From Glycocaulis abyssi (GTDB lineage: Bacteria; Pseudomonadota; Alphaproteobacteria; Caulobacterales; Maricaulaceae): a stretch of 64,000 nucleotides of DNA. The stretch spans positions 1,761,001 through 1,825,000 of the forward strand of contig NZ_CP163421.1 in the NCBI RefSeq assembly GCF_041429775.1. Direction: 5' to 3'. The notes below the pieces were generated by a model that saw nothing but the letters and a program-made list of their open reading frames with translations, searched no databases and had not been told where the DNA came from. Each line of letters begins with the position of its first letter. Position 1 is the stretch's first letter. Made by a program: the position numbers and the translations under genes. Of the stretch, positions 1 to 64,000 are shown in pieces.

Positions 1-28
1 CTGCATCTTGGGAGAGTGGTTGGGCCAT
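1..28 (-). CDS. possible 5' end of a gene leaving the left edge
   Basis: On the minus strand an ATG at 28 opens a frame (MAQPLSQDA) that runs off the window. A purine-rich GAGGG stretch lies about seven bases upstream and would serve as a ribosome binding site. Only nine codons are visible, so no product can be named and the frame could be chance. The 420 bases between this start and the next gene hold two palindromic repeats and a terminator hairpin. Confidence 0.3.
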
Positions 29-65
29 ATTCGCCCTCATCTCCCGCCGGTCATCACATTGCCCG

Positions 66-91
66 GTCAGACACATACTACACCCGTCAGA
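66..91. promoter_or_regulatory. direct repeat GTCAGA x2, possible operator
   Basis: The hexamer GTCAGA occurs at 66-71 and 86-91, exactly 20 bp (about two helical turns) apart, and the pair is enclosed by an inverted CCGGTC/GACCGG. It lies upstream of the possible minus-strand start at 28, near a TAGTAT that could be a -10 element. Same-face half-sites at this spacing are typical of dimeric regulators, but the motif is not one I recognise. Confidence 0.2.
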
Positions 92-150
92 GACCGGGGT
101 GGATAAGTTTAAGAATGCCGTGTTTGGGAAAGGTCGGGACGCGGTTGCCC

Positions 151-271
151 CTCTCCGGGTCATGGATCCCGGGTCAAGCCCGGGACCCCTGTGGAGAGGT
201 CAGTGTTAAACTGGCAAGGCAATGGATACCGGCACCACAATCCGGGGCCCCGGCCCCCGAGCCGGGGTCCA
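151..271. repeat. intergenic palindromic repeat, family 2
   Basis: A first hairpin (GATCCCGGG tcaa CCCGGGACC) is followed by a GGAGAGG/CTGGCA spacer and a second hairpin made of CCCCGGC and GCCGGGG arms. The same order (hairpin, GGAGAGG, CTGGCA, hairpin) is seen near 4186, 26632, 28212 and 32837. Confidence 0.6.
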
Positions 272-297
272 CATTCAATTTCGTGCAGGGTCTGACC

Positions 298-350
298 GTC
301 CCCCTCGCCCCCTTCGGGGGCACTCCCCCCGTAAACGGGGGGAGACACCG
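298..350. repeat. intergenic palindromic repeat, family 4 (partial copy)
   Basis: GCCCCCTTCGGGGGC is followed by CTCCCCCCGTAAACGGGGGGAG. The second hairpin recurs at 29422-29537 and 34873-35010, where longer copies are present. Confidence 0.55.
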
Positions 351-380
351 GCACCCTGACCACTTCTACCCCCCAAGAAA

Positions 381-414
381 CTGCGGCGCGCGTCAGGGCA
401 AACGCGCGCCGCAG
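381..414 (-). terminator. terminator hairpin downstream of the DUF6607 gene
   Basis: A perfect 12-bp stem (CTGCGGCGCGCG at 381-392 against its complement at 403-414) with a 10-base loop lies 34 bases past the stop codon of the minus-strand gene at 448-1458. On that strand it is followed by TTTCTT, a short interrupted U-tract. Confidence 0.6.
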
Positions 415-447
415 CATCTAACCGTCCGATGTAAAGGGACAATCCCT

Positions 448-1458
448 TCAGGGGAGGATATCGGCCGGCTGTCCGTTGGCCGTCACCCGCGTCTCGATGA
501 TCGCGGCGGCATTGGCAAAGGCTTCTTCGGTCTCGCGCGCGCCCATGAACACGGCCTGACCTTCAGAGAGGACCGGGCCATAGAGCAGCGTGCCTTCGGC
601 GTCGTCGTCGGCGGTGAAGACATCAGCCAGCATGATCTCGTCCCACGCGGCGCGCACCTCCGCCCAGTAATCGGCGGTAGCGGCCCAGTAGCGGTGGGCG
701 TTTTCCACGCCGCTGAGCTCGGTACGGCGATAGGTGTTGATGCCGTGCTCGCGCACCAGCTCGCGAGGCTCGCCGTCACGCAGGACCAGCTTTGAATTGT
801 CCTGCTCATGGGTCCAGCCCCAGGCGGTGATGGTGTGGCGGTTTACGGCTGCGATCGTGTCATAATCATCGCGCGTGGTGGCATCGCGGCGCGGCAGCGG
901 ACGCCATGAAACAGCCGGCGTCCAGGTGGACGCGCCCACACCGTGCTCCCAGCGGGCAAGCCCGGCATAGCGCGGGGAATCGTCCACCTGATAGACGGTC
1001 TGCGACCATGCGCCCCGCGCATCCTCCGCGCTGACCGCTTCCATCTCCCAGCTGTTGAAGCCGCGATAGGCCATCAGGCGGGAGGGCTGATACTGCCAGT
1101 CCTGACGCCAGTGCTTGATGACCGTCGGGTCTTCACGGTCGCCCACCAGCAGGAGGTGTTGCAGCGAGATGAAGCCCGGCTCGTCGGCGATCACGATCAC
1201 CACTTCGCGCGCCGGTGTCTCGGTAGACGGGCGCAGCTCATAGCCTTCGGCAATCGGCAGATATTCATTGAAGGCGAAGGTGACGGCGTATTCGCCCTGC
1301 ATCGCCAGAATGGCCTGACGGTCGGCTTCAGCCGGAACACCGGCCTCGCCTTGCGTCTGCACGCTTTCCGCTACCGTCCCACCCAGCGCGGCGGCCGGTC
1401 CGGCCAGCATGGCCAGCGCCAGAAAACTGCCCGTCAGCCCTGTTACCACTCGTTTCAC
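448..1458 (-). CDS. DUF6607 family secreted protein, linked to heme/iron receptor
   Basis: The encoded 336-residue protein resembles the DUF6607 family (function unknown), whose members often neighbour heme-type TonB receptors. Visible family-like stretches include LQHLLLVGD, VIKHWRQDWQY, VYQVDDSPRY and WGWTHEQDNSK. A GTG start at 1458 is preferred to the upstream ATG at 1551: it has a GGAG eight bases before it and puts a signal peptide (hydrophobic core ending GPAAALG) at the N-terminus, so the protein is probably periplasmic. It is divergent from the TonB receptor at 1661 and shares an upstream region that carries a Fur-like box, which suggests co-regulation by iron. Family assignment rests on recalled motifs; the function is not known. 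Confidence 0.8.
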   Translation of the reverse strand: MKRVVTGLTGSFLALAMLAGPAAALGGTVAESVQTQGEAGVPAEADRQAILAMQGEYAVTFAFNEYLPIAEGYELRPSTETPAREVVIVIADEPGFISLQHLLLVGDREDPTVIKHWRQDWQYQPSRLMAYRGFNSWEMEAVSAEDARGAWSQTVYQVDDSPRYAGLARWEHGVGASTWTPAVSWRPLPRRDATTRDDYDTIAAVNRHTITAWGWTHEQDNSKLVLRDGEPRELVREHGINTYRRTELSGVENAHRYWAATADYWAEVRAAWDEIMLADVFTADDDAEGTLLYGPVLSEGQAVFMGARETEEAFANAAAIIETRVTANGQPADILP

Positions 1459-1575
1459 CGTCACATCTCCATCTGTTGCGTTGCTCAGCCCCGCAAGGGC
1501 TGCAGCGATCTCTGCCTGCCTCAGGGACGCGTAATTGTGTCCCTTGCGCATGGCCTACTCCCTCAATTGCAGTTT

Positions 1576-1596
1576 TGCAAACGATTCTGACTTGCA
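1576..1596. promoter_or_regulatory. TGCAA-N11-TTGCA inverted repeat
   Basis: A 5-bp inverted repeat, TGCAA (1576-1580) and TTGCA (1592-1596), sits between the two divergent iron genes, closer to the DUF6607 start. It could bind a dimeric regulator in that promoter. The arms are short, so chance is possible. Confidence 0.25.
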
Positions 1597-1627
1597 TTCC
1601 TAAGATTGCCTCGACATAGATGCCGCA

Positions 1628-1646
1628 ATTGAGACTTATTCGCAAT
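1628..1646. promoter_or_regulatory. Fur-like box
   Basis: The 19-mer attgagacttattcgcaat has 9-1-9 dyad symmetry and matches the classical Fur palindrome (AATGAGAATTATTCTCATT type) at 15 of 19 positions by my count. It ends 14 bases before the start codon of the TonB receptor at 1661, so a bound repressor would block that gene and probably the divergent DUF6607 gene when iron is plentiful. Not tested against a position matrix. Confidence 0.5.
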
Positions 1647-1660
1647 AAGGAAGCTGCATC

Positions 1661-3778
1661 ATGTCCTCCCCAATCCACACCCTTTCCCTTTCCGCCCGCG
1701 CGAGCCTGCTGGCCAGCGCTGCCGCTCTGGCCCTGCTGCCCGCTGCTGCGTTCGCCAATGATTCCGACACCGCGCAGGTGAACGAGGCGAGCGAGACGAT
1801 CATCGTCACCGCCACGCGCACCCGCCTGCCCAATTTTGATTATCCCGGCATGGCATCGGTGATTGATCTGGACTGGCTGGAATCCGAGCGCCCTTCAGAC
1901 CTGAACGACCTTCTGCGCGATACGCCGGGGCTTGAAGTCGCAGGCGGTCCGCGCCGGACGGGCCAGACGCTGTCTCTGCGCGGGTTTGGCCGCGAAAACA
2001 TTGCGCTTCTGGTCGATGGCGCGCGGCAGAATTTCTCCTCCGCCCATGACGGGGTGATGTTCATCGATCCGGGCCTTCTGGGCCGTGTGGAGACAGTACG
2101 CGGCGCAGCCTCCTCGCTTTATGGTTCGGGCGCTTCGGGCGGCGTGATCGCGTTTGAAACCGCCAATGCCGACACCTTCCTGCAGGCCGGCGAGACGCGC
2201 GGCGCGCGCGCCTCCATCGGCTACCGCTCCGGCAATGAGGAAACGCGCGGCTCTGCGGCTGTGTTCGGACGCAATGATGCGGTCTCCGGCCTGGTTGCCC
2301 TGTCGGCGCGCTCCTCCGGCGATATTGCGCTGGGCTCCGGCAATGATCTGCCGGCTGATGACGAAGTGATCTCCCTTCTGGCCAATGGCGAATGGCGCGT
2401 CAGCCCCGGCCTGACGCTTTCTGGCGGCATCCTCTCCTTCCGCAATGAGGCGCGCGAGCCCAATAACGGCCAGGGCGCGCAAGAGGTGACCAGCGGCAAT
2501 CCGCTGATGGAGAAAGATGTCAGCGCTGACACGTATCGTGTGGGCCTGCGCTTTGCGCCTGAAGCCCAGTCGCTGATCGGGCTGGAGATGACGCTCTACC
2601 GCACCGAGGGCGGGGTGGATGAGCGTGACCCGCTCACCGGCCGCTTCATCACGCGTGATCTCACCACGAATGGCATCCGCGCCGAAAACCGTTCCGAGTT
2701 CCTGCTGGGCACGCTTCCCGCCGCGCTGACCTTTGGCGGGGAATGGTATGAGGACGAGCAGACCGGCACCGACAGTGACGTCCCATCGGGCCTGCGCGGC
2801 GGTGTGCCGAACGGCACCACCACTTTCTACGGCGCCTATGTGCAGGGCGAGACGGAGTTTTCCGCCGGCGGTTTGGGCCGTGTCATCCTGCTGCCCGGCG
2901 TGCGCTGGGACCGGTTTGAAAGCGATAGCGATATCGGCGGCGCCAATGAGGACGAGGCCGTATCGGCCCGCTTCGGTGCCACCTGGGCGCCGGTGGAGCC
3001 GGTGCGCCTCTTCGCCAGCTGGTCAGAAGCCTTCCGCGCGCCCTCGCTCAACGAGCTTTATCTCGATGGCACGCACTTCTCCCTGCCTCACCCCATCCTT
3101 GGCGCGCCGAACTTCATCACCAATGACTTCATTCCGAACCCGGCTTTGCGCCCTGAAAGCAGCGAGACCTTCGAGATCGGGGCGGGCTATACCCATACCG
3201 GCCTGTTCACACCTGCTGACCGGCTGGAGGTGAAAGGCGCATGGTTCCGCACCCGCGCCGATGACCTCATCAATCTGGCGGTGGATTTCGCGCTTGATCC
3301 CACCTGCTTTGCCCCGCCCTTCTTCGCGCCCTGCTCGGCGGGCACCTCGTTTTCCAGCAATGTGGCCGATGCCGAGCTGACGGGCTTCGAGATCGCCGCT
3401 CTCTATCAGAACGGGCCGCTCACCCTTTCCGGCTCGGTCTATGAGGTGGATGGCGAGGATCGCACCACTGGCGCGCCGCTGGGCTCACTGCAACCGGTGC
3501 AGGGCTATGTTCGGGGGTCATGGAGCTTTGATCGGGCAGACATAGGCGCGCGCCTGAGCTTCGCCGGTGATTTTGACAATACGAGTGCTGGCAATGAGCG
3601 TGACGGGTTTGCGGTGCTCGATGTGTTTGGCAGCTGGCAGCCCTTTGAGGATCGCCGCGTACGCATCAATGCCGGCGTGGAGAATGTGTTCGACGAAAAC
3701 TACGAGCGCGTGTTTGCGGGCGTCTCCGAAGCGGGCCGCACCTTCCGCATCGATCTGTCCTGGACCGGGGGTTGGTAG
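1661..3778 (+). CDS. TonB-dependent heme/hemoglobin-type receptor
   Basis: This is a 705-residue outer-membrane receptor that should import heme or another iron source using TonB energy. A signal peptide ends at about residue 32 (PAAAFA). It is followed by a TonB-box-like segment (ETIIVTATRT), a plug domain (DLLRDTPGLEVAGG, LSLRGFGRENIALLVDG) and a beta-barrel. The barrel contains WSEAFRAPSLNELY and, further on, PNPALRPE, equivalent to the FRAP and NPNL boxes of heme receptors, with histidines between them (GTHFSLPHP). The protein ends in tryptophan, in line with the usual aromatic last residue of barrel proteins. The start has AAGGAAG upstream and a Fur-like box just before it. The ligand is inferred from the boxes and from the DUF6607 neighbour; another iron ligand is possible. 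Confidence 0.88.
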   Translation: MSSPIHTLSLSARASLLASAAALALLPAAAFANDSDTAQVNEASETIIVTATRTRLPNFDYPGMASVIDLDWLESERPSDLNDLLRDTPGLEVAGGPRRTGQTLSLRGFGRENIALLVDGARQNFSSAHDGVMFIDPGLLGRVETVRGAASSLYGSGASGGVIAFETANADTFLQAGETRGARASIGYRSGNEETRGSAAVFGRNDAVSGLVALSARSSGDIALGSGNDLPADDEVISLLANGEWRVSPGLTLSGGILSFRNEAREPNNGQGAQEVTSGNPLMEKDVSADTYRVGLRFAPEAQSLIGLEMTLYRTEGGVDERDPLTGRFITRDLTTNGIRAENRSEFLLGTLPAALTFGGEWYEDEQTGTDSDVPSGLRGGVPNGTTTFYGAYVQGETEFSAGGLGRVILLPGVRWDRFESDSDIGGANEDEAVSARFGATWAPVEPVRLFASWSEAFRAPSLNELYLDGTHFSLPHPILGAPNFITNDFIPNPALRPESSETFEIGAGYTHTGLFTPADRLEVKGAWFRTRADDLINLAVDFALDPTCFAPPFFAPCSAGTSFSSNVADAELTGFEIAALYQNGPLTLSGSVYEVDGEDRTTGAPLGSLQPVQGYVRGSWSFDRADIGARLSFAGDFDNTSAGNERDGFAVLDVFGSWQPFEDRRVRINAGVENVFDENYERVFAGVSEAGRTFRIDLSWTGGW

Positions 3779-3837
3779 GGCGCGATTCCCTCCACTATCC
3801 CGGTCTTGGTCCGGGAAGTGACTGAACGCTTCAGTTT

Positions 3838-3900
3838 GCGTTTCACCGGCGCAAGCCGGTGCCCAGCCCTTCTGGACCCCGACTTTCGTCGGGGAAACGC
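3838..3900. repeat. composite palindromic repeat, family 1
   Basis: Two hairpins, CACCGGC gcaa GCCGGTG and CCCCGAC tttc GTCGGGG, are enclosed by GCGTTT at the left and AAACGC at the right, so the whole unit is also an imperfect palindrome. Four other full copies lie at 28357, 32758, 34794, 36768/37283 and three half copies elsewhere. It is BIME-like in design but not a REP I can name. Confidence 0.75.
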
Positions 3901-3903
3901 AGA

Positions 3904-4044
3904 TAGGTTTATCGGAAGTGCTTGCACTCAGGCGTTGAAGGTCGCGCGTCTGTCCGGCAGGACTTGAAAGCACACCCAACACGGCCGGTTGAGGGACTGG
4001 CCGCATGAGACCCCCGCACCTGTCCAGAGGGTGCGGGGGTTTTT
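3904..4044 (+). ncRNA. candidate small RNA ending in a strong terminator
   Basis: About 105 bases of non-repeat, non-coding sequence lead into an excellent intrinsic terminator. Small stems are visible on the way: GTCC ggca GGAC near 3952, and GGCCGGT/ACTGGCC near 3983-4002. A family 1 repeat separates the segment from the receptor gene, so it may be an independent transcript. I cannot identify a promoter, and the alternative is that this is simply the distal terminator of the receptor mRNA. Confidence 0.3.
4011..4044 (+). terminator. intrinsic terminator
   Basis: CCCCCGCACC (4011-4020) pairs with GGTGCGGGGG (4030-4039) and is followed at once by TTTTT. It terminates plus-strand transcription, either from the receptor at 1661 or from a small RNA just upstream. 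Confidence 0.85.
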
Positions 4045-4077
4045 GTTTCTTCAGCGCCCCTCACCGCTCCTTCTTTT

Positions 4078-4162
4078 CGTCATTCCAGAAGCCCGAAGGG
4101 CTATCTGGAACCTAGAGTTTTTTTCTGGGTTCCGGGTCTCGCAAAGCTCGCCCGGAATGACG
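4078..4162. repeat. intergenic palindromic repeat, family 3 (CGTCATTCC type)
   Basis: CGTCATTCC and GGAATGACG form the outer arms. Inside are two sub-hairpins, one around AGCCCGAAGGGCT and one with the CCGGGTC half. This copy is inverted relative to those at 26518, 28098 and 46266. Repeats of this kind are common in alphaproteobacterial intergenic regions. A family 2 array follows after about 24 bases. Confidence 0.75.
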
Positions 4163-4185
4163 AGGGAAAATAGCGGAAAAGCAAT

Positions 4186-4432
4186 CTGGGTCCCCGGTTC
4201 CCCGTTTTCACGGGGACAGGCGGGGCGGGGGACCTAAGATGTTTCTGGCGAATGCCTCTCAACCGGGTCCCCGGCCACCGAGCCGGGGTCCATCTTTCCG
4301 GCCACCGAGCTTGTCCATGGGTCCCCCGTCGGGGCGGGGGACCCCGGTGGAGAGGGTATCGGTCAAGCTGGCAAGATTTTCAGAATGGCAACACGACCGG
4401 AGTCTCCCGCACCGACGGGAGACCCAGCTTTT
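4186..4432. repeat. array of family 2 palindromes
   Basis: At least four hairpins follow one another: TTCCCCGT ttt ACGGGGA, GTCCCCGGC cacc GAGCCGGGG, GGGTCCCCCG tcggg CGGGGGACC, and after the GGTGGAGAGG/GCTGGCA spacer GTCTCCCGC accga CGGGAGAC followed by a T-run on the plus strand. This is the longest family 2 stretch in the window and looks like stacked or nested insertions. Confidence 0.6.
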
Positions 4433-4440
4433 TTCTGTCC

Positions 4441-4516
4441 TCCCCCACATCCGTGGGGTCGGTTCCGGCCATGAGGCCGGGCGGGCAGTCGCCCTTTTCG
4501 GCGGCCTATGGCCGCC
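4441..4516. other. hairpin cluster downstream of fliJ
   Basis: Three perfect short hairpins follow in a row: CCCCAC atcc GTGGGG (4443-4458), CCGGCC atga GGCCGG (4465-4480) and GCGGCC tat GGCCGC (4501-4515). They lie 70-145 bases beyond the fliJ stop on the minus strand and may protect or end the fliI-fliJ message. None has a clear U-tract. Confidence 0.35.
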
Positions 4517-4585
4517 GCAAGCGCGAACGCGCGCCCGAGCTAATGCGAGGAGCGACGGGGCGGAGGCCCCGGAGCATCATTAAAA

Positions 4586-5005
4586 CTAATGCGCCGCCCG
4601 GCGCATGCGTCCGGCGATCTCGTCCATCTCGGCCTGTTCGGCGGCGCGTACCGCATCCTCGATGCGCGCCACGCGGCGCTCTTCGAGAAGCTCGTACTTT
4701 TTCAGCTCGCCGAACGCCGTCTCCAGCCGCTCGCGCAACTCACCGGCCTGGACCTCCACCTCGCGTTCGGAGGCACGCAGGTTTTCCTTGCGCTGAATGA
4801 CAGAGCGCGCATAGGAGCCATAGGCCAGATAGCCTTCCTTGCTCTCCGATGCGGCGGCCTGTTCGCCCGGAACGCTGGCTTCGAGACGCTCGATCTGGTC
4901 GGCAATGGCCGCGCGGGCGCGATCAATGTCGGCCATCTGCTTTTGCAGTTCTTCCACCTTGAACCGGGCCAGCCGGATCAGCGGGGCATGAGAACGTGTG
5001 CTCAT
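4586..5005 (-). CDS. fliJ: FliJ, flagellar export chaperone
   Basis: The 139-residue protein is almost entirely charged heptad-like sequence (for example RIDQ/ERLEASVPGEQ, REVEVQAGELRERLETAF, EERRVARIEDAVRAAEQAEMDE), as expected for FliJ, the antiparallel coiled coil that sits in the FliI ring and escorts export substrates. It starts three bases after the fliI stop; its ribosome binding site (AAGGAG) is inside the last codons of fliI, so the two are translationally coupled. FliJ is poorly conserved in sequence, and the identification leans on length, coiled-coil character and position after fliI. Confidence 0.85.
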   Translation of the reverse strand: MSTRSHAPLIRLARFKVEELQKQMADIDRARAAIADQIERLEASVPGEQAAASESKEGYLAYGSYARSVIQRKENLRASEREVEVQAGELRERLETAFGELKKYELLEERRVARIEDAVRAAEQAEMDEIAGRMRRAAH

Positions 5006-5008
5006 GGT

Positions 5009-6358
5009 TTACTCCTTTCCATCCACCACAATCTCCGACAGGGCTGCGAAACTCTCTTCGATTGAGGAGGTTTCGTCTTTTCCCTGGCGGAGGAACGCTT
5101 CTAGCGGGCCGTTAAGCGCAATCGCGCGGTCGACCTCTGTATTGGACCCGGCGGCATAGGCCCCCAGCCGGATCAGTTCTTCCATGTCGGCATAGGCGCT
5201 AAGCACGCGCCGTGCCTCGACAATGATCTCAGCCTCGCCGGGCCCATAGACCTCCGGCGCGGTACGCGAGATGGATTTGAGGACATCGATGGCCGGGAAG
5301 CGGCCGCGCTCGGCAATCGCACGCGTCATCACGACGTGGCCGTCGAGAATGCCGCGCACGGCGTCGGCAATCGGTTCGTTATGGTCATCGCCATCCACGA
5401 GAACGGTGAACAGCGCGGTGATCGACCCGCACCCGTTCTCGCCCGGCCCTGCCCGCTCCAGAAGACGCGGCAGCTCGGCAAAGACGGACGGGGTATAGCC
5501 GCGCGTGGTCGGCGGTTCGCCTGCCGCAAGGCCAATCTCGCGCTGGGCGAGCGCAAAGCGCGTCACCGAATCCATCAGGCACAGCACGTTCAGGCCCTGG
5601 TCACGGAAATACTCCGCGACAGTGAGCGTCATATAAGCCGCCTGCCGGCGCGACAGGGCGGGCGCATCGGAGGTTTCGGTGATGACAACGGCGCGGGCGC
5701 GGCCCTCCTCGCCCAGCACCTCATCGACAAACTCGCGCGCTTCGCGGCCCCGCTCGCCAATCAGGCCGATCACGATCACGTCCGCGCTGGTGCCGCGCGT
5801 AATCATGCTCATCAGGACAGACTTGCCGACGCCCGACCCGGCAAACACACCAAGGCGCTGGCCGGTGCGCATCGGCGCAAACGTGTTCAGCGCACGCACG
5901 CCCAGATCCAGGCGCGGGCCCAGCGCGTCGCGCTGGTGGGCGCAGGGCGGCGCACCCTTGACCGGATAGGCGGTAGCGCCTTCGGCCAGCTTGCCCTTGC
6001 CGTCTCGCGGTTCGCCAAACGCATTGATGACCCGGCCCAGCCAGGCAGCATGCGGACGGATCACCATGCCTTCAGGATCGATCCGGGCAGGCGCACCGGC
6101 GCGAATGCCGGACAGATCACCATGGGCCATCATCAGGGCGGTATCGCCCCGGAAGCCCACAACCTCGCAGCGCTGGGGATTTTCGCCTGCGCCGATATAG
6201 GCGCTGGCACCGAGGGTAAGCCCGGCACGCGGGCCTTCGGCCTCGATCAGAAGGCCGTTAACCGCCTTCACGCGCCCCTTGAAGGTGCGCGTCTCGATCT
6301 CCTCGATACGCTCGATCAGACCTTGCACGGCGGTTCCCGCTTCGCTGTTGTCCGGCAT
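5009..6358 (-). CDS. fliI: FliI, flagellum-specific ATPase
   Basis: This 449-residue F1-beta-like ATPase powers the flagellar type III export gate at the cytoplasmic face. The Walker A motif GSGVGKS is at about residues 174-180, followed by [16 protein letters not shown], the Walker B segment [14 protein letters not shown], the arginine-containing [26 protein letters not shown], and the C-terminal helical domain. An N-terminal beta-barrel domain occupies roughly residues 20-95. It is the first gene of a fliI-fliJ pair, divergent from ctrA. The 311-base shared upstream region contains CtrA-type TTAA half-sites, in keeping with CtrA control of early flagellar genes in Caulobacter relatives. The family includes type III secretion ATPases, but the ctrA/fliJ context supports FliI. 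Confidence 0.95.
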
Positions 6359-6669
6359 CGTTCTGATACCGGTCTTGCAAGCTTTTAACGCGCGTGCGGT
6401 TTCAACGGCGTAAACGACTGTGCAACGCCTCGCTCATACTTTCTCCACAGGCCATTGCAGCAAAAACTCTGCGGTAGCGGCACACGCCGCAGCGTGTTTT
6501 ATCAATACGTTAACCAGGCGCAGTGCTGGAGGGACTCGATTCCACCGGTCGAGTCAAATCGCTGTTAACTTTCTCGAAGGAATTGTCGCGCCATTCTGCG
6601 AAGCACGTTAACCATGGGGACGACGCGCGGGATCAGGTGATTCGCGCGAGCGGCTGCGGAGAGGGACCG
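6359..6669. promoter_or_regulatory. fliI/ctrA divergent regulatory region with GANTC and TTAA sites
   Basis: The 311-base region has no convincing ORF. It contains three GANTC methylation sites within 23 bases (GACTC 6533-6537, GATTC 6538-6542, GAGTC 6551-6555) and GTTAAC-type CtrA half-sites at 6510-6513, 6565-6568 and 6608-6611, plus a TTAAC near the fliI start (6385-6389). In Caulobacter the ctrA promoter is controlled by CcrM methylation at GANTC and by CtrA itself; the same layout is inferred here. No half-site pair has the canonical TTAA-N7-TTAA spacing. Confidence 0.6.
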
Positions 6670-7365
6670 ATGCGGGTACTGCTCATCGAGGATGATCGCG
6701 CGACAGCGCAGGGCATCGAACTGATGCTGAAGTCCGACGGCTTCAACATGTATACGGCCGATCTGGGCGAAGAGGGTGTCGATCTCGGCAAGCTCTACGA
6801 CTACGATATCATCCTTCTGGACCTGAACCTGCCGGACATGCCGGGTTTTGACGTCCTGAAAACGCTTCGCCTTGCCAAGGTAGATACGCCCATCCTTATC
6901 CTGTCGGGCAATGCCGACATTGATAACAAGGTGCGCGGCCTCGGCTCGGGCGCGGACGACTACATGACCAAGCCCTTCCACAAGGAAGAGCTGATCGCGC
7001 GCATCCACGCCATTGTGCGCCGCTCCAAGGGTCACAGCCAGTCGATCATCCGCACCGGCGATATCGCGGTGAATCTCGACGCCAAGACGGTCGAAGTGAA
7101 CCAGCAGCGCGTTCACCTGACCGGCAAGGAATACCAGATGCTGGAGCTGCTCTCCCTGCGCAAGGGGACGACGCTCACCAAGGAAATGTTCCTCAACCAT
7201 CTTTATGGCGGCATGGACGAGCCGGAGCTGAAGATCATCGACGTCTTCATCTGCAAGCTTCGCAAGAAGCTGGAAGCGGCCACCGGCTCCAAAGCCCCGA
7301 TCGAGACCGTTTGGGGCCGTGGCTATGTGCTGCGCGATCCCGTCGAGGAAAAAGGCGCGGCGTAA
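6670..7365 (+). CDS. ctrA: CtrA, cell-cycle response regulator
   Basis: CtrA is an OmpR-type two-domain regulator that in Caulobacter relatives binds TTAA-N7-TTAA sites, silences the replication origin and activates flagellar, pilus and division genes. The 231-residue protein has a receiver domain with acidic pocket EDD (7-9), phosphoacceptor Asp51 ([10 protein letters not shown]) and lysine in DYMTKPF, then a winged helix ([40 protein letters not shown]). The ATG at 6670 is chosen because it gives the canonical [13 protein letters not shown] start and has GAGAGGGA before it; the frame is open for 49 codons further upstream. ChpT, its phosphodonor in the CckA-ChpT-CtrA relay, is encoded at 18009-18680. 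A bidirectional terminator follows at 7391. Confidence 0.98.
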
Positions 7366-7390
7366 CGCCCCGCTGCCTGAACTGACACGG

Positions 7391-7420
7391 AAAAACCCCG
7401 GCCCCCGCGCCGGGGTTTTT
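7391..7420. terminator. bidirectional intrinsic terminator after ctrA
   Basis: AAAAACCCCGGC (7391-7402) pairs with GCCGGGGTTTTT (7409-7420), a perfect 12-bp stem with a six-base loop and T-runs readable on both strands. It begins 25 bases after the ctrA stop. Confidence 0.9.
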
Positions 7421-7469
7421 CCTTGGGCGCAGTGAGACCGGGGCGCCGCCCGCAAGGACCGATTTGCAA

Positions 7470-7498
7470 TTAACCACACCCGGCGCCCGTGCTATATT
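7470..7498 (+). promoter_or_regulatory. candidate sigma-70-type promoter for the TPR gene
   Basis: TTAACC (7470-7475) and TATATT (7493-7498) are separated by 17 bases, about 105 bases before the TPR-protein start. The -35 is a weak match, so the call is tentative. The TTAACC could equally be a CtrA half-site. Confidence 0.3.
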
Positions 7499-7603
7499 GC
7501 CTGTGTTACAGGGCAGCCCCGGACGGGGGCTTTGCATCCCCTCACCTGCCCCCGGACGGCTGACAGAACCAAGCGCTCGCCCCTTGTAACAGGAGGTAGA
7601 GAC

Positions 7604-8170
7604 ATGCGTTTTCTGATCAGCCTTGCCGCTCTCGCCATCATCGCTCCGGCCAGCGCAACCGCACAATCGGTCGTCACTATCGGTACCAGCCAGGCACGTG
7701 GCTGCTACGAGGCGGCCATGAGCGTGACCAGCCGCGCCAGCACGGGCCTGGCCCTATGCGAGGCCGCTCTGGCCCAGGACGCGCTATCACGGCGCGACCG
7801 CGCAGCCACCGAAGTGAATATGGGCATCTTGCTGATGCACGCAGGCCGCTCCGATGAAGCGCTGGCAGCCTATGACCGCGCGCTGGGCATACAGCCACAG
7901 CTGGCCGAAGCCTGGCTCAATCGCGGGATCGCCCGGTTCGCCGCGCGGGAATATGCCTTGGCCGAAGCCGATTTCACCCGTTCGCTGGAGCTGAATATCC
8001 GCGAGGCGCATAAAGCCTATTATCACCGGGCTCTGGCGCTGGACGCGCGCGAGCTTTACCCGCAAGCCTATGCCGACTTCCAGCAGGCGCTGGAGCTGGC
8101 ACCGGGTTGGAACCTGCCCTTGCGCGAACTGGAGCGCTATGAGGTGGTCAGAGCGCCGGTGAACGGGTAG
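7604..8170 (+). CDS. secreted tetratricopeptide-repeat protein
   Basis: The start at 7604 is preferred because an ideal AGGAGG lies eight bases upstream and the protein then begins with a signal peptide (MRFLISLAALAIIAPASATA). The mature part carries TPR units: TEVNMGILLMHAGRSDEALAAYDRALGIQP, followed by a second at AEAWLNRGIARFAAREYALAEADF and a third near the C-terminus (YYHRALALDARELYPQAYADF). The 188-residue protein is therefore probably a periplasmic scaffold. Two early cysteines (GCYEA and LCEAA) could form a disulfide. It has its own upstream region after the ctrA terminator and is convergent with cheR. No specific function can be assigned. Confidence 0.8.
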   Translation: MRFLISLAALAIIAPASATAQSVVTIGTSQARGCYEAAMSVTSRASTGLALCEAALAQDALSRRDRAATEVNMGILLMHAGRSDEALAAYDRALGIQPQLAEAWLNRGIARFAAREYALAEADFTRSLELNIREAHKAYYHRALALDARELYPQAYADFQQALELAPGWNLPLRELERYEVVRAPVNG

Positions 8171-8175
8171 CGGCG

Positions 8176-9015
8176 CTACGCCACTGCGCGCGCGGCCGCC
8201 GGAGCGATCTGCGTGTCAGGCTGGTTGCGCACATAGAGCCCGCGCTGACCGGGAACCGGTTTCAGGCTGTCGGTCAGCCCGACAACCGTTTCAGCTGCGC
8301 CCAGCACGAGATAGCCATCGGGCGGCAGCAGGGCGGCAAGGCGGTTGAGAATCTTCGCCTTCGCCTCGACATCGAAATAGATCAGCACATTGCGGCAGAA
8401 GATGATGTCCTGCGCGCCATAGCGGGAAAAGTCGTCCAGCAGATTGCCCGGTTCAAACCGGATCATCTCGCGCAGTTCCGGTTTTACCCGCCAGCTATCC
8501 CCGCTCTGTTCGAAATGCTGGACCAGGCGCTGGATGGGCAGGCCGCGCTGCACCTCGAACTGGCTGTAAAGTCCGGCCTTGGCCTTTTCCAGAACGTGGG
8601 CGCACATGTCTGTGGCGAGGATTGAGGCGCCAAGCCCGCTCGTCTCACGGATCAGCATGGCCAGCGAGTAAGGCTCCTGCCCCGTGGAGGCGGCGGCGCA
8701 CCAGATCTTCAACGCACGTCCGCCGCGCGCCTGACGCAGGGCCGGCGCCATCACCTCGCTGAACAGCTCGAACGGCGTCTTGTCGCGGAAAAAGAAGGTT
8801 TCGTGCGTGGCCAGCGCTTCGGAGGCTGCGGCGCACAGGCGCTGATCGCCGCGCATCATCGCATCAACAACCGCTTCAGGGCCGGACAGGCCCTCGGCGC
8901 GCGCCAGCGGGGCCAGGCGGCTCTCGATCAGATAGCCCTTCTCCGGGCCCAGAACGAGACCGGAGCGCTTCTTCACCTCGGCGGCGAGGAATTTGTATTT
9001 GGGTTCGCTCAGCAT
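8176..9015 (-). CDS. cheR: CheR, chemoreceptor glutamate methyltransferase
   Basis: CheR transfers methyl groups from S-adenosylmethionine to glutamates of chemoreceptors and so sets adaptation. The 279-residue protein has the N-terminal all-helical domain (KFLAAEVKKRSGLVLGPEKGYLIESRLAPLAR) and a Rossmann methyltransferase core with WCAAASTGQEPYSLAM (SAM binding), ILATDMCAHVLEKAKAGLYSQFEVQRGLP and DIIFCRNVLIYFD. Its ATG overlaps the cheB stop codon by one base (TAATG), so it is translated last in the che operon. No chemoreceptor gene is present in the window. Confidence 0.96.
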   Translation of the reverse strand: MLSEPKYKFLAAEVKKRSGLVLGPEKGYLIESRLAPLARAEGLSGPEAVVDAMMRGDQRLCAAASEALATHETFFFRDKTPFELFSEVMAPALRQARGGRALKIWCAAASTGQEPYSLAMLIRETSGLGASILATDMCAHVLEKAKAGLYSQFEVQRGLPIQRLVQHFEQSGDSWRVKPELREMIRFEPGNLLDDFSRYGAQDIIFCRNVLIYFDVEAKAKILNRLAALLPPDGYLVLGAAETVVGLTDSLKPVPGQRGLYVRNQPDTQIAPAAARAVA

Positions 9016-10151
9016 TATCGCGCTCCTGTCAGCCGGCGGGCGAGTTCCGGTCCGATCTGGTTGAGTGGCAGCACAAGATCTGCAAGGCCCGCTTCGGCGA
9101 CGGCGCCGGGCATGCCCCAGACCACGCTGGATGCCTGGTCCTGCACGATCACGCCGCCACCGGCCTTGCGCACATGGCCCGCGCCGCCGCGGCCATCAGA
9201 GCCCATACCGGTAAGGACAAGCGCCAGCAAATTCTTGCCCGCTGCGCGCGCGCAGCTTTCAAACAGCGGATCGACAGACGGACGGCAGAAATTGATCGGC
9301 GGGTTCTGGTCCAGCCTGGCGCGGAACTGGCCCGGCGTGCCTTCCACCGTCAGGTGGAAATCGCCCGGCGCCACATAGACATGGCCGGCTTTGAGGGTTT
9401 CACCATCGCTGGCTTCACGCGCGGGCAGTCCCTCACGCGACAGATGCTCGGCCAGAATGGCGGTGAACACTTTGGGCATGTGCTGGGCGATCACCACCGG
9501 CATGCGGATCGAGGCCGGAAGATTGTTTATCACCTGACGCAGGGCCTGCGGCCCGCCCGTGGACGAGCCGATGGCCAGAAGATCGATGCGCGATGGCAGC
9601 TCGCGCCCCGAAGGCGCCGGAACGGCACCGCTCTCGACCGGCATTGCCGCAGCTGAGGTCCGGACAGTGCCAACAGGGCGATGGGGCGCATAACGCGGGG
9701 CCAGCACGGCCAGCTTGTCGAGCAGTTCAACGCGGTAGCTCTCCGCCCCGCCCATGCGGCTGGTATCGGGCTTGGGCGCAAAGTCGGCCGCGCCAAGGGA
9801 AAGCGCCTGCAGCGTAACCTGCGCACCCTTTTGCGTCAGGGTGGAGGCCATGATGACGCGCGCTTTTGGCGCCGCTTTGAGAATTTGCGGCAGGGCGGTC
9901 AGCCCGTCCATGCGCGGCATTTCAATGTCGAGGACAACCAGATCAGGCTGCAGCTCGCCAGCGCGCTTTACCCCCTGCTCGCCATCCGAACAGGTGGCCG
10001 CCAGCGCCAGACGCGGATCAGCCTCGATCCAGCGCGCCACCAGCCCGCGCACCACGGCGGAATCGTCCACGACCAGTACACGCGGCAGGGTTCCGGGGGT
10101 GGCTCCGGGTGGAAGATTGGCGGCGGCGTTCATTGCGACGGCCAAGCTCAC
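9015..10151 (-). CDS. cheB: CheB, chemoreceptor methylesterase/deamidase
   Basis: CheB removes methyl groups from chemoreceptors when phosphorylated by CheA. The receiver domain contains VVDDS and the phosphoacceptor aspartate at about residue 75 (LVVLDIEMPRMDG). After a linker of about 40 residues the esterase domain has its catalytic serine in AIGSSTGGPQALRQ, histidine in VIAQHMPKVFT and aspartate in VLTGMGSDGRGG. The annotated start is a GTG overlapping the cheY stop (GTGTGA); an ATG six codons downstream (10133) is an alternative. It lies between cheY and cheR and overlaps both. Confidence 0.96.
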   Translation of the reverse strand: MSLAVAMNAAANLPPGATPGTLPRVLVVDDSAVVRGLVARWIEADPRLALAATCSDGEQGVKRAGELQPDLVVLDIEMPRMDGLTALPQILKAAPKARVIMASTLTQKGAQVTLQALSLGAADFAPKPDTSRMGGAESYRVELLDKLAVLAPRYAPHRPVGTVRTSAAAMPVESGAVPAPSGRELPSRIDLLAIGSSTGGPQALRQVINNLPASIRMPVVIAQHMPKVFTAILAEHLSREGLPAREASDGETLKAGHVYVAPGDFHLTVEGTPGQFRARLDQNPPINFCRPSVDPLFESCARAAGKNLLALVLTGMGSDGRGGAGHVRKAGGGVIVQDQASSVVWGMPGAVAEAGLADLVLPLNQIGPELARRLTGAR

Positions 10152-10513
10152 ACCAGCCCGGCTTCGGCGAATTTGGAGCCGATAATGTCGCCGTCGAACG
10201 GCTTCATCACGTATTCGTCGGCCCCGGCACGCAAAGCCTGGGTGATATGGGACATGTCATTTTCGGTGGTGCAGAACACCACGACGGGGCGCTTGCCATT
10301 CTGCTCGGCGCGCAGCGTGACGAGGAAATCAATGCCGTTCATCACCGGCATGTTCCAGTCCAGCAGGATCGCGTCGGGCATGGATTTGCGGCACTGGTCC
10401 AGCGCCATCTTCCCGTCCTGGGCCTCTTCGCAGGCAAAGCCGAGATCTTCCACGATTTTACGGGCCACCTTGCGGATCACCCGGCTATCATCGACTACCA
10501 GACAGGTTTTCAT
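10148..10513 (-). CDS. cheY: CheY-type single-domain response regulator
   Basis: A 121-residue stand-alone receiver that should carry the CheA signal to the flagellar motor. It shows the acidic pair VVDDS (8-9), phosphoacceptor Asp52 (AILLDWNMPVMNG), the conserved threonine/serine region VVVFCTTEND and the lysine in EYVMKPFDGD. It lies between cheW and cheB in the che operon and overlaps cheB by four bases. Genomes of this group carry several CheY paralogs, and some act as phosphate sinks; sequence alone does not say which role this one has. Confidence 0.92.
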   Translation of the reverse strand: MKTCLVVDDSRVIRKVARKIVEDLGFACEEAQDGKMALDQCRKSMPDAILLDWNMPVMNGIDFLVTLRAEQNGKRPVVVFCTTENDMSHITQALRAGADEYVMKPFDGDIIGSKFAEAGLV

Positions 10514-10535
10514 TGCCCTATTTGCCTTTCGCGCG

Positions 10536-10991
10536 TCAGGCCGCCATCGCCATGTCGGCGGCGATCAGCCTGTCCATATCCAGTATGGCCAGCAATTCGG
10601 TTTCCAGACGGTGAACGCCGGACAGCAAGGCCCGCCAGCGCGGGTCGAGATGAGCGGGTACCGGCTCGAACGTGTCCTGGCCAAGACGCAGCACCTCGCC
10701 GACCTCATCGACGAGCACGCCGAACAGTTCCGCGCCCCGCTCCAGCCCCAGTGACATGCACGGCGCGTCGGCCTCGCGCGCGGGCAGGCCAAGGCGGATG
10801 CGCGCATCAATCACCGTCACGATGCGGCCGCGCAGATTGAGCAGGCCGGCGATTTCCGGACGCGCGAGCGGTACCGGGGTGATGGCCTGCGGCGCGAACA
10901 CTTCGCGGATTTCGCTGACCGGCGCGCCGCACAGCTGGCCTGCGATGCGCACCGTCACAAATTCACGGCTGGTCTGATAATCGAGTGCCAT
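10536..10991 (-). CDS. cheW: CheW, chemoreceptor-CheA coupling protein
   Basis: The 151-residue protein is a single CheW domain (SH3-like double barrel) that links receptors to CheA. Recognisable segments are REFVTVRIAGQLCGAPVSEIREVF, ARPEIAGLLNLRGRIVTVIDARIRLGLP and ELFGVLVDEVGEVLRL. It follows cheA by 11 bases and precedes cheY by 22 bases on the same strand. The length is normal for the family. Confidence 0.95.
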   Translation of the reverse strand: MALDYQTSREFVTVRIAGQLCGAPVSEIREVFAPQAITPVPLARPEIAGLLNLRGRIVTVIDARIRLGLPAREADAPCMSLGLERGAELFGVLVDEVGEVLRLGQDTFEPVPAHLDPRWRALLSGVHRLETELLAILDMDRLIAADMAMAA

Positions 10992-11002
10992 GATCGTCTC
11001 TC

Positions 11003-13702
11003 CTAAGCCGCGCGTGTTTCGCCGGAGCGTGCCGCCCGGTCGAGCGCGGCGATCAGCCCGCCCCTGTCAGCCGGGCGCATCACCGCCACCATGCCTTCGC
11101 CATGCCCACCGCTCGCGCGGTCGCTGACCCCAAGGCGCGGCACATCGGCCCAGTGGCCTTCGCTGGCCAGCGTGTCGAGCGCCGCCGGATCACCCACCAG
11201 CGCGGCGTATTGCGCGCCCATCTGGGCAGCGTCGCGTGCCTCATGCAGGCCGCCCACGACCGTCACGTCATAACCGGCAGCGGCCAGCAGGGGCGCCATC
11301 ATGCGCCGGGCAAAGGCATCAGGTTCGACCAGCAGGATCGGGTGGCGGCCCGAACGCGCGGGGCGCTGCGGCGAACCAGACCAGGCCCGCTCCATGTGCC
11401 AGGCAATGTCGAGCACTTCGGTCGCGCGGCCCTTGATAATGGCCGAGCCGATAACGCCGGGGCGTTCAGAGCCCATTTGCAGGTCGAGCGTTTCTTCCAC
11501 CACGTCGAGAATTTCATCGACCGCGACACCGGCCGAGCGGTCCTCCTCGGAGAAGACCAGCACGGCCTGGCGGCCTTCGCGCTTGAACTCGTCCACACCC
11601 GAAGCGTGGGCCAGCGGCAGCAGGCGGCCCCGGTACTGCACCACGTGACGCGCATCGACGATCTCGATGGTGGAGCCGTCAAACTCTTCAAGCCGGGTAA
11701 TAAGACTGACCGGCACGGCCTTCACATCGTCCTCGCCTGCGCGCACCAGAAGCAGGCGCTGGCGCGAGGGATCGATGCTGCTGGCGGCGGCGTCCTCGGA
11801 AACCTGCGTCTCCTCGGTGGAGTGCGCCAGCTGCTGGGAGAGGCCATTGGGATCGAGAATGATGATGACCGAGCCATCACCAAGCAATGTCGCGCCGGAA
11901 TAGACCTGTATGCCGCGCAGCTGGGCCGAGAGCGGCTTGACCACGATCTCCTCGGTATCGAGCACATCGTCGACGACCACGCCGAGCTTGCGTCCCGCCG
12001 CCTCAATGACCACGACATAGCCGTGGCTGGCATCACTGGACGTTTCTTCGGGCAGGCCCAGAACATTATTCAGGCTGACTACCGGCAGGAGCCGGTTGCG
12101 CAGGCGGATCATGCGCGCGCCATTCATCGACTCTATGGAGTGGGCCGAACCCTCACCGGCGCGCACCAGCTCACGCACGGCCAGTTGCGGCAGGGCGAAG
12201 CGCGCATCGCCTGCCTTCACGATCAGCGCCGAAACGATGGCGAGGGTCAGCGGAATCTTGATGGCAAAGCTGGTGCCCTTGCCGACCTCGGAGGTGAGAT
12301 CGATGGAGCCGCCAATCTGTTCGATATTGGTGCGCACCACATCCATGCCGACGCCGCGGCCAGACAGGTTCGTCACCTTGGCGGCGGTGGAGAAACCGGC
12401 AGCGAAGATGAAGCGCTGGATCTGCTGCTCGCTCATGGAGCTGAGCTCTTCAGGCGTGGCCAGACCCTTTTCGAGCGCCTTGGCGCGGATTTTCTCCGGG
12501 TCGAGACCGGCCCCGTCATCGGTGATCCTGATGATGATCGCGCCGCCTTCATGGTAGGCGGACAGGCGGATCGTACCCTGCTCAGGCTTGCCCGCTGCGG
12601 CGCGGACATCAGGCATTTCAACGCCGTGATCGGCGGAGTTGCGCACCATATGGGTGAGCGGATCCTTGATGAGCTCAAGCACCTGGCGGTCGAGCTCGGT
12701 CTCCTCGCCCTCCATGATGAGGCGGATCTTCTTGCCCAGATCCTGCTGGGTGTCGCGTACGATACGCGGCAGCTTGCGCCAGGCATCGCCGACGGGCTGC
12801 ATGCGCGTCTTCATCACCCCGTCCTGCAGCTCGCCGGTCACCGATGACAGGCGTTGCAGCGGGCCTTTCAGGGCGGAATCTTCGGTTTCGCGGACGATCT
12901 GGTGCAGCTGGTTACGGGCCAGCACCAGCTCGGACACCGTTGTCATCAGGGTTTCGAGCACATCCACATTGACCCGGATGGTCGATTGCGCGCGCACGCC
13001 CTCAGACTTCGGCGCATCAGCCTCCGTTGCAGCTGGCGCCTTGGCCGATGCGGCAGGCGCAGAGGCAAGAGGCGCGGCGGCAACCGGCTCGGCCTCGTCC
13101 TCGATATCAGCCTCCTCGTCGTCAGCCGTAGCATTGGCCAGCTCTGGCCCTTCGGCGGACATGAAGGCGGCCTCAAGATCAGCCAGCGACACCTCGCCCG
13201 GACGCAAGGGACGGCCCAGATCAGCGTCGAACGCCTCGCCGCCTTCGTCAGAAGCTTCGATAACGGGTTCCGGCTCAGGCTCGGGTTCAGGTTCGGGTTC
13301 CGGTGCCGGAGCGGGCGCTGCGCTCTCGCCCATCGCCAGCGCTTCCAGCTCGGCGATCAGCTCTGAATCGTCGCCTTGCGGCTCGCTGCCCGTCTCTTCC
13401 AGACCACCCAGCACCAGCTTGATCCGGTCGAGCGATTGCAGGACCAGCGTCACGGCGGCGCTATCGGCAACCAGCGTACCATCGCGGAACTTGCCCAGCA
13501 GGGTCTCACCGGCATGGGCAATCGCCTCAAGGCGCGACAGGCCGAGAAATCCGCACGTGCCCTTGATGGTGTGAAGAAGGCGGAAAATATTGTCGAGCGT
13601 GGCCCGGTCGGTCGGGTCGGATTCGAACTTCACCAGTTCGACGTCAATCGTATCAAGGCTTTCTGCCGTTTCGGCCAGAAATTCGCCAATCAGCTCATCC
13701 AT
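11003..13702 (-). CDS. cheA: CheA histidine kinase with two CheW-like domains and a degenerate receiver
   Basis: CheA phosphorylates CheY and CheB in response to receptors. The ATG at 13702 gives an 899-residue protein starting MDELIGEFLAETAESLDTID; the frame extends 19 codons upstream without a better start. Domains in order: Hpt with His44 (LLHTIKGTCGF); a long acidic, proline/glutamate-rich linker; dimerisation helices; HATPase with N-box HMVRNSADHGVE, DDGAGLDPEKI and GRGVGMDVVR; a first CheW-like P5 domain (IVSALIVKAGDARFALP); a second CheW-like domain (RLLLVRAGEDDVKAVPVS to MERAW); and a C-terminal receiver-like domain (ILLVEPDAFARRMMAPLLAAAGY). The receiver has E-P-D instead of a D-D pocket and MRPAD where the conserved lysine should be, so it may not be phosphorylated. 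A P2 domain is not evident. First gene of the che operon. Confidence 0.95.
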   Translation of the reverse strand: MDELIGEFLAETAESLDTIDVELVKFESDPTDRATLDNIFRLLHTIKGTCGFLGLSRLEAIAHAGETLLGKFRDGTLVADSAAVTLVLQSLDRIKLVLGGLEETGSEPQGDDSELIAELEALAMGESAAPAPAPEPEPEPEPEPEPVIEASDEGGEAFDADLGRPLRPGEVSLADLEAAFMSAEGPELANATADDEEADIEDEAEPVAAAPLASAPAASAKAPAATEADAPKSEGVRAQSTIRVNVDVLETLMTTVSELVLARNQLHQIVRETEDSALKGPLQRLSSVTGELQDGVMKTRMQPVGDAWRKLPRIVRDTQQDLGKKIRLIMEGEETELDRQVLELIKDPLTHMVRNSADHGVEMPDVRAAAGKPEQGTIRLSAYHEGGAIIIRITDDGAGLDPEKIRAKALEKGLATPEELSSMSEQQIQRFIFAAGFSTAAKVTNLSGRGVGMDVVRTNIEQIGGSIDLTSEVGKGTSFAIKIPLTLAIVSALIVKAGDARFALPQLAVRELVRAGEGSAHSIESMNGARMIRLRNRLLPVVSLNNVLGLPEETSSDASHGYVVVIEAAGRKLGVVVDDVLDTEEIVVKPLSAQLRGIQVYSGATLLGDGSVIIILDPNGLSQQLAHSTEETQVSEDAAASSIDPSRQRLLLVRAGEDDVKAVPVSLITRLEEFDGSTIEIVDARHVVQYRGRLLPLAHASGVDEFKREGRQAVLVFSEEDRSAGVAVDEILDVVEETLDLQMGSERPGVIGSAIIKGRATEVLDIAWHMERAWSGSPQRPARSGRHPILLVEPDAFARRMMAPLLAAAGYDVTVVGGLHEARDAAQMGAQYAALVGDPAALDTLASEGHWADVPRLGVSDRASGGHGEGMVAVMRPADRGGLIAALDRAARSGETRAA

Positions 13703-13855
13703 GGTGAACCCGTCCCCTGATTGCCCGCTGGACGCAGGCGCGGTGCGCAAGGCACGCAAGTGTGATCGGGGACAAAAATCACATGGACAGGGTTAACGTA
13801 TCGTTTGGCTGGCAGACCGTTCGTCAAGGGCCGCCCTGGCAGGGAGGAAATGCGC

Positions 13856-14842
13856 TCAATCGTCACCGCCGGCGCGCCAGTCGCTAGGCGTAGCGCCGAA
13901 GCTTGCCTTGAAGGCCCGCGAAAAATAGCCCAGCTCGGTAAAGCCCCATGCGCTGGCGATATCGGTGACAGACTGGCTGGCGTAGCGCGGGTCACGCAAA
14001 TCGCGCGCGCAGCGCATCAGTCTCTGGTTCCTGATCCATCCCGTCAGGGTGGTGCCATCGCTCTGGAACAGGCGTTGCAGCTTGCGCGGCGTGATGTTGA
14101 ACCTTGCCGCCAGCGCCTCCCCATCGGCGCGTACCGGATCAGCAAGCCGGGTGGCAAGATCGGCCTTTATCCGGCCCAGCAAGAGCCGGTCGCGCTCCAC
14201 GCGGCTGGCGGCCAGAGGTTCCAGCCCGGCATCGATGCTGGCCGCCGTCATGCCGAGAAAATGGGTATAGAGCCGGTTTTCGTGCGGAGCGGGGCCGGCT
14301 TCGGCCAGCAGGGCGGTCAAGAGCGCGGCAATTGCCGGCCCGGCTGGCGGCGCGATCTCACCGCCATGGGCCAGTACATGGCGCGGCGTGAGCGCTTCGA
14401 AATCCTCCGCCGGGACCATGGCGCTGACAAAGGTGAAGGTCTCGTCGAAATCAAGCGTGTAGGGCGTATCGCCCGACACATAGGTGACCCGTCCGCGATC
14501 CACGCCCATCCGCGTGCCATTGGCCACCAGCCAGCCATGGGCGCTTGTCATGGTGGATACGAAACACACGCCTCGCGCCTCGGCGCTGATGAGGTCTGCA
14601 TCGCGGATGAGGCGCTGGGGTGATCCCGATACCTCGATCAGCATGACCGGGCCGAACGGCCGTACACGCATGCTGGCATGGAAGGGTTTTGCCTCGGCCT
14701 CCACCCGCATGGGCAGGGCCATGTCGGCGACATGGCGGCGCCAGGCCTCCAGCGCTGCAGGCCCGTCCAGACCCTTTGTCGACCAGAACCAGCCGCCGGG
14801 CAGATTGTCGTTTGCGTCAAGCAGGTTTGTCGCTTCCAGCAC
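13856..14842 (-). CDS. AraC-family transcriptional regulator
   Basis: The 328-residue protein ends in a typical AraC double helix-turn-helix (ALAARFNITPRKLQRLFQ followed by TDIASAWGFTELGYFSRAFKASFGATPSDWR). The N-terminal two thirds resembles the AraC-binding-like sensor domain of this family and has no obvious ligand motif. It is transcribed away from the large trimeric autotransporter at 14996, with about 150 bases between the starts, so it is a natural candidate for that gene's activator. The target and inducer are inferred from position only. Confidence 0.88.
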   Translation of the reverse strand: MLEATNLLDANDNLPGGWFWSTKGLDGPAALEAWRRHVADMALPMRVEAEAKPFHASMRVRPFGPVMLIEVSGSPQRLIRDADLISAEARGVCFVSTMTSAHGWLVANGTRMGVDRGRVTYVSGDTPYTLDFDETFTFVSAMVPAEDFEALTPRHVLAHGGEIAPPAGPAIAALLTALLAEAGPAPHENRLYTHFLGMTAASIDAGLEPLAASRVERDRLLLGRIKADLATRLADPVRADGEALAARFNITPRKLQRLFQSDGTTLTGWIRNQRLMRCARDLRDPRYASQSVTDIASAWGFTELGYFSRAFKASFGATPSDWRAGGDD

Positions 14843-14890
14843 AGCAGCAAGGCTCGTGAACCGCTAGCCTCAAGGGACTGATTATAGAGC

Positions 14891-14938
14891 GCAAAGGTGG
14901 GGCGTCACCTTTTGCGGGCAGACGCGCTTTGCGCGTGT
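14891..14938. promoter_or_regulatory. two hairpins in the araC/adhesin divergent region
   Basis: GCAAAGGTG (14891-14899) pairs with CACCTTTTGC (14906-14915), and directly after it GACGCGC (14921-14927) pairs with GCGCGTGTC (14931-14939). They lie 57-105 bases before the adhesin ATG. The first could be an operator for the neighbouring AraC-type regulator; both could form a 5' untranslated structure in the adhesin mRNA. I compared them by eye with c-di-GMP, TPP and cobalamin riboswitch cores and found no match. Confidence 0.35.
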
Positions 14939-14995
14939 CCCAGGTGGGGGGATCACCGGGCCAGTCCGCCGCGCCTCAAGCGGGAGCAAGAAACC

Positions 14996-17900
14996 ATGCC
15001 GGATATCATCAAGCCGCGCGCCAACGGTGCGCTGCGCATCAAATGGGCCATCCTGACCACTACAGCCCTTCTGCCGCTGGCGCTGGCGGCAGAGGCGGCC
15101 GGGCAGACAGCACAAGAGTGTACTGACGGCACAACCGGGCCGGGCCAGCAGGACGGCACCGGGAATGCTGCCTGCGAGACCAGCGCCAGCGCCTATGGCC
15201 AGTTCAATCTGGCAAGCGGCACCTTCAGTAGCGCCTTTGGCTATTCAAACATCGCCAGCGGCAGTTCCAGCAGCGCATTCGGCATGTTTAATGTCGCCAG
15301 CGGTCCGACGAGCAGCGCCGTAGGCAGAAATAACCTTGCCAGCGGCGATGCAAGCAGCGCATTCGGACGTTTGAACTCTGCCACGAGCGAATTCAGTAGT
15401 GCTTTTGGCTACACCAATTCGGCAAGTACGTCGCGCAGCAGCGCGTTTGGATTTGGCAACAGCGCCAGTGGTCCGCGCGGCAGCGCATTTGGCCACGTGA
15501 ATTTGGCCACCGGCGCTGACAGCAGCGCTTTTGGCACCCGTAACACCGCCTCGGGTGAATTCAGCGCCGCCTTCGGGGTCCTGAATTCGGCGGATGGGCT
15601 TTTCAACAGCGCCTTTGGCGTCCAGAATGAGGCGTCCAATGACGAATCCTCGGCGTTCGGCTTCAGAAACATAGCCGATGCTTGGAGCGCCAGCGCCTTT
15701 GGATACAGAAACACCGCTGAAGGGGACAATAGCAGCGCCTTCGGTTTCCGTAGCACAACCGGCGTTGACGCCGTCGGCGCTCTGGCCGTCGGCGGCTGGT
15801 ATGACCGCGACGGGGACGGGCTCATTGAGCCGGACGACGAGCTGACCTCCGCCCGTGGCCGCTATTCCGCCGCCGTTGGCACGGGCGTGATTGCGGAAGG
15901 CGAGGCTTCGTCCGCCTTCGGGGTAGGCACGACCGCAGGAGGCGATTTCGCCAGTGCCTTTGGATTCCTCAATCTGGCGGGCGGCGATAACAGCGTTGCC
16001 TTGGGTTACGAAAACACGACGAGCGCGAATTTCAGCAGCGCGGTCGGCTATACGAACACGGCCAGCGGCGAGGAAAGCCATGCCCTTGGCGGCTTTAATG
16101 AGGCGCAGGGCTTCCAGAGCAGCGCGGTGGGGTATTTCAACATTGCATCCGGCATTCAGGGCAGCGCCTTTGGCGCGTTCAGCCTGGCCAGCGGCGATTA
16201 TAGCAGCGCGTTTGGTTACGGCTCCATTGCCAGCGCGGAAGGGGCAACGGCCATCGGCTTCGAGGCCGTGGCGGACCGGGCCTACACGGTGGCGATCGGC
16301 TCAACTGGCAATGAGCGCAATCTCATCCATGTAGCGGACGGCACCGAGGACACTGACGCGGTCAATCTGCGTCAGCTCAATCTGGCCCTGAGCTCGGCAG
16401 GCGGGTCCGTCCCGCTGGCCCATTTCAACGATCCGGATTTCCCGCGCGCGGCACCGAATGCAGGCGCGGTCGATGCGCTGGCCATTGGCTGGGGTGCTGA
16501 TGCGGGCGGGCTCGCCAACATCGCGGTCGGCACGCTGGCACAGACGGGCAGCGCCTATGGCTCCATTGCCATCGGGTTTTTCTCCAGCGCCACCGACTGG
16601 AACACAATTGCGCTTGGCAATGGATCAGATGCCTCTGGAGACGGTGCCATGGCCCTGGGGAGCTATGCATGGTCGCCGGGGTTCAGCGCCCTGTCGATAG
16701 GCACCTATGCGATGGCGACGGGGCCGGAATCGACAGCGCTCGGCTATCTGTCCGAGGCGACGGCGGACAATGCGGTAGCCATCGGTGCGGGTTCAGTCGC
16801 CAGCCGGGAGGACAGTGTCTCCTTCGGCTCGTCTGGTAATGAACGCCTGCTGGTCCATGTCGCTGATGGCACGGACGATACCGATGCGGTCAATCTGCGC
16901 CAGCTCAATGCAGCCATGGCCGGCGGCGGCGGGGCTGACCTTGCACCCATAGCCGCGGCTCTGGGCGGCGGGGCGAGCTTTGCGGGCGGGGTGTTCGGCG
17001 CGCCAGAATATGTGGTGCTGGGCAACAGCTTCAACAATGTCGGCGGAGCCATTGGTGCGCTGAATACACAGGTCGAAGAGAACACCACAGACATTGCCGA
17101 TCTGAAGTCTTCGGGCGGACGCGGTCCGGGTGGTGGTACGGGCGACCCGGCGCAGGAGGCGCGCATTGCCGCGCTGGAAGCACAACTGGCCGCCCTGCAG
17201 GGCGCGCTGCAGGACGCGATGGGCGAGCTGGCCGCTCTCAGCCAGGGCAATGTCACCGGCGGCACCACGAGCGACAACACCAATCTTGCCACTGGTCCCG
17301 GCTCTGAGGCGACCGGCCACGGGGATACGGCGTATGGTGTGGGCGCATCAGCGACGGGCGATCCTTCAACTGCCGTAGGATTTCAGGCACAGGCGTCCGG
17401 CCAGCACTCCACTGCCATTGGCGGTAATGCCGCAGCCACCGGCAATCTCTCCGTGGCGCTGGGGCAAGCGGCGGTGGCATCGGGCGCTAACAGCATGGCG
17501 CTGGGTCAGGGCGCTTCGGCGGCGTTCGACAATTCCATCGCCATCGGTCAGGGCGTGGCCACGACGCGGGACGGGCAAGTGGCCATCGGGTCGGCGTCCA
17601 ACACCTACACGCTGGCCGGGATCAATTCCGCTGCCAGCCGTGCCGCCCAAAGCGGGACGGCCTACATGGTCACCTCCGATGCGGCGGGCAATCTGGCCAC
17701 GATGGATATCCAGCCCTGGTTCGGGCGCATTGAGGAGCTGGAGGAAGGCGCGGCACGCACCGATGACCGCTTCCGTACGCAGGCTGATGGTATCGCCGTG
17801 GCGCTGGCGCTTGGCGGCGCGCAGGTGATCCAGCCGGGTCAGACCTTCGCAGTCTCGGCCAATCTTGGACACTTCGACGGCTCCAACGCGGTCGGCTTCG

Positions 17901-18007
17901 GCGCCATCGGCCGCGCGCGCGAGAACATGTTCGTCAATATCGGTGTCGGCACCGGCACGCGCACCGGCGCGGTGGCTGGCCGGGCCGGGGTCAGCTGGGG
18001 CTGGTAG
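14996..18007 (+). CDS. YadA-like trimeric autotransporter adhesin
   Basis: The 1003-residue protein looks like a surface adhesin that trimerises and anchors itself in the outer membrane. A signal peptide spans about residues 1-36. A long head follows, built from roughly 14-residue repeats of the form SSAFGxxNxASGxx (left-handed beta-roll, about 25 units). Two YadA neck motifs (HVADGTEDTDAVNLRQLN near 16331 and HVADGTDDTDAVNLRQLN near 16858) precede stalk segments; another head block (TGPGSEATGHG, SVALGQAAVASG, SIAIGQG) follows. The last 75 residues form the YadA anchor (ENMFVNIGVGTGTRTGAVAGRAGVSWGW). An EF-hand-like loop (DRDGDGLIEPDD, residues 270-281) interrupts the head. The ATG at 14996 is chosen because the signal peptide follows it and GGGAGCAAG precedes it. 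Divergent from an AraC-type regulator. Confidence 0.92.
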   Translation: MPDIIKPRANGALRIKWAILTTTALLPLALAAEAAGQTAQECTDGTTGPGQQDGTGNAACETSASAYGQFNLASGTFSSAFGYSNIASGSSSSAFGMFNVASGPTSSAVGRNNLASGDASSAFGRLNSATSEFSSAFGYTNSASTSRSSAFGFGNSASGPRGSAFGHVNLATGADSSAFGTRNTASGEFSAAFGVLNSADGLFNSAFGVQNEASNDESSAFGFRNIADAWSASAFGYRNTAEGDNSSAFGFRSTTGVDAVGALAVGGWYDRDGDGLIEPDDELTSARGRYSAAVGTGVIAEGEASSAFGVGTTAGGDFASAFGFLNLAGGDNSVALGYENTTSANFSSAVGYTNTASGEESHALGGFNEAQGFQSSAVGYFNIASGIQGSAFGAFSLASGDYSSAFGYGSIASAEGATAIGFEAVADRAYTVAIGSTGNERNLIHVADGTEDTDAVNLRQLNLALSSAGGSVPLAHFNDPDFPRAAPNAGAVDALAIGWGADAGGLANIAVGTLAQTGSAYGSIAIGFFSSATDWNTIALGNGSDASGDGAMALGSYAWSPGFSALSIGTYAMATGPESTALGYLSEATADNAVAIGAGSVASREDSVSFGSSGNERLLVHVADGTDDTDAVNLRQLNAAMAGGGGADLAPIAAALGGGASFAGGVFGAPEYVVLGNSFNNVGGAIGALNTQVEENTTDIADLKSSGGRGPGGGTGDPAQEARIAALEAQLAALQGALQDAMGELAALSQGNVTGGTTSDNTNLATGPGSEATGHGDTAYGVGASATGDPSTAVGFQAQASGQHSTAIGGNAAATGNLSVALGQAAVASGANSMALGQGASAAFDNSIAIGQGVATTRDGQVAIGSASNTYTLAGINSAASRAAQSGTAYMVTSDAAGNLATMDIQPWFGRIEELEEGAARTDDRFRTQADGIAVALALGGAQVIQPGQTFAVSANLGHFDGSNAVGFGAIGRARENMFVNIGVGTGTRTGAVAGRAGVSWGW

Positions 18008-18008
18008 C

Positions 18009-18680
18009 TTACGCCGCTTCGGCCTTGGCCTGCGGGGCGAGCAGAGCGATGTATTCAATGCGCTCTTCTTCCACGCGGGCCTCCACCCGGCCGCCATTTT
18101 CACGCGCGACCAGCCCGGCATAATAGGGCTGGATGGAGCGGCCATCATAGCCGTCCTCGCCTGCCCGGCCTGCCAGCGCCTCGATATAGCTGGGGTCAAT
18201 GCGTGCGCGCGGTCCGGCGGCGACGATGCGCAGACGGCTATCGCCGCCCTCGCTGGCCGATGCCTCGACCGTGACGGTGCCGCCGCGCGGGACATTATCC
18301 ACCGCCAGCCAGACCAGATTGAGCAGCACGCGCGCGGCCGGCTTGTCCAGGCCCGCCGCCTGCACCTTCCACACCAGCTCCGGCTTGGCGCTGGCAAACA
18401 TCGCCTCGGCCAGGCGTTTGAGCTCGCTGGTATCGATGCTGCCGGGGCGGGACCCCCCTGCCCCGAAGGCCAGACGCACATATTCCAGCTTGGCATGCGC
18501 CTGATTGGCGCCGGTGCGGATCAGCTCGATGGCATCATCGCGCATGTCGGCGGCGTTTTCATCATCCAGCACCGACAGGGCCGCGCCGAGCGCGGACACA
18601 GGGCTGACAAGATCATGGCAGAGCCGGGCGCACAAAAGCGCGGCAAGCTCGGTGGCGGAGGGTGTGTTTTGCGTGCTCAT
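18009..18680 (-). CDS. chpT: ChpT, histidine phosphotransferase of the CtrA relay
   Basis: ChpT receives phosphate from the hybrid kinase CckA and passes it to CtrA and CpdR. The 223-residue protein has the diagnostic helix ALLCARLCHDLVSPVSALGA with phospho-accepting His22, and a degenerate ATPase-like C-terminal domain (RVLLNLVWLAVDNVPRGGTVTVE) without an intact ATP-binding site, as in Caulobacter ChpT. It ends one base beyond the convergent adhesin stop. Its upstream sequence holds a GANTC site and a TTAA half-site (18697-18720). Together with ctrA at 6670, the window carries two of the three core relay components; cckA is not here. Confidence 0.95.
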   Translation of the reverse strand: MSTQNTPSATELAALLCARLCHDLVSPVSALGAALSVLDDENAADMRDDAIELIRTGANQAHAKLEYVRLAFGAGGSRPGSIDTSELKRLAEAMFASAKPELVWKVQAAGLDKPAARVLLNLVWLAVDNVPRGGTVTVEASASEGGDSRLRIVAAGPRARIDPSYIEALAGRAGEDGYDGRSIQPYYAGLVARENGGRVEARVEEERIEYIALLAPQAKAEAA

Positions 18681-18696
18681 GGACGCAGCATTATCC

Positions 18697-18720
18697 GATT
18701 CTCGATCGCGAAAGGGTTAA
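18697..18720 (-). promoter_or_regulatory. GANTC site and GTTAACC half-site upstream of chpT
   Basis: Reading toward chpT, CGTTAACCC (TTAA at 18717-18720) is followed by GAATC (18697-18701), 17-40 bases before the start codon. Both are the building blocks of CtrA- and CcrM-controlled promoters. A single half-site is weak evidence. Confidence 0.35.
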
Positions 18721-18746
18721 CGCGGATGCGGCACCTCCCGGGTGCC

Positions 18747-18968
18747 CTAAGGCTCGCGATCATCCTCGTCATAGCCGCGCCGGGACGAGAAAAAGACCAG
18801 CGCCATCAGGCCCGCCCCCACCACAAAGGTCAGCACCGCGCCGATGACCAAAGCGGCCCAGCCATGGCCGCCAACTGCATTGTCCATGCTCATCCACAGC
18901 CGCGCCGATAGCGCAATTGCGCCAATGAGCATCGCGCCCAGAACCACCGCCAAAAGCCAGGTTTTCAT
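18747..18968 (-). CDS. small two-helix membrane protein
   Basis: The 73-residue protein has two hydrophobic helices (WLLAVVLGAMLIGAIALSA and WAALVIGAVLTFVVGAGLMALVFF) joined by a short loop with HG, and a charged C-terminal tail SSRRGYDEDDREP. The ATG at 18968 is chosen over a longer frame because AAGGA sits seven bases upstream. It is an inner-membrane protein of unknown function, transcribed in the direction of chpT with a 66-base gap. No family is recognised. Confidence 0.65.
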   Translation of the reverse strand: MKTWLLAVVLGAMLIGAIALSARLWMSMDNAVGGHGWAALVIGAVLTFVVGAGLMALVFFSSRRGYDEDDREP

Positions 18969-19014
18969 AAATATCCTTCCTGTGCGCCGCGCCGGGATGC
19001 ATAACATGCATTAT

Positions 19015-19034
19015 GGTTAAGGGAGACATTAACC
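19015..19034. promoter_or_regulatory. GGTTAA-N8-TTAACC palindrome
   Basis: A perfect 6-bp inverted repeat, GGTTAA (19015-19020) and TTAACC (19029-19034), lies between the small membrane protein and the M23 peptidase gene. It resembles a CtrA box, but the gap is eight rather than seven bases, so it may be a variant site or another dimer's operator. Confidence 0.35.
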
Positions 19035-19210
19035 CTGCCTGGGGCACACATCCCCCCTTGGCAAGACGATTCGTCCTTGTCAGTGTATGTGCCGCTCCGG
19101 CACGGTCCGGGAAAGATGACAGCATGTCACGGGGGGTGATGTTGGCCTGCATCTTGCCTTGCTGGACTGGCGGCTGAAAACAACCGCGCGGGAAGAGGGA
19201 AATATTACGC

Positions 19211-20689
19211 ATGTCCGGTTTTGACGTCCGCCTCGCTGACGCCCACCGCTCCCGTGCGCTGGTTTTCTTTGCCACGCTGACCATGGCCCTGCTGCTAGTG
19301 GCGGCCATACTCATCAGCCGGACCATGACAGGCAGTTCGGCCTCCGCGGCCGCCCCCGATCTGGACCAGCTTGATCCGGCAGGTGCGGCCCTCATGGCCG
19401 AAGCTGCTGAAACTGCGCCCACGCTTGATGACATGGTGATGGCCGAACATGCCGTGTTCGCCAACTGCATTGATTGCCCGGTCCTGATGGCGGCGGAAGT
19501 GACCGTGCGTTCGGGCCAGACCTTTGCCAGCGTGCTGGCCGAGGCTGGTGCCAGCCGCATTGATGCCGCGCGCGCGATTGCCGCGCTGGACCCGGTCTAT
19601 CCGGCCCGCTCGCTGCGCGCCGGCCAGACGCTCAATCTCTTTTTCGAGCGCAGCCCGCTACAGAATATTTCCGCTGACGAGGATGACGGCCTCACGCTGA
19701 CCGGCATTTCCTTCCGTCCTGATAGTGAGCGCACGCTGACCGTGGCGCGCAGCGCTGACGGTCAGTACCGCACCCGCGAGGCGGTGATGACCGTGGAGCG
19801 CGAGATCGTGCGCGCGCGCGGCGAGATTTCCTCCAGCCTCTATGCGGCCGCGCTGGACGCTGGGGCCACCGACCGTATCGTCACCGACATGGCGCTCGTT
19901 CTGGGTCATGCGGTGGATTTTCGCACCATCCGCTATGGCGACACGTTCGACATCGTGTTCGAGCGCTATACCAACCGCGCAGGCGAGGTGATCCGCACCG
20001 GCCGCATCCTCTACATGACCTTCGAGGGGCGCGGGCGTCCGCTGGAGTATTTCCGCTATGAAGCGCCTGATGGCGATATCGGCTACTACACCGCCGAGGG
20101 CGAAAGCGCGGCCCGCCTGCTGATGAAAATGCCGATCAATGGCGCGCGCATCTCCAGCCAGTTCGGCATGCGCTTCCACCCGATCCGCCGCACCAACCGG
20201 CCTCATAACGGCACAGACTTCGCCGCCCCGACCGGCACCCCGATCTATGCGGCCGGCAACGGCACCGTGGAGCGCGCAGACTGGTTCGGTACGTTCGGCA
20301 ACTATATCCGCCTGCGCCATTCCAACGGCTATCAGACCGTCTATGCCCATCTGAACGGATTTGCGCGCGGCATCCGTGCCGGCACGCGCGTCACGCAAGG
20401 CCAGACCATCGGCTATGTCGGCACGACGGGCGCCTCCACCGGCCCGCACCTGCACTATGAGGTGCATCTCAATGGCCGTCCGCTCAACCCGATGAGCCTG
20501 GACCTGCCGACGGGCCGCCGTCTGGAAGCGGATGAGCTGGGCATTTTCAACACCGAGCGTGACCGGATCATCGCCCTGCGCGATCAGGCCCGTCCCGCAG
20601 CTGAGGAAGAGCCCCAGCCCGTTCTGGTGGCCGAGCGTGGCGAGGAGCGCCGCGCCAGCGCCGGTTCAGGGGCGAGCGCCCGTCCGTAA
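19211..20689 (+). CDS. M23-family peptidoglycan endopeptidase
   Basis: This 492-residue envelope protein should cut peptidoglycan cross-bridges or act as a cofactor of amidases. It has a short cytoplasmic N-terminus, one membrane anchor (about residues 17-37), a LysM/OapA-like segment (EVTVRSGQTFASVLAEAG to LRAGQTLNLFFE) and a C-terminal M23 domain. The zinc ligands are visible as RPHNGTDFAAP (His and Asp) and GPHLHYEVH (HxH), so the enzyme is probably active. Architecture matches MepM/YebA-type proteins. The start has GAGG upstream. It stands alone and converges on ubiG with a 21-base gap. Confidence 0.92.
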   Translation: MSGFDVRLADAHRSRALVFFATLTMALLLVAAILISRTMTGSSASAAAPDLDQLDPAGAALMAEAAETAPTLDDMVMAEHAVFANCIDCPVLMAAEVTVRSGQTFASVLAEAGASRIDAARAIAALDPVYPARSLRAGQTLNLFFERSPLQNISADEDDGLTLTGISFRPDSERTLTVARSADGQYRTREAVMTVEREIVRARGEISSSLYAAALDAGATDRIVTDMALVLGHAVDFRTIRYGDTFDIVFERYTNRAGEVIRTGRILYMTFEGRGRPLEYFRYEAPDGDIGYYTAEGESAARLLMKMPINGARISSQFGMRFHPIRRTNRPHNGTDFAAPTGTPIYAAGNGTVERADWFGTFGNYIRLRHSNGYQTVYAHLNGFARGIRAGTRVTQGQTIGYVGTTGASTGPHLHYEVHLNGRPLNPMSLDLPTGRRLEADELGIFNTERDRIIALRDQARPAAEEEPQPVLVAERGEERRASAGSGASARP

Positions 20690-20710
20690 ACGGCGCGGGT
20701 GAGCATTGCC

Positions 20711-21469
20711 CTACTTCGTGGCCGCCATCAGATAGTTCACGCCCGCATCTGAACTGATGAAGAAGCTGTCTTTGAGCGGATTATAGCTGACGCCGACGGG
20801 CGTTTCAGGCGCAAGGCCGGCTGATTTCAGCGCCGCCTCCACCTCCTCCGGCTTTACCAGCCTGGCAAAGCGGTGCGTGCCGCGCGGCAGCCAGCCCAGC
20901 ACGTATTCCGCGCCGAAAATCGCCGTCACGAAGGCGCGGCTGGTGCGGTTGATCGTGCCGACAATCATTATCCCGCCCGGTTTCACCAGGTTCGCGCAAT
21001 CGGCAAGGAACTGCGCCGGATCGGCGACATGCTCGACCACTTCCAGATTGAGCACGACATCAAACCGGCCCGGCCCTTCGGCCTCCAGCAATTGCTCGGC
21101 CGTGCCGTGGCGGTAGTCGATCTCCAGCCCCGCCTCGCGCGCATGGACCAGCGCCGTCTTGATATTCGGCTCGGCGGCGTCCACGCCGGTCACGCGCGCG
21201 CCAAGGCGCGCCATCGGCTCGGACACGAGCCCTCCCCCGCAGCCGATATCGAGCAGTTCAAGCCCCGCCAGCGGCTCGCGCCCCTCACGGGCGAAATGGG
21301 CGCACAGGCGCTCGCGTATCCAGGTGAGGCGCGCCGGATTGAATTTGTGCAAGGGCGCGAACTTCGATTTCGGATCCCACCACTCGGCAGCCATCGCCGA
21401 GAACTTCTCCACCTCCGCCGGATCGATGGACGGGCTGGACAGCGTTTCAGGCGAACTTGTCTGGGCCAT
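20711..21469 (-). CDS. ubiG: UbiG, ubiquinone biosynthesis O-methyltransferase
   Basis: UbiG carries out both O-methylations in ubiquinone synthesis. The 252-residue form starting at 21469 is preferred: AGGA lies eight bases upstream, and the sequence then runs into the family-specific [35 protein letters not shown]. The SAM-binding motif is [19 protein letters not shown], followed by GVDAAEPNI and the amphipathic [26 protein letters not shown] typical of UbiG. In many alphaproteobacteria ubiG neighbours lysC, which lies at 25236 here with rodZ and ptsP between them. Confidence 0.96.
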
Positions 21470-21585
21470 GGTTTTTCCTGCGGTGCGGGAGGGGAGATCG
21501 CACCGGCCAATATACGCTGCCACGCGCGGGCGTTAAGGGCCGTGAGTGAGGTGAAATGCCGCCGTCTGAACCGGGCAGGAAAACT

Positions 21586-22470
21586 CTACCCGCCTGCGCC
21601 AGTGCCGTTTGCTGGTGCGCCTTCGGCACGCGCCGCGCGCCAGTTGCGCACGAAAGTGTCCATGGGAAGCGATTCCAGTATCTGTCCGGAATTGCCCAGC
21701 ACGCCGATATCCTGCGCGCCGGAGCGCACACGCAGCGCACCCGCATCGGTGGCGGAAACTTCAAGCCCGGCCTCGTCGGGTGCGCGCCAGGAGGCTCCGG
21801 CCTCCATCTCGCGGGCAAACAGGACACGGCCAGATCCGTCGCGCACTTCCAGCGTCACCGGCGATATGGCGGTGAAGACCAGCGCCTCAGGTGCCGTGGC
21901 GGTCGGCAGACCAGCCCAGATCTGGGCCGGATCAGGCGCGCGGCTGGATTCCACCACAGGGCGCGGCGTGGCCAGCAGGCTGGCCGGGTCAGGCGCATCG
22001 GCAAACGCGCCTGTGCGGGTGATGTGCACGCCATACCAGCTGGTGGCGGCGAGCACGCTGCCCAGAATGACAACGGCGCCGATAACGCCCTTGGGCAGTT
22101 TGAATTCGCGTTTCTTCTTCGGGGCGGTCGGCTGGGCGCGGCCGGTATCGCATTCGACCTCCAGCTTGAACTGGTCCACCACATCAGTGACGTTCAGCTC
22201 GAGAAATCCGGCATAGGCGCGCAGATAACCGATCGTGTAGGCGCGTGAGGGCAGCCCGCGCGGATCCATCGCTTCGAGGGCTTCGAGATAATCGCGTTTG
22301 ATGCGGGTGCGTGCGGCGGCGGAATCGAGCGTCCAGCCATGTTTGAGGCGCGCCTGGCGCAAAATATCGCCGATACTGGCCGGGCCGCATGGGGCCACTG
22401 GCGCGTTGGCGAAGACTGCATCCATGGGCACGTATTGACTTCCCGCTACCTGACCGGCCAGCTTTTGCAT
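21586..22470 (-). CDS. rodZ: RodZ-like helix-turn-helix membrane protein
   Basis: The 294-residue protein has the RodZ layout: a cytoplasmic HTH_25 domain (SIGDILRQARLKHGWTLDSAAARTRIKRDYLEALE), a basic stretch (KKKREFKLPKG), one transmembrane helix (VIGAVVILGSVLAATSWYG) and a periplasmic DUF4115 domain (VLFAREMEAGASWRAPDEAGLEVSATDAG, LGNSGQILESLPMD). RodZ links MreB to the cell-shape machinery. The start could instead be the ATG at 22425; neither has a strong ribosome binding site. Alphaproteobacterial rodZ often precedes ispG, but here ispG is 4.5 kb away on the other strand. Confidence 0.88.
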   Translation of the reverse strand: MQKLAGQVAGSQYVPMDAVFANAPVAPCGPASIGDILRQARLKHGWTLDSAAARTRIKRDYLEALEAMDPRGLPSRAYTIGYLRAYAGFLELNVTDVVDQFKLEVECDTGRAQPTAPKKKREFKLPKGVIGAVVILGSVLAATSWYGVHITRTGAFADAPDPASLLATPRPVVESSRAPDPAQIWAGLPTATAPEALVFTAISPVTLEVRDGSGRVLFAREMEAGASWRAPDEAGLEVSATDAGALRVRSGAQDIGVLGNSGQILESLPMDTFVRNWRAARAEGAPANGTGAGG

Positions 22471-22566
22471 CGCGTTATGAACCGCTTAACCGCGGTTTCC
22501 CCTCACCACCCGCGCCGACTCAACCACTTCTGTGTGACTTTTTGATCGCAGCGCAAGTGGATTAAA

Positions 22567-24876
22567 TCAAAATGCAGCACGGTTATCAACAAGTCGTGAA
22601 GAAATTCCGGCTTCTTGCGCAGCCGCGATCAGCTTTTCTCTCAAGGATTTATCCGCGTCCGGAGCACCGGGAGCCATGTGGTGTGCCAGCCAGGTGCCAA
22701 GACGGCCCGCATCGCACTCGCCCAGCGCGGCCTTGACCGGGCCAATACTGCCCGCCGACATGGAGAGCCGCCGGTAACCAAGACCGGCCAGAACGCAGGC
22801 TTCAAGCGGCTTTCCGGCCAGCTCACCGCATACCGAAACCGGCTTGCCTGCCGCATCGCACGCCTCGCGCACGGATCTGAGCAAGGCCAGCGGGGCGGGG
22901 CTCAGCACATCATAGCGATTGGCCACTTGCGGGTTCTGACGATCAGCCGCGAAGAAATACTGCATCAGATCGTTCGCGCCGACGGCGGCAAAATCGCACA
23001 AGGCCAGATAGGGTTCGGGCGCAAACGCCACCGCCGGCGTCTCGATCATCAGCCCGGTCTCGACGCTTTGCGGGGTTTCATGGCCATGGCGGCGCGCCAG
23101 TTCCAGCTCCGTGTAGAGAAGGTCGCGCGCGCGGGCGAGCTCGCCAATATCGGCCACCATCGGGAACAGGACTTTGAGCGCCTGCCCCGCACTGGCCCGC
23201 ACCAGCGCGCGCAGCTGGTAACGGGTGAGCGCAGGCCGGTCGAGCCCCATGCGCAGCGCCCGCCAGCCGAGCGCCGGGTTGGGCTCGCGCAGCTCCGGGA
23301 TGAAGCGCGTCACCTTGTCTCCGCCAAGATCCAGCGTGCGGAACACGACCGGCCTGCCCTCCGCCGCCTTGAGCACCGCCTTGTACATCTCGATCTGGGC
23401 GGAGACGCGCGGCAGGGTGTGGGAGATCATAAACTGGAATTCGGTGCGGAAGAGGCCCACCCCGGCAGCGCCGGTTTCGCCAAGGCGCGGCATCTCGATC
23501 AGCAGGCCGGCATTCATCGACAATTCCAGCCCCGCGCCATCGGCAGTCACGGCCGGTTCATCGCGCCGCGCCGCATAGGCGAGGTTCGCGCGGGAGAGGC
23601 CCTCCATGCGCTCGGCATAGGCGGTCAGCACCTCATCACCGGGGCGCACATGCAGGACGCCGAACTCGCCATCAATTATCAGCGTGTCGCCGTCTTCCAC
23701 CCGGTCGAGCGCGCCTTCCACCTGGCCGACCATGGGAATGCCCAGCGCCTTGGCGACGATGGCGGCATGGCTGGTGGCAGAGCCTTCCTCAATGGCCAGC
23801 CCCGCCAGGCGCGAGCGGTCCAGCTCCATCAGCTCGGCCGGTCCTATCGAGCGGGCCACAAGCACCGCATTGGCCGGCAGATCGGCCATGGCGCGTACCG
23901 CTTCGGGTCCGGCCAGATGGCGCAGCAGCCGGTTGGCCAGGTCTTCAAGATCATGCAGGCGCTCGCGGAAATGGGCCTCGCGCGCCTTCATCAGCCGGGC
24001 GCGGTGGGCATTGCGCACGCGCTCCACGGCGGCCTCGGCAGTCAGGCCGGAGCGGACTGCCTCGCGCAGCTGGCCGGTCCAGCCCCGGTCATGGGCGAAC
24101 ATGCGATAGGCTTCCAGCACATCGCGCGAGGGCGTGCCGATGGGCGCGCGCCCCGATTCCAGCAATTCATCGAGCCCCCGGCGCAGATCAGCCACGGCCG
24201 CGTCGAGACGTGCTTCCTCCGCCTCGGCGTCCTCTGCGATCATGCGCGCGGAATTGACGTGCGGCTCGTGAACCACCGCCACGCCCATGGTGATGCCCGG
24301 CGACAGGGCAACACCGGCATAGCGTTCCGGCCCGGATGCGCGCAGTTCGAGATCGGAGAAGGCTTCGGCGCGGACAAGCTCGCCCGACGCCACGATCTCG
24401 GCCAGCAGCATGGCGACCGTCTGCAGCGTCTCGATTTCCTCTTCGGTGCTGGGGCGCGCCGATTTGGACTGGGCGGTGAGCACCCCTACCAGACGGCCCC
24501 CGCGCAGGACCGGCACGCCGACAAAGCTCTTGAACGGTTCCTCGCCGGTTTCGGGCTTATAGGCAAAGCGCGGGTGGGCGGGCGCATCCTCCACCGATAT
24601 GGGCCGCGCGCGCTGGGCCACGAGACCCACAAGCCCCTCATCGCGCGCCAGACGCAAGGCGTGAACCGCCTCGGCCTTCAGGCCGTGCGTCGCCGACAGC
24701 TCCAGCGCGCCGCTGGGCAGGACCAGATAGATCGAGCACACATCCGAGCCGGTTTCTTCCGCGATGATGCGCGTCAGCCGGTCAAGACGCGCCTGCGCCT
24801 GATCCTGCTGGGCCATCAGATCGCGGATACGCTGCAAGAGCCGGCGCGGTCCGCGCAGGCCCGTCCTGTCCAGCAT
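22567..24876 (-). CDS. ptsP: PtsP (EI-Ntr), phosphoenolpyruvate-protein phosphotransferase
   Basis: PtsP starts the nitrogen phosphotransferase relay by transferring phosphate from PEP to NPr. The 769-residue protein has an N-terminal GAF domain (LTRIIAEETGSDVCSIYL, FVGVPVLRGGRLVGVL), the EI phosphohistidine in EGSATSHAAIVAKALGIP, and the PEP-binding TIM barrel (VGLFRTEFQFM, FRTLDLGGDK, NPALGWRALRMGLDRP, GANDLMQYFFAADR, SVCGELAG). The ATG at 24876 has GGAG nine bases upstream; ATGs at 24894 and 24906 are alternatives. Element A (24984-25251) separates it from lysC, which usually precedes it directly in this class. Confidence 0.95.
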   Translation of the reverse strand: MLDRTGLRGPRRLLQRIRDLMAQQDQAQARLDRLTRIIAEETGSDVCSIYLVLPSGALELSATHGLKAEAVHALRLARDEGLVGLVAQRARPISVEDAPAHPRFAYKPETGEEPFKSFVGVPVLRGGRLVGVLTAQSKSARPSTEEEIETLQTVAMLLAEIVASGELVRAEAFSDLELRASGPERYAGVALSPGITMGVAVVHEPHVNSARMIAEDAEAEEARLDAAVADLRRGLDELLESGRAPIGTPSRDVLEAYRMFAHDRGWTGQLREAVRSGLTAEAAVERVRNAHRARLMKAREAHFRERLHDLEDLANRLLRHLAGPEAVRAMADLPANAVLVARSIGPAELMELDRSRLAGLAIEEGSATSHAAIVAKALGIPMVGQVEGALDRVEDGDTLIIDGEFGVLHVRPGDEVLTAYAERMEGLSRANLAYAARRDEPAVTADGAGLELSMNAGLLIEMPRLGETGAAGVGLFRTEFQFMISHTLPRVSAQIEMYKAVLKAAEGRPVVFRTLDLGGDKVTRFIPELREPNPALGWRALRMGLDRPALTRYQLRALVRASAGQALKVLFPMVADIGELARARDLLYTELELARRHGHETPQSVETGLMIETPAVAFAPEPYLALCDFAAVGANDLMQYFFAADRQNPQVANRYDVLSPAPLALLRSVREACDAAGKPVSVCGELAGKPLEACVLAGLGYRRLSMSAGSIGPVKAALGECDAGRLGTWLAHHMAPGAPDADKSLREKLIAAAQEAGISSRLVDNRAAF

Positions 24877-24983
24877 GGGCTTCTCCGGCGTCATGTTTAC
24901 TAGCAATCCATCCCGTGGCCGCGGGCGGGCAATGTCAGGTATTGCGCGGGGCAGTGGCCCCTTTCGCCCCTGACGTCAAGCTT

Positions 24984-25251
24984 GGCCGTGTACTCATAAA
25001 GGGTTTGCATGCGTGGTATGAGGCAAAATTATCCAGTTCGAGGAGCGAAGCCGAAGGTGGAGCCGTCCTCCATCGAGGTTTCGCGACGTGGAAATGGACG
25101 GTTTTGCCCATATCCTTTGAAGACGCGGCGGATTTGGCCCCTGAAGGCGTCGAGCCGTCCTTGTGGAGATCTGCTCCACGGCTGCCGCCTCTCCTGTTCA
25201 GATGCCAAATCCGGCTCGCGCCACGCACGAAACCTTCATGAGTACACGGCC
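24984..25251 (+). ncRNA. structured 268-bp element, copy A
   Basis: A 268-bp segment is bounded by a perfect 14-bp inverted repeat (24984-24997 and 25238-25251). Nested helices can be drawn inside: AGGGTTT/AAACCT, GCGTGG 25011-25016 with CCACGC 25221-25226, GGCAAAA 25022-25028 with TTTTGCC 25102-25108, hairpin 25056-25074, GCGGATTTGG 25128-25137 with CCAAATCCG 25205-25213, and hairpin GTGGAG/CTCCAC 25163-25179. Copy B at 32267-32533 (read on the minus strand) is the same size and clearly homologous, mainly in the 3' half, and keeps these helices through paired changes. It may be a noncoding RNA or a hairpin-type mobile element. The right terminal repeat overlaps the last codons of lysC. Orientation is given so that A reads plus and B minus; the transcribed strand is unknown. 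Confidence 0.6.
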
Positions 25252-26450
25252 GTGTCCAGCCGGTAGGCTGCATGAAGGGCGCGAACGGCGCGTTCCAGCG
25301 CATCTTCGTTCACGAGTGCTGAAATCTTGATCTCGGAAGTGGCCAGCATGCGCACCTCGATGGCTTCAGCTTCCAGCACACCATAGAGCGTGCGCGCCAC
25401 GTCCGCGCGTCCGCGAAGGCCGGTGCCGACCACCGACACCTTGGCCAGGCCGACCTCAGAGCTAAGACCCTCATGCCCGGCCAGCGCCTGCAGGGCGGCG
25501 CGCAGATCACGCCCCTCCACGGAAAATTCCAGATTGGAGCCGCCCGAACGCGCCCGGCCCTGCACGATCATGTCGACATGCACGCCCGCCCCCGCCAGCG
25601 CGGCAAACACGCCGCCCGGCCCGCTGGCGCTGTCTTCAATGCCCGGCACGGCGATGCGCGCCTGCGCTCTGGCATAGGCAATGCCCGACACCACGCGGCG
25701 TTCGGCCAGCGCGCTCTCGCTCAACACTTGCGTACCGGCGCTCGCCCCCGGCGCGGCAAAGCTGGACTTGACCCGCATCGCCACGCCCTTGGCCTTGGCA
25801 TACTCGACAGAGCGGGTCTGCAGAACCTTCGCGCCCATCGCCGCCAGCTCCAGCATCTCGTCATGGGAGATGCGCGCAAGGCGCGTGGCCGCAGGTTCGA
25901 TGCGCGGATCGGTGGTGAAGACGCCGTCTACATCGGTGTAGATATCGCACTCGGCCCCTATCGCCGCCGCAATCGCGGCTGCTGACAGATCGGTGCCGCC
26001 CCGGCCCAGCGTGACAAGGCGGCCTTGCGCATCCACGCCCTGATAGCCCGCCACGACCGGGATCACCCCGTCGGCCAGCAGGCTTTCCAGCACCTCGCCA
26101 TCTATGCCGGTAATGCGCGCCGAACCCGGTACGCCGTCCACCTCTATCGGTAACTGCCAGGCTAGGATTGAGCGCGCTTTCAGGCCCAGTTGTTTCAGCG
26201 CCAGCGCCATCAGGGCGGCAGCCGCCTGCTCACCGGCGGCCAGCACCGTGTCGGTCTCGATCTCGCCCAGGCCCCCGCCCAGGCTGGTGGCATGGCCCAG
26301 ATAGCGGTCGGTCTCGCCGGACATGGCCGAGACCACCACCGCAACCTGATTACCCCTGGCCGCCTCTGCCGCGACGATGGAGGCCGAATGGGCAATCCGC
26401 TGAGGACTGCCCATGGAGGTGCCGCCAAATTTCAGGACCAGCCGTGTCAT
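25236..26450 (-). CDS. lysC: aspartate kinase
   Basis: The enzyme phosphorylates aspartate, the first step toward lysine, methionine, threonine and diaminopimelate for the cell wall. The 404-residue protein shows KFGGTSMG at the N-terminus, VVVSAMSGETDRYL, the catalytic-domain segment GYQGVDAQGRLVTLGRGGTDLSAAAIAAAI and DVDGVFTTDPRI, followed by two C-terminal ACT domains that usually give feedback inhibition. AGAAGGG precedes the start. The last codons (TAVYS and stop) coincide with the right terminal repeat of element A, so the C-terminus may have been altered by that element. Catalytic assignment is secure. Confidence 0.97.
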   Translation of the reverse strand: MTRLVLKFGGTSMGSPQRIAHSASIVAAEAARGNQVAVVVSAMSGETDRYLGHATSLGGGLGEIETDTVLAAGEQAAAALMALALKQLGLKARSILAWQLPIEVDGVPGSARITGIDGEVLESLLADGVIPVVAGYQGVDAQGRLVTLGRGGTDLSAAAIAAAIGAECDIYTDVDGVFTTDPRIEPAATRLARISHDEMLELAAMGAKVLQTRSVEYAKAKGVAMRVKSSFAAPGASAGTQVLSESALAERRVVSGIAYARAQARIAVPGIEDSASGPGGVFAALAGAGVHVDMIVQGRARSGGSNLEFSVEGRDLRAALQALAGHEGLSSEVGLAKVSVVGTGLRGRADVARTLYGVLEAEAIEVRMLATSEIKISALVNEDALERAVRALHAAYRLDTAVYS

Positions 26451-26517
26451 GGCCCTTCTCTAGCAGGATTGGTGCCGGGAGAAAGCGGGGGATGTCTTTT
26501 CCCTCGTCCCTCCACTT

Positions 26518-26610
26518 CGTCATTCCGGGGGAGCGCAGCGACACCCGGAGCCCAGCTTTTTATGACGAACTGGGTTCCAGATAAGCGCTTCCGCGCTTTC
26601 TGGAATGACG
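26518..26610. repeat. intergenic palindromic repeat, family 3
   Basis: CGTCATTCCGGG at the left and TCTGGAATGACG at the right enclose an AGCGCTTCCGCGCT hairpin and a CCCAG/CTGGG inner stem. Same orientation as the copies at 28098 and 46266. A family 2 copy follows 22 bases later. Confidence 0.75.
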
Positions 26611-26631
26611 AGTTGAGATGTCAGTTCAACT

Positions 26632-26742
26632 CACCGGATCCCCGGCCACCGCCTGTCCCCGATGGAGAGGACATCAGTCGTTCTGGCAGAATAACCCGGA
26701 CGGCAAACTCACCGGGGTCTCCCGCCCCGACGGGAGACCCAG
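26632..26742. repeat. intergenic palindromic repeat, family 2
   Basis: CACCGGATCCCCGGC, then GATGGAGAGG, CTGGCAGAATAA and finally the hairpin GGGTCTCCCGCCCCGACGGGAGACCC. The last hairpin and spacer are nearly identical to the copy at 28212-28332. Confidence 0.65.
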
Positions 26743-26807
26743 AAAAAGCTGAAACGCGCCTCCTTACTCAGCGCTTCACCAATTTAGGCCGGGGGAATGA
26801 AAAACAT

Positions 26808-26850
26808 GGGTCCCCCGTCTGGGCGGGGGACCCCGGTCGAGAGGGCATCG
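26808..26850. repeat. half copy of family 2 palindrome
   Basis: GGGTCCCCCG tctggg CGGGGGACCC followed by CGGTCGAGAGGG. Only the first hairpin and the start of the spacer are present. It lies about 90 bases before ispG. The remaining bases of this 491-base gap between lysC and ispG show no gene. Confidence 0.55.
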
Positions 26851-26941
26851 GGGAAGCGTTGCGCAAAGCAGAGACGTTTAGCCGCCTTCACCTCGTCACA
26901 TCGCTCCTATATGTAGAGGCAGGCGCGAAGGAGCAGGTTTC

Positions 26942-28081
26942 ATGGCGGTCGAGGATCACACCAAGGTCAGGCCCTGGCGGGCGATTGACCGGCGGAGCTC
27001 GCGCAAAATCCGTGTCGGGTCTGTCGAGGTCGGCGGCGATGCCCCCATCTCCGTCCAGTCCATGACCAACACGCCCACCAGCGACGCGCGCGCGACAATT
27101 GACCAGATACGCGGGCTGGAAGAGGCGGGCGCAGATATTGTGCGCGTCTCCTGCCCGGATGAAGAGTCCACGGCCGCCTTCCGCACGATTGCGCGCGAGG
27201 CAAAAGTGCCGCTCGTTGCCGACATTCACTTCCACTACAAGCGCGGCATCGAGGCGGCAGAGGCGGGCGCGGCGTGCCTGCGCATCAATCCGGGCAATAT
27301 CGGCTCCATGGCGCGCGTGAAGGAGGTTGTTTCCGCTGCGCGCAATAATGGCTGCTCCATCCGTATCGGGGTGAATGCCGGGTCGCTGGAGCGCGAGCTG
27401 CTGGAAAAATACGGCGAGCCCTGCCCCGACGCGATGGTGGAAAGCGCCCTCAACCACGCCCGCATTCTCGATGATCTCGATTTCCGCGAATACAAGATCT
27501 CGGTGAAGGCGTCTGACCTCTTCCTCACCGTCGCCGCCTATCAGATGCTGGCCGAGGCGACCGACGCGCCCCTGCATCTGGGCGTTACCGAGGCTGGCGG
27601 GCTTCGCTCCGGCACGATCAAATCGGCCATCGGCATGGGCTCGCTCCTCTGGGCGGGGATTGGCGATACGATCCGGGTGTCGCTCTCGGCCGAGCCGGTG
27701 GAGGAAATCCGCGCTGGCTTTGATATGCTCAAAGCCCTCGGCCTGCGTACGCGCGGGGTGAACATCATCGCCTGCCCTTCGTGTGCGCGGCAGGGCTTTG
27801 ACGTGATCCGCACGGTGGAGGCGCTCGAAGCGCGGCTTGCCCACATCTCCGAGCCGATCTCGCTCTCCATCATTGGCTGCGTGGTCAATGGCCCCGGCGA
27901 GGCGGCCTATACCGATCTGGGGTTCACGGGCGGCGGCAAGGGCGCAGGCATGCTCTATTTTGCCGGCCAGCAGACCGAGAAAGTCTCCAACGAGACCATG
28001 ATCGAGCGCATCGTCGCCGCGGTGGAGGACAAGGCCGCGAAAATGCGCGCGGAGCGCGAGGCGCTGGCGGCGGCGGAGTAG
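26942..28081 (+). CDS. ispG: IspG (GcpE), 4-hydroxy-3-methylbut-2-enyl diphosphate synthase
   Basis: IspG performs the penultimate step of the MEP isoprenoid pathway, using a [4Fe-4S] cluster. The 379-residue protein contains the N-terminal barrel motifs [36 protein letters not shown] and [20 protein letters not shown], and the cluster cysteines in [15 protein letters not shown] and [12 protein letters not shown]. The start has an ideal AAGGAG nine bases upstream. It is a single-gene unit with repeats on both sides, and no terminator other than those repeats. Confidence 0.97.
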
Positions 28082-28097
28082 GGAGCATTTTTCCTGT

Positions 28098-28193
28098 CGT
28101 CATTCCGGGCGGAGCGAAGCGCAGACCCGGAACCCAGCTTTTTGATAGAAACTCGGGTTCCAGATAGCGGCTGACGCCGCTTCTGGAATGACG
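28098..28193. repeat. intergenic palindromic repeat, family 3
   Basis: CGTCATTCCGGGCGGAGCG at the left and CTTCTGGAATGACG at the right, with inner AAGCGCAGACCCGG and GCGGCTGACGCCGC stems. A family 2 copy starts 19 bases later. It begins 17 bases after the ispG stop. Confidence 0.75.
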
Positions 28194-28211
28194 AATGTGG
28201 GGCAGCAAGGC

Positions 28212-28332
28212 AGATATTCCGGGTCCCCGATCAAGCCGGGGACCCCGGTTGATAGGCCGAAGGCGAAACTGGCAGATTATTCAGGAAGCCAACATTTCCG
28301 GGGTCTCCCGCCCCGACGGGAGACCCAGAATA
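28212..28332. repeat. intergenic palindromic repeat, family 2
   Basis: GGGTCCCCG atcaagc CGGGGACCCCGGT, a spacer with GATAGG and CTGGCAGATTATTC, then GGGGTCTCCCG ccccga CGGGAGACCCAG. This is the cleanest full-length example of the family. Confidence 0.7.
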
Positions 28333-28356
28333 ACTATCTAGAAAATTGCCAACCCG

Positions 28357-28420
28357 GCGTTTCACCGGCGTAAGCCGGTGCCCAGTCCTTTCTGGATCCC
28401 GGCTTTTGCCGGGAAAACGC
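28357..28420. repeat. composite palindromic repeat, family 1
   Basis: GCGTTTCACCGGC gtaa GCCGGTGCCCAG, a short centre, then CTGGATCCCGGC tttt GCCGGGAAAACGC. The CCCAG/CTGG centre also pairs, so the whole 64-bp unit folds as a cruciform of two hairpins on one stem. Confidence 0.75.
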
Positions 28421-28441
28421 GAGTTCTGAGCTTAAACTCAG

Positions 28442-28503
28442 AAAATGGATCCCCGTTCCCCGTTTTCACGGGGACAGGCGGTGCGGGGGACCCCGGTTCT
28501 TCG
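28442..28503. repeat. half copy of family 2 palindrome
   Basis: TTCCCCGTTTTCACGGGGA next to a GCGGGGGACCCCGGTT arm, as also found at 4190 and (inverted) at 43969. Together the four repeats fill most of the 462-base gap between ispG and the arsC-like gene. Confidence 0.5.
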
Positions 28504-28543
28504 ACGTTTGAGGGTGCTCTGGCTCTGAGCAGAAAAGAAGGTC

Positions 28544-28894
28544 CTAAACCCCCAATTCGGCCTGCACAGCCTTCGTCCAGCCCACATGTACCGCGCCGCC
28601 GGTAACGATCACGGGCCGCTTTATCAGCGTGCGATGCTCATCGAGCAGGCTGGCGAGTTTACCTGCATCATCAGCCCTCGCCTTGTCGGCGTCGGAGAGC
28701 TTACGCCAGGTCATGGAGGCGCGGTTGATGATTTTGGCCTCGCCCACTTCCCTGATCCATCCGGGGATCAGTCCGGCCACGGAAGGTTCGGCGCGAATGT
28801 CAACGAAGGCAGGATTTCTCCCGCCTTCGTTCAACGCGGTCATTGCCTTGCGGCAGGTCTCGCAATTTTTCAGTCCGTATACGGTAAGGCTCAT
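28544..28894 (-). CDS. ArsC/Spx-family reductase-like protein (YffB type)
   Basis: The 116-residue protein has a thioredoxin-like fold start (LTVYGLKNCETCRKAMTALN) with a CxxC pair, and family features such as INRASMTWRKLSDADKA, HRTLIKRPVIVTGGAVHVGW. The 'IKRP' lead-in to the active site matches the ArsC/Spx group. True arsenate reductases and the poorly understood YffB/Spx-like proteins share this pattern; with no arsenic genes nearby, arsenate reduction should not be assumed. It overlaps the upstream MAPEG gene by four bases (ATGA), so the two are co-translated. Confidence 0.85.
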   Translation of the reverse strand: MSLTVYGLKNCETCRKAMTALNEGGRNPAFVDIRAEPSVAGLIPGWIREVGEAKIINRASMTWRKLSDADKARADDAGKLASLLDEHRTLIKRPVIVTGGAVHVGWTKAVQAELGV

Positions 28895-29310
28895 ACCGAA
28901 AGCGCTATCACATTGCGGATGGCGATGACAACGAGGCAGAGCGTGGCCAGCGCGTAGATGCCAAAGCGCAAGGGAATGAAATTGATCGTGGACTGCACCA
29001 GCGAGTGGATGATGCGCAGGATCACATAGGTCCAGGCAAAGCCAATATTGATGGCATCGCCGACGCCAACGAGATGGCTGTAGGTGACGAGCGCGTAGAA
29101 GATGACCGGCTGCTCGTGCAGATGGTTATGATTGTCCGCAATCTGACGGACGCTGCGCGGCAGCACGTCCATCTCGGACTTTTCCTTCAGCTTGACCGGA
29201 TCAATGCCGGCCTTCTTCATGGCCGGAATGCGCGTGACATACATCCACACCCACATCACCAGCGTCCAGCACACCAGCGCCAGCAGCGGCACCATCATGG
29301 ATTGATACAT
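28891..29310 (-). CDS. MAPEG-family membrane protein
   Basis: The 139-residue protein has four hydrophobic segments in the MAPEG arrangement: MMVPLLALVCWTLVMWVWMYV, then a cytoplasmic part ending RQIADNHNHLHEQPVIFYALV with the conserved N-x-x-E-Q-P type motif, and two further helices. Members include glutathione-dependent microsomal transferases, but bacterial relatives mostly lack known substrates. It is first in a two-gene unit with the arsC-like gene, joined by a four-base overlap. Membrane location is clear; substrate is not. Confidence 0.88.
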   Translation of the reverse strand: MYQSMMVPLLALVCWTLVMWVWMYVTRIPAMKKAGIDPVKLKEKSEMDVLPRSVRQIADNHNHLHEQPVIFYALVTYSHLVGVGDAINIGFAWTYVILRIIHSLVQSTINFIPLRFGIYALATLCLVVIAIRNVIALSV

Positions 29311-29421
29311 GGCTTGATCTCCTCCCGTCCGGGGTGGCTTTCACCCTCTGGTCAGGAGAGATAAGCGCGACTCTGCCCGGGCGGGAAGGGATTTGAAGTT
29401 TCCCCTGTCATAGCCCTGCCT

Positions 29422-29537
29422 GGTGTCTCCCCCCGTTTACGGGGGGAGTGGTCCGAAGGACCGAGGGGGGGATAACTCAAAACAAGTTCCCCCCTCCGTC
29501 AGCTGCGCTGCCACCTCCCCCGTAAACGGGGGAGGAC
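29422..29537. repeat. intergenic palindromic repeat, family 4 (full copy)
   Basis: CTCCCCCCGTTTACGGGGGGAG and CACCTCCCCCGTAAACGGGGGAGG hairpins stand at the two ends, with GGTCCGAAGGACC and a long central inverted repeat of CCGAGGGGGGGA/TTCCCCCCTCCGTC, and CAGCTGCGCTG. The order is shared with the copy at 34873-35010. It fills most of the 302-base gap between MAPEG and clpB. Confidence 0.65.
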
Positions 29538-29555
29538 ATCACCCTCAGGCACAAG

Positions 29556-29586
29556 CTCCCGGATAACCCTTTCGGGCTTCCGGGAG
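29556..29586 (-). terminator. stem-loop downstream of clpB
   Basis: CTCCCGGA (29556-29563) pairs with TCCGGGAG (29579-29586), with an AAGCCCGAAAGGGTT sub-hairpin in the loop, 27 bases past the clpB stop. No U-tract follows, so it may stabilise the 3' end rather than terminate. Confidence 0.4.
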
Positions 29587-29612
29587 TTCAGGAGACCATA
29601 TTCACTGAACCC

Positions 29613-32231
<2,619 letters not shown>

Positions 32232-32266
32232 GCCTTCAGGTCTCCTGAAAAAGGGCAGCGAGACTA

Positions 32267-32533
32267 GGGTCCAGACTCAATCAGGTTTCGGGCGTGACGC
32301 GTAGCGGATTTGGTTTCTGACAAGGAGAGACGGCTGCGGTGGAGTATTTCTCCACAAAGGTGTTTCGACGCCGTCAGGGATGAAATCCGCCGCGCCTCGA
32401 AGAGGTATGGCGAAAATTGCCCACTCTTGCGTCGCAGTCCCTCGAAAGGGGAGCACCCTTTCATCGGGCCTGCTCCTGATATTAACCCATTTTCGCCGAT
32501 ATCACGCACCAAACCCTGATTGAGTCTGGACCC
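32267..32533 (-). ncRNA. structured 267-bp element, copy B
   Basis: A 267-bp segment with a perfect 19-bp terminal inverted repeat (GGGTCCAGACTCAATCAGG; 32267-32285 and 32515-32533). Read on the minus strand it aligns with copy A: shared runs include GGCGGATTT, GGCGTCGA, TTGTGGAGA, CTCCAC, TCTCCT, CCAAATCCG, CACGC and GAAACCT. Helices are kept by paired changes: GCGTGA/TCACGC here against GCGTGG/CCACGC in A, GGCGAAAAT (32489-32497) with its complement at 32409-32417 against GGCAAAA/TTTTGCC in A, and GAAAGGG/CCCTTTC against GGTGGAG/CTCCATC. The terminal repeats of A and B are unrelated in sequence. It lies just upstream of clpB on the same strand and could be a leader; copy A has no such position. 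Confidence 0.6.
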
Positions 32534-32535
32534 TT

Positions 32536-32617
32536 GGGTTGGAGATAGACCGCCCTCTTGGAGGCACGGTCCGCCAACCCTGATGACATGCATGTAGGTG
32601 TGGCAACGAGACCACAC
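32536..32617 (-). other. two strong hairpins abutting element B
   Basis: GGGTTGG (32536-32542) pairs with CCAACCC (32574-32580); inside it GACCG pairs with CGGTC and CCTC with GAGG, giving a three-tier stem. Next, GTGTGG (32598-32603) pairs with CCACAC (32612-32617). Both lie directly beyond the terminal repeat of element B, upstream of clpB. Neither hairpin is seen beside copy A, so they are a separate unit or a clpB-specific leader. Confidence 0.5.
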
Positions 32618-32654
32618 AAGCAGGAGGGAAATAAATTTGGTGGCCACCATCATT

Positions 32655-32740
32655 CGTCACCCCCGCGCAGGCGGGGGTCCAGAGATGAAGCGCGAAGTCC
32701 GTGCAAGCGGCTCTGGGTTCCCGCCTACGCGGGAACGACG
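32655..32740. repeat. intergenic palindromic repeat, family 6 (single copy here)
   Basis: CGTCACCCCCGCG cag GCGGGGGTCCAGAG at the left and CTCTGGGTTCCCGC cta CGCGGGAACGACG at the right form two hairpins joined by a CCAGAG/CTCTGG stem. The plan is the same as family 1 (two hairpins around a CCAG/CTGG stem) with different arm sequences. Confidence 0.6.
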
Positions 32741-32757
32741 AAGAGAGACCCATTCTG

Positions 32758-32823
32758 GCGTTTTCCCGACGCAAGCCGGGATCCAGAACACGGCTGGGCA
32801 CCGGCTTCAAGCCGGTGAAACGC
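32758..32823. repeat. composite palindromic repeat, family 1
   Basis: GCGTTTTCCCGACGCAAGCC and GGGATCCAG at the left, CTGGGCACCGGC ttcaa GCCGGTGAAACGC at the right. This copy is in the opposite orientation to those at 3838 and 28357. Confidence 0.75.
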
Positions 32824-32836
32824 ATTAGGGGCTGGA

Positions 32837-32952
32837 GAAGATGGGTCCCCGCTCGGGGGCGGGGACCCCGGGTGTGTGGACTTTTCCATAGTTCTGCCGG
32901 TTTTACCGATGACCCCTCCACCGGGGTCCCCCGCCCCGACGGGGGACCCAGA
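32837..32952. repeat. intergenic palindromic repeat, family 2
   Basis: ATGGGTCCCCGCTCGGGGGC and GGGGACCCCGGGT, a spacer with AGTTCTGCCGGTTTTACC, then CCGGGGTCCCCCGCCCC and GACGGGGGACCCAG. Full-length copy with a diverged spacer, between family 1 copies. Confidence 0.6.
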
Positions 32953-32967
32953 GATCATGGAGCTACG

Positions 32968-32997
32968 CTGGGCACCGGCTTCAAGCCGGTGAAACGC
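32968..32997. repeat. half copy of family 1
   Basis: CTGGGCACCGGCTTCAAGCC and GGTGAAACGC repeat exactly the right half of the copy at 32758-32823. Repeats and element B account for nearly all of the 801-base gap between clpB and the DUF4167 gene. Confidence 0.6.
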
Positions 32998-33032
32998 GAA
33001 GGCATGAAACCCGGACGGGCCAGCATAAAACC

Positions 33033-33671
33033 CTAAGCCGCTGCGTCGGCATCGCCGCCGGAGGCGGATTTGAGGGCCGCTTCGGCCTCGGCATCGGCGC
33101 GGGTGCGGCGCGGACGGCGTGTACGGGCCGGGCGGGGCGCATCGTCACCCGGCTGCTCACTGCCTTGCGATGCGGGCGGGCTGTCACCGCCAGCGGTACC
33201 GGGATCTACCATGCGCAGCGGATCGGACCCGGCATTGTCAGCGCCCGCATCCTGGCGGTTTTCACCGCCGGGGCGGCGGCTGGGACGGCGGCCACGCGGC
33301 TGGCGCTCGCCATTGCCCTGATTGTCGCTGCGCTCAGCATTGTCGCCATCGCCGCCATTGCGCGATTGCTGATGGGTGTTGCGGCTATCGCCGTCATCCC
33401 CGTCATCGCTGTCATCATCGCTATTATTGTCGCGCTCTTCGCGGCGCGGCTGGGTCAGTTGCACGATGCGGAAATAGTGCTCGGCGTGCTGATAATAATT
33501 CTCCGCCATCACGCGGTCACCGGAGGAGGAGGCATCGCGCGCCAGCTGGAGGTATTTTTCATAGATGTGGGCAGCATTGCCCCGGATTTTTACATCCGGC
33601 CCATTGCTCTCGAAATTGCGATTGCCCTGATTATGACTGGGCTTACGCCCGCGGCCGCGTTGACGCTTCAT
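33033..33671 (-). CDS. DUF4167 domain protein
   Basis: The 212-residue protein begins with the DUF4167 domain (MKRQRGRGRKPSHNQGNRNF, NAAHIYEKYLQLARDASSSGDRVMAENYYQHAEHYFRIV), which is nearly confined to alphaproteobacteria and sits next to prmC and prfA there, as here. The remainder is low complexity: an acidic D/N/S-rich stretch and arginine-rich parts that suggest nucleic acid or ribosome binding. The 265 bases between it and prmC contain no gene and presumably its promoter. Function unknown; the link to translation termination genes is positional. Confidence 0.9.
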   Translation of the reverse strand: MKRQRGRGRKPSHNQGNRNFESNGPDVKIRGNAAHIYEKYLQLARDASSSGDRVMAENYYQHAEHYFRIVQLTQPRREERDNNSDDDSDDGDDGDSRNTHQQSRNGGDGDNAERSDNQGNGERQPRGRRPSRRPGGENRQDAGADNAGSDPLRMVDPGTAGGDSPPASQGSEQPGDDAPRPARTRRPRRTRADAEAEAALKSASGGDADAAA

Positions 33672-33936
33672 ATCGTATTCTGGTCCTCATGCTGTGACCT
33701 TGCCGGCGAAATATCTGTCTGTTTCGGTCTGACCCTGCGGGCGGATGCGCCAAATCGCGTTGCGCCAAGTCACGAAGCACCGTGCCGGTGGTGCTGCGAG
33801 TCTCTGCAAGATGAGAGCCGGTATTACAGCAGGGTGCGCTTGCCACTTTTCAGTTGTAACTGCCCCGTTCCGGCGCGCAACAACCGCTGTATCCCGGCGA
33901 GTCTAAACTCATCTGCCAGCCATTTCCAAGTTTTTT

Positions 33937-34776
33937 TCAGTTGCGCAGGGCCAGCACCCGGTCGCGCCCGGCCAGATCGGTGAGGATCGTGGCATCCTCA
34001 AAACCCGCCGCGCTTGCCAGCGCCCGCGCAGCCGCGCCCTGATCGTGACCGATCTCGAAGAAGGCATGACCGCCGGGGCTGAGCAGGCGGCGCGTTTCGG
34101 CCAGCAGGTGCGGGTAGGGCTCCAGCCCGCCCTGCCCGCCATCAAGCGCCAGACGCGGCTCGAAATCACGCACTTCAGGGTCCAGCGTGTCGATGACTTC
34201 CGGCGCGATATAGGGCGGGTTGGAGACGACAAGATCAAACGGGCCGTCCACGCCGTCCGCCCAGTCGGTCTCCAGAAAGACGATGCGGCCTGACAGCTGA
34301 TTGCGCGCCGCATTGGCTTTTGCGATCTCCAGCGCGGCAGCAGAGATGTCGGTAGCGATGGCTGTCGCGTTTGGCAGCTCGCACAAGAGCGCCAGCGCAA
34401 TCGCGCCGGAGCCGGTGGCGATATCGAGGATGCGCAAGGGCGCGGCGCGGTCCGGGATTTGCTCCAGCGCGGCGCGCACCAGCGTTTCGGTATCGCTGCG
34501 CGGGGTCAGCACATCGCGGGTGACGATGAGGTCCAGCGTCCAGAATCCCACCGAGCCGATGATGTGGGAGAGCGGCTCGCGGGCCGCGCGGCGGGATATC
34601 AATGCCTCGAAGCGGGCGGTTTCCTCATCGCTTAAAGGCACGCTCCCCCGCGCAATCATACCGGCCGCATCCAGCCCCAGCGCATGGCGCAGCAGCGCGC
34701 GCGCCTCCTCGCGCGCATCCTCAATGCCGGCGGCGGCGAGGCGCTGTGTGGCGGTTTTGAGGGGGGTGGGGGTCAT
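33937..34776 (-). CDS. prmC: PrmC (HemK), release factor glutamine methyltransferase
   Basis: PrmC methylates the glutamine of the GGQ motif in release factors, including RF1 encoded just upstream. The frame is open to 35046, but the ATG at 34776 gives the expected N-terminal helical domain (TATQRLAAAGIEDAREEARALLRHALG) and excludes a repeat-derived extension, so a 279-residue protein is annotated. The SAM site is ILDIATGSGAIALAL, and the substrate-binding motif NPPY is present (VVSNPPYIAPEVI). Separated from prfA by two palindromic repeats. Confidence 0.95.
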   Translation of the reverse strand: MTPTPLKTATQRLAAAGIEDAREEARALLRHALGLDAAGMIARGSVPLSDEETARFEALISRRAAREPLSHIIGSVGFWTLDLIVTRDVLTPRSDTETLVRAALEQIPDRAAPLRILDIATGSGAIALALLCELPNATAIATDISAAALEIAKANAARNQLSGRIVFLETDWADGVDGPFDLVVSNPPYIAPEVIDTLDPEVRDFEPRLALDGGQGGLEPYPHLLAETRRLLSPGGHAFFEIGHDQGAAARALASAAGFEDATILTDLAGRDRVLALRN

Positions 34777-34793
34777 GGCCGGTTTCTCTTTTT

Positions 34794-34858
34794 CGTTTTC
34801 CCGGCGCAAGCCGGGATCCAGAAATAAGACTGGGCACCGGCTTACGCCGGTGAAACGC
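34794..34858. repeat. composite palindromic repeat, family 1
   Basis: CGTTTTCCCGGCGCAAGCCG and GGATCCAG at the left, CTGGGCACCGGC ttac GCCGGTGAAACGC at the right. Same orientation as the copies at 32758 and 36768. It begins 18 bases upstream of the prmC start codon. Confidence 0.75.
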
Positions 34859-34872
34859 GATTGGTCAGGCCC

Positions 34873-35010
34873 TGTCCTCCCCCGTTTACGGCGGGGTGAG
34901 ACGCAAAGCGACGAACGGCAGCGCAGCTGACGGAGGGGGGACACTTTCCTTTTGCAAATCCCCCCCTCGGCCCTTCGGGCCACTCCCCCCGCAGGCGGGG
35001 GGAGACACCG
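34873..35010. repeat. intergenic palindromic repeat, family 4 (full copy)
   Basis: CCTCCCCCGTTTACGGCGGGG at the left, GCAGCTGACGGAGGGGGGA in the centre, CCCCCCTCGGCCCTTCGGGC and CACTCCCCCCGCAGGCGGGG at the right. It is the inverse of the copy at 29422 and differs by compensated changes in the terminal hairpins. It ends 26 bases before the prfA stop. Confidence 0.65.
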
Positions 35011-35035
35011 GAAACACCGTGAGAGAGAAAAACCC

Positions 35036-36109
35036 CTACCCCTCATCCATGGCGGCGAGGCGGGCGGCCTGATCCTCGGCCAGAAGCGCGTCGATCACCT
35101 CACCCAGCGCCTCGCCGGAGACGATCTCGGGCAGCTTGTAGAGTGTCAGATTGATGCGGTGATCGGTGACGCGCCCTTGCGGGTAGTTATAGGTGCGGAT
35201 GCGTTCAGACCGGTCGCCGGAGCCGACCTGGCCCTTGCGCTCTGCGGCGCGGGCGGCGTCCTTCTCGCTGCGCTCTTTCTCGTAAAGCTTGGTTTTCAGC
35301 ACCTGCATGGCGATGGCGCGGTTCTGGTGCTGGGATTTTTCCTGGCTGATGACGACAATGCCGGTGGGAAGGTGCGTCATGCGCACGGCCGAGTCCGTCT
35401 TGTTGACGTGCTGACCGCCCGCACCCGAAGCGCGCATGGTGTCGATGCGGATATCATCATCGCGGATGACGATATCAACATCTTCCGGCTCTGGCAGCAC
35501 AGCCACCGTGGCGGCACTGGTATGGATGCGCCCGCCAGCCTCGGTCGCCGGCACGCGCTGGACGCGGTGGACACCGGATTCAAATTTCAGCTTGCCGAAC
35601 ACGCCCTTGCCGTTGAGCGAGGCGATGATTTCCTTGTAGCCGCCGACCTCGCTCTCGCTCGCCGACAGCACCTCCACCTTCCAGCCCTGCTTGGAGGCGT
35701 GGCGCTGGTACATGGCGAAGAGATCACCGGCAAACAGCGCCGCCTCGTCCCCGCCCGTACCGGCGCGGATTTCGAGGATCACATTGGCCTCGTCATCCTT
35801 GTCTTTCGGCAGGAGAAGAAGCTGCAATTCACGCTCCAGCGCCGGGATGCGCTCTTTCAGCTCCGCGCGCTCTTCCTGGGCGAGCTCGGCCATGTCCCTG
35901 TCGCCGCCCTCTGCGATGATGGCTTCGGCCTCGGCAAGCCCGGCGCGCGCGGCTTTCAGCTCACGCGCCTTTTCGGTCACCTCTTTAAGCTCGGAGTGCT
36001 CGCGCGACAGCTTGACGATTTCCTCGCCATCACTGGCCGCGCCGAGGCGCGCCTCGATCTGGTCGAAGCGGTCGAGAATCTGTTCAAGTTTCTGGTCGGG
36101 CAAGCGCAT
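35036..36109 (-). CDS. prfA: PrfA, peptide chain release factor 1
   Basis: RF1 reads UAA and UAG stop codons and releases the finished peptide. The 357-residue protein has the N-terminal helical domain, the anticodon-like tripeptide region in domain 2, the catalytic loop [25 protein letters not shown] with GGQ, and the C-terminal [21 protein letters not shown]. PrmC, which methylates this GGQ, follows after a repeat-filled 259-base gap; in most alphaproteobacteria the two are adjacent. Confidence 0.98.
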
Positions 36110-36126
36110 GGGACTGGCGATACACC

Positions 36127-36708
36127 CTACATGCGCGCGCGTTCAAGCGAAGGTATCATGCCGGGATGGTCATAATCGCCCATGCGGGCGAGCAGATCGG
36201 CCACATCGCTACCTGAAAACAGCATGTCACGATGGCGGGCTTGTACAAAACCATCGGCCTGCATCCGGTCGAGAAACGCCAGAAGCCCGTCATAATAGCC
36301 GTTCACATTGATAAGCCCGACCGGCTTTGTGTGACGGCCCAGCGCGCTCCAGGTCCAGATCTCGAACAATTCCTCCATCGTGCCAATACCGCCGGGCAGC
36401 GCGATGAAGGCATCGGACTCTTCTGCCATCACGTGCTTGCGCTCATGCATGGAAGTGACAACGCGCATGTCAGACACGCGCGGATGGGCGATCTCGCGGT
36501 GATGGAGAAAATCCGGGATCACGCCGGTGACAGCCCCGCCCGCCTCAACGGCAGCATCGGCCAGCACACCCATCAGGCCCACCTGCCCGCCGCCATAGAC
36601 CAGGCGCAGGCCCTCGCTGGCCAGATGGAGCCCCACTGCACGCGCCGTGGCGGCATAGGCCGGATCACCGCCGGGGCTCGCCCCGCAATATACACAAACC
36701 GATTTCAT
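36127..36708 (-). CDS. LOG-family phosphoribohydrolase (TIGR00730 type)
   Basis: The 193-residue Rossmann protein carries the LOG signature [16 protein letters not shown] and the N-terminal [10 protein letters not shown] and [12 protein letters not shown]. Plant and some bacterial LOG proteins release cytokinin bases from nucleoside monophosphates; in most bacteria the group acts on AMP or similar nucleotides with unclear purpose. It precedes prfA by 17 bases and is probably the first gene of that operon. 'Lysine decarboxylase' labels sometimes given to this family are wrong. Confidence 0.92.
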
Positions 36709-36767
36709 GGGGAGGTGTGTAGCGGCAGGGGAGGATTCGGGGAAGGGGTTGCGAGTTCGTCTTTACT

Positions 36768-36838
36768 GCGTTTCCCCGACGCAAGTCGGGGTCCAGCGGA
36801 AGCTTCTACCTAGGCACCGGCTTTCGCCGGTGAAACGC
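36768..36838. repeat. composite palindromic repeat, family 1 (left of GIY-YIG gene)
   Basis: GCGTTTCCCCGAC gcaa GTCGGGGTCCAG, a 15-base centre, then AGGCACCGGC tttc GCCGGTGAAACGC. It is in the opposite orientation to the copy at 37283-37350 on the other side of the GIY-YIG gene. Confidence 0.75.
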
Positions 36839-36884
36839 AAAGAGGGGAGTGAAACGCGAAGAGGGCGGTGGAATACGAGAAAGG

Positions 36885-36913
36885 CTGGGTCCCGACTTTC
36901 GTCGGGAAAACGC
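36885..36913. repeat. half copy of family 1
   Basis: CTGGGTCCCGAC tttc GTCGGGAAAACGC equals the right half of the copy at 37283-37350. Short direct repeats of GTGAAACGC lie between it and the full copy at 36768. Confidence 0.6.
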
Positions 36914-36957
36914 TGTGGCGGGTTTTCACGCTAACCGTGCGCGCCTAAGCTAAAATC

Positions 36958-37257
36958 ATGCGTGAAGAGCCGTTCCAGCCTTGCGTGTATATCCTCGCCA
37001 GCCAGCGCAATGGCACGCTCTATTGCGGTTCCACCTCTACGCCGATCAAGCGCATCTGGGACCATAAAGAGGGTGCCGGCTCTGTCTTCACCCGCAAGTA
37101 TGGCGTGACACTGCTGGTCTGGTACGAGTTCCATGATCTCATGGCTGCCGCCATCAAGCGTGAGCTGCAAATCAAGGAATGGAAGCGGCGCTGGAAGCTG
37201 GAACTGATTGAGGCCGCCAATCCTGAATGGCGCGATCTCTATCAGGACTGGTTCTAA
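36958..37257 (+). CDS. GIY-YIG nuclease domain protein, flanked by family 1 palindromes
   Basis: The 99-residue protein is a single GIY-YIG domain of the small UPF0213-like group: CVYILASQRNGTLYCGST (GIY and YIG equivalents YIL and LYCG), IKRIWDHKEG, FTRKYGVTLLVWYEFHD and the C-terminal IKEWKRRWKLELIEAANPEW. The catalytic arginine (KRIWDHK) and glutamate (YEFHD, REL) equivalents are present, so nuclease activity is plausible. Small genes of this type are often multicopy in alphaproteobacteria. Here it is isolated from other genes and bracketed by family 1 palindromes in inverted orientation (36768-36838 with a half copy at 36885, and 37283-37350). A role in DNA repair or in spreading the palindromes is speculative. 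Confidence 0.88.
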   Translation: MREEPFQPCVYILASQRNGTLYCGSTSTPIKRIWDHKEGAGSVFTRKYGVTLLVWYEFHDLMAAAIKRELQIKEWKRRWKLELIEAANPEWRDLYQDWF

Positions 37258-37282
37258 TTCCCTATTTGCGTTTCCCTATTAC

Positions 37283-37350
37283 GCGTTTCACCGGCGAAAG
37301 CCGGTGCCCAGTCTTTTTTTTCTGGATCCCGACTTTCGTCGGGAAAACGC
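37283..37350. repeat. composite palindromic repeat, family 1 (right of GIY-YIG gene)
   Basis: GCGTTTCACCGGC gaaa GCCGGTGCCCAG, then TCTGGATCCCGAC tttc GTCGGGAAAACGC. It begins 26 bases after the GIY-YIG stop and is followed by sdhB on the other strand. Confidence 0.75.
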
Positions 37351-37378
37351 CGGAATGATGGAAACGCGGGGGCAAAAA

Positions 37379-38158
37379 CTACCCCTGCCTCTCCACCAGC
37401 AATTCCTTGATATGGCCGATGGCTTTGGCGGGATTGAGCCCCTTCGGGCACACATTGGTGCAGTTCATAATCGTGTGGCAGCGATAGAGCTTGAACGGGT
37501 CTTCAAGGTCATCGAGGCGTTCGCCGGTGGCTTCATCGCGGCTGTCGGCGATCCAGCGATAGGCCTGCAGGAGCGCGGCCGGCCCCAGATACTTGTCCGA
37601 ATTCCACCAGTAGGACGGGCAGGCCGTCGAGCACGAGGCGCATAAGATGCACTCGTAAAGCCCGTCCAGCTTTTCGCGGTCTTCAATCGACTGGCGCCAT
37701 TCGCCCTGCGGAGTCGGCGTCACGGTCTGCAGATAGGGTTTGATGCTGGTCAGCTGGGCGTAGAAATTGGTGAGATCCGGCACCAGATCCTTGATGACCG
37801 GCTGGTGGGGCAGAGGCGAGATGGTGACGCTGCCCTTGTAGTCATCGATGGCGGCGGTGCAGGCGATAGTGTTGCGCCCGCCAATATTCATCGAGCACGA
37901 GCCGCAAATCCCCTCGCGGCAGGAGCGGCGGAAGGCGAGCGTGGAATCGATCTCGTTCTTGATGAAGAACAGCGCGTCCAGCACCATCGGGCCACACTTG
38001 TCCATGTCCACCTGATAGGTGTCCCAGCGCGGGTTCTCGCCCGTATCGGGGTCATAGCGGTAGACCTTGAAGGCACGGGTATTGGTCGCGCCCTCCGGCT
38101 TCGGCCAGGCCTTGCCTTTTTTGACTTGCGAGTTTTTCGGCAGCGTCAGCTGGACCAT
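37379..38158 (-). CDS. sdhB: succinate dehydrogenase iron-sulfur subunit
   Basis: SdhB carries electrons from the flavin to ubiquinone through three Fe-S clusters. All ligands are visible in the 259-residue protein: [21 protein letters not shown] for [2Fe-2S], [12 protein letters not shown] and [15 protein letters not shown] for [4Fe-4S] and [3Fe-4S]. The N-terminus has the expected [19 protein letters not shown]. It is last in the sdhC-D-A-(small ORF)-B operon. Length is typical. Confidence 0.98.
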
Positions 38159-38196
38159 GTCAGTCGTGTCCTGTTTGCAGTCGGAACGTTCAAAAG

Positions 38197-38421
38197 TCAG
38201 GCGTTGGCCAGATCGAGACGGCGGTCGATCCGGTCCAGACGGCCCTCGAAGCCGTCGATACGGTGTTCCAGACGCATGAAGTCACGACGCAGACCGGCAG
38301 TCTGATCCTCAAGCGAAGAGAGACGCTCGACAACATTGCCGAGGCGCTCTTCCACCTTGGCCATGCGCTGGTCAATCCGGCGCAGGTATTCAAGGACAAG
38401 ATTTTCCGGTTCGCTGCTCAT
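38197..38421 (-). CDS. 74-residue coiled-coil protein inside the sdh operon
   Basis: A short protein of nearly continuous heptads ([59 protein letters not shown]). It starts 24 bases after the sdhA stop and ends 38 bases before sdhB, on the same strand, so it is almost certainly co-transcribed with the sdh genes. Similar short coiled-coil ORFs occur elsewhere in proteobacterial genomes, sometimes near toxin or phage genes, without a known role. It is not an SdhE-type assembly factor, which lacks this repeat pattern. Confidence 0.75.
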
Positions 38422-38445
38422 GCGTTCAGTCTACCACATTTTTCC

Positions 38446-40236
38446 CTAATACACCCTCGCCTTGGGCTCGATATAGGCGATGTCGTTGGAGAGCGTGTAT
38501 TCATGCACCGGACGGTCGCCAAGCGTGACCTTGCCGGTCTTTTCCTCATACCAGGCAAGCGTGTGCTTCATCCATTGCTTGTCATCGCGGTCGGGGAAGT
38601 CCTCTCGCGCATGCGCGCCGCGGCTCTCGGTGCGCGCCGCTGCCGAGTTCACGGTGACGGCGGCCTGGGCGATGAGATTGTCAAACTCGAGGGCTTCAAC
38701 GAGATCGGTATTCCAGACCATGGAGCGGTCTTTGATCGCAATATCGCCCGCGCCTGAGACAACCTTGGCGATGCGCTCCACGCCCTCATCCAGCACGTCC
38801 TGCGTGCGGAAGACCGCGCAGTTTTCCTGCATGGCGCGCTGCATGTCGAGGCGCAGCTTCGCGGTCGGCGTGCCGCCATTGGCGTTGCGGAAGCGGTCAA
38901 GGCGCGCGAGCGTCGCATCGCCTGCATCCTTGGGCAGTTCGGCCTGCGTCGCCCCGCTCTGCGTGGTCTCCGCGCAGCGCAATCCGGCCGCCCGGCCAAA
39001 CACGACGAGATCGATCAGCGAGTTCGAACCCAGCCGGTTCGCGCCGTGGACCGACACGCACGCCGCCTCGCCCACCGCCATCAGGCCGGGCACGACATGG
39101 TCGGGATCGCCGCCCACCTTGGTGAGGACTTCGCCGTGATAATTGGTCGGGATGCCGCCCATATTATAGTGGACGGTCGGCAGGACCGGGATCGGCTCGC
39201 GCGTCACGTCCACGCCGGCGAAGATTTTCGCGCTTTCGGAAATGCCCGGCAGGCGCTCGTGCAGCACTTTGGGATCAAGGTGATCGAGGTGCAGGAAGAT
39301 ATGGTCCTTGTTGGGACCGACGCCGCGCCCTTCGCGTATCTCGATCGTCATGGAGCGTGAGACGACATCGCGGCTGGCGAGATCCTTGGCCGAGGGTGCA
39401 TAGCGCTCCATGAAGCGCTCGCCTTCGGAATTGGTCAGATACCCGCCCTCGCCGCGCGCGCCTTCAGTGATGAGGCAGCCTGCGCCATAAATCCCGGTCG
39501 GGTGGAACTGGACAAACTCCATATCCTGCAGCGGCAGGCCCGCCCGCAAGACCATGGCATTGCCATCGCCGGTGCAGGTGTGGGCGCTGGTGGCAGAAAA
39601 GTAAGCGCGGCCATAGCCGCCGGTTGCCAGAATGACTTTCTGCGCGCGGAAGCGGTGCAGCGTCCCGTCATCGAGCTTCCAGGCGGTGACCCCCCGGCAG
39701 GCGCCGTCCGCATCCATGATGAGGTCGAGCGCGAAATACTCGATGAAGAACTCGGTCGAGTGACGCAGCGACTGGCCATAGAGCGTGTGCAATATGGCGT
39801 GGCCGGTACGGTCTGCCGCCGCGCAGGTGCGCTGGACCGGGCCTTCGCCATAGTTGCGCGTCATGCCACCAAAGGCGCGCTGGTAGATCTTGCCTTCTTG
39901 CGTCCGCGAGAACGGCACGCCCCAGTGCTCCAGCTCATACACGGCCGCCGGGGCCTCCCGGCAGAGATATTCAATCGCGTCCTGATCGCCCAGCCAGTCG
40001 GACCCCTTGACGGTGTCATACATGTGCCAGCGCCAGTCATCCTCGCCCATATTGCCAAGGCTGGCCGAGATACCGCCCTGGGCTGCCACGGTGTGGGAGC
40101 GCGTGGGGAAGACCTTGGTGATGCAGGCCGTCTTCAAACCGGCTTGCGCCGCGCCGAGCGCTGCACGCAGGCCCGAACCGCCCGCGCCCACCACGACAAC
40201 ATCAAATGAGTGGTCGATCCATTTATAGTCAGACAT
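38446..40236 (-). CDS. sdhA: succinate dehydrogenase flavoprotein subunit
   Basis: SdhA oxidises succinate to fumarate with covalent FAD at the inner membrane face. The 596-residue protein shows the FAD motif [20 protein letters not shown], the flavin-linked histidine in [13 protein letters not shown], the catalytic region [23 protein letters not shown] and [15 protein letters not shown], and the C-terminal [20 protein letters not shown]. It follows sdhD by 13 bases. Fumarate reductase is the alternative, but the sdhC/sdhD anchors fit succinate dehydrogenase. Confidence 0.98.
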
Positions 40237-40249
40237 CAGCGTCGAACTC

Positions 40250-40627
40250 CTAGCGCGCGAGCGCGAGTACGGAATAGAGGACAGCGATCCACAGGCCCGC
40301 CGCCACGAAGGTGTTGAGGATCAGCAGGATCGCCTTGGTCGCCGGACGGTAGATATAGTCCTCAATGACGACCTGAAGACCCAGGCGCATGTGGTAGAGC
40401 GCCGCAGTCATGGCCAGAAGCGTAAGGATCGCGCCAAGCGGCGAGCCGACCCAGGCGGCGGCCTCGGCGTAGCCTGCCCCGGCATTCTTCGCGAGCTTCA
40501 CGAGAAACAGCGGCATCAGCACAACAAGCGCGATGGCGCTGACGCGCTGGGCGATGAAATGGCCGGTGCCGGATTTGGCCGAGCCCAGGCCGCGGACACG
40601 CGCCAGAGGGGTACGAAAATCACCCAT
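40250..40627 (-). CDS. sdhD: succinate dehydrogenase membrane anchor subunit
   Basis: The 125-residue protein has three hydrophobic helices and the family motifs [22 protein letters not shown] and [17 protein letters not shown] (heme-ligand histidine region). With SdhC it anchors the complex and forms the quinone site. Its ATG shares one base with the sdhC stop (TAATG). Confidence 0.95.
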
Positions 40628-41022
40628 TACACCAGCCCTCCCACAATCCAGATGGCGGCGGTGATGATGACCGCGCCGGCAATGATGAGGATGGAGCGCA
40701 GGTTCGAGCCCTTGGCGTCAAAGCCCAGCCCCGCATCCCAGGCGAGGTGTCGCAAGCCATTGAGCAGATGGAAGACCACCGAGAAGGTGAAGCCGATAAA
40801 GGCGAGCGTGATGAGGACGCCCAGCGGCCCAGCGTTCAGATCTTCCCAGATCGCGTAGGTTTCCGGCCCTGCGGCCAGAAGCACCAGCCAGAGCGAGACC
40901 AGCACCGCGCCGATATAGTTCGCGACGCCGGTCGCGCGGTGCAGGATGGAGGAGGCCATGGTGGCGTGCCAGCGCCATATCTGGACATGAGGGGAGAGGG
41001 GCTGGTCAGGTCTGGTTGCCAT
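40627..41022 (-). CDS. sdhC: succinate dehydrogenase cytochrome b556 subunit
   Basis: The 131-residue membrane protein opens the sdh operon. It has RPDQPLSPHVQIWRWHATMASSILHRATGVANY with the conserved S-x-x-HRxTG quinone-site motif and VVFHLLNGLRHLAWDAG with the heme-ligand histidine. Three transmembrane helices are evident. The 257-base upstream region (41023-41279) is shared with the divergent SDR gene and holds an AAGGAA/TTCCTT inverted repeat and TTAA sites but no recognised operator. Confidence 0.95.
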   Translation of the reverse strand: MATRPDQPLSPHVQIWRWHATMASSILHRATGVANYIGAVLVSLWLVLLAAGPETYAIWEDLNAGPLGVLITLAFIGFTFSVVFHLLNGLRHLAWDAGLGFDAKGSNLRSILIIAGAVIITAAIWIVGGLV

Positions 41023-41279
41023 GGGCGCTGCTTTCCGCCTTCGGTTAAGCCGTGTCAGGTGTCTTGCACGCGAAGGAACGGTGCTTTCCTTGACAGCGCC
41101 TTAACCGGGCAATCCCGGTATCAGTCATGCCCTGTCAGACCGCCCCTTGCCTGTTCGCGGCCAGACAATAATCCGGCAAGGCGCAAGGTCAATGCGGGCG
41201 GGTGCTACGGGGGTGGGCGATTGACCGCGCCCGCCCCGCTTGCCACCGTAAGTGCCGGCAAGGGCGGGAGGCCAAGTAG

Positions 41280-42152
41280 ATGAATGATCTGGTGCGCAGC
41301 GCGCTGGTAACGGGGGCATCAACCGGCATTGGCCGGGCCTGCGTGGAGAAATTCGTGGCCGAAGGCTGGCAGGTCTTTGCCAGCGTGCGCAAGGGTGAAG
41401 ATGGCGAACGCCTGAAAGCCGAGATCGGCGAGGCGGTCGTTCCGCTGATCTTTGACGTTACTGACGGCCCGGCCATTGCCCACGCGGCAGACCAGATGCG
41501 CGAAGCGCTGATGGGCGCGACGCTGGGCGCGCTTGTGAACAATGCCGGTATCGCCGTTGCCGGGCCGCTATTGCATCTGCCCATCGAGGAGATGGAAAAG
41601 CAGATGGATGTGAACGTGACCGGCCAGCTGCGCGTGGTGCAGGCGTTTGGCCCGCTGCTGGGCGCGGACCGCAGCCTCTCCGGCGCGCCGGGGCGGATCG
41701 TGAATATCTCGTCCGTGGCGGGTTTCAGCGCCGCGCCCTTCGTGGTCCCCTATGCGTGCTCGAAATTCGCGCTGGAGGCGTTCACCCAGGGGCTGCGCCG
41801 CGAACTGACGCCTTATGGCATTGATGTCGTCGCCATCAATCCGGGACCCATCGCCACCCCGATCTGGGACAAGGCGGAAAGCGTCGATCCCGAACAATAC
41901 GCCCATACAGACTACATCAAGCCCATACGCCGGCTGGTCAATTACATGCTGGAGCGCGGGCGGGGCGGCCTGCCTCCATCAGCGGTGGCCGATGCGGTCT
42001 GGGCGGCGGTAACATCGCCAAAACCGAAATTGAATACCATCGTCACGCCCGAACCGTTCACGCAGTGGTTACTGGGCATCATGCCGCGCCGGATGGCAGA
42101 CAGGCTGATCACCAAGCGTCTCGGCCTGACGCCGGACGCGCTGGAGCCATGA
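41280..42152 (+). CDS. SDR-family oxidoreductase
   Basis: A 290-residue classical short-chain dehydrogenase: nucleotide-binding TGASTGIGRACVEKF, NNAGIAVAGPL, the catalytic serine in NISSVAG and the YxxxK motif in YACSKFALEAF, followed by NPGPIATPIWDKAE. The glycine pattern suits NAD(P)H, with no clear preference visible. The C-terminal extension (YMLERGRGGLPPSAVADAVWAAV) resembles that of retinol/steroid-dehydrogenase-like SDRs. The start has GGAGG nine bases upstream. The DUF885 gene follows after 44 bases on the same strand. Substrate unknown. Confidence 0.9.
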   Translation: MNDLVRSALVTGASTGIGRACVEKFVAEGWQVFASVRKGEDGERLKAEIGEAVVPLIFDVTDGPAIAHAADQMREALMGATLGALVNNAGIAVAGPLLHLPIEEMEKQMDVNVTGQLRVVQAFGPLLGADRSLSGAPGRIVNISSVAGFSAAPFVVPYACSKFALEAFTQGLRRELTPYGIDVVAINPGPIATPIWDKAESVDPEQYAHTDYIKPIRRLVNYMLERGRGGLPPSAVADAVWAAVTSPKPKLNTIVTPEPFTQWLLGIMPRRMADRLITKRLGLTPDALEP

Positions 42153-42196
42153 GGGCAGCCATGCCCTCCAACACACGAACCAACGGGGAAAACACC

Positions 42197-43945
42197 ATGC
42201 GCCATCTGATCTGCGGCATCGCCGCCAGCGTGCTGATCGCGGCCGCAGTCCATGCCGCTCAGGCCGACGAGTTCGCCAGCCTGGTCGCCGACTATGAAGC
42301 CTGGAGCGAGGCGCAGAATGTGCAGGCGCGCGTCCGCGCCGGTGATCTCGATGCGATGCGCGAATGGCGCGATATCTCGGCTGAAACGCTGCAGCAGCAA
42401 GACGCGGAAATTGCCGGGTTTTATGACCGGATGCGGGCGATTGACCCGGCCACGCTGGAGGGCAGCGATACCGCCTCCTACGCCGTGCTGGAACACATAT
42501 TGCGCCACGGCGTCGCCCTGCCGCGTGTGCAAGGCATGTATTTCCCCTTCACCAACGATTCCGGTTTCCACACCTGGGCGGACTTTGCCGCGATGAGCGT
42601 GCGCATCCGCAATGAGGACGAGGCGCAAGCGTGGATTGACCGGCTGGCCGGATACCCCGCCCATCTGGACGCATGGATGGGCTGGCTGGACGAGGCGATT
42701 GAGGCCGGCTGGACCCAGCCGCGCGAGATCGTCCCCGGCGTGATTGACCAGATCGCCGCGCAGATTGTCGATGATCCGCGCGAAAGCGCGCTTTACCAGC
42801 CGCTCGCCAATCTGCCTGCGAGCATTCCGGCAGAGGCGCGCGAGGCGCTGCAGGCGCGCGGCGCGGCGGTTATCGCTGATACGGTCATGCCCGCCATTGC
42901 AGGCCTGAGAGACTATTTCGAGAACACCTATATGCCGGCCGCGCGCGAGAGCATTGGCGTGTCCGAAGTACCTGGCGGGCGCGAATATTACCGCGCTCTG
43001 GTGCGCTATCACACCTCGCTGGACCTGACGCCGGAGGAGGTTCACCAGACCGGGCTTGATGAAGTGGCGCGCATCCGCGCCGAGATGGACGATGTCATCG
43101 CGCGCACCGGGTTTGAGGGCAGTTTTGACGCATTCACCCATTATCTGCGCACCGATCCGCGCTTCTACGCCCAGAGCGAGATGGAGCTGATGATGCGCGC
43201 CTCCTACCTCTCCAAGCTGGCCGATGATGCGATGCCGGCCGTGTTCAACCGTCTGCCGCGCCTGCCCTATGGCGTGCGCCCTGTGCCGCCCGCGCTCGCG
43301 CCGAACTATACGACGGGCCGCTACTGGCCGGGTGATGCCGAAACGGGGCGGGCAGGGGGCTATATGGTCAACACCTATGCGCTCGACCAGCGCCCGCTTT
43401 ACGAGCTGCCCGCCCTCACTTTGCACGAGGCGGTGCCCGGCCATCACCACCAGATCGCGCTCGCCCAGGAGATCGAGGACATGCCGGACTTCCGCCGGCG
43501 CGCCTCCATCACCGCTTTCACCGAAGGCTGGGGCCTCTATTCGGAATTCCTCGGCCTCGATATGGGCTTTTACGAAGACGCGTATGAGGATTTTGGCCGC
43601 CTCTCCTACGAGATGTGGCGCGCCTGCCGCCTGGTGGTCGATACCGGCATGCATTATTTCGGCTGGACGCGCGAAGAGGCTGAAAGCTGCTTCCTCGACA
43701 ATTCCGCCCTCGCGCCGCTGAACGTCACCAATGAGGTGTCGCGCTATATCTCATGGCCGGGTCAGGCGCTCGCCTACAAGACCGGCGAGATTCTCATCCG
43801 CCGCCTGCGCAGCCAGGGCGAGGCGAGGCTGGGCGAGGATTTCGACCTCGCCGATTTCCACGACACGATCCTGGAAGAAGGCCCCCTGCCGCTCTCCTAT
43901 CTTGAAACCAGGATGGAAGCCTGGATCGCAGAACGGGAGGGGTAG
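42197..43945 (+). CDS. DUF885 family secreted protein, probable metallopeptidase
   Basis: The ATG at 42197 gives a 582-residue protein with a signal peptide (RHLICGIAASVLIAAAVHAAQA). The family motif LHEAVPGHHHQIALAQE, followed at a distance by AFTEGWGLYSE, resembles an HExxH-like zinc site plus a downstream glutamate; DUF885 is related to gluzincin peptidases. Other typical stretches are YYRALVRYHTSLDLTPEEVHQTGLDEV and NALAPLNVTNEVSRYISWPGQA-like wording (SALAPLNVTNEVSRYISWPG). A frame extension to 42065 exists but would overlap the SDR gene. Substrates are unknown. The operon with the SDR gene is likely but unexplained. Confidence 0.88.
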   Translation: MRHLICGIAASVLIAAAVHAAQADEFASLVADYEAWSEAQNVQARVRAGDLDAMREWRDISAETLQQQDAEIAGFYDRMRAIDPATLEGSDTASYAVLEHILRHGVALPRVQGMYFPFTNDSGFHTWADFAAMSVRIRNEDEAQAWIDRLAGYPAHLDAWMGWLDEAIEAGWTQPREIVPGVIDQIAAQIVDDPRESALYQPLANLPASIPAEAREALQARGAAVIADTVMPAIAGLRDYFENTYMPAARESIGVSEVPGGREYYRALVRYHTSLDLTPEEVHQTGLDEVARIRAEMDDVIARTGFEGSFDAFTHYLRTDPRFYAQSEMELMMRASYLSKLADDAMPAVFNRLPRLPYGVRPVPPALAPNYTTGRYWPGDAETGRAGGYMVNTYALDQRPLYELPALTLHEAVPGHHHQIALAQEIEDMPDFRRRASITAFTEGWGLYSEFLGLDMGFYEDAYEDFGRLSYEMWRACRLVVDTGMHYFGWTREEAESCFLDNSALAPLNVTNEVSRYISWPGQALAYKTGEILIRRLRSQGEARLGEDFDLADFHDTILEEGPLPLSYLETRMEAWIAEREG

Positions 43946-43968
43946 GGGATTTTCCTTGGACCTCTCCA

Positions 43969-44030
43969 CCTTAGGTCCCCCGCCCCGCCTGTCCCCGTGA
44001 AAACGGGGAACGGGAGACCCATGCCGATGA
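43969..44030. repeat. half copy of family 2 palindrome
   Basis: GGTCCCCCGCCCCGCCTGTC followed by CCCGTGAAAACGGGGAACGG and GAGACCC. It is the inverse of the arrangement at 4190-4225 and 28442-28503. It lies directly upstream of the restriction-modification genes. Confidence 0.5.
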
Positions 44031-44100
44031 GCGTGAGGGCATTGGGCTTCTCCCTCATCCCTTCACCACGTGGCAACCCAACAACAAGATCAAGGCGCTG

Positions 44101-44230
44101 GGGAGTAGGGGCACTGCTCTTTACAGGAACATATATAGAACATATGGTGCATTCTGTTAACGAATTCATCTGCGCGTAGGTAGAATCGTTAACCAATTGC
44201 GATTCTTCTTCGCTAAAGCGGGACGGCACC
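44101..44230 (+). promoter_or_regulatory. AT-rich upstream region of the restriction-modification operon
   Basis: Base composition drops sharply here (for example ACATATATAGAACATATGG at 44129-44147). Two GTTAAC sites (TTAA at 44157-44160 and 44189-44192) and two GANTC sites (44183-44187, 44201-44205) lie before the methyltransferase ATG. A C-protein box is not evident, and no controller gene is present. The composition suggests acquired DNA. Confidence 0.4.
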
Positions 44231-45373
44231 ATGGCGAGCAAATATACAGCAATCGACTTGTTTTGCGGCGCGGGCGGCCTTTCGGAAGGGCTTCGCCAAG
44301 CGGGCTTCCATGTTCTCGCAGGCAACGACTACGATGCCGCCGCCGGGGCGACCTTTGCCCATACCCACCGCGAGGCCAAATTTCTTCCGGGTGCGATTCA
44401 GGACATTGATGCGGAAGACTTTCTTCAAGCTGCAGGCTTGAGACGGGGTGAACTCGATTGCCTCGTAGGCGGTCCACCTTGCCAAGCGTTCAGCGTTTAC
44501 AACCACCAGCGCGGCATGCATGACGAACGGAGCCAGCTTTTTCACGAGTATCTGAGGCTCGTAGAGGGCCTTCATCCACGCTGGGTGGTCATGGAAAATG
44601 TCACAGGCATTCTGTCGGCCGGCAATGGCGCAGCCGTCGAGGCGATCACCGACGGCTTGAGGAAGCTTGGCTACAGCAATGTTCAACACCGGACCCTCAA
44701 GGCTGAAGAGTATGGCGTTCCACAAGAGCGCCGCAGGGTGGTGTTTATCGGAAATCGCGTAGGCGCACCGATCGTTTGGCCTGAGCCGACGCACGGGCCG
44801 GGCAGGCTGCCGTTTAACACGATCAAGGATGCAATTGGTGATCTGCCGTTACTCGAGAACGGCGAAGATCGAGGTGTGACGAACTACGCTGCAGAGCCAT
44901 GCAGCTACTTTCAGTATCTAGTGCGCGATGGATCGAATGCGGTTCTCAACCACGCGGCACCGCGCTTGTCGTCCATCAATATCGAACGGATGCGCCATAT
45001 TCCGCCGGGCGGCAGCTGGCGCGACATTCCATTCGAGCTTTTGCCGAACGGAATGAAAAAGGCTCGCCGTTGCGACCACACCAAGCGGTACGGGCGAATG
45101 AAGTGGGATGGTCTCTCCTGCACCGTGCTCACCAAGTGTGACGTGCATTGGGGTGCTTACATCCACCCAGAGCAAAACCGTTCGATTAGTGTTCGAGAAG
45201 CGGCTCGGCTGCAGTCATTTCCTGATTGGTTCGAGTTCTTGGGTTCAAAAACCGAACAATATGTCCAGGTGGGCAACGCGGTTCCGCCCCTACTGGGCCG
45301 CTGCATAGGCGAGGCGATTTTGAAAGCAGACACTTATCACAAGGCCGCTGCCACGCTCGTTGCTGCTGAATAA
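44231..45373 (+). CDS. C5-cytosine DNA methyltransferase of a type II R-M system
   Basis: The 380-residue enzyme methylates cytosine at C5. Conserved motifs are in order: I AIDLFCGAGGLSEGL, IV GGPPCQAFS with the catalytic Cys, VI MENVTG, VIII EEYGVPQERRRVVFIG, and X QYVQVGNAVPP near the C-terminus. The target recognition region lies between VIII and X (about residues 180-320) and does not reveal the site. The TAA stop overlaps the ATG of the endonuclease gene (TAATG), so both are co-translated, with the protecting enzyme made first. The operon is flanked by palindromic repeats and has a lower GC content than its surroundings. Confidence 0.93.
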   Translation: MASKYTAIDLFCGAGGLSEGLRQAGFHVLAGNDYDAAAGATFAHTHREAKFLPGAIQDIDAEDFLQAAGLRRGELDCLVGGPPCQAFSVYNHQRGMHDERSQLFHEYLRLVEGLHPRWVVMENVTGILSAGNGAAVEAITDGLRKLGYSNVQHRTLKAEEYGVPQERRRVVFIGNRVGAPIVWPEPTHGPGRLPFNTIKDAIGDLPLLENGEDRGVTNYAAEPCSYFQYLVRDGSNAVLNHAAPRLSSINIERMRHIPPGGSWRDIPFELLPNGMKKARRCDHTKRYGRMKWDGLSCTVLTKCDVHWGAYIHPEQNRSISVREAARLQSFPDWFEFLGSKTEQYVQVGNAVPPLLGRCIGEAILKADTYHKAAATLVAAE

Positions 45374-46200
45374 TGCTGATATCAGAAATATTTGGCTTCG
45401 GCGTTGACAACCAGAGCCCCGAAGCCCGCTCTTCACGCAGCCAGAAGCGTTGCCCGTTCAGAAGCACCGCCTGCACAAAAGCCAGCAAGTCTGATCCGAT
45501 CGGCATTTGCTCTCTATCTGACGGCAACGAGGCGGCCTCATTGTGCCCTGTACGTTTTCTGGAAGGCGGGAAAGTGTTCCGCGATGCTGCACACATCGCT
45601 TTTGGCGAGGGAGCTGAGATCGCGGTATTTCCGGAAATCCGTATCCTTAAAGTTGTCCAGGAAGGACAAAAGACCCGTAAGATCGGTAAAGTGGACTTTC
45701 TAATAGGCAAAATTGAATCAGATAGAGTTGCAGACTTTGCCGCTATAGAAGTTCAAGCGGTATATTTTTCCGGTGGCGAAACAAGATCGCCAATGAAACA
45801 TTACTTGCAGCACGGCACCTTAGATATCGCAAACTCGGACAGGCGCCCCGACTTCCGGTTGTCGGCACAAAAAAGACTGGCACCTCAGCTTCAGCTAAAA
45901 GTTCCTGTTTTCCGTCGCTGGGGAAAGAAATTTTTTGTGGTTGTGGATAGCCACTTTTTCGCCAGTCTGCCGTCTTTCAAATCGACGACCGCAAGCAACA
46001 GCGAGGTCACTTGGTTGAGCTATCCGATTGCGAAGTCAGGTGATGATTACACTCTAGGCGCGGCCAACGTCGTTTATTCCGAGTGGGACGAAATTCAGAC
46101 ATCGCTCAGAGAAGGCACTCCACCGGAGCCGGCTGATATAATTCTGGAACTTCAGACCAAGCTGGATTCAAAGAAGCCGCCGCTTCGTATCAAATCCTAG
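45373..46200 (+). CDS. NotI-like type II restriction endonuclease
   Basis: The 275-residue protein resembles the NotI family. Four N-terminal cysteines (KRCPFRSTACTKASKSDP, IGICSLSDGNEAASLCPVRF) match the Cys4 iron site known from NotI. The catalytic pattern is KVDFLIG followed 18 residues later by AIEVQAVY, i.e. D...E-x-Q, as in NotI where glutamine replaces the usual lysine of PD-(D/E)XK. It starts inside the methyltransferase stop codon. Codon and base use (AT-rich, many AAA/AGC codons) differ from neighbouring genes, which supports horizontal transfer. NotI cuts GCGGCCGC, but related enzymes may prefer other GC-rich sites; the specificity here is not known. Confidence 0.82.
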   Translation: MLISEIFGFGVDNQSPEARSSRSQKRCPFRSTACTKASKSDPIGICSLSDGNEAASLCPVRFLEGGKVFRDAAHIAFGEGAEIAVFPEIRILKVVQEGQKTRKIGKVDFLIGKIESDRVADFAAIEVQAVYFSGGETRSPMKHYLQHGTLDIANSDRRPDFRLSAQKRLAPQLQLKVPVFRRWGKKFFVVVDSHFFASLPSFKSTTASNSEVTWLSYPIAKSGDDYTLGAANVVYSEWDEIQTSLREGTPPEPADIILELQTKLDSKKPPLRIKS

Positions 46201-46265
46201 TTGCAGTCCGGTGTGGCAATGCGCACAGCCATCGACGTCGCCATCACGTTCCGCCTCCGCCCCTT

Positions 46266-46363
46266 CGCCATTCCGGGCGAGCCATCGGCGAGACCCGGAA
46301 TCCAGCCATTCCCAGAAAACACACTGGATTCCAGACAAGCGCTTCGCGCTTTCTGGAATGACG
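46266..46363. repeat. intergenic palindromic repeat, family 3
   Basis: CGCCATTCCGGGCGAGC at the left and GCGCTTTCTGGAATGACG at the right with an AAGCGCTTCGCGCTT hairpin. It follows the endonuclease stop by 66 bases and is followed after 16 bases by a family 2 half copy. Confidence 0.7.
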
Positions 46364-46378
46364 AGGGAGGCGGCTGGA

Positions 46379-46413
46379 AAACGGACCCCGGCTCAGAGGC
46401 TGGGGACCCGGTG
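46379..46413. repeat. half copy of family 2 palindrome
   Basis: ACGGACCCCGGCTCAGAG and GCTGGGGACCCGG form one hairpin. As at 4078, 26518 and 28098, a family 3 repeat stands immediately before it. Confidence 0.5.
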
Positions 46414-46726
46414 GGTTTGCCTTCCCAAATACCCTGCCAGATTGCGCATATCCTACCCCAACCCGCCCTGCAGGGGGATAACTCCACTCCTTACCCCCCC
46501 AATTCCCACGAATAGGGGGATAGATGCCGCCGGCGGGCATCTGTCCTCCTTGTTGCGCTTTGGCAACACGGTGGAATCGGGGCCTTCGAACCGTGGAATC
46601 GGGGGGTGTGCACCCCTCATTTCGGGGCTGAAAACCCCTTAAAACGGGGATAGACGCCCTGCCCGCCCTCGCCAAGCGTCAAAAGGGGTGTTATCCGCCC
46701 CCCTATCCCCCATGGACAGGTGTGTC
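46414..46726. other. hairpin-rich gap between endonuclease and marC
   Basis: No gene is seen in these 313 bases. They contain the hairpin GATGCCGCCGGCGGGCATC near 46525, the direct repeat GTGGAATCGGGG at 46571-46582 and 46593-46604 (22 bases apart, each with a GANTC site), the palindrome GGGGTGTGCACCCC at 46605-46618, and C-rich runs. Part may be the marC promoter. Confidence 0.4.
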
Positions 46727-47371
46727 ATGCCCGCTATCGATCTTGCCCTTCTCTCTGCCGCCTTCGTCACGTTTTTCGTGGTGATCGACCCTATCGGCGT
46801 AATGCCGATCTTTGCGGGGCTCACTCAAGGCACCAGCGCGGCCCACCGGCGCAACATGGCCATCAAGTCGGTGGCCATCGCCACCATCGTCCTTTTGGGC
46901 TTTGCCTATGGCGGGGAATGGCTGCTCTCGGCGCTGGGGGTGAGCCTTGATGCCTTCCGCGCGGCGGGCGGCGTGCTGCTCTTCCTGGTGGCGCTCGACA
47001 TGATCTTTGAAAAGCGCACCGAACGGCGCGAGGACCGGGCCGGAAAACTGCATCACGAGGGCGAGCACGCGCCGGAGGATATCTCCGTTTTCCCCATGGC
47101 TATCCCCATGCTGGCGGGGCCGGGCGCGATTGCCTCCATCATGCTCTACATGTCCGGCTCTGGCGGGGACTGGGCCACACAAGGCGTCATTCTGGCGGCG
47201 ATGGCGGCCAATCTCATCGTGTGTCTGGTGCTGTTTCTTGCCGCCGGTCCGCTCATGCGCGTGATGGGGGATACAGTCGCCGCGATGATTACACGTATCC
47301 TCGGGGTGATCCTGGCCGCACTGGCCGCCCAGTTCATCTTTGACGGGATCGCAGGCGCCTTGCTGGGCTAG
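46727..47371 (+). CDS. MarC family integral membrane protein
   Basis: The 214-residue protein has six hydrophobic segments and MarC/UPF0056 signatures: FFVVIDPIGVMPIFAGLT, HRRNMAIKSVAIATIVLLGF and MAIPMLAGPGAIASIMLYMSG. The ATG at 46727 (AGG upstream) is chosen over in-frame ATGs at 46688 and 46712. Despite the name, a role in multidrug resistance has not held up in E. coli, and the transported compound, if any, is unknown. Stands alone. Confidence 0.92.
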   Translation: MPAIDLALLSAAFVTFFVVIDPIGVMPIFAGLTQGTSAAHRRNMAIKSVAIATIVLLGFAYGGEWLLSALGVSLDAFRAAGGVLLFLVALDMIFEKRTERREDRAGKLHHEGEHAPEDISVFPMAIPMLAGPGAIASIMLYMSGSGGDWATQGVILAAMAANLIVCLVLFLAAGPLMRVMGDTVAAMITRILGVILAALAAQFIFDGIAGALLG

Positions 47372-47465
47372 GGTTTATGGTCAATGCGCCGTAAACGCTG
47401 CGCTCACTGAAATTTAGCCGGTTTCTGCCATTATCCTGCCTTCAGGGTGCGGGAGAAAATGCGCC

Positions 47466-47645
47466 ATGACACGGTTTCGCATCAGCTTGTGGATTGCCTT
47501 TGCCGGCGTGCTGGCTCTGGGCCTGACGGCCGGAGGTTTCAGCCTCGCCAGCGGTATGGTGGATCAGGCGATAGCCTTTACCTGGCCGAGCGCGGGCGCG
47601 GCGCTGGCCATCGCCCTTTTGATCCCCGGCGTCCGGCGCGAGTAG
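47466..47645 (+). CDS. 59-residue membrane protein
   Basis: A short frame from 47466 encodes a protein with two hydrophobic helices (LWIAFAGVLALGLTAGGFSL and WPSAGAALAIALLIPG) and a basic ending VRRE. GGGAG lies about 13 bases upstream. It starts about 95 bases after marC and ends 25 bases before the convergent GNAT-nitrilase gene. No relative is recognised; the composition and coding-like third positions suggest it is real, but it could be missed by standard gene callers. Confidence 0.5.
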   Translation: MTRFRISLWIAFAGVLALGLTAGGFSLASGMVDQAIAFTWPSAGAALAIALLIPGVRRE

Positions 47646-47669
47646 AAAACGGCCTTTATTTGCAGTGGC

Positions 47670-49229
47670 TTAGTTGCGCCCTGCTCCCGGCCCGTCATTC
47701 CATACAATGCGGTATAGATCAAAGCGCCGGTCGCGCAAATTGCGCACCGTGCCGGAGCGGCGTGCTTCGGCCAGATCATCGAGGCGCAGATCGGCGACGG
47801 CGATTGTCTCAACATTTTCAGATGTTTCTGCCGCGATACCATCACGCGCAAACGGGAAGTCGCACGGCGTCAGAATGGCGCTCTGGGCGTAGTTCACATC
47901 CATGTTTTCAACGTCCGGCAGATTGCCGACATTGCCTGCTGTGACTACGTAAAACTGGTTCTCGATGGCGCGCGCCTGCGCGCAATATCGCACCCGCAAA
48001 TGGCCGGTACGGTTGTCGGTGGCGTAAGGCACGAAGAGGATGCGCGCGCCCTCATCGGCCAGGCGGCGGGCCAGCTCTGGAAATTCGCTGTCATAACAGA
48101 TGAGTACGCCAATCGGGCCGCAGTCTGTCGGGATGGCGTGAACGAAGTCGCCGCCCTTGATATTCCACCAGAAGCGCTCGTTCGGCGTCGGGTGGATCTT
48201 TTCCTGCGCGTGCACCGAGCCATCGCGCAGGAAGACATAGGCCACGTTCTGGATCTCGCCGTCATCGGTCTCGGTGGGGTGAGAACCGCCAACGATATTA
48301 ATGTTGTAGCGCACTGCCAGCTGGCTCATAAATTCAAGGAAGCGCGGCGTGTGGCGCGACAGGGCGGCGATGGATTCCTGCGGCGAGAGGCGCCGCTTTT
48401 CGAGCGATAGCAGCGCCACGGTGAACATTTCGGGGAAGACGCAGAAATCGGCCCGGTAGTCGGAACAGACATCGACGAAATATTCCACATTACGCTCGAA
48501 CTCGCGCGCGCTTTCCACCGCGCGGGCCATGAACTGGACGGCGGCCACGCGCACGGTCTGCGGGTCGGGACGCCTGCCTGCGCTGGGCATTTCGACGAAT
48601 TTGGGATTGCGCCAGACCATCAGCGAGGCATGGCCAAGGGAGTCGGTGTCTTCGGGGTAGTAGTTCTTCAGAACGCCGACCGGCTCAAAGCCCATACGCA
48701 TCTGGAAGTTGGAGACAGAATCCTTCACCTCGCGCGCCTCGATGGCGGCGAGATATTCTTCCGGTGTGGGATAGGCTTTGCGGCGGCGGCGATAGCCGGG
48801 CAGGCGCCCGCCAAAGACAACGCCTTTCAGACCCCATGCCTGGCAGAGCTGTTTTCTGGCATTGTAAAGCCGCTGGCCGATGCGCAGGCGGCGGCGTGTC
48901 GGATCGACCGCCACCTCCATGCCGTAAAGCCACTCGCCGTCCTCGTCATGGCGCGCCGCATAGCCATTGCCGGTGATTTCCGCCCAGGTGTGCGGGCTCA
49001 TCGCCAGCGCTTCGCTGATGATGAAGGTCGCGCACCAGCCGACCACATCGCCTTCATATTCCACGAGAAACTGGCCTTCGGGGAAAGCCTGTATCTGACC
49101 GCGTATCATGCCGGGCAGGTCTGGCGGCAGGTTGGGATAGGCCCGGTCCTGCAGCGCCAGAATCTCCGGCACATCGGCCAGCGTGGCATTGCGTACGGTC
49201 AGGGTCGCGCTCTGGCGTTGTTCGGTCAT
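47670..49229 (-). CDS. GNAT acetyltransferase fused to nitrilase-family hydrolase
   Basis: This 519-residue protein joins two enzymes. Residues 1 to about 210 are a GNAT domain (LTVRNATLADVPEILALQDR, VEVAVDPTRRRLRIGQRLYNARKQL). From about 225 to the end is a carbon-nitrogen hydrolase with the triad glutamate in CVFPEMFTVAL, lysine in AQEKIHPTPNERF and cysteine in GVLICYDSEFPELAR. The same fusion is known from other bacteria but without an established substrate. Its ATG overlaps the aguB stop (ATGA), so it is the last gene of the agmatine operon; acetylation and hydrolysis of polyamines or their amides is a reasonable inference. Confidence 0.92.
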   Translation of the reverse strand: MTEQRQSATLTVRNATLADVPEILALQDRAYPNLPPDLPGMIRGQIQAFPEGQFLVEYEGDVVGWCATFIISEALAMSPHTWAEITGNGYAARHDEDGEWLYGMEVAVDPTRRRLRIGQRLYNARKQLCQAWGLKGVVFGGRLPGYRRRRKAYPTPEEYLAAIEAREVKDSVSNFQMRMGFEPVGVLKNYYPEDTDSLGHASLMVWRNPKFVEMPSAGRRPDPQTVRVAAVQFMARAVESAREFERNVEYFVDVCSDYRADFCVFPEMFTVALLSLEKRRLSPQESIAALSRHTPRFLEFMSQLAVRYNINIVGGSHPTETDDGEIQNVAYVFLRDGSVHAQEKIHPTPNERFWWNIKGGDFVHAIPTDCGPIGVLICYDSEFPELARRLADEGARILFVPYATDNRTGHLRVRYCAQARAIENQFYVVTAGNVGNLPDVENMDVNYAQSAILTPCDFPFARDGIAAETSENVETIAVADLRLDDLAEARRSGTVRNLRDRRFDLYRIVWNDGPGAGRN

Positions 49230-50074
49230 GTAAAATGGGGTCCGTATAGATCGGTGCGCCGGTCCCGGAAAAAGCCCCAGGCGGCGCGGTGACGGTCAAG
49301 AAAGGCACGGTCGAAACGCGCAACCGCCACGCCTTGTTCCGCCCGGTCCAGTTCGGACACCACTTCGCCGGTATGATCGCAGATGAAGCTCGTGCCGTAG
49401 AAGAGCTGGCCGTTCTCGTCGCCCACCCGGTTGGCTGCGCCGATGGGTATGACATTGGAGACGGCATGACCCTGCATGGCCCGGCGCCAGCGCGCCGCCG
49501 TGTCCAGGCCCGCATCATGGGGTTCAGAGCCGATGGCCGTGGGGTAGAGCAAGACTTCAGCGCCCATCAGCGCCATGGCGCGCGCGGTTTCGGGGAACCA
49601 CTGGTCCCAGCAAATGCCGACGCCGACGCGGCCGTGGCGCGTGTCCCACACCTTGAAGCCGGTATCGCCGGGGCGGAAATAATACTTCTCCTGATAGCCG
49701 GGACCGTCAGGAATATGGCTCTTGCGATAGGTACCCAGCGCCTTGCCGTCCGCATCCAGCATGACCATGGAATTATAGTAGCGCGGACCGTCGCGCTCGA
49801 AGATGGAGACAGGGATCACGACGCCGAGTTCCGCGGCGAGCGGCTGCAGCGCGGTCACGCACGGATGCTCCAGCGCCGGGTAGGCGGTGGCAAACCAGTG
49901 CTCTTCCTGGCTGGTGCAGAAATACGGGCCCTGAAACAGCTCCGGCGGCAGGATCACTTGCGCGCCCTTGCCCGCCGCTTCGCGCACGAGGCCCTTCACC
50001 GTTTCGATATTGGCGTGCATGTCCGCGCCGAACGCGCCTTGCAGCACGCCCAGCGTAATCGTCTCGTTGGTCAA
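49226..50074 (-). CDS. aguB: N-carbamoylputrescine amidase
   Basis: AguB hydrolyses N-carbamoylputrescine to putrescine, CO2 and ammonia, completing the agmatine route begun by AguA. The 282-residue nitrilase-family protein has the triad in PPELFQGPYFC (Glu), GTYRKSHIPDGPGYQEKYYF (Lys) and VGVGICWDQWFPETARAM (Cys), and the AguB-typical KYYFRPGDTGFKVWDT. It begins with TTG at 50074, with GAGG eight bases upstream inside the end of the serine hydrolase gene. Confidence 0.94.
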   Translation of the reverse strand: MTNETITLGVLQGAFGADMHANIETVKGLVREAAGKGAQVILPPELFQGPYFCTSQEEHWFATAYPALEHPCVTALQPLAAELGVVIPVSIFERDGPRYYNSMVMLDADGKALGTYRKSHIPDGPGYQEKYYFRPGDTGFKVWDTRHGRVGVGICWDQWFPETARAMALMGAEVLLYPTAIGSEPHDAGLDTAARWRRAMQGHAVSNVIPIGAANRVGDENGQLFYGTSFICDHTGEVVSELDRAEQGVAVARFDRAFLDRHRAAWGFFRDRRTDLYGPHFT

Positions 50075-50076
50075 GA

Positions 50077-51810
50077 TCAGTCCTCGTTCAGCTCGTCGAG
50101 CCAGTCACCCGGCCCGTCGCCCGTGCGCAGATCCATTACTGTCGGCCAGAGCCGCCACGGGGCTGCGGCATCGGCATTCCACAGCGCTATGTAGGCAAAT
50201 CCCGTCGCCGGTTCCATGACTATCTGCGCGCCATAGCCAGACAGATAGCCCGAATGGGCAACAAGGGTGCGCTCGCCCCAAGAATAGATGCGCCAGCCGA
50301 GCCCGTAATGGGTTTCCTGCACGCGCCCCGGAAAGCGCCGGTCCAGCCCGCGTGTTTCACGCGGGGTCGCCACGTAAGGGGTGAAGATGCGCTCGCGTAT
50401 GTCCGCCGGGATGCCGCCGGTTTCAGAGATATGGGCCTGCGCCCATGCCATCAGATCTTCCAGCGACACCACGGCCGCGGCCGCAGGCGCAACCGCATCG
50501 TAATTGCTGGCCGGGCTGCCGGGCGTGTCTGCGCGGCGCTGCCAGCCCCGGTGGGGCCGCGCCCAGCTCGCCGCGCGCGTCAGGTCGCGTTCGGCAAATC
50601 CGGCCGTCGTCATGCCATAGCGTTCAAACAGACGGCGGCGCACATTGCGCTCATAGCTGGAGCCGGTGGAACGGCGCACCACTTCCGCCGCGCCGGAAAA
50701 CACAATGTTCTGATAGGTATAGCACTCACCGACCGCGCAGACCGGATCGAGCTGGGCGGTGTCGGTAAGGATGGCGTCAATGGCGCGCCCCTCCTCCAGC
50801 CGGTTGTCATAGGCATTGCGCGGCAGGCCGGTGCGGTGGGAGACCAGATCGAGCACGGTCGGCTGGCGCGAATTATTGACGCGGATGATCTCCGGTGCCG
50901 GATCATCAAGGCGGATACGGCCCTCATGCTCCAGATGGGCCAGCAGCACGCCCGTCATCGTCTTGGTCAGCGAGGCGGCTCGGAACACGGTGCGCGGCGT
51001 TATGGGTTCACCCGAGCCGGCCGCCGTCTCGCCGGAGGTGTAGATGAGGGCCGGGCGGCCCTGCTCGATAATGGCAACGGCCAGCCCCACCACGCGGCGC
51101 GCACTGGCGGCCTGATTGAGGCGTACGATCACGTCGTCAAGATAGGCCAGGTTTGAATAGAGCGAGACGCGCGGCGCGTGCGGATCGCTCATCTGGGCCA
51201 GCGTCTCGGCCTGGTCAACGAGCGTTGGCAGGAGGCGTTCGGGCGCAATCTCCCAGACAAACTCGCCGCCATCGGCCGGCACCGCCACCGGCACCACGCT
51301 GCCCTCGCTGACATAGGCCATGTCGAGCGATTCCGCGATGGCCGCCGCTTCGGCCAGCGCCGCCTCCGGGTCCATGTCCGGAGCGCTGGCGATGAAGGGC
51401 GCCTCCGCCTCCGCGCCCGCTACGGGCGCAATACGATAGATGGTTTCGCTGTCCGCCTCTGGCGTAGCGGTTTCTTCAGCGCCGGTGCGGCTCTCTGGCA
51501 GATAGCGTTCGGGCAGGACGGGCGCGGCGTCCGCATTCGTGCCTGCCATGGCTGCACCCGCGTCAGCGATGGCGTACACCGCCTCACCGCCATCGCTCAT
51601 TTCAGACACGCCTTCAGCCTCGCGGCGCGCTTCGGCAGCGGCAATCAGCGCGTCGGCCTGCTCCATGGTCAGGCTGGCTACCGGGGATGGCGCATCTTCA
51701 GCCGAAGCCAGCGCACTGGCCGTCATCGCACGCAAATACGGCACTGGCGGCGCCGCACTGGATGCGGCCGCCATGGCAAGCGCAGCAAAGGCATAGGCTG
51801 TATAGCGCAT
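50077..51810 (-). CDS. secreted serine hydrolase (beta-lactamase/DD-peptidase fold)
   Basis: The 577-residue protein begins with a signal peptide (AYAFAALAMAAASSAAPP), followed by about 200 alanine/glutamate-rich residues containing three short look-alike units (GGEAVYAIADAG, SETIYRIAPVAG, GGEFVWEIAPE), and then a class C beta-lactamase-type domain with SxxK in RAASLTKTMTG, YxN in YTYQNIVFSG and the HSG box in VAHSGYLSGYGAQ. It should act in the periplasm. It sits between aguA (4-base gap) and aguB (2-base gap), an unexpected place for such an enzyme; it may process an amide or peptide substrate linked to polyamines, or simply be carried along. Confidence 0.9.
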   Translation of the reverse strand: MRYTAYAFAALAMAAASSAAPPVPYLRAMTASALASAEDAPSPVASLTMEQADALIAAAEARREAEGVSEMSDGGEAVYAIADAGAAMAGTNADAAPVLPERYLPESRTGAEETATPEADSETIYRIAPVAGAEAEAPFIASAPDMDPEAALAEAAAIAESLDMAYVSEGSVVPVAVPADGGEFVWEIAPERLLPTLVDQAETLAQMSDPHAPRVSLYSNLAYLDDVIVRLNQAASARRVVGLAVAIIEQGRPALIYTSGETAAGSGEPITPRTVFRAASLTKTMTGVLLAHLEHEGRIRLDDPAPEIIRVNNSRQPTVLDLVSHRTGLPRNAYDNRLEEGRAIDAILTDTAQLDPVCAVGECYTYQNIVFSGAAEVVRRSTGSSYERNVRRRLFERYGMTTAGFAERDLTRAASWARPHRGWQRRADTPGSPASNYDAVAPAAAAVVSLEDLMAWAQAHISETGGIPADIRERIFTPYVATPRETRGLDRRFPGRVQETHYGLGWRIYSWGERTLVAHSGYLSGYGAQIVMEPATGFAYIALWNADAAAPWRLWPTVMDLRTGDGPGDWLDELNED

Positions 51811-51814
51811 GGGA

Positions 51815-52816
51815 TCAGACCCGTGGCTGGTTGCACGTCACACAATGAAAGGACCCGCCGCCTGACAGGATATGCGAAGACGGGCTGGCGGCAAGAGTGT
51901 GCGACGCAAAGTAAGGTTTCAGGATTGCTAACGCCGCATCGGCGTGCGCGTTAAACGACGGAATTACCACCGTTTTCGGCGAAATCACCCAGTTCATGTG
52001 GGAGGCGGCCTTCGGCTCGCCCTCCTCATCCACAACCCGTCCCGGCGAGGGAATGCGCACGATTTCCAGCCTGCGGCCCTTCGCGTCACGCGCATTTTCA
52101 AGCTGGCGTGCGATGGCATCGAAGATTTTCGCATTGGGGTCGTCACCGCCGCTGGCGCTCTGGCAAGCCACGATGCCGGGCGCGATGAAGCGGGCGATAT
52201 TGTCGACATGGCCATCGGTATGGTCGCCGATCAGACCCTCATCGAGCCAGATCACGGCGCTGACCCCCAGCGCCTCTTTCAGCCGGTCTTCCACCTGCGC
52301 TTCGGAAAGCGAAGGATTGCGGTTGGCGTTGAGAAGACACTGGCGCGTGGTGAGAAGTGTGCCCTCGCCGTCAAACTCCAGCGCGCCGCCCTCGCAGACC
52401 AGATCGATCTCCTTGAGCGCGGCACCGGCGCGGGCAGCGACGGCCAGCCCGATCTGCTGGTCGCCATCAAGCTCATACTTGCCGCCCCAGCCATTGAAGC
52501 GAAAGCGAACCGCCTTGAGCTGGCCATTCGAGACGGCAAAGACCGGGCCGGTATCACGCACCCAGACATCGCCATAAGGATTGCGCACAACCTCAACCGT
52601 ATCGCCCAGGCGCGCACGGACATCGCGGGCCGTTTCCTCACTGGCCGCATGCACGGTGACGGCCTGGCCGCCGCGCACCAGATGGCTGACAAAGCTGGCA
52701 AATTCGGCGCGGGCGGGGGCGAGGTTTTCTTCCCACAGATCGCCGTCTGCCGGCCAGCAGGTATGGATCACGCTCTGCGGCGCGGTCTCGTGGGGGATGT
52801 GAAGATGGGCGGTCAT
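51815..52816 (-). CDS. aguA: agmatine deiminase
   Basis: AguA converts agmatine to N-carbamoylputrescine. The start at 52816 gives 333 residues (MTAHLHIPHETAPQSVIHTCWPADGDLWEEN); an ATG at 52876 or GTG-like alternatives are possible because no strong ribosome binding site is visible. Family motifs include VRNPYGDVWVRDTGPVF, EGGALEFDGEGTLLTTRQCLLNANRNP, LIGDHTDGHVDNIARF and the catalytic cysteine in GGGSFHCVTCNQPRV. First gene of the aguA-hydrolase-aguB-GNAT/nitrilase operon. Confidence 0.94.
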   Translation of the reverse strand: MTAHLHIPHETAPQSVIHTCWPADGDLWEENLAPARAEFASFVSHLVRGGQAVTVHAASEETARDVRARLGDTVEVVRNPYGDVWVRDTGPVFAVSNGQLKAVRFRFNGWGGKYELDGDQQIGLAVAARAGAALKEIDLVCEGGALEFDGEGTLLTTRQCLLNANRNPSLSEAQVEDRLKEALGVSAVIWLDEGLIGDHTDGHVDNIARFIAPGIVACQSASGGDDPNAKIFDAIARQLENARDAKGRRLEIVRIPSPGRVVDEEGEPKAASHMNWVISPKTVVIPSFNAHADAALAILKPYFASHTLAASPSSHILSGGGSFHCVTCNQPRV

Positions 52817-52930
52817 CGTGTTGGACGCAGCTTTCAGCAGCAGGGACGGATGGCTTTGCCATACCATGCCCGCCAAGGCGTAGCGATGGGGTTAAGCGGG
52901 ACCGCCAGGCGCCGCGCACACAAAAGAAAA

Positions 52931-52952
52931 GGGCGGCTCAGCCGAGCCGCCC
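52931..52952 (-). terminator. intrinsic terminator of the Oar-like receptor gene
   Basis: GGGCGGCTC (52931-52939) pairs with GAGCCGCCC (52944-52952), and on the minus strand the stem is followed by TTTTCTTTTG. It lies 34 bases past the receptor stop at 52986. Confidence 0.85.
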
Positions 52953-52985
52953 TTCCCTTAGTCTCAGAGCCGTAAAGGCTGGCTA

Positions 52986-55900
52986 CTAGAACTCGTAGCG
53001 CAGGCCGATGCGGACCGACCAGAGCGAGGCCGAGCCCTGACGGCCCTGCACCACACGGTTCGGGTTGAAGCTGCGGTACTCGATCTGGTTACCGCCATTG
53101 ATCAGTCCGGCGCTGGCAGCTTCGATCGTGCCGGGGAAGCTGGCCTGACGGAAGATGCCCCACTCGTCATTGATGAGGTTGGGCAGGTTGTCGATCACGA
53201 TGAACGCCGCGCTGCGGTGACCATCGCGAAGACCGGGCAGTTCCTGCTCGATGCGCAGGTCGGCCTTGATCCACCAGTCAGAGTTGAAGGCGTTGCGCGG
53301 AACGAAACCGCCCGCATAACCCATCAGACCCTGCTGCTCGAGATAGCTGAAGAAGCCATCCACATCGAAACCGCCGGCAAAAGCGACATTGGGATCGCTC
53401 GGACCGGTGGGCACGTAGAGCAGTGAGCTCGCGCCTTCCTGGAAGGGATTGAAGCCCATCACGCTGTTCGACGCAAAGCCGTAGCCGTAGGGACGGCCCT
53501 GAGCGGCCTGGCCGAACAGGGTGAAGCGCGTGCGGTATTCCTGCACGAACTCATGCTCATAGTTCAGCAGCAGCGTAAAGCGGTGCGGAACGTTGTAGTT
53601 GGACTGGGCGATTTCATCCACTTGCGGGTTGAAGTAGGCCCGGTTGCTATAGTTCGAGAAGGCCACCGAGCTGGTCATCGGCTGGATGTCCTGGGCGTCC
53701 GAATAGGAGTAACCGGCAACCCAGCTGAGGCCGAAATCATATTCGCGCTGAACGGTGAGGCCGAAATTGAAGGAGTCGACATCACGCGTGGCGTTGGTCA
53801 GCACAAAGGACGGCTCGCGATTGCTCGCAAAGACCGGGATGCCGGCAACAGCCGTGCCAACCTGGTCCAGGTCACCGCGGCGGATAACCGCCGAGTTCTG
53901 GGCGCGGTTGAAGAGCAGGTCGGCATTGACGATGTACTCACCGCCCAGGAAGCCGGCCAGCGGCACATCGACAAGCCAGGTGGCGCCCAGCGAGAACTTC
54001 CACTCAGCCGGAATGTTGAAGCTCGGATCGAGATAGTTGATCTCGAAATTGTCACCCACGCCCGCAGCAACGCCGTCAACCAGCTCCTGCGGCACCGCAA
54101 AGCCCGGTGTCAGACCGTTCGGGTAGACAACATCGGCATCAAACAGCGAACGCGTGCCGTTCGTGTAGCCGAAATTGCGGCCGCGCTGGCCGAACTGGGT
54201 CACGTTGTTCGCCGAGTAATTGTTCGACAGCCAGACATTGGGGTTGCCGCCGGAGAACAGGCCGATGCCACCGCGCACGGTGAGCGTGTCGCTAACATCC
54301 CATTGCACCGCAAAGCGGGGCTGGATCAGGCCGGTACCGTCAAGCGTCTGCGAGTTCGAGAAGCCGTAATCGGCAACGAAGTCGGGATTTTCCGGCGGAG
54401 CATCGCTGGTGGTGTACCAGTCATAGCGAAGGCCGCCCGTGATCGTCAGGTTCGGCGTAACCTGCCACTCGTCCTGCACGAAAACCGTGTTGATCGCGTA
54501 ACCCCAGTCGGCAGCCGCGTCGGCGGGATTTTGCGAAGGCGCATTGTTGTAATAGATCGCGCTCGGGAAGCCGTTCTCGAAGTCGGCAATGCTGTTGAAG
54601 CGGAATTCACCGATCGTGTGCTGAACGAAGAGGTTGTAGATGTCGTACTGCTCACGTTCGTAGCCAAACGAGATCGAGTGGTTGTCGAGCTGGTAGTTAC
54701 CACGCAGCTGGGCCGACAGGATCGAGTAGTTCAGCTCGTTGGACTGGCGGCTGTCGTCACCCCCAAGGTAGATGGTGTTGCCGCCAACGCGGATCTGGAC
54801 TTCACCAAACCCGTCCGTGTCGAGCGAGTTCTGGCGATTGACCAGATCAATATAGCTGAGACGCATCTCGGTGGAGAAGTTGTTCGTCCAGTCAGAGAAC
54901 AGCGAAGCCGTATAGGAATTCAGCTCAGCGCCACGCTCATAGAGGTGATTGGAATATTCGAACTGGCTATTGCCGCCATCGGACTGCGTGATGTTGAAGC
55001 CGTCATTGTAATTGTAGACGAAGCTTGCGCGGTGATTGTTATTGATTTCCCAGTCCAGACGCAGAAGGAATTTCTCGTCCGTATTGCCGTAGCTGGACGG
55101 GATGCCGCCCGGATCGTAATTGTACACATCACGCGAAATGCGGCGGATTTCCTCGAAATCGGCCAGCGTGAAGCCGGAGATTTCAACTGTTGCGCCGGAA
55201 CCTTCCGGACCGCGGTCGAACGTATTGGTGCCTTCGCGGCGCTCATAGGCAGCGAAGAAGAACAGGCGGTCCTGGATGATCGGGCCACCGACATTGATGC
55301 CGTAGCGGTAATCGTCAAACGGCTCGATGGTGACGCTATTACCTTCCAGGCTGCTGCCAGTCAGGCTGTCACTGGTGTAATCCACGAAGAAGCCGCCGCG
55401 GAACTCGTTCCCGCCGGACTTGGTCACAGCGTTGATGTTACAGGCCGAGAAGCCGCCATAACGCACGTCGTACGGGGCCAGCTCGACCGCGACCTGCTCA
55501 ATGGCATCATAGGAGAAGGGCTGGCTCTCGGTCGGGAAGCCGTTGCTGTTCAGACCGAAACCGTCATTGAGGCGCACGCCGTCGACGGTCAGGCTGTTGA
55601 AGCGCGGGTTGGCACCGGCACACTGGATGGCGTCAACGAAGGACTCGTCGACATAGATGCGCGGATCGATACGCACGATATCGCCAAGGCTGCGGTTGAT
55701 GGCGGGCGCTGCAGTCAGCACGTCCTGGCCGAAGGTCGCGTTCGGGCCGATCGCGGTTTCAACGGTCTGGATGGCCGAACCCGTGACAACGATGACTTCG
55801 GTGGCCTGCGATGCCTCCAGAGACTGGTCGAGGCGGAACGTTTCGCCCAGGTTCAGCGAGATGCCTTCAACCTGACGCGGCTGGTAGCCATTCGCCGTGA

Positions 55901-56159
55901 TCGTCACCGTGTAGGGGCCGCCTACGCGAAGGCCGCGGGCAGAAAACACGCCGCCCGCCGAGGTGACGCTGTTCGACACAGAGCCCGAAGGCTGGTGAAT
56001 AACCTGCACGCTCGCGCCGCTGATCGGCGCGCCGTTCTGATCCGTAATCTGGCCACGAATGTCGGACGTGATCTGCTGGGCGTGTACGGCAGCAACCGGG
56101 GCCATCGCGGCGAGCGCGGCCACAGAAGCGCCATAGGCAAACTTCTTGAGGAAAGTCAT
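52986..56159 (-). CDS. Oar-like TonB-dependent receptor with carboxypeptidase-regulatory domain
   Basis: The 1057-residue outer-membrane protein starts with a signal peptide (ending VAAVHAQ), then a CarboxypepD-reg-like beta domain (DIRGQITDQNGAPISGASVQVIHQPSG, YTVTITANGYQPRQV), a TonB-box-like TEVIVVTGS, a plug domain with two cysteines (AIQCAGANPRF and GGFSACNINAVTKSGGNEF) that may pair, and a large beta-barrel rich in aromatic and asparagine residues. It ends in IGLRYEF with the terminal phenylalanine needed for barrel assembly. Oar-like receptors in marine alphaproteobacteria are thought to take up peptides or large polymers, and some act in protein secretion. Ligand not deducible. It has its own terminator. 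Confidence 0.92.
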   Translation of the reverse strand: MTFLKKFAYGASVAALAAMAPVAAVHAQQITSDIRGQITDQNGAPISGASVQVIHQPSGSVSNSVTSAGGVFSARGLRVGGPYTVTITANGYQPRQVEGISLNLGETFRLDQSLEASQATEVIVVTGSAIQTVETAIGPNATFGQDVLTAAPAINRSLGDIVRIDPRIYVDESFVDAIQCAGANPRFNSLTVDGVRLNDGFGLNSNGFPTESQPFSYDAIEQVAVELAPYDVRYGGFSACNINAVTKSGGNEFRGGFFVDYTSDSLTGSSLEGNSVTIEPFDDYRYGINVGGPIIQDRLFFFAAYERREGTNTFDRGPEGSGATVEISGFTLADFEEIRRISRDVYNYDPGGIPSSYGNTDEKFLLRLDWEINNNHRASFVYNYNDGFNITQSDGGNSQFEYSNHLYERGAELNSYTASLFSDWTNNFSTEMRLSYIDLVNRQNSLDTDGFGEVQIRVGGNTIYLGGDDSRQSNELNYSILSAQLRGNYQLDNHSISFGYEREQYDIYNLFVQHTIGEFRFNSIADFENGFPSAIYYNNAPSQNPADAAADWGYAINTVFVQDEWQVTPNLTITGGLRYDWYTTSDAPPENPDFVADYGFSNSQTLDGTGLIQPRFAVQWDVSDTLTVRGGIGLFSGGNPNVWLSNNYSANNVTQFGQRGRNFGYTNGTRSLFDADVVYPNGLTPGFAVPQELVDGVAAGVGDNFEINYLDPSFNIPAEWKFSLGATWLVDVPLAGFLGGEYIVNADLLFNRAQNSAVIRRGDLDQVGTAVAGIPVFASNREPSFVLTNATRDVDSFNFGLTVQREYDFGLSWVAGYSYSDAQDIQPMTSSVAFSNYSNRAYFNPQVDEIAQSNYNVPHRFTLLLNYEHEFVQEYRTRFTLFGQAAQGRPYGYGFASNSVMGFNPFQEGASSLLYVPTGPSDPNVAFAGGFDVDGFFSYLEQQGLMGYAGGFVPRNAFNSDWWIKADLRIEQELPGLRDGHRSAAFIVIDNLPNLINDEWGIFRQASFPGTIEAASAGLINGGNQIEYRSFNPNRVVQGRQGSASLWSVRIGLRYEF

Positions 56160-56581
56160 GGGTAAGGTCCCCCTGGATCGACCAAAATGAAGCGAAGCCC
56201 GCCGGAATACGGGCGTTCGGGAGACCGCTTACGGGTGCTGGGAGTCGGTTCGGTGACACAAGTGTGAAGGTTTTATTTCACCGCTACCAACTTATTAACA
56301 GACTGTAAGGACGCACACGGAGCATCGGGCGTGCCGTCACCGGTGTAAATTCAACGCAATGCAGCAATTTCCGGCGGCCGTTTGAGCGTATACGCCCTCC
56401 TTTCGCCCTTTCGGGGCTGCACCGGGGCTGCGGCTTCATCTGTGATACCGTGTCTTCTGGGCAACGCCTCATGCCGGCCGCGCCTGCGATCAGAGGCGCA
56501 AGCCGGATGCGCTGCCGGTGCGGACGTTATATGAAGGGTGAAGACCATTATTCTTCGACGCTGCCCGGCCCGACACACCCC
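56160..56581. other. divergent intergenic region between Oar-like receptor and GT39 gene
   Basis: The 422 bases contain GGGGGAC ahead of the receptor ATG, an ACACTTGTGT-type dyad (near 56260) and a GACTC methylation site that may belong to the receptor promoter. The GT39 frame is open back to 56450, so the last 130 bases may be coding if an earlier start is used. No repeat of the six families is present. Confidence 0.4.
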
Positions 56582-58147
56582 ATGACCCCGCCACCCGATT
56601 TCAAGACCGCTCTGACCGCGCAAAGGCTTGTCCTGGCGGCGGGCCTCTTCGGCCTGCTATTGCTGAGCGCGCGGATCACCGGGCTGATCGTCAACCCGTC
56701 CAGCCTCTATGCCGACGAGACGCAGTACTGGGTGTGGTCGCGTGATCTGGACTGGGGCTATTTCTCCAAGCCGCCGCTCATCGCCTGGATCATCGCTGCC
56801 ACCACCGCCGTGTTCGGTGATTCGGACTGGGCGATCCGGCTCGCCGCGCCGCTGCTTCATACGGCAACCGCGCTGCTGCTGGCGCTGAGCGCAGACCGAT
56901 TGTTTGGCCGGGTCGCTGCCGCCTGGACCTTCATCGCCTGGGTCACCCTGCCCTCGGTCTGGCTGTCGGCGGCCGTCATTTCCACCGATGCGGTATTGCT
57001 GACCTGCTGGGCGCTGGCGCTTTACGGATTTGTCCGGCTGCGCGAAGGCGCGGGCTGGAGCGCCATTGTCCTGCTGGGCGCAGGCTTCGGTTTTGGCATG
57101 CTGGCGAAATACGCCATGGGCTATTTTGCAGCCGGGCTGGTGCTGGCGGCCATTCTCGATCCGGTCTCGCGCCGCGCGCTCATTCGCCCGCGGCTTCTGG
57201 TATCGCTGGCGCTGGCCGGGCTGATCCTGGCGCCGAACCTCATCTGGAACTGGCGCAATGACTTTGCGACCGTCTCCCACACGGCGGCTAACGCCAACTG
57301 GGGCGCGGACATGTTCAATCCCGGCGAGTCCCTCTCCTTCCTGGTTGACCAGATGGGCGTGTTCGGCCCGGCCTTCTTCATCGCGCTGGTGGCGATCCTC
57401 ATCGTGCTGGTGCGTCAGTGGCGCACTGGCAGCGCCGACCCGCGCCTCATCGTGCTGGCCTGTTTCTGCGTGCCTGCGATACTGGTGGTGACGGGTCAGG
57501 CTTTCCTGAGCCGTGCCCACGCCAACTGGGCGGCCAGCGCCTATGCCGCCGCGACGATTATCGTGATCGCCGTGCTGCTGCAGGGTCCGCGCTGGCGGCG
57601 CTGGGTGCTGACCGGCTCGATCGCGCTGCATACACTTGTCGGGATCAGCTTTGCCACGCTGGCCATGAGTCCGGCCCTGACCGAGCAGGTGGGCCTTGCC
57701 AACGCCTTCAAGCGGGTGCGCGGCTGGCCGGAAACCGCAACTGCCCTGGCAGAGGCCGTGGAACGCACGGGCGTGGAAACGCTCGTCTTCGATAACCGCA
57801 ATGATTTCCACCAGATGCAGCGCTATGGCGGCGCCATCAATGCCGGGCTCTTCATCTGGATGCGCTATGCAGGCATTACCAATCACGCCGAACAGGGCTG
57901 GGCGCTGCCGGCCGGCTATGAAGGCCCGGTCCTGATCGCGTCAGAACGGCCGCTGGAAGTGCCCGTGATGGCGTATGATTTTGCGCAGATGGAGCACGCT
58001 GGCGATATCCGCATTGATCTCGGCGGCGGGCGGGAGCGCCATTACCAGCTCTTCATCGCGCAGAACTACCGGCCCGTGGTCAGGACCGATGCGTTCGAAG
58101 AGGCTATCCGCCTGTCGCGAGAGGCCCGCGAAGCGGCGCTTCAGTAG
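56582..58147 (+). CDS. GT39-type membrane glycosyltransferase
   Basis: The 521-residue protein has about ten hydrophobic helices and the N-terminal acidic loop motif YADETQYWVWSRDLDWGYFSKPPLIAWI, typical of ArnT/PMT-like (GT39/GT83) transferases that use polyprenyl-phosphate sugars at the periplasmic side. The ATG at 56582 is placed just before the first helix; in-frame ATGs at 56531 and 56450 are alternatives. The C-terminal soluble part (ETLVFDNRNDFHQMQRYGG, GGGRERHYQLFIAQNYRP) resembles the periplasmic domain of this family. Its end overlaps the convergent msrA by seven bases. The acceptor (lipid A, protein or glycan) cannot be told. Confidence 0.88.
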   Translation: MTPPPDFKTALTAQRLVLAAGLFGLLLLSARITGLIVNPSSLYADETQYWVWSRDLDWGYFSKPPLIAWIIAATTAVFGDSDWAIRLAAPLLHTATALLLALSADRLFGRVAAAWTFIAWVTLPSVWLSAAVISTDAVLLTCWALALYGFVRLREGAGWSAIVLLGAGFGFGMLAKYAMGYFAAGLVLAAILDPVSRRALIRPRLLVSLALAGLILAPNLIWNWRNDFATVSHTAANANWGADMFNPGESLSFLVDQMGVFGPAFFIALVAILIVLVRQWRTGSADPRLIVLACFCVPAILVVTGQAFLSRAHANWAASAYAAATIIVIAVLLQGPRWRRWVLTGSIALHTLVGISFATLAMSPALTEQVGLANAFKRVRGWPETATALAEAVERTGVETLVFDNRNDFHQMQRYGGAINAGLFIWMRYAGITNHAEQGWALPAGYEGPVLIASERPLEVPVMAYDFAQMEHAGDIRIDLGGGRERHYQLFIAQNYRPVVRTDAFEEAIRLSREAREAALQ

Positions 58148-58773
58148 CCGCCCGCCTCATCGCCCCAGATTTCGCGCAGGCGCTGGTCGCGCCGGCAACC
58201 AAAGCGATAGCGCTGATAGCGGATCGGATTATTTTCTGCATAGTTCTGGTGATAGTCCTCCGCCGGCCAGAAGGCTTCAGCCTCGCGGATACGCACCGCC
58301 AGGGGCTGGCCGAAGCGGGCCTCGACTTCGGCGGCGCTGGCCTCGGCAGCGGCACGCTGCGCGTCATCAAGGGTGAAGATGGCGGGCGCATAGGCCGCCC
58401 CCCGGTCACAGAACTGCCCGCCCCCGTCGAACGGATCGACATTGCGCCAGTAATGGGAGAGCAGCGCCTCATAGCTGACGATTTGCGGGTCGTAGATGAT
58501 CTCCACCGCCTCGACATGACCGGTATTGCCATTGACCACCTGCCGGTATTCCGGGTTCTCCACATGGCCGCCGGTGAAGCCGGAGACCACGTCAATCACG
58601 CCGTCGAGGCGTTCAAAATCAGCCTCGGTGCACCAGAAGCAGCCAGAGGCCAGTATCGCGCGGGCCTGCCCGTCAGGCAGGGCGGCGGGTTCGCCAGCCT
58701 TCTGCGCGGTGCCGGCCGGGCTGTCTGAACAGGCCATCAGGAAGGCGGCGGCAAGAAGGGCGAGCAGGCGCAT
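58141..58773 (-). CDS. msrA: MsrA, peptide methionine sulfoxide reductase (lipoprotein form)
   Basis: MsrA repairs oxidised methionine (S form). The catalytic motif SGCFWCTEADFERLDGV is at about residues 43-59, with GFTGGHVENPEYRQVVNGNTGHVEAVEI and AEDYHQNYAENNP further on. The 210-residue protein starts with a signal peptide ending in a lipobox (AAFLMACSD), so it should be lipid-anchored in the periplasm rather than cytoplasmic. A second cysteine near the C-terminus (RFGCRRDQRL) may be the resolving one. It is a separate unit between the GT39 gene and argC. Confidence 0.94.
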   Translation of the reverse strand: MRLLALLAAAFLMACSDSPAGTAQKAGEPAALPDGQARAILASGCFWCTEADFERLDGVIDVVSGFTGGHVENPEYRQVVNGNTGHVEAVEIIYDPQIVSYEALLSHYWRNVDPFDGGGQFCDRGAAYAPAIFTLDDAQRAAAEASAAEVEARFGQPLAVRIREAEAFWPAEDYHQNYAENNPIRYQRYRFGCRRDQRLREIWGDEAGGY

Positions 58774-58866
58774 GGCGGTATCCTTCGGATCAGCTGACAG
58801 TCAGTAAATGACGCAGACTGCCGTCAGGGAAAGCCCCGCGCGCGAAATTGTGACACGTAAGGCCGG

Positions 58867-59808
58867 TCAGGCGATCCCGCCCAGCTCCTCAAGCCCGGCA
58901 GCCAGCGCAAGGTTCTGCACGGCCTGCACGGCAGCGCCTTTCAGGAGATTATCGAGCGCGCAGACCAGCGTCGCATTGCGTCCGCCTTCACCCACAGACC
59001 AGCCGCCCACGACTGCGCCGGGAATGTCCTGCCCGTCGCGGACTTCAGGGATGGCGTCGCTGAGGCGGATCAGCTTTTCGCCCTCATAGGCCGCTGCGTA
59101 TCGGCTTTTGAACGCGTCCAGCGTTACCGGCGCAGCAAAGTTCAACTGTGCGGTCAGGGTGATGCCGCGGAAGAAGGCGGCGACATGGGGGGAGAAGCGC
59201 ACCTCATGGCCGAGATGACGGCTCATCTCGCGCTCATGCATGTGCCCGGTCAGGGCGTAGGGCATGAGATTGTCGCGCAGCGCCTCGACATCATTCTTGC
59301 GGCTGGGCGTCGTGCCGGCACCTGAATAGCCCGACACGCCGAACAGATGTGCCGGACCGGACAGAAGATCACGCACCGGATGCACGCAGAGCTGGCCCGC
59401 CGTCGCATAGCAGCCCGGATTGGAGATACGCGTCTCGCCTTTGAGGCGCTCGCGCCCATAGAGCTCCGGCAGGCCGTAGGTCCAGCTGTCGTCAAAGCGG
59501 TAATCAGCCGAGAGATCGACCAGAATCGTACCCGGTGCCGCCGCTTCAATCGCCGCCACGTAAGGCGCGGTCTCGCCATTGGGCAGCGCCAGTATCACCG
59601 CGTCGGCCCCGCGCGCCGCCACGTCTTCCGGCCCCATCGCCTCGAAGGCCAGCCCATCGCGGGCTTCAGGCGCGAGGTTTGATACCGGCTCACCCGCCAT
59701 CGCCCGTGAGGACGCGAACACGAGCCGCATATCGCTGCGCCGCGAAAGGATGGCAACCAGCTCCTTGCCGGTATGTCCGCGCGCGCCCACAAGGCCAACT
59801 TTCAGCAT
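58867..59808 (-). CDS. argC: N-acetyl-gamma-glutamyl-phosphate reductase
   Basis: ArgC reduces N-acetylglutamyl phosphate to the semialdehyde in arginine synthesis. The 313-residue protein shows the dinucleotide site VGLVGARGHTGKELVAIL, the catalytic cysteine in RISNPGCYATAGQLCVHP and SGYSGAGTTPSRKNDV, and HVAAFFRGITLTAQL. It belongs to the short ArgC type. It follows the fused argAB gene by four bases and is last in the argF'-argAB-argC operon. Confidence 0.96.
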   Translation of the reverse strand: MLKVGLVGARGHTGKELVAILSRRSDMRLVFASSRAMAGEPVSNLAPEARDGLAFEAMGPEDVAARGADAVILALPNGETAPYVAAIEAAAPGTILVDLSADYRFDDSWTYGLPELYGRERLKGETRISNPGCYATAGQLCVHPVRDLLSGPAHLFGVSGYSGAGTTPSRKNDVEALRDNLMPYALTGHMHEREMSRHLGHEVRFSPHVAAFFRGITLTAQLNFAAPVTLDAFKSRYAAAYEGEKLIRLSDAIPEVRDGQDIPGAVVGGWSVGEGGRNATLVCALDNLLKGAAVQAVQNLALAAGLEELGGIA

Positions 59809-59812
59809 GGCC

Positions 59813-61168
59813 CTAGCTCCTCAGCGTCGGCGGCAGGGCCGCGATGCGCTCCACCATGGCCGGAATGCGCGACAGATCGGCTTCTCCGCGCCAGAACACC
59901 GTCCAGTGGCCGGTCTTCACCGCGCCATGGCAGGTGGCGAAGTAGAATTCATTGACCGGATTATCGGTGCGCGAGCGCCAGTAGAGGCGCGGCGCATAGG
60001 CGATCAGCTTGCGCCAGACCGCCCCGCCCAGCCCCTCGCCGCGCGCATCGTCGAGCACCGCAAACTTGTCGAGATAGATCACATCATCGAGCCTGGAGGT
60101 GATGGCCGCCGCCCGGTAACTTTCAGTGACGAAAGCGCGGTCGAAGTCCAGCCGGTCGAAATACCCGTCCACCAGTCGGCGCTCGAAAGCTGCCTCAATC
60201 AGCGGGGCGGCGCGCGCGGTATCGAGATCGGCCTTGGCGGTGATCTCCAGCATGCGCTCGCCCTTGCGCACCAGCGTGCCGGACCCGGCATGGGTGAAGA
60301 GCTCCTTGGCGAGCTCGCCCGGCGCGGTGATGGAGACCGAGCTGGACAGGGGCAGATCATCAAGCAGGCGCTTGATCTCTTCCATTTTCAGGCGCATCCC
60401 GCCCGATACCCAGTCCGCGCTCATCAGCTCGTCAAAATCGGTGGCGAGGTTGATGGCGGACAAGGGCTTGCCCGCTTCATCCAGCAGCGCGCCGGTGCCG
60501 GTCAGGAACACGATCTTGTAGGGCTGGAGCGCATGCACCAGCGCGCGCACGGCCGCATCGGCATTGATGTTGACCAGCCGCCCGTCTGCGGTATCGCCAA
60601 GGCAGGCCAGGATCGGGGCTTGTCCGGCGCGTGCGGCGGCGGCGACCAGTTCAAGGCGCACTTTCGTGGGATCACCAACGCGGCCCAGCTCGCCCTCGTC
60701 CATCAACTCGGCTTCAAAGACACCTGAGGGAATGGCAGCCGCGCGTCCGCCGCAATCGCGGATTGCCTGCACCAGTTCCAGATTCACGCGCGTCAGCGTA
60801 TCGCGGATCACAGGGATCGCTTCGGGCGGGGTGACGCGCAGGCCCTGCTTGCGCACGGTCTCGATGCCCGCCTCGCTCAAAGCTTTGTCGAGCTGTGGCC
60901 CGCCGCCATGCACCACGATAGGGGCCAGCCCCACCGTCTGCAGGAAGGCGAGCGAGGCCGAAAGCGCCTCCATCTCCTCTTCCATCACCGCGCCGCCGAC
61001 CTTGATGACGGCAAAGCGTTCCTGATCGAGGCGCGAGAAGCGGGTGAGATACTCGCGTATCTCCTTGCCGTCGCGCATCTGGGAGAGAAGCTGGACGATG
61101 GCCGAGCGCACCGGCACGGCTGCGCCGCCGCGTTCGCTAGCGTGATGGTCTGCAGGTTTCCCGATCAC
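59813..61168 (-). CDS. bifunctional N-acetylglutamate synthase/kinase (ArgA-ArgB fusion)
   Basis: The 451-residue protein combines an amino-acid kinase domain (about 45-285: FAVIKVGGAVMEEEMEAL, PIVVHGGGPQLDKALSEAGIE, LACLGDTADGRLVNINADAAV) with a C-terminal GNAT domain (about 300-445: SYRAAAITSRLDDVIYLDKFAVLDDARGEGLGGAVWRKL, WRSRTDNPVNEFYF). This is the synthase/kinase type characterised from Maricaulis maris and Xanthomonas and related to vertebrate NAGS. It makes acetylglutamate and phosphorylates it, so no separate argA or argJ would be required for these steps. It starts with GTG overlapping the argF' stop (GTGA). Confidence 0.93.
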   Translation of the reverse strand: MIGKPADHHASERGGAAVPVRSAIVQLLSQMRDGKEIREYLTRFSRLDQERFAVIKVGGAVMEEEMEALSASLAFLQTVGLAPIVVHGGGPQLDKALSEAGIETVRKQGLRVTPPEAIPVIRDTLTRVNLELVQAIRDCGGRAAAIPSGVFEAELMDEGELGRVGDPTKVRLELVAAAARAGQAPILACLGDTADGRLVNINADAAVRALVHALQPYKIVFLTGTGALLDEAGKPLSAINLATDFDELMSADWVSGGMRLKMEEIKRLLDDLPLSSSVSITAPGELAKELFTHAGSGTLVRKGERMLEITAKADLDTARAAPLIEAAFERRLVDGYFDRLDFDRAFVTESYRAAAITSRLDDVIYLDKFAVLDDARGEGLGGAVWRKLIAYAPRLYWRSRTDNPVNEFYFATCHGAVKTGHWTVFWRGEADLSRIPAMVERIAALPPTLRS

Positions 61169-62172
61169 GGCTCCGCTCCATTGGCGAGGGTTTCCATGAT
61201 CGCCTTTTGTACGTGCAGGCGGTTTTCCGCTTCGGCAAGGCCGATAAAGGCGGGCGAATCCACGACCGAGTCGGCAATCTTCACATTGCGCCGCATGGGC
61301 AGGCAGTGGCTGACGACCGCATTGTCGGTCAGCGCCATCTTGGCATCGTCAATCATAAAGCCTGCACCCTTGGCACGGTAGGGCGCTTCGCCGTCCCACT
61401 GGCCGAAAAAGGGCAGCGCGCCCCAGCTCTTGGCGTAGACAGCGTGCGCGCCGCTATAGGCTGCCTTCACGTCGGTGGTGACGGTCAGCGAGGTGCCGGC
61501 ATCGCCGCAGAATTTCTCCGCCGCATCCATGTAGCGCTGATCGAGGCGGTAAACCTCGTCCGGGATCAGAAGGCGCACATTCATGCCGAACTTGGACGCG
61601 ATCAGCAGGGCGGAATTGGCCACAGCCGTGTTGAGCGGTTTGGGGTGCGGCACCCAGGTCAGCAGAAACTCCTTGCCGCGCACATCGCCAATCGTGTCCT
61701 GCAGGGCCATCATGTGGGCCAGCTCCTGACAGGGATGGACGATGGTCTCCATGTTGATGACAGGCACCGTCGCGTATTTCGCATAGGCCATTATCAGCGG
61801 GTCTTCGCGCTCGGCCGTCCAGTTCTCGAACTTCGGGAAGCAGCGGATCGCGATGAGATCGACATAGGAGGACAGCACGCGCGCCGCCTCCTTCACGTGC
61901 TCTTCGGCCGTGCCGTCCATGATGGCCCCGTCCTCGAACTCGACCGGCCAGGTGCCGCCGCGCGCATCCAGCACGATGGCATGACCGCCCAGCTGGTGGG
62001 CCCCAAGGTCAAACGAGGTGCGGGTGCGCAAGGAAGGATTGAAGAAGACGAGCGCGATGGACTTGCCTTTGAGCGCATCGCCTTGCGGGCTTTCCCGGTA
62101 TCGGCGCGCACGGTCGATCAGGGCCTGAAGTTCTTGTCTCGACCAGTCGGCGGTAGACAGGAAATGCCGCAT
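61165..62172 (-). CDS. argF': N-acetylornithine carbamoyltransferase (ArgF')
   Basis: The 335-residue protein looks like the acetylornithine-type transcarbamylase of Xanthomonas, not a normal ornithine carbamoyltransferase. The carbamoyl-phosphate loop is FFNPSLRTRTSFDLGAHQLG; the segment DARGGTWPVEFEDGAIMDG keeps the glutamate associated with N-acetylornithine use (succinylornithine enzymes have proline there); further motifs are METIVHPCQELAHMMALQ, LTWVPHPKPLNTAVANS, YAKSWGALPFFG and SHCLPMRRNVK. The product would be N-acetylcitrulline. First gene of the arginine operon, with GGGAGG upstream and a four-base overlap into argAB, whose fusion type co-occurs with this enzyme. Confidence 0.9.
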   Translation of the reverse strand: MRHFLSTADWSRQELQALIDRARRYRESPQGDALKGKSIALVFFNPSLRTRTSFDLGAHQLGGHAIVLDARGGTWPVEFEDGAIMDGTAEEHVKEAARVLSSYVDLIAIRCFPKFENWTAEREDPLIMAYAKYATVPVINMETIVHPCQELAHMMALQDTIGDVRGKEFLLTWVPHPKPLNTAVANSALLIASKFGMNVRLLIPDEVYRLDQRYMDAAEKFCGDAGTSLTVTTDVKAAYSGAHAVYAKSWGALPFFGQWDGEAPYRAKGAGFMIDDAKMALTDNAVVSHCLPMRRNVKIADSVVDSPAFIGLAEAENRLHVQKAIMETLANGAEP

Positions 62173-62269
62173 CGTTTCACGCGCCTCCCTTGGGCGTTGG
62201 AAAGCTCACGCGTTTAGCGCTCCTTGCTGCAATGCGCAAACGGGTGTGTGAGCGGGAATGAGTTGCCGC

Positions 62270-62381
62270 CCCTCGTCCTTCGAGACGTTCGCTATCGCTC
62301 ACCCTCAGGATGAGGGGCGGGAAAGACCAGAATCCCTCATCCTGAGGAGCTTTCGACAGAAAGCGTCTCGAAGGACGAGGG
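62270..62381. repeat. intergenic palindromic repeat, family 5 (CCTCATCCTGAGG type)
   Basis: CCCTCGTCCTTCGAGACG at the left and CGTCTCGAAGGACGAGGG at the right form an 18-bp perfect outer stem; ACCCTCAGGATGAGGG and CCCTCATCCTGAGGAGC lie inside. Repeats of this type are common in alphaproteobacterial genomes. The right 45 bases are part of the L,D-transpeptidase reading frame. Confidence 0.8.
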
Positions 62382-63854
62382 ATGTATGACAGCCATTTCC
62401 TCCACCACGCTGTCCCCACGCGCATCGGCGTCCAGCGCCGTGATCAGGGCGCGGTCGCGATTGTAGATATCGTGGATGAAGCGGGCATTGCCGAACCGGT
62501 CGGAGACGACGGTGAAATAGAGGATATGGACCGGGATGTGATGGCGCAGCCAGACGCGGCGCGTGCGCCCGCTGTCGAACGCTTCCTCCATCGCCTCACG
62601 GGTCCAGCCCGTCTCGCCCTGCAGCACCCACCAGGCCAGCTCGCGCGGCTCGTCCACCCGGACGCATCCAGACAACTCGTTGCGCTGGACATTGTCAAAC
62701 AGGGCGCGCTCCGGCGTGTCATGAATGTAGATATTGTGGATATTGGGGAACATGAACTTCACCTCCCCCATCGAATTGCCGGCGCCCGGCACCTGGATGA
62801 CGCGGTAGCGCCCGTTCGCCCAGTCCGCCTGCGACGGGTTGATCACCGCGCCTGTTGACTGGTCCACCAGCCGGTAACCGGACGCCAGCGCATAGCCCGG
62901 ATTGGTCTGGAAACGGCGCAGCCACGGCGCACCCAGGCTGGTGGGTGTGTACCAGACCGGGTTGATCTCGATGAAGGTCATGTCCTCGGAGAAAACCGGC
63001 GTGCGGTTATAACCCCGCCCGATCATGGAGCGGTGGGTGCGTTCCACCTGCCCGCCTGACCACGCCTCCAGCCGGTAATCGGCCAGATTGACCCGGATAT
63101 GGCGCTCGCCCAGATCGCGCGGCACCCAGCGCCAGCGCTCCAGATTGGCGCGCACCTGATCGAGCCGGTGGCGCGGCGGCGTGTTCAGCTCGCGCATGGT
63201 GGACGGCCCGGCCACCCCGTCCGTCGCCAGGTTGTGGCGGGCCTGAAAGCGGATCAGGGCCGTGCGTAATGTCTCGTCGAAGGGCGCGCCTGCCTCCCCC
63301 CTGACAGCCAGCAGCCCCTCCTGAAAGAGGCGGGCGCGCAAGGCATCCACGCGCTCACCGCTATCGCCCTGCTCCATCCACGGCCCGTGCGCGATGGGTG
63401 TGTGGGCGCGCAGCAGGGCATGGCGGCGGATCAGCTCCCGGCGCAGCGCCATATAGTCGGGATGTGACGGGCCAAGCCCCTCCAGCGTGTCAAACACCGT
63501 GTTCTCACGCAGGGCCGTTGCCAGCACCAGATCCAGATCGGGGACGCGGGCGGGGGCTGTCCAGTCCGGCTCCAGCTGGCGCGGGTCGATGCGCCCTGCC
63601 GCCAGATCACGGGCCAGCGCCAGAAAGGCATCGCTGGCCAGGGCGTCGCGTTCCGGCCCTGCCGGCAAGGCGGTCACCTCTTCCGGCGACGGGTAATGAC
63701 CGGGTGTCAGCCCGTGCGTCCACACCTCGGCCAGCGCGTCGGCCAGATCGGCGGCATGCTCATCGCTCCATGCCTGACGCGCGTGTGCAGCGCCGGCCGC
63801 AACCAGCGCCAGCATCAGGACCGGCATCGTTATGAAAAGCGCGCGTGCGCCCAT
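62337..63854 (-). CDS. L,D-transpeptidase (YcbB/LdtD-like)
   Basis: The 505-residue periplasmic enzyme should make 3-3 cross-links in peptidoglycan or attach proteins. It has a signal peptide (MPVLMLALVAAGAAHARQAW), a helical scaffold, a peptidoglycan-binding-like segment (LRTALIRFQARHNLATDGVAGPSTMRELN) and a YkuD domain with FPNIHNIYIHDTPERALFDN and the catalytic cysteine in NELSGCVRVDEPRELA. This is the long YcbB type. The last 14 residues (PSSFETLSVESSSG) and the stop codon are encoded by the family 5 repeat, so the natural C-terminus has probably been replaced or extended. Confidence 0.93.
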   Translation of the reverse strand: MGARALFITMPVLMLALVAAGAAHARQAWSDEHAADLADALAEVWTHGLTPGHYPSPEEVTALPAGPERDALASDAFLALARDLAAGRIDPRQLEPDWTAPARVPDLDLVLATALRENTVFDTLEGLGPSHPDYMALRRELIRRHALLRAHTPIAHGPWMEQGDSGERVDALRARLFQEGLLAVRGEAGAPFDETLRTALIRFQARHNLATDGVAGPSTMRELNTPPRHRLDQVRANLERWRWVPRDLGERHIRVNLADYRLEAWSGGQVERTHRSMIGRGYNRTPVFSEDMTFIEINPVWYTPTSLGAPWLRRFQTNPGYALASGYRLVDQSTGAVINPSQADWANGRYRVIQVPGAGNSMGEVKFMFPNIHNIYIHDTPERALFDNVQRNELSGCVRVDEPRELAWWVLQGETGWTREAMEEAFDSGRTRRVWLRHHIPVHILYFTVVSDRFGNARFIHDIYNRDRALITALDADARGDSVVEEMAVIHPSSFETLSVESSSG

Positions 63855-63926
63855 CCTGGCACCTCCCCCTCCGGCGTGAAGTTAACAAGGTGCAGCGGCG
63901 TTGAGAACGCCAATTACGCCCAAAAC

Positions 63927-63956
63927 AAAACCCCGGATCGGATGATCCGGGGTTTT
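63927..63956. terminator. bidirectional intrinsic terminator
   Basis: AAAACCCCGGATC (63927-63939) pairs perfectly with GATCCGGGGTTTT (63944-63956) around a four-base loop. It lies ten bases beyond the stop of the minus-strand frame at the right edge, so it probably serves that gene. Confidence 0.9.
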
Positions 63957-63965
63957 GCCAGTCAC

Positions 63966-64000
63966 TCAGACAGCGTAACGAGCCTTATTCAGGCGCGCCG
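63966..64000 (-). CDS. 3' end of an unidentified gene entering from the right edge
   Basis: On the minus strand the frame ending ARLNKARYAV and TGA (63966-63968) stops ten bases before the strong terminator, as a real gene would. Eleven codons are too few to name the product. Confidence 0.35.
   Translation of the reverse strand, partial: ARLNKARYAV

Follow-up and report, generated by a model that had tools for sequence, protein, structure and literature searches.

The window, as we call the whole stretch of 64,000 nucleotides of the Glycocaulis abyssi genome analysed here, contains two plus-strand ORFs that share a single base and code for a C5-cytosine DNA methyltransferase and a NotI-family nuclease (Table 1). 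The nuclease gene adjoins the methyltransferase gene and both ORFs and their motifs are intact, which is the gene arrangement of a type II restriction-modification system. As read from the translation, the methyltransferase motifs GGPPCQ, ENV, PQERRR, and QVGNAVPP are all complete. In 500-bp windows the GC content of the pair is 0.49-0.59, compared to approximately 0.60-0.69 in the flanking kilobases; the value is 0.575 for the methyltransferase gene and 0.507 for the nuclease gene. A preliminary description of this DNA, made from the sequence alone, had already noted the lower GC content and the one-base overlap, and the composition profile and the ORF coordinates confirm both. The region immediately upstream of the pair probably holds its promoter.

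Table 1. Features of the methyltransferase-nuclease cassette and its surroundings (window coordinates)
Feature	Position	Strand	Evidence
Dispersed genus-wide repeat with hairpin, outside cassette	43948..44023	.	Many copies in G000, G001, G002, G005
Copy of uvrB 3' end (25 bp, one G shorter), left end of moved cassette	44087..44111	+	Alignment with G. albus; 17-mer
Upstream region of pair	44112..44230	+	Conserved with G. albus
C5-cytosine DNA methyltransferase, 380 aa	44231..45373	+	PF00145 E 4.5e-66; TIGR00675 above cut-off; dN/dS 0.11 vs G. albus
Recombination breakpoint, conserved methyltransferase part / diverged nuclease part	45281..45355	.	Identity to G. albus 0.96-0.99 on the methyltransferase side, ~0.76 on the nuclease side
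NotI-family type II restriction endonuclease, 275 aa	45373..46200	+	PF12183 E 7.7e-39; 3bvq profile match; fold to 3c25
Dispersed genus-wide repeat with inverted repeats, outside cassette	46251..46449	.	Many copies in genus genomes

Family, fold, and active site of the nuclease

The nuclease scored 133.9 bits against PF12183, whose curated cut-off is 22, and is thus a member of the NotI family. A profile built from 15 family members found NotI (3bvq) with an E-value of 1.5e-12; a search of solved structures with the single nuclease sequence did not recover NotI. An AlphaFold model of the nuclease, built on 29 aligned sequences (pLDDT 92.8), matched the NotI-DNA complex in Foldseek (E 1.4e-8, 13-14% identity) and 3c25 with a Z-score of 20.3 across 263 of its 275 residues, so that the NotI fold extends over the whole chain. 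The best structure other than NotI reached a Z-score of 6.1. Family matches, NotI profile, and fold together support the identity that had been proposed for the pair, namely a C5-methyltransferase with a NotI-like nuclease.

Four N-terminal cysteines (C27, C34, C46, and C58) and a D...E-x-Q arrangement (D108, E126-x-Q128), both of which had been read earlier from the translation, agree with the NotI alignment, and the latter residues are predicted to form an active site of the PD-(D/E)xK type. Alignment with NotI had been proposed as a check for loss of the catalytic residues; D108, E126, and Q128 align with their NotI counterparts and all three are kept. Among 94 aligned family rows, D108, E126, Q128, C27, C46, and C58 are present in every one and C34 in 92. 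The two exceptions are NotI, in which the alignment is displaced by an insertion and whose cysteine is paired in the profile alignment, and the verrucomicrobial relative L060, which truly has Gly. In NotI the four-cysteine site is an iron site. Besides fold, cysteines, and D...E-x-Q, which it shares with NotI (PDB 3bvq, 3c25; PF12183), the nuclease differs from that enzyme in being approximately 100 residues shorter, only 13-17% identical, and a member of another subfamily. This subfamily lies far from NotI in a tree of 46 of the 94 rows, and the branch of NotI itself is very long.

The cassette, its probable relocation, and the locus behind uvrB

Six Glycocaulis genomes were compared (G000, that of the window; G001; G002, taken to be that of G. 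albus; G003; G004; and G005). The nuclease is encoded in the genomes of the window and of G. albus, and no third carrier was found among the six. G. albus has the cassette (window 44084-46184) at 86% identity directly behind uvrB, and the genes that neighbour the pair in the window lie on other G. albus contigs than the cassette. At the site that the pair occupies in the window, G001 has flanks of approximately 92% identity and no pair. The left end of the cassette is a copy of the uvrB 3' end, and the only other place in the window's genome where the 17-mer at 44087-44103 is found is the end of uvrB, at a distance of 54 kb; the 17-mer precedes no other gene in that genome. The same 17-mer is found twice in G005, at uvrB and just before the insert there, and a partial uvrB end also precedes the insert of G003. 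Because a uvrB tail tends to accompany the inserts of this locus, the most plausible reading is that the window pair departed from this locus and is a relocated defence-hotspot cassette. The cassette would once have resided behind uvrB and would then have moved approximately 54 kb into the gap between a peptidase-like and a marC-like gene, taking the 25 bp of the uvrB end along. This relocation could have taken place in a donor species. The earlier view that the pair lies on acquired DNA is supported by the mobility of the cassette, which is evident from its other site in G. albus and from the uvrB scar.

The preliminary description had also regarded palindromic repeats as the boundaries of the pair. 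The palindromes are real (CCCCGT-GAAA-ACGGGG near 43994, and GGAATCCAG...CTGGATTCC at 46298-46333), but the boundary role did not hold, because they belong to dispersed repeat families with dozens of copies in Glycocaulis. This genus-wide dispersal, together with a copy of the left repeat that the pair-less relative G001 has between the corresponding neighbour genes, rules out that the repeats are the ends of a mobile element. The actual ends of the cassette lie at approximately 44087 and just past the stop codon of the nuclease gene.

The loci just downstream of uvrB (L051, at G000 C1:1856000-1872000, L052, L022, L053, L054, and L055) contain AT-richer DNA in all six genomes, approximately 2-2.7 kb where the right edge is visible and different in each, except that G003 and G005 have 0.9 kb of GC-richer DNA adjacent to uvrB in common. 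The right edge is common to the four genomes with traceable synteny. In G. albus the insert is the NotI-family pair. The window's genome carries a kinase and TPR pair that matches the phage-defence candidate M71A/M71B (PDC-M71A/B; E 2.1e-66 and 6.5e-76), G001 a DndB/DpdB-like gene with an MT-A70 methyltransferase, and G003 and G004 genes with weak matches to defence candidates; no content was recognised in the insert of G005. These comparisons point to a genus-wide insertion hotspot with partly defence-like contents, which makes the place a compact locus for defence genes in an alphaproteobacterial genus that has received little study. We found no account of uvrB defence hotspots in the literature searched.

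The two genes of the cassette differ in their history. Between the window and G. albus, dS is 0.26 for the methyltransferase, close to the 0.22 of uvrB, and saturated for the nuclease (NG86 dS approximately 3), and identity drops over a stretch of approximately 75 bases in the final part of the methyltransferase gene. Because of the dS contrast between the halves and the position of this drop, the nuclease half was probably replaced by recombination, either in the window species or in G. albus. The two nuclease proteins are nevertheless 84% identical, although their synonymous sites are saturated.

Methyltransferase partners of the nuclease lineage

Relatives of the nuclease were collected from GTDB genomes, and the best 80 of the 526 confirmed in one scan were inspected for their partners. 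Among these 80, 68 have a D12-class methyltransferase and five a C5-methyltransferase, six show no partner (L069, L099, L100, L123, L127, and L132, some of them at contig ends), and one (L097), whose nuclease ORF is interrupted and adjoined by a D12 gene, was excluded. Phylogenetic trees were calculated without L097, the truncated ORF L028 (G124), and the fused ORF L027 (G371), one on 46 and a more careful one on 24 of the 94 rows. The fused ORF (L027:6212-7513) starts as a C5-methyltransferase, of which it keeps the N-terminal part, and continues as the C-terminal part of a NotI-family nuclease; it is either a deletion fusion or an assembly error.

The C5-partnered relatives among the best 80 of 526 form the window's own clade, with nucleases that are 53-84% identical, whereas the sister rows L060-L064 (47-53% identical to the window's nuclease) have D12 partners. 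Across this switch, the nucleases of the window and L060 share 52% and those of L059 (C5) and L060 (D12) 55% identity. In L063 the D12 gene lies directly upstream of the nuclease gene, exactly where the window has its C5 gene. A second switch was found on plasmids: pBN5 of Paraburkholderia carries a C5 partner and a vsr gene, and an 85%-identical nuclease on an Aeromonas plasmid has a D12 partner, as have nucleases on Achromobacter, Burkholderia, and Variovorax plasmids that are 93% identical to the Aeromonas one (on the D12 side, partners were seen in five of seven records). In the 24-row tree the partner class needs two changes, and none of 200 bootstrap trees can be explained with only one. 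Placing the C5-partnered rows on one side of the tree was rejected (AU p 1e-55, 24 rows), and so was a single clade of the methyltransferases beside window-lineage nucleases (AU p 3e-5). The methyltransferase of L058 is sister to that of G017 and the one of L059 to that of Paraburkholderia, and the corresponding nucleases are far apart. These topologies indicate that C5 partners moved between nuclease lineages, and the guardian methyltransferase, of either C5 or D12 class, has been swapped repeatedly around the NotI-family nuclease. Searches for NotI-family or NotI-like nucleases, for M.NotI, for isoschizomers with different methyltransferases, and for NotI together with m5C found no account of such a partner exchange in the literature.

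On plasmids of Sedimenticola, Sphingobium (pSY2), and Roseivivax and in phage vB_Pae_U8, a C5-methyltransferase with 49-65% identity to the window's enzyme lies directly upstream of the nuclease gene, as in the window, but among their nucleases only that of Sedimenticola is close (66%), the other three being approximately 22-26% identical. In the Pseudomonas phage vB_Pae_U8 (L050, PP003920.1), the NotI-family nuclease of this pair is annotated as hypothetical. Nucleases of the window's family also occur in Prosthecobacter (L063, with the gene order of the window), Verrucomicrobia (L060), and Thermus brockianus and on pEST4011 and pIJB1, where the guardian belongs to the D12 (adenine) class instead of C5. 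By kind the window pair is an ordinary type II system with a precedent in Xanthomonas oryzae PXO99, in which a NotI/EagI-like gene is reported next to the C5-methyltransferase PXO_04735 (PMC4853030). That pair is broken in the more transformable PXO99A, and its loss was proposed as the reason for the better transformability (PMC4853030). The window pair also illustrates well both the exchange of partners and the departure of a cassette from a small defence hotspot.

Homologues of the D12 enzyme are absent from eight of nine C5-carrying genomes searched and the ninth has only a 48-residue match. Eight of ten D12-carrying genomes have some match to a C5-methyltransferase, the best long one 39% identical to that of the window; many of these genomes are incomplete metagenome bins. 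The target-recognition regions of 13 compared C5 enzymes are 46-97% identical, which suggests one target or core.

Proposed mode of action and target site

It is highly probable that the locus holds an intact type II restriction-modification pair, in which a nuclease of a NotI-fold lineage with exchangeable guardian is part of a cassette relocated from the uvrB hotspot. The C5-methyltransferase would place m5C in a short palindromic target on the host DNA, and the nuclease, presumably as a dimer with a cysteine-bound metal, would cut the same target when it is unmethylated, as in incoming phage or plasmid DNA. Because the guardian of this lineage seems exchangeable (C5 or D12), one nuclease specificity would probably be guarded by different methylated bases in different hosts. 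A restriction enzyme and its methyltransferase are commonly regarded as inseparable; the nuclease lineage described here is seemingly guarded by chemically different methylations in different hosts. If true, a single cut site could be protected through methylation of either of two bases, and its sequence would be the target of a family of which one scan confirmed 526 relatives. The 85%-identical nucleases with C5 and D12 partners offer a clean test case. More tentatively, and at somewhat less than even chances, the NotI-family nucleases of a large clade may all share one target that contains A and C, and the guardians (C5, D12/N6A, and an N4-type in a more distant branch) would be freely exchangeable modules that move between lineages. 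The nuclease rather than the pair would then persist, and the window pair, with its inter-gene breakpoint and uvrB scar, would be one product.

The D12 family is by its name N6-adenine-specific, and if its members produce m6A, the target must contain both A and C, which would exclude GCGGCCGC and CGGCCG. The chemistry is the weak step: M.Sbo13I, which has DPPY but belongs to a different group, was considered a probable N4mC enzyme (PMC2890505). A rather unlikely alternative is an EagI-type target, CGGCCG or another site with a GGCC core, with relatives' D12 partners that make m4C instead of m6A. The partner of the Klebsiella and Acinetobacter nucleases, which has SPPY, would agree with this reading. 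SPPY is usually read as m4C. The gene of Xanthomonas PXO99 next to a C5-methyltransferase gene reportedly aligns with NotI and EagI homologues (PMC4853030), and M.EagI is treated as a C-5 enzyme and C5 methylation of EagI-type sites described in PMC4722110. However, in addition to the adenine-specific classification, 66 of 69 D12 partner ORFs contain DPPY, and CGGCCG is equally low in Glycocaulis carriers and non-carriers. On balance, a site with A seems somewhat more likely than one with a GGCC core, and GCGGCCGC itself least likely.

Partner class and target may also have changed together in each lineage, which would make the C5/D12 switches uninformative about one shared target. Within the window lineage, a nuclease from a C5 row and one from a D12 row are 45-48% different, enough for a new specificity, but the nucleases of the second switch are 85% identical, and C5 partners with similar recognition regions stand beside nucleases of several lineages. 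We regard such a joint change as unlikely. NotI recognizes GCGGCCGC, which the preliminary description had considered as the target and found not depleted. The eight sites it listed are correct and two (42239 and 54177) had been missed; the total of ten compares with 11.85 +/- 3.19 in shuffled sequences, and in a 204-kb sample of the window's genome, window included, 20 sites stand against 22.4 expected. The lack of depletion thus stands, but non-avoidance does not make GCGGCCGC the target. That the pair is a NotI isoschizomer would be in line with the common family and fold and with the similar C5 recognition regions in partners of NotI-like nucleases (Roseivivax, phage vB_Pae_U8). It is nonetheless very improbable, as NotI is distant in sequence (Foldseek identity 13-14%), close relatives of the same lineage have D12 partners and the site lacks A, and the site is not avoided; the target of the window pair need not be that of NotI. 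Equally improbable is an inactive or decaying nuclease beside an orphan methyltransferase, which the lack of an avoidance signal, the mosaic history of the pair, and the fused ORF in the alphaproteobacterial relative L027 would fit, but not the intact ORF with all family-invariant residues and a protein sequence conserved despite saturated synonymous sites.

Avoidance was analysed for every palindrome of 4 or 6 bases, in the window, in 204 kb of its genome and 98 kb of G. albus, and in two non-carriers as well as four additional C5 carriers and six D12 carriers. No palindrome was scarce throughout the carriers and at normal frequency in the non-carriers. AGGCCT (20 sites, 80 expected) and TCATGA (16 sites, 51 expected) are low in the window's own genome only (204 kb). 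TCATGA occurs 314 times in the whole G000 genome and 598, 612, 626, 698, and 810 times in the other five of the genus; AGGCCT shows no general shortage in other carriers. G000 also encodes one further C5-methyltransferase and one PF01555 enzyme, and these or other systems could account for both shortages. The Acinetobacter plasmid pBspH9 is presumably tied to BspHI via strain NEB 394. An identification of its pair with BspHI was considered and dropped; its methyltransferase has SPPY, and no such assignment was found in PMC9122589. In 100 kb sampled from G001 (L147-L151), GTGCAC is absent where 13.9 sites are expected, which suggests a strong restriction system of that specificity.
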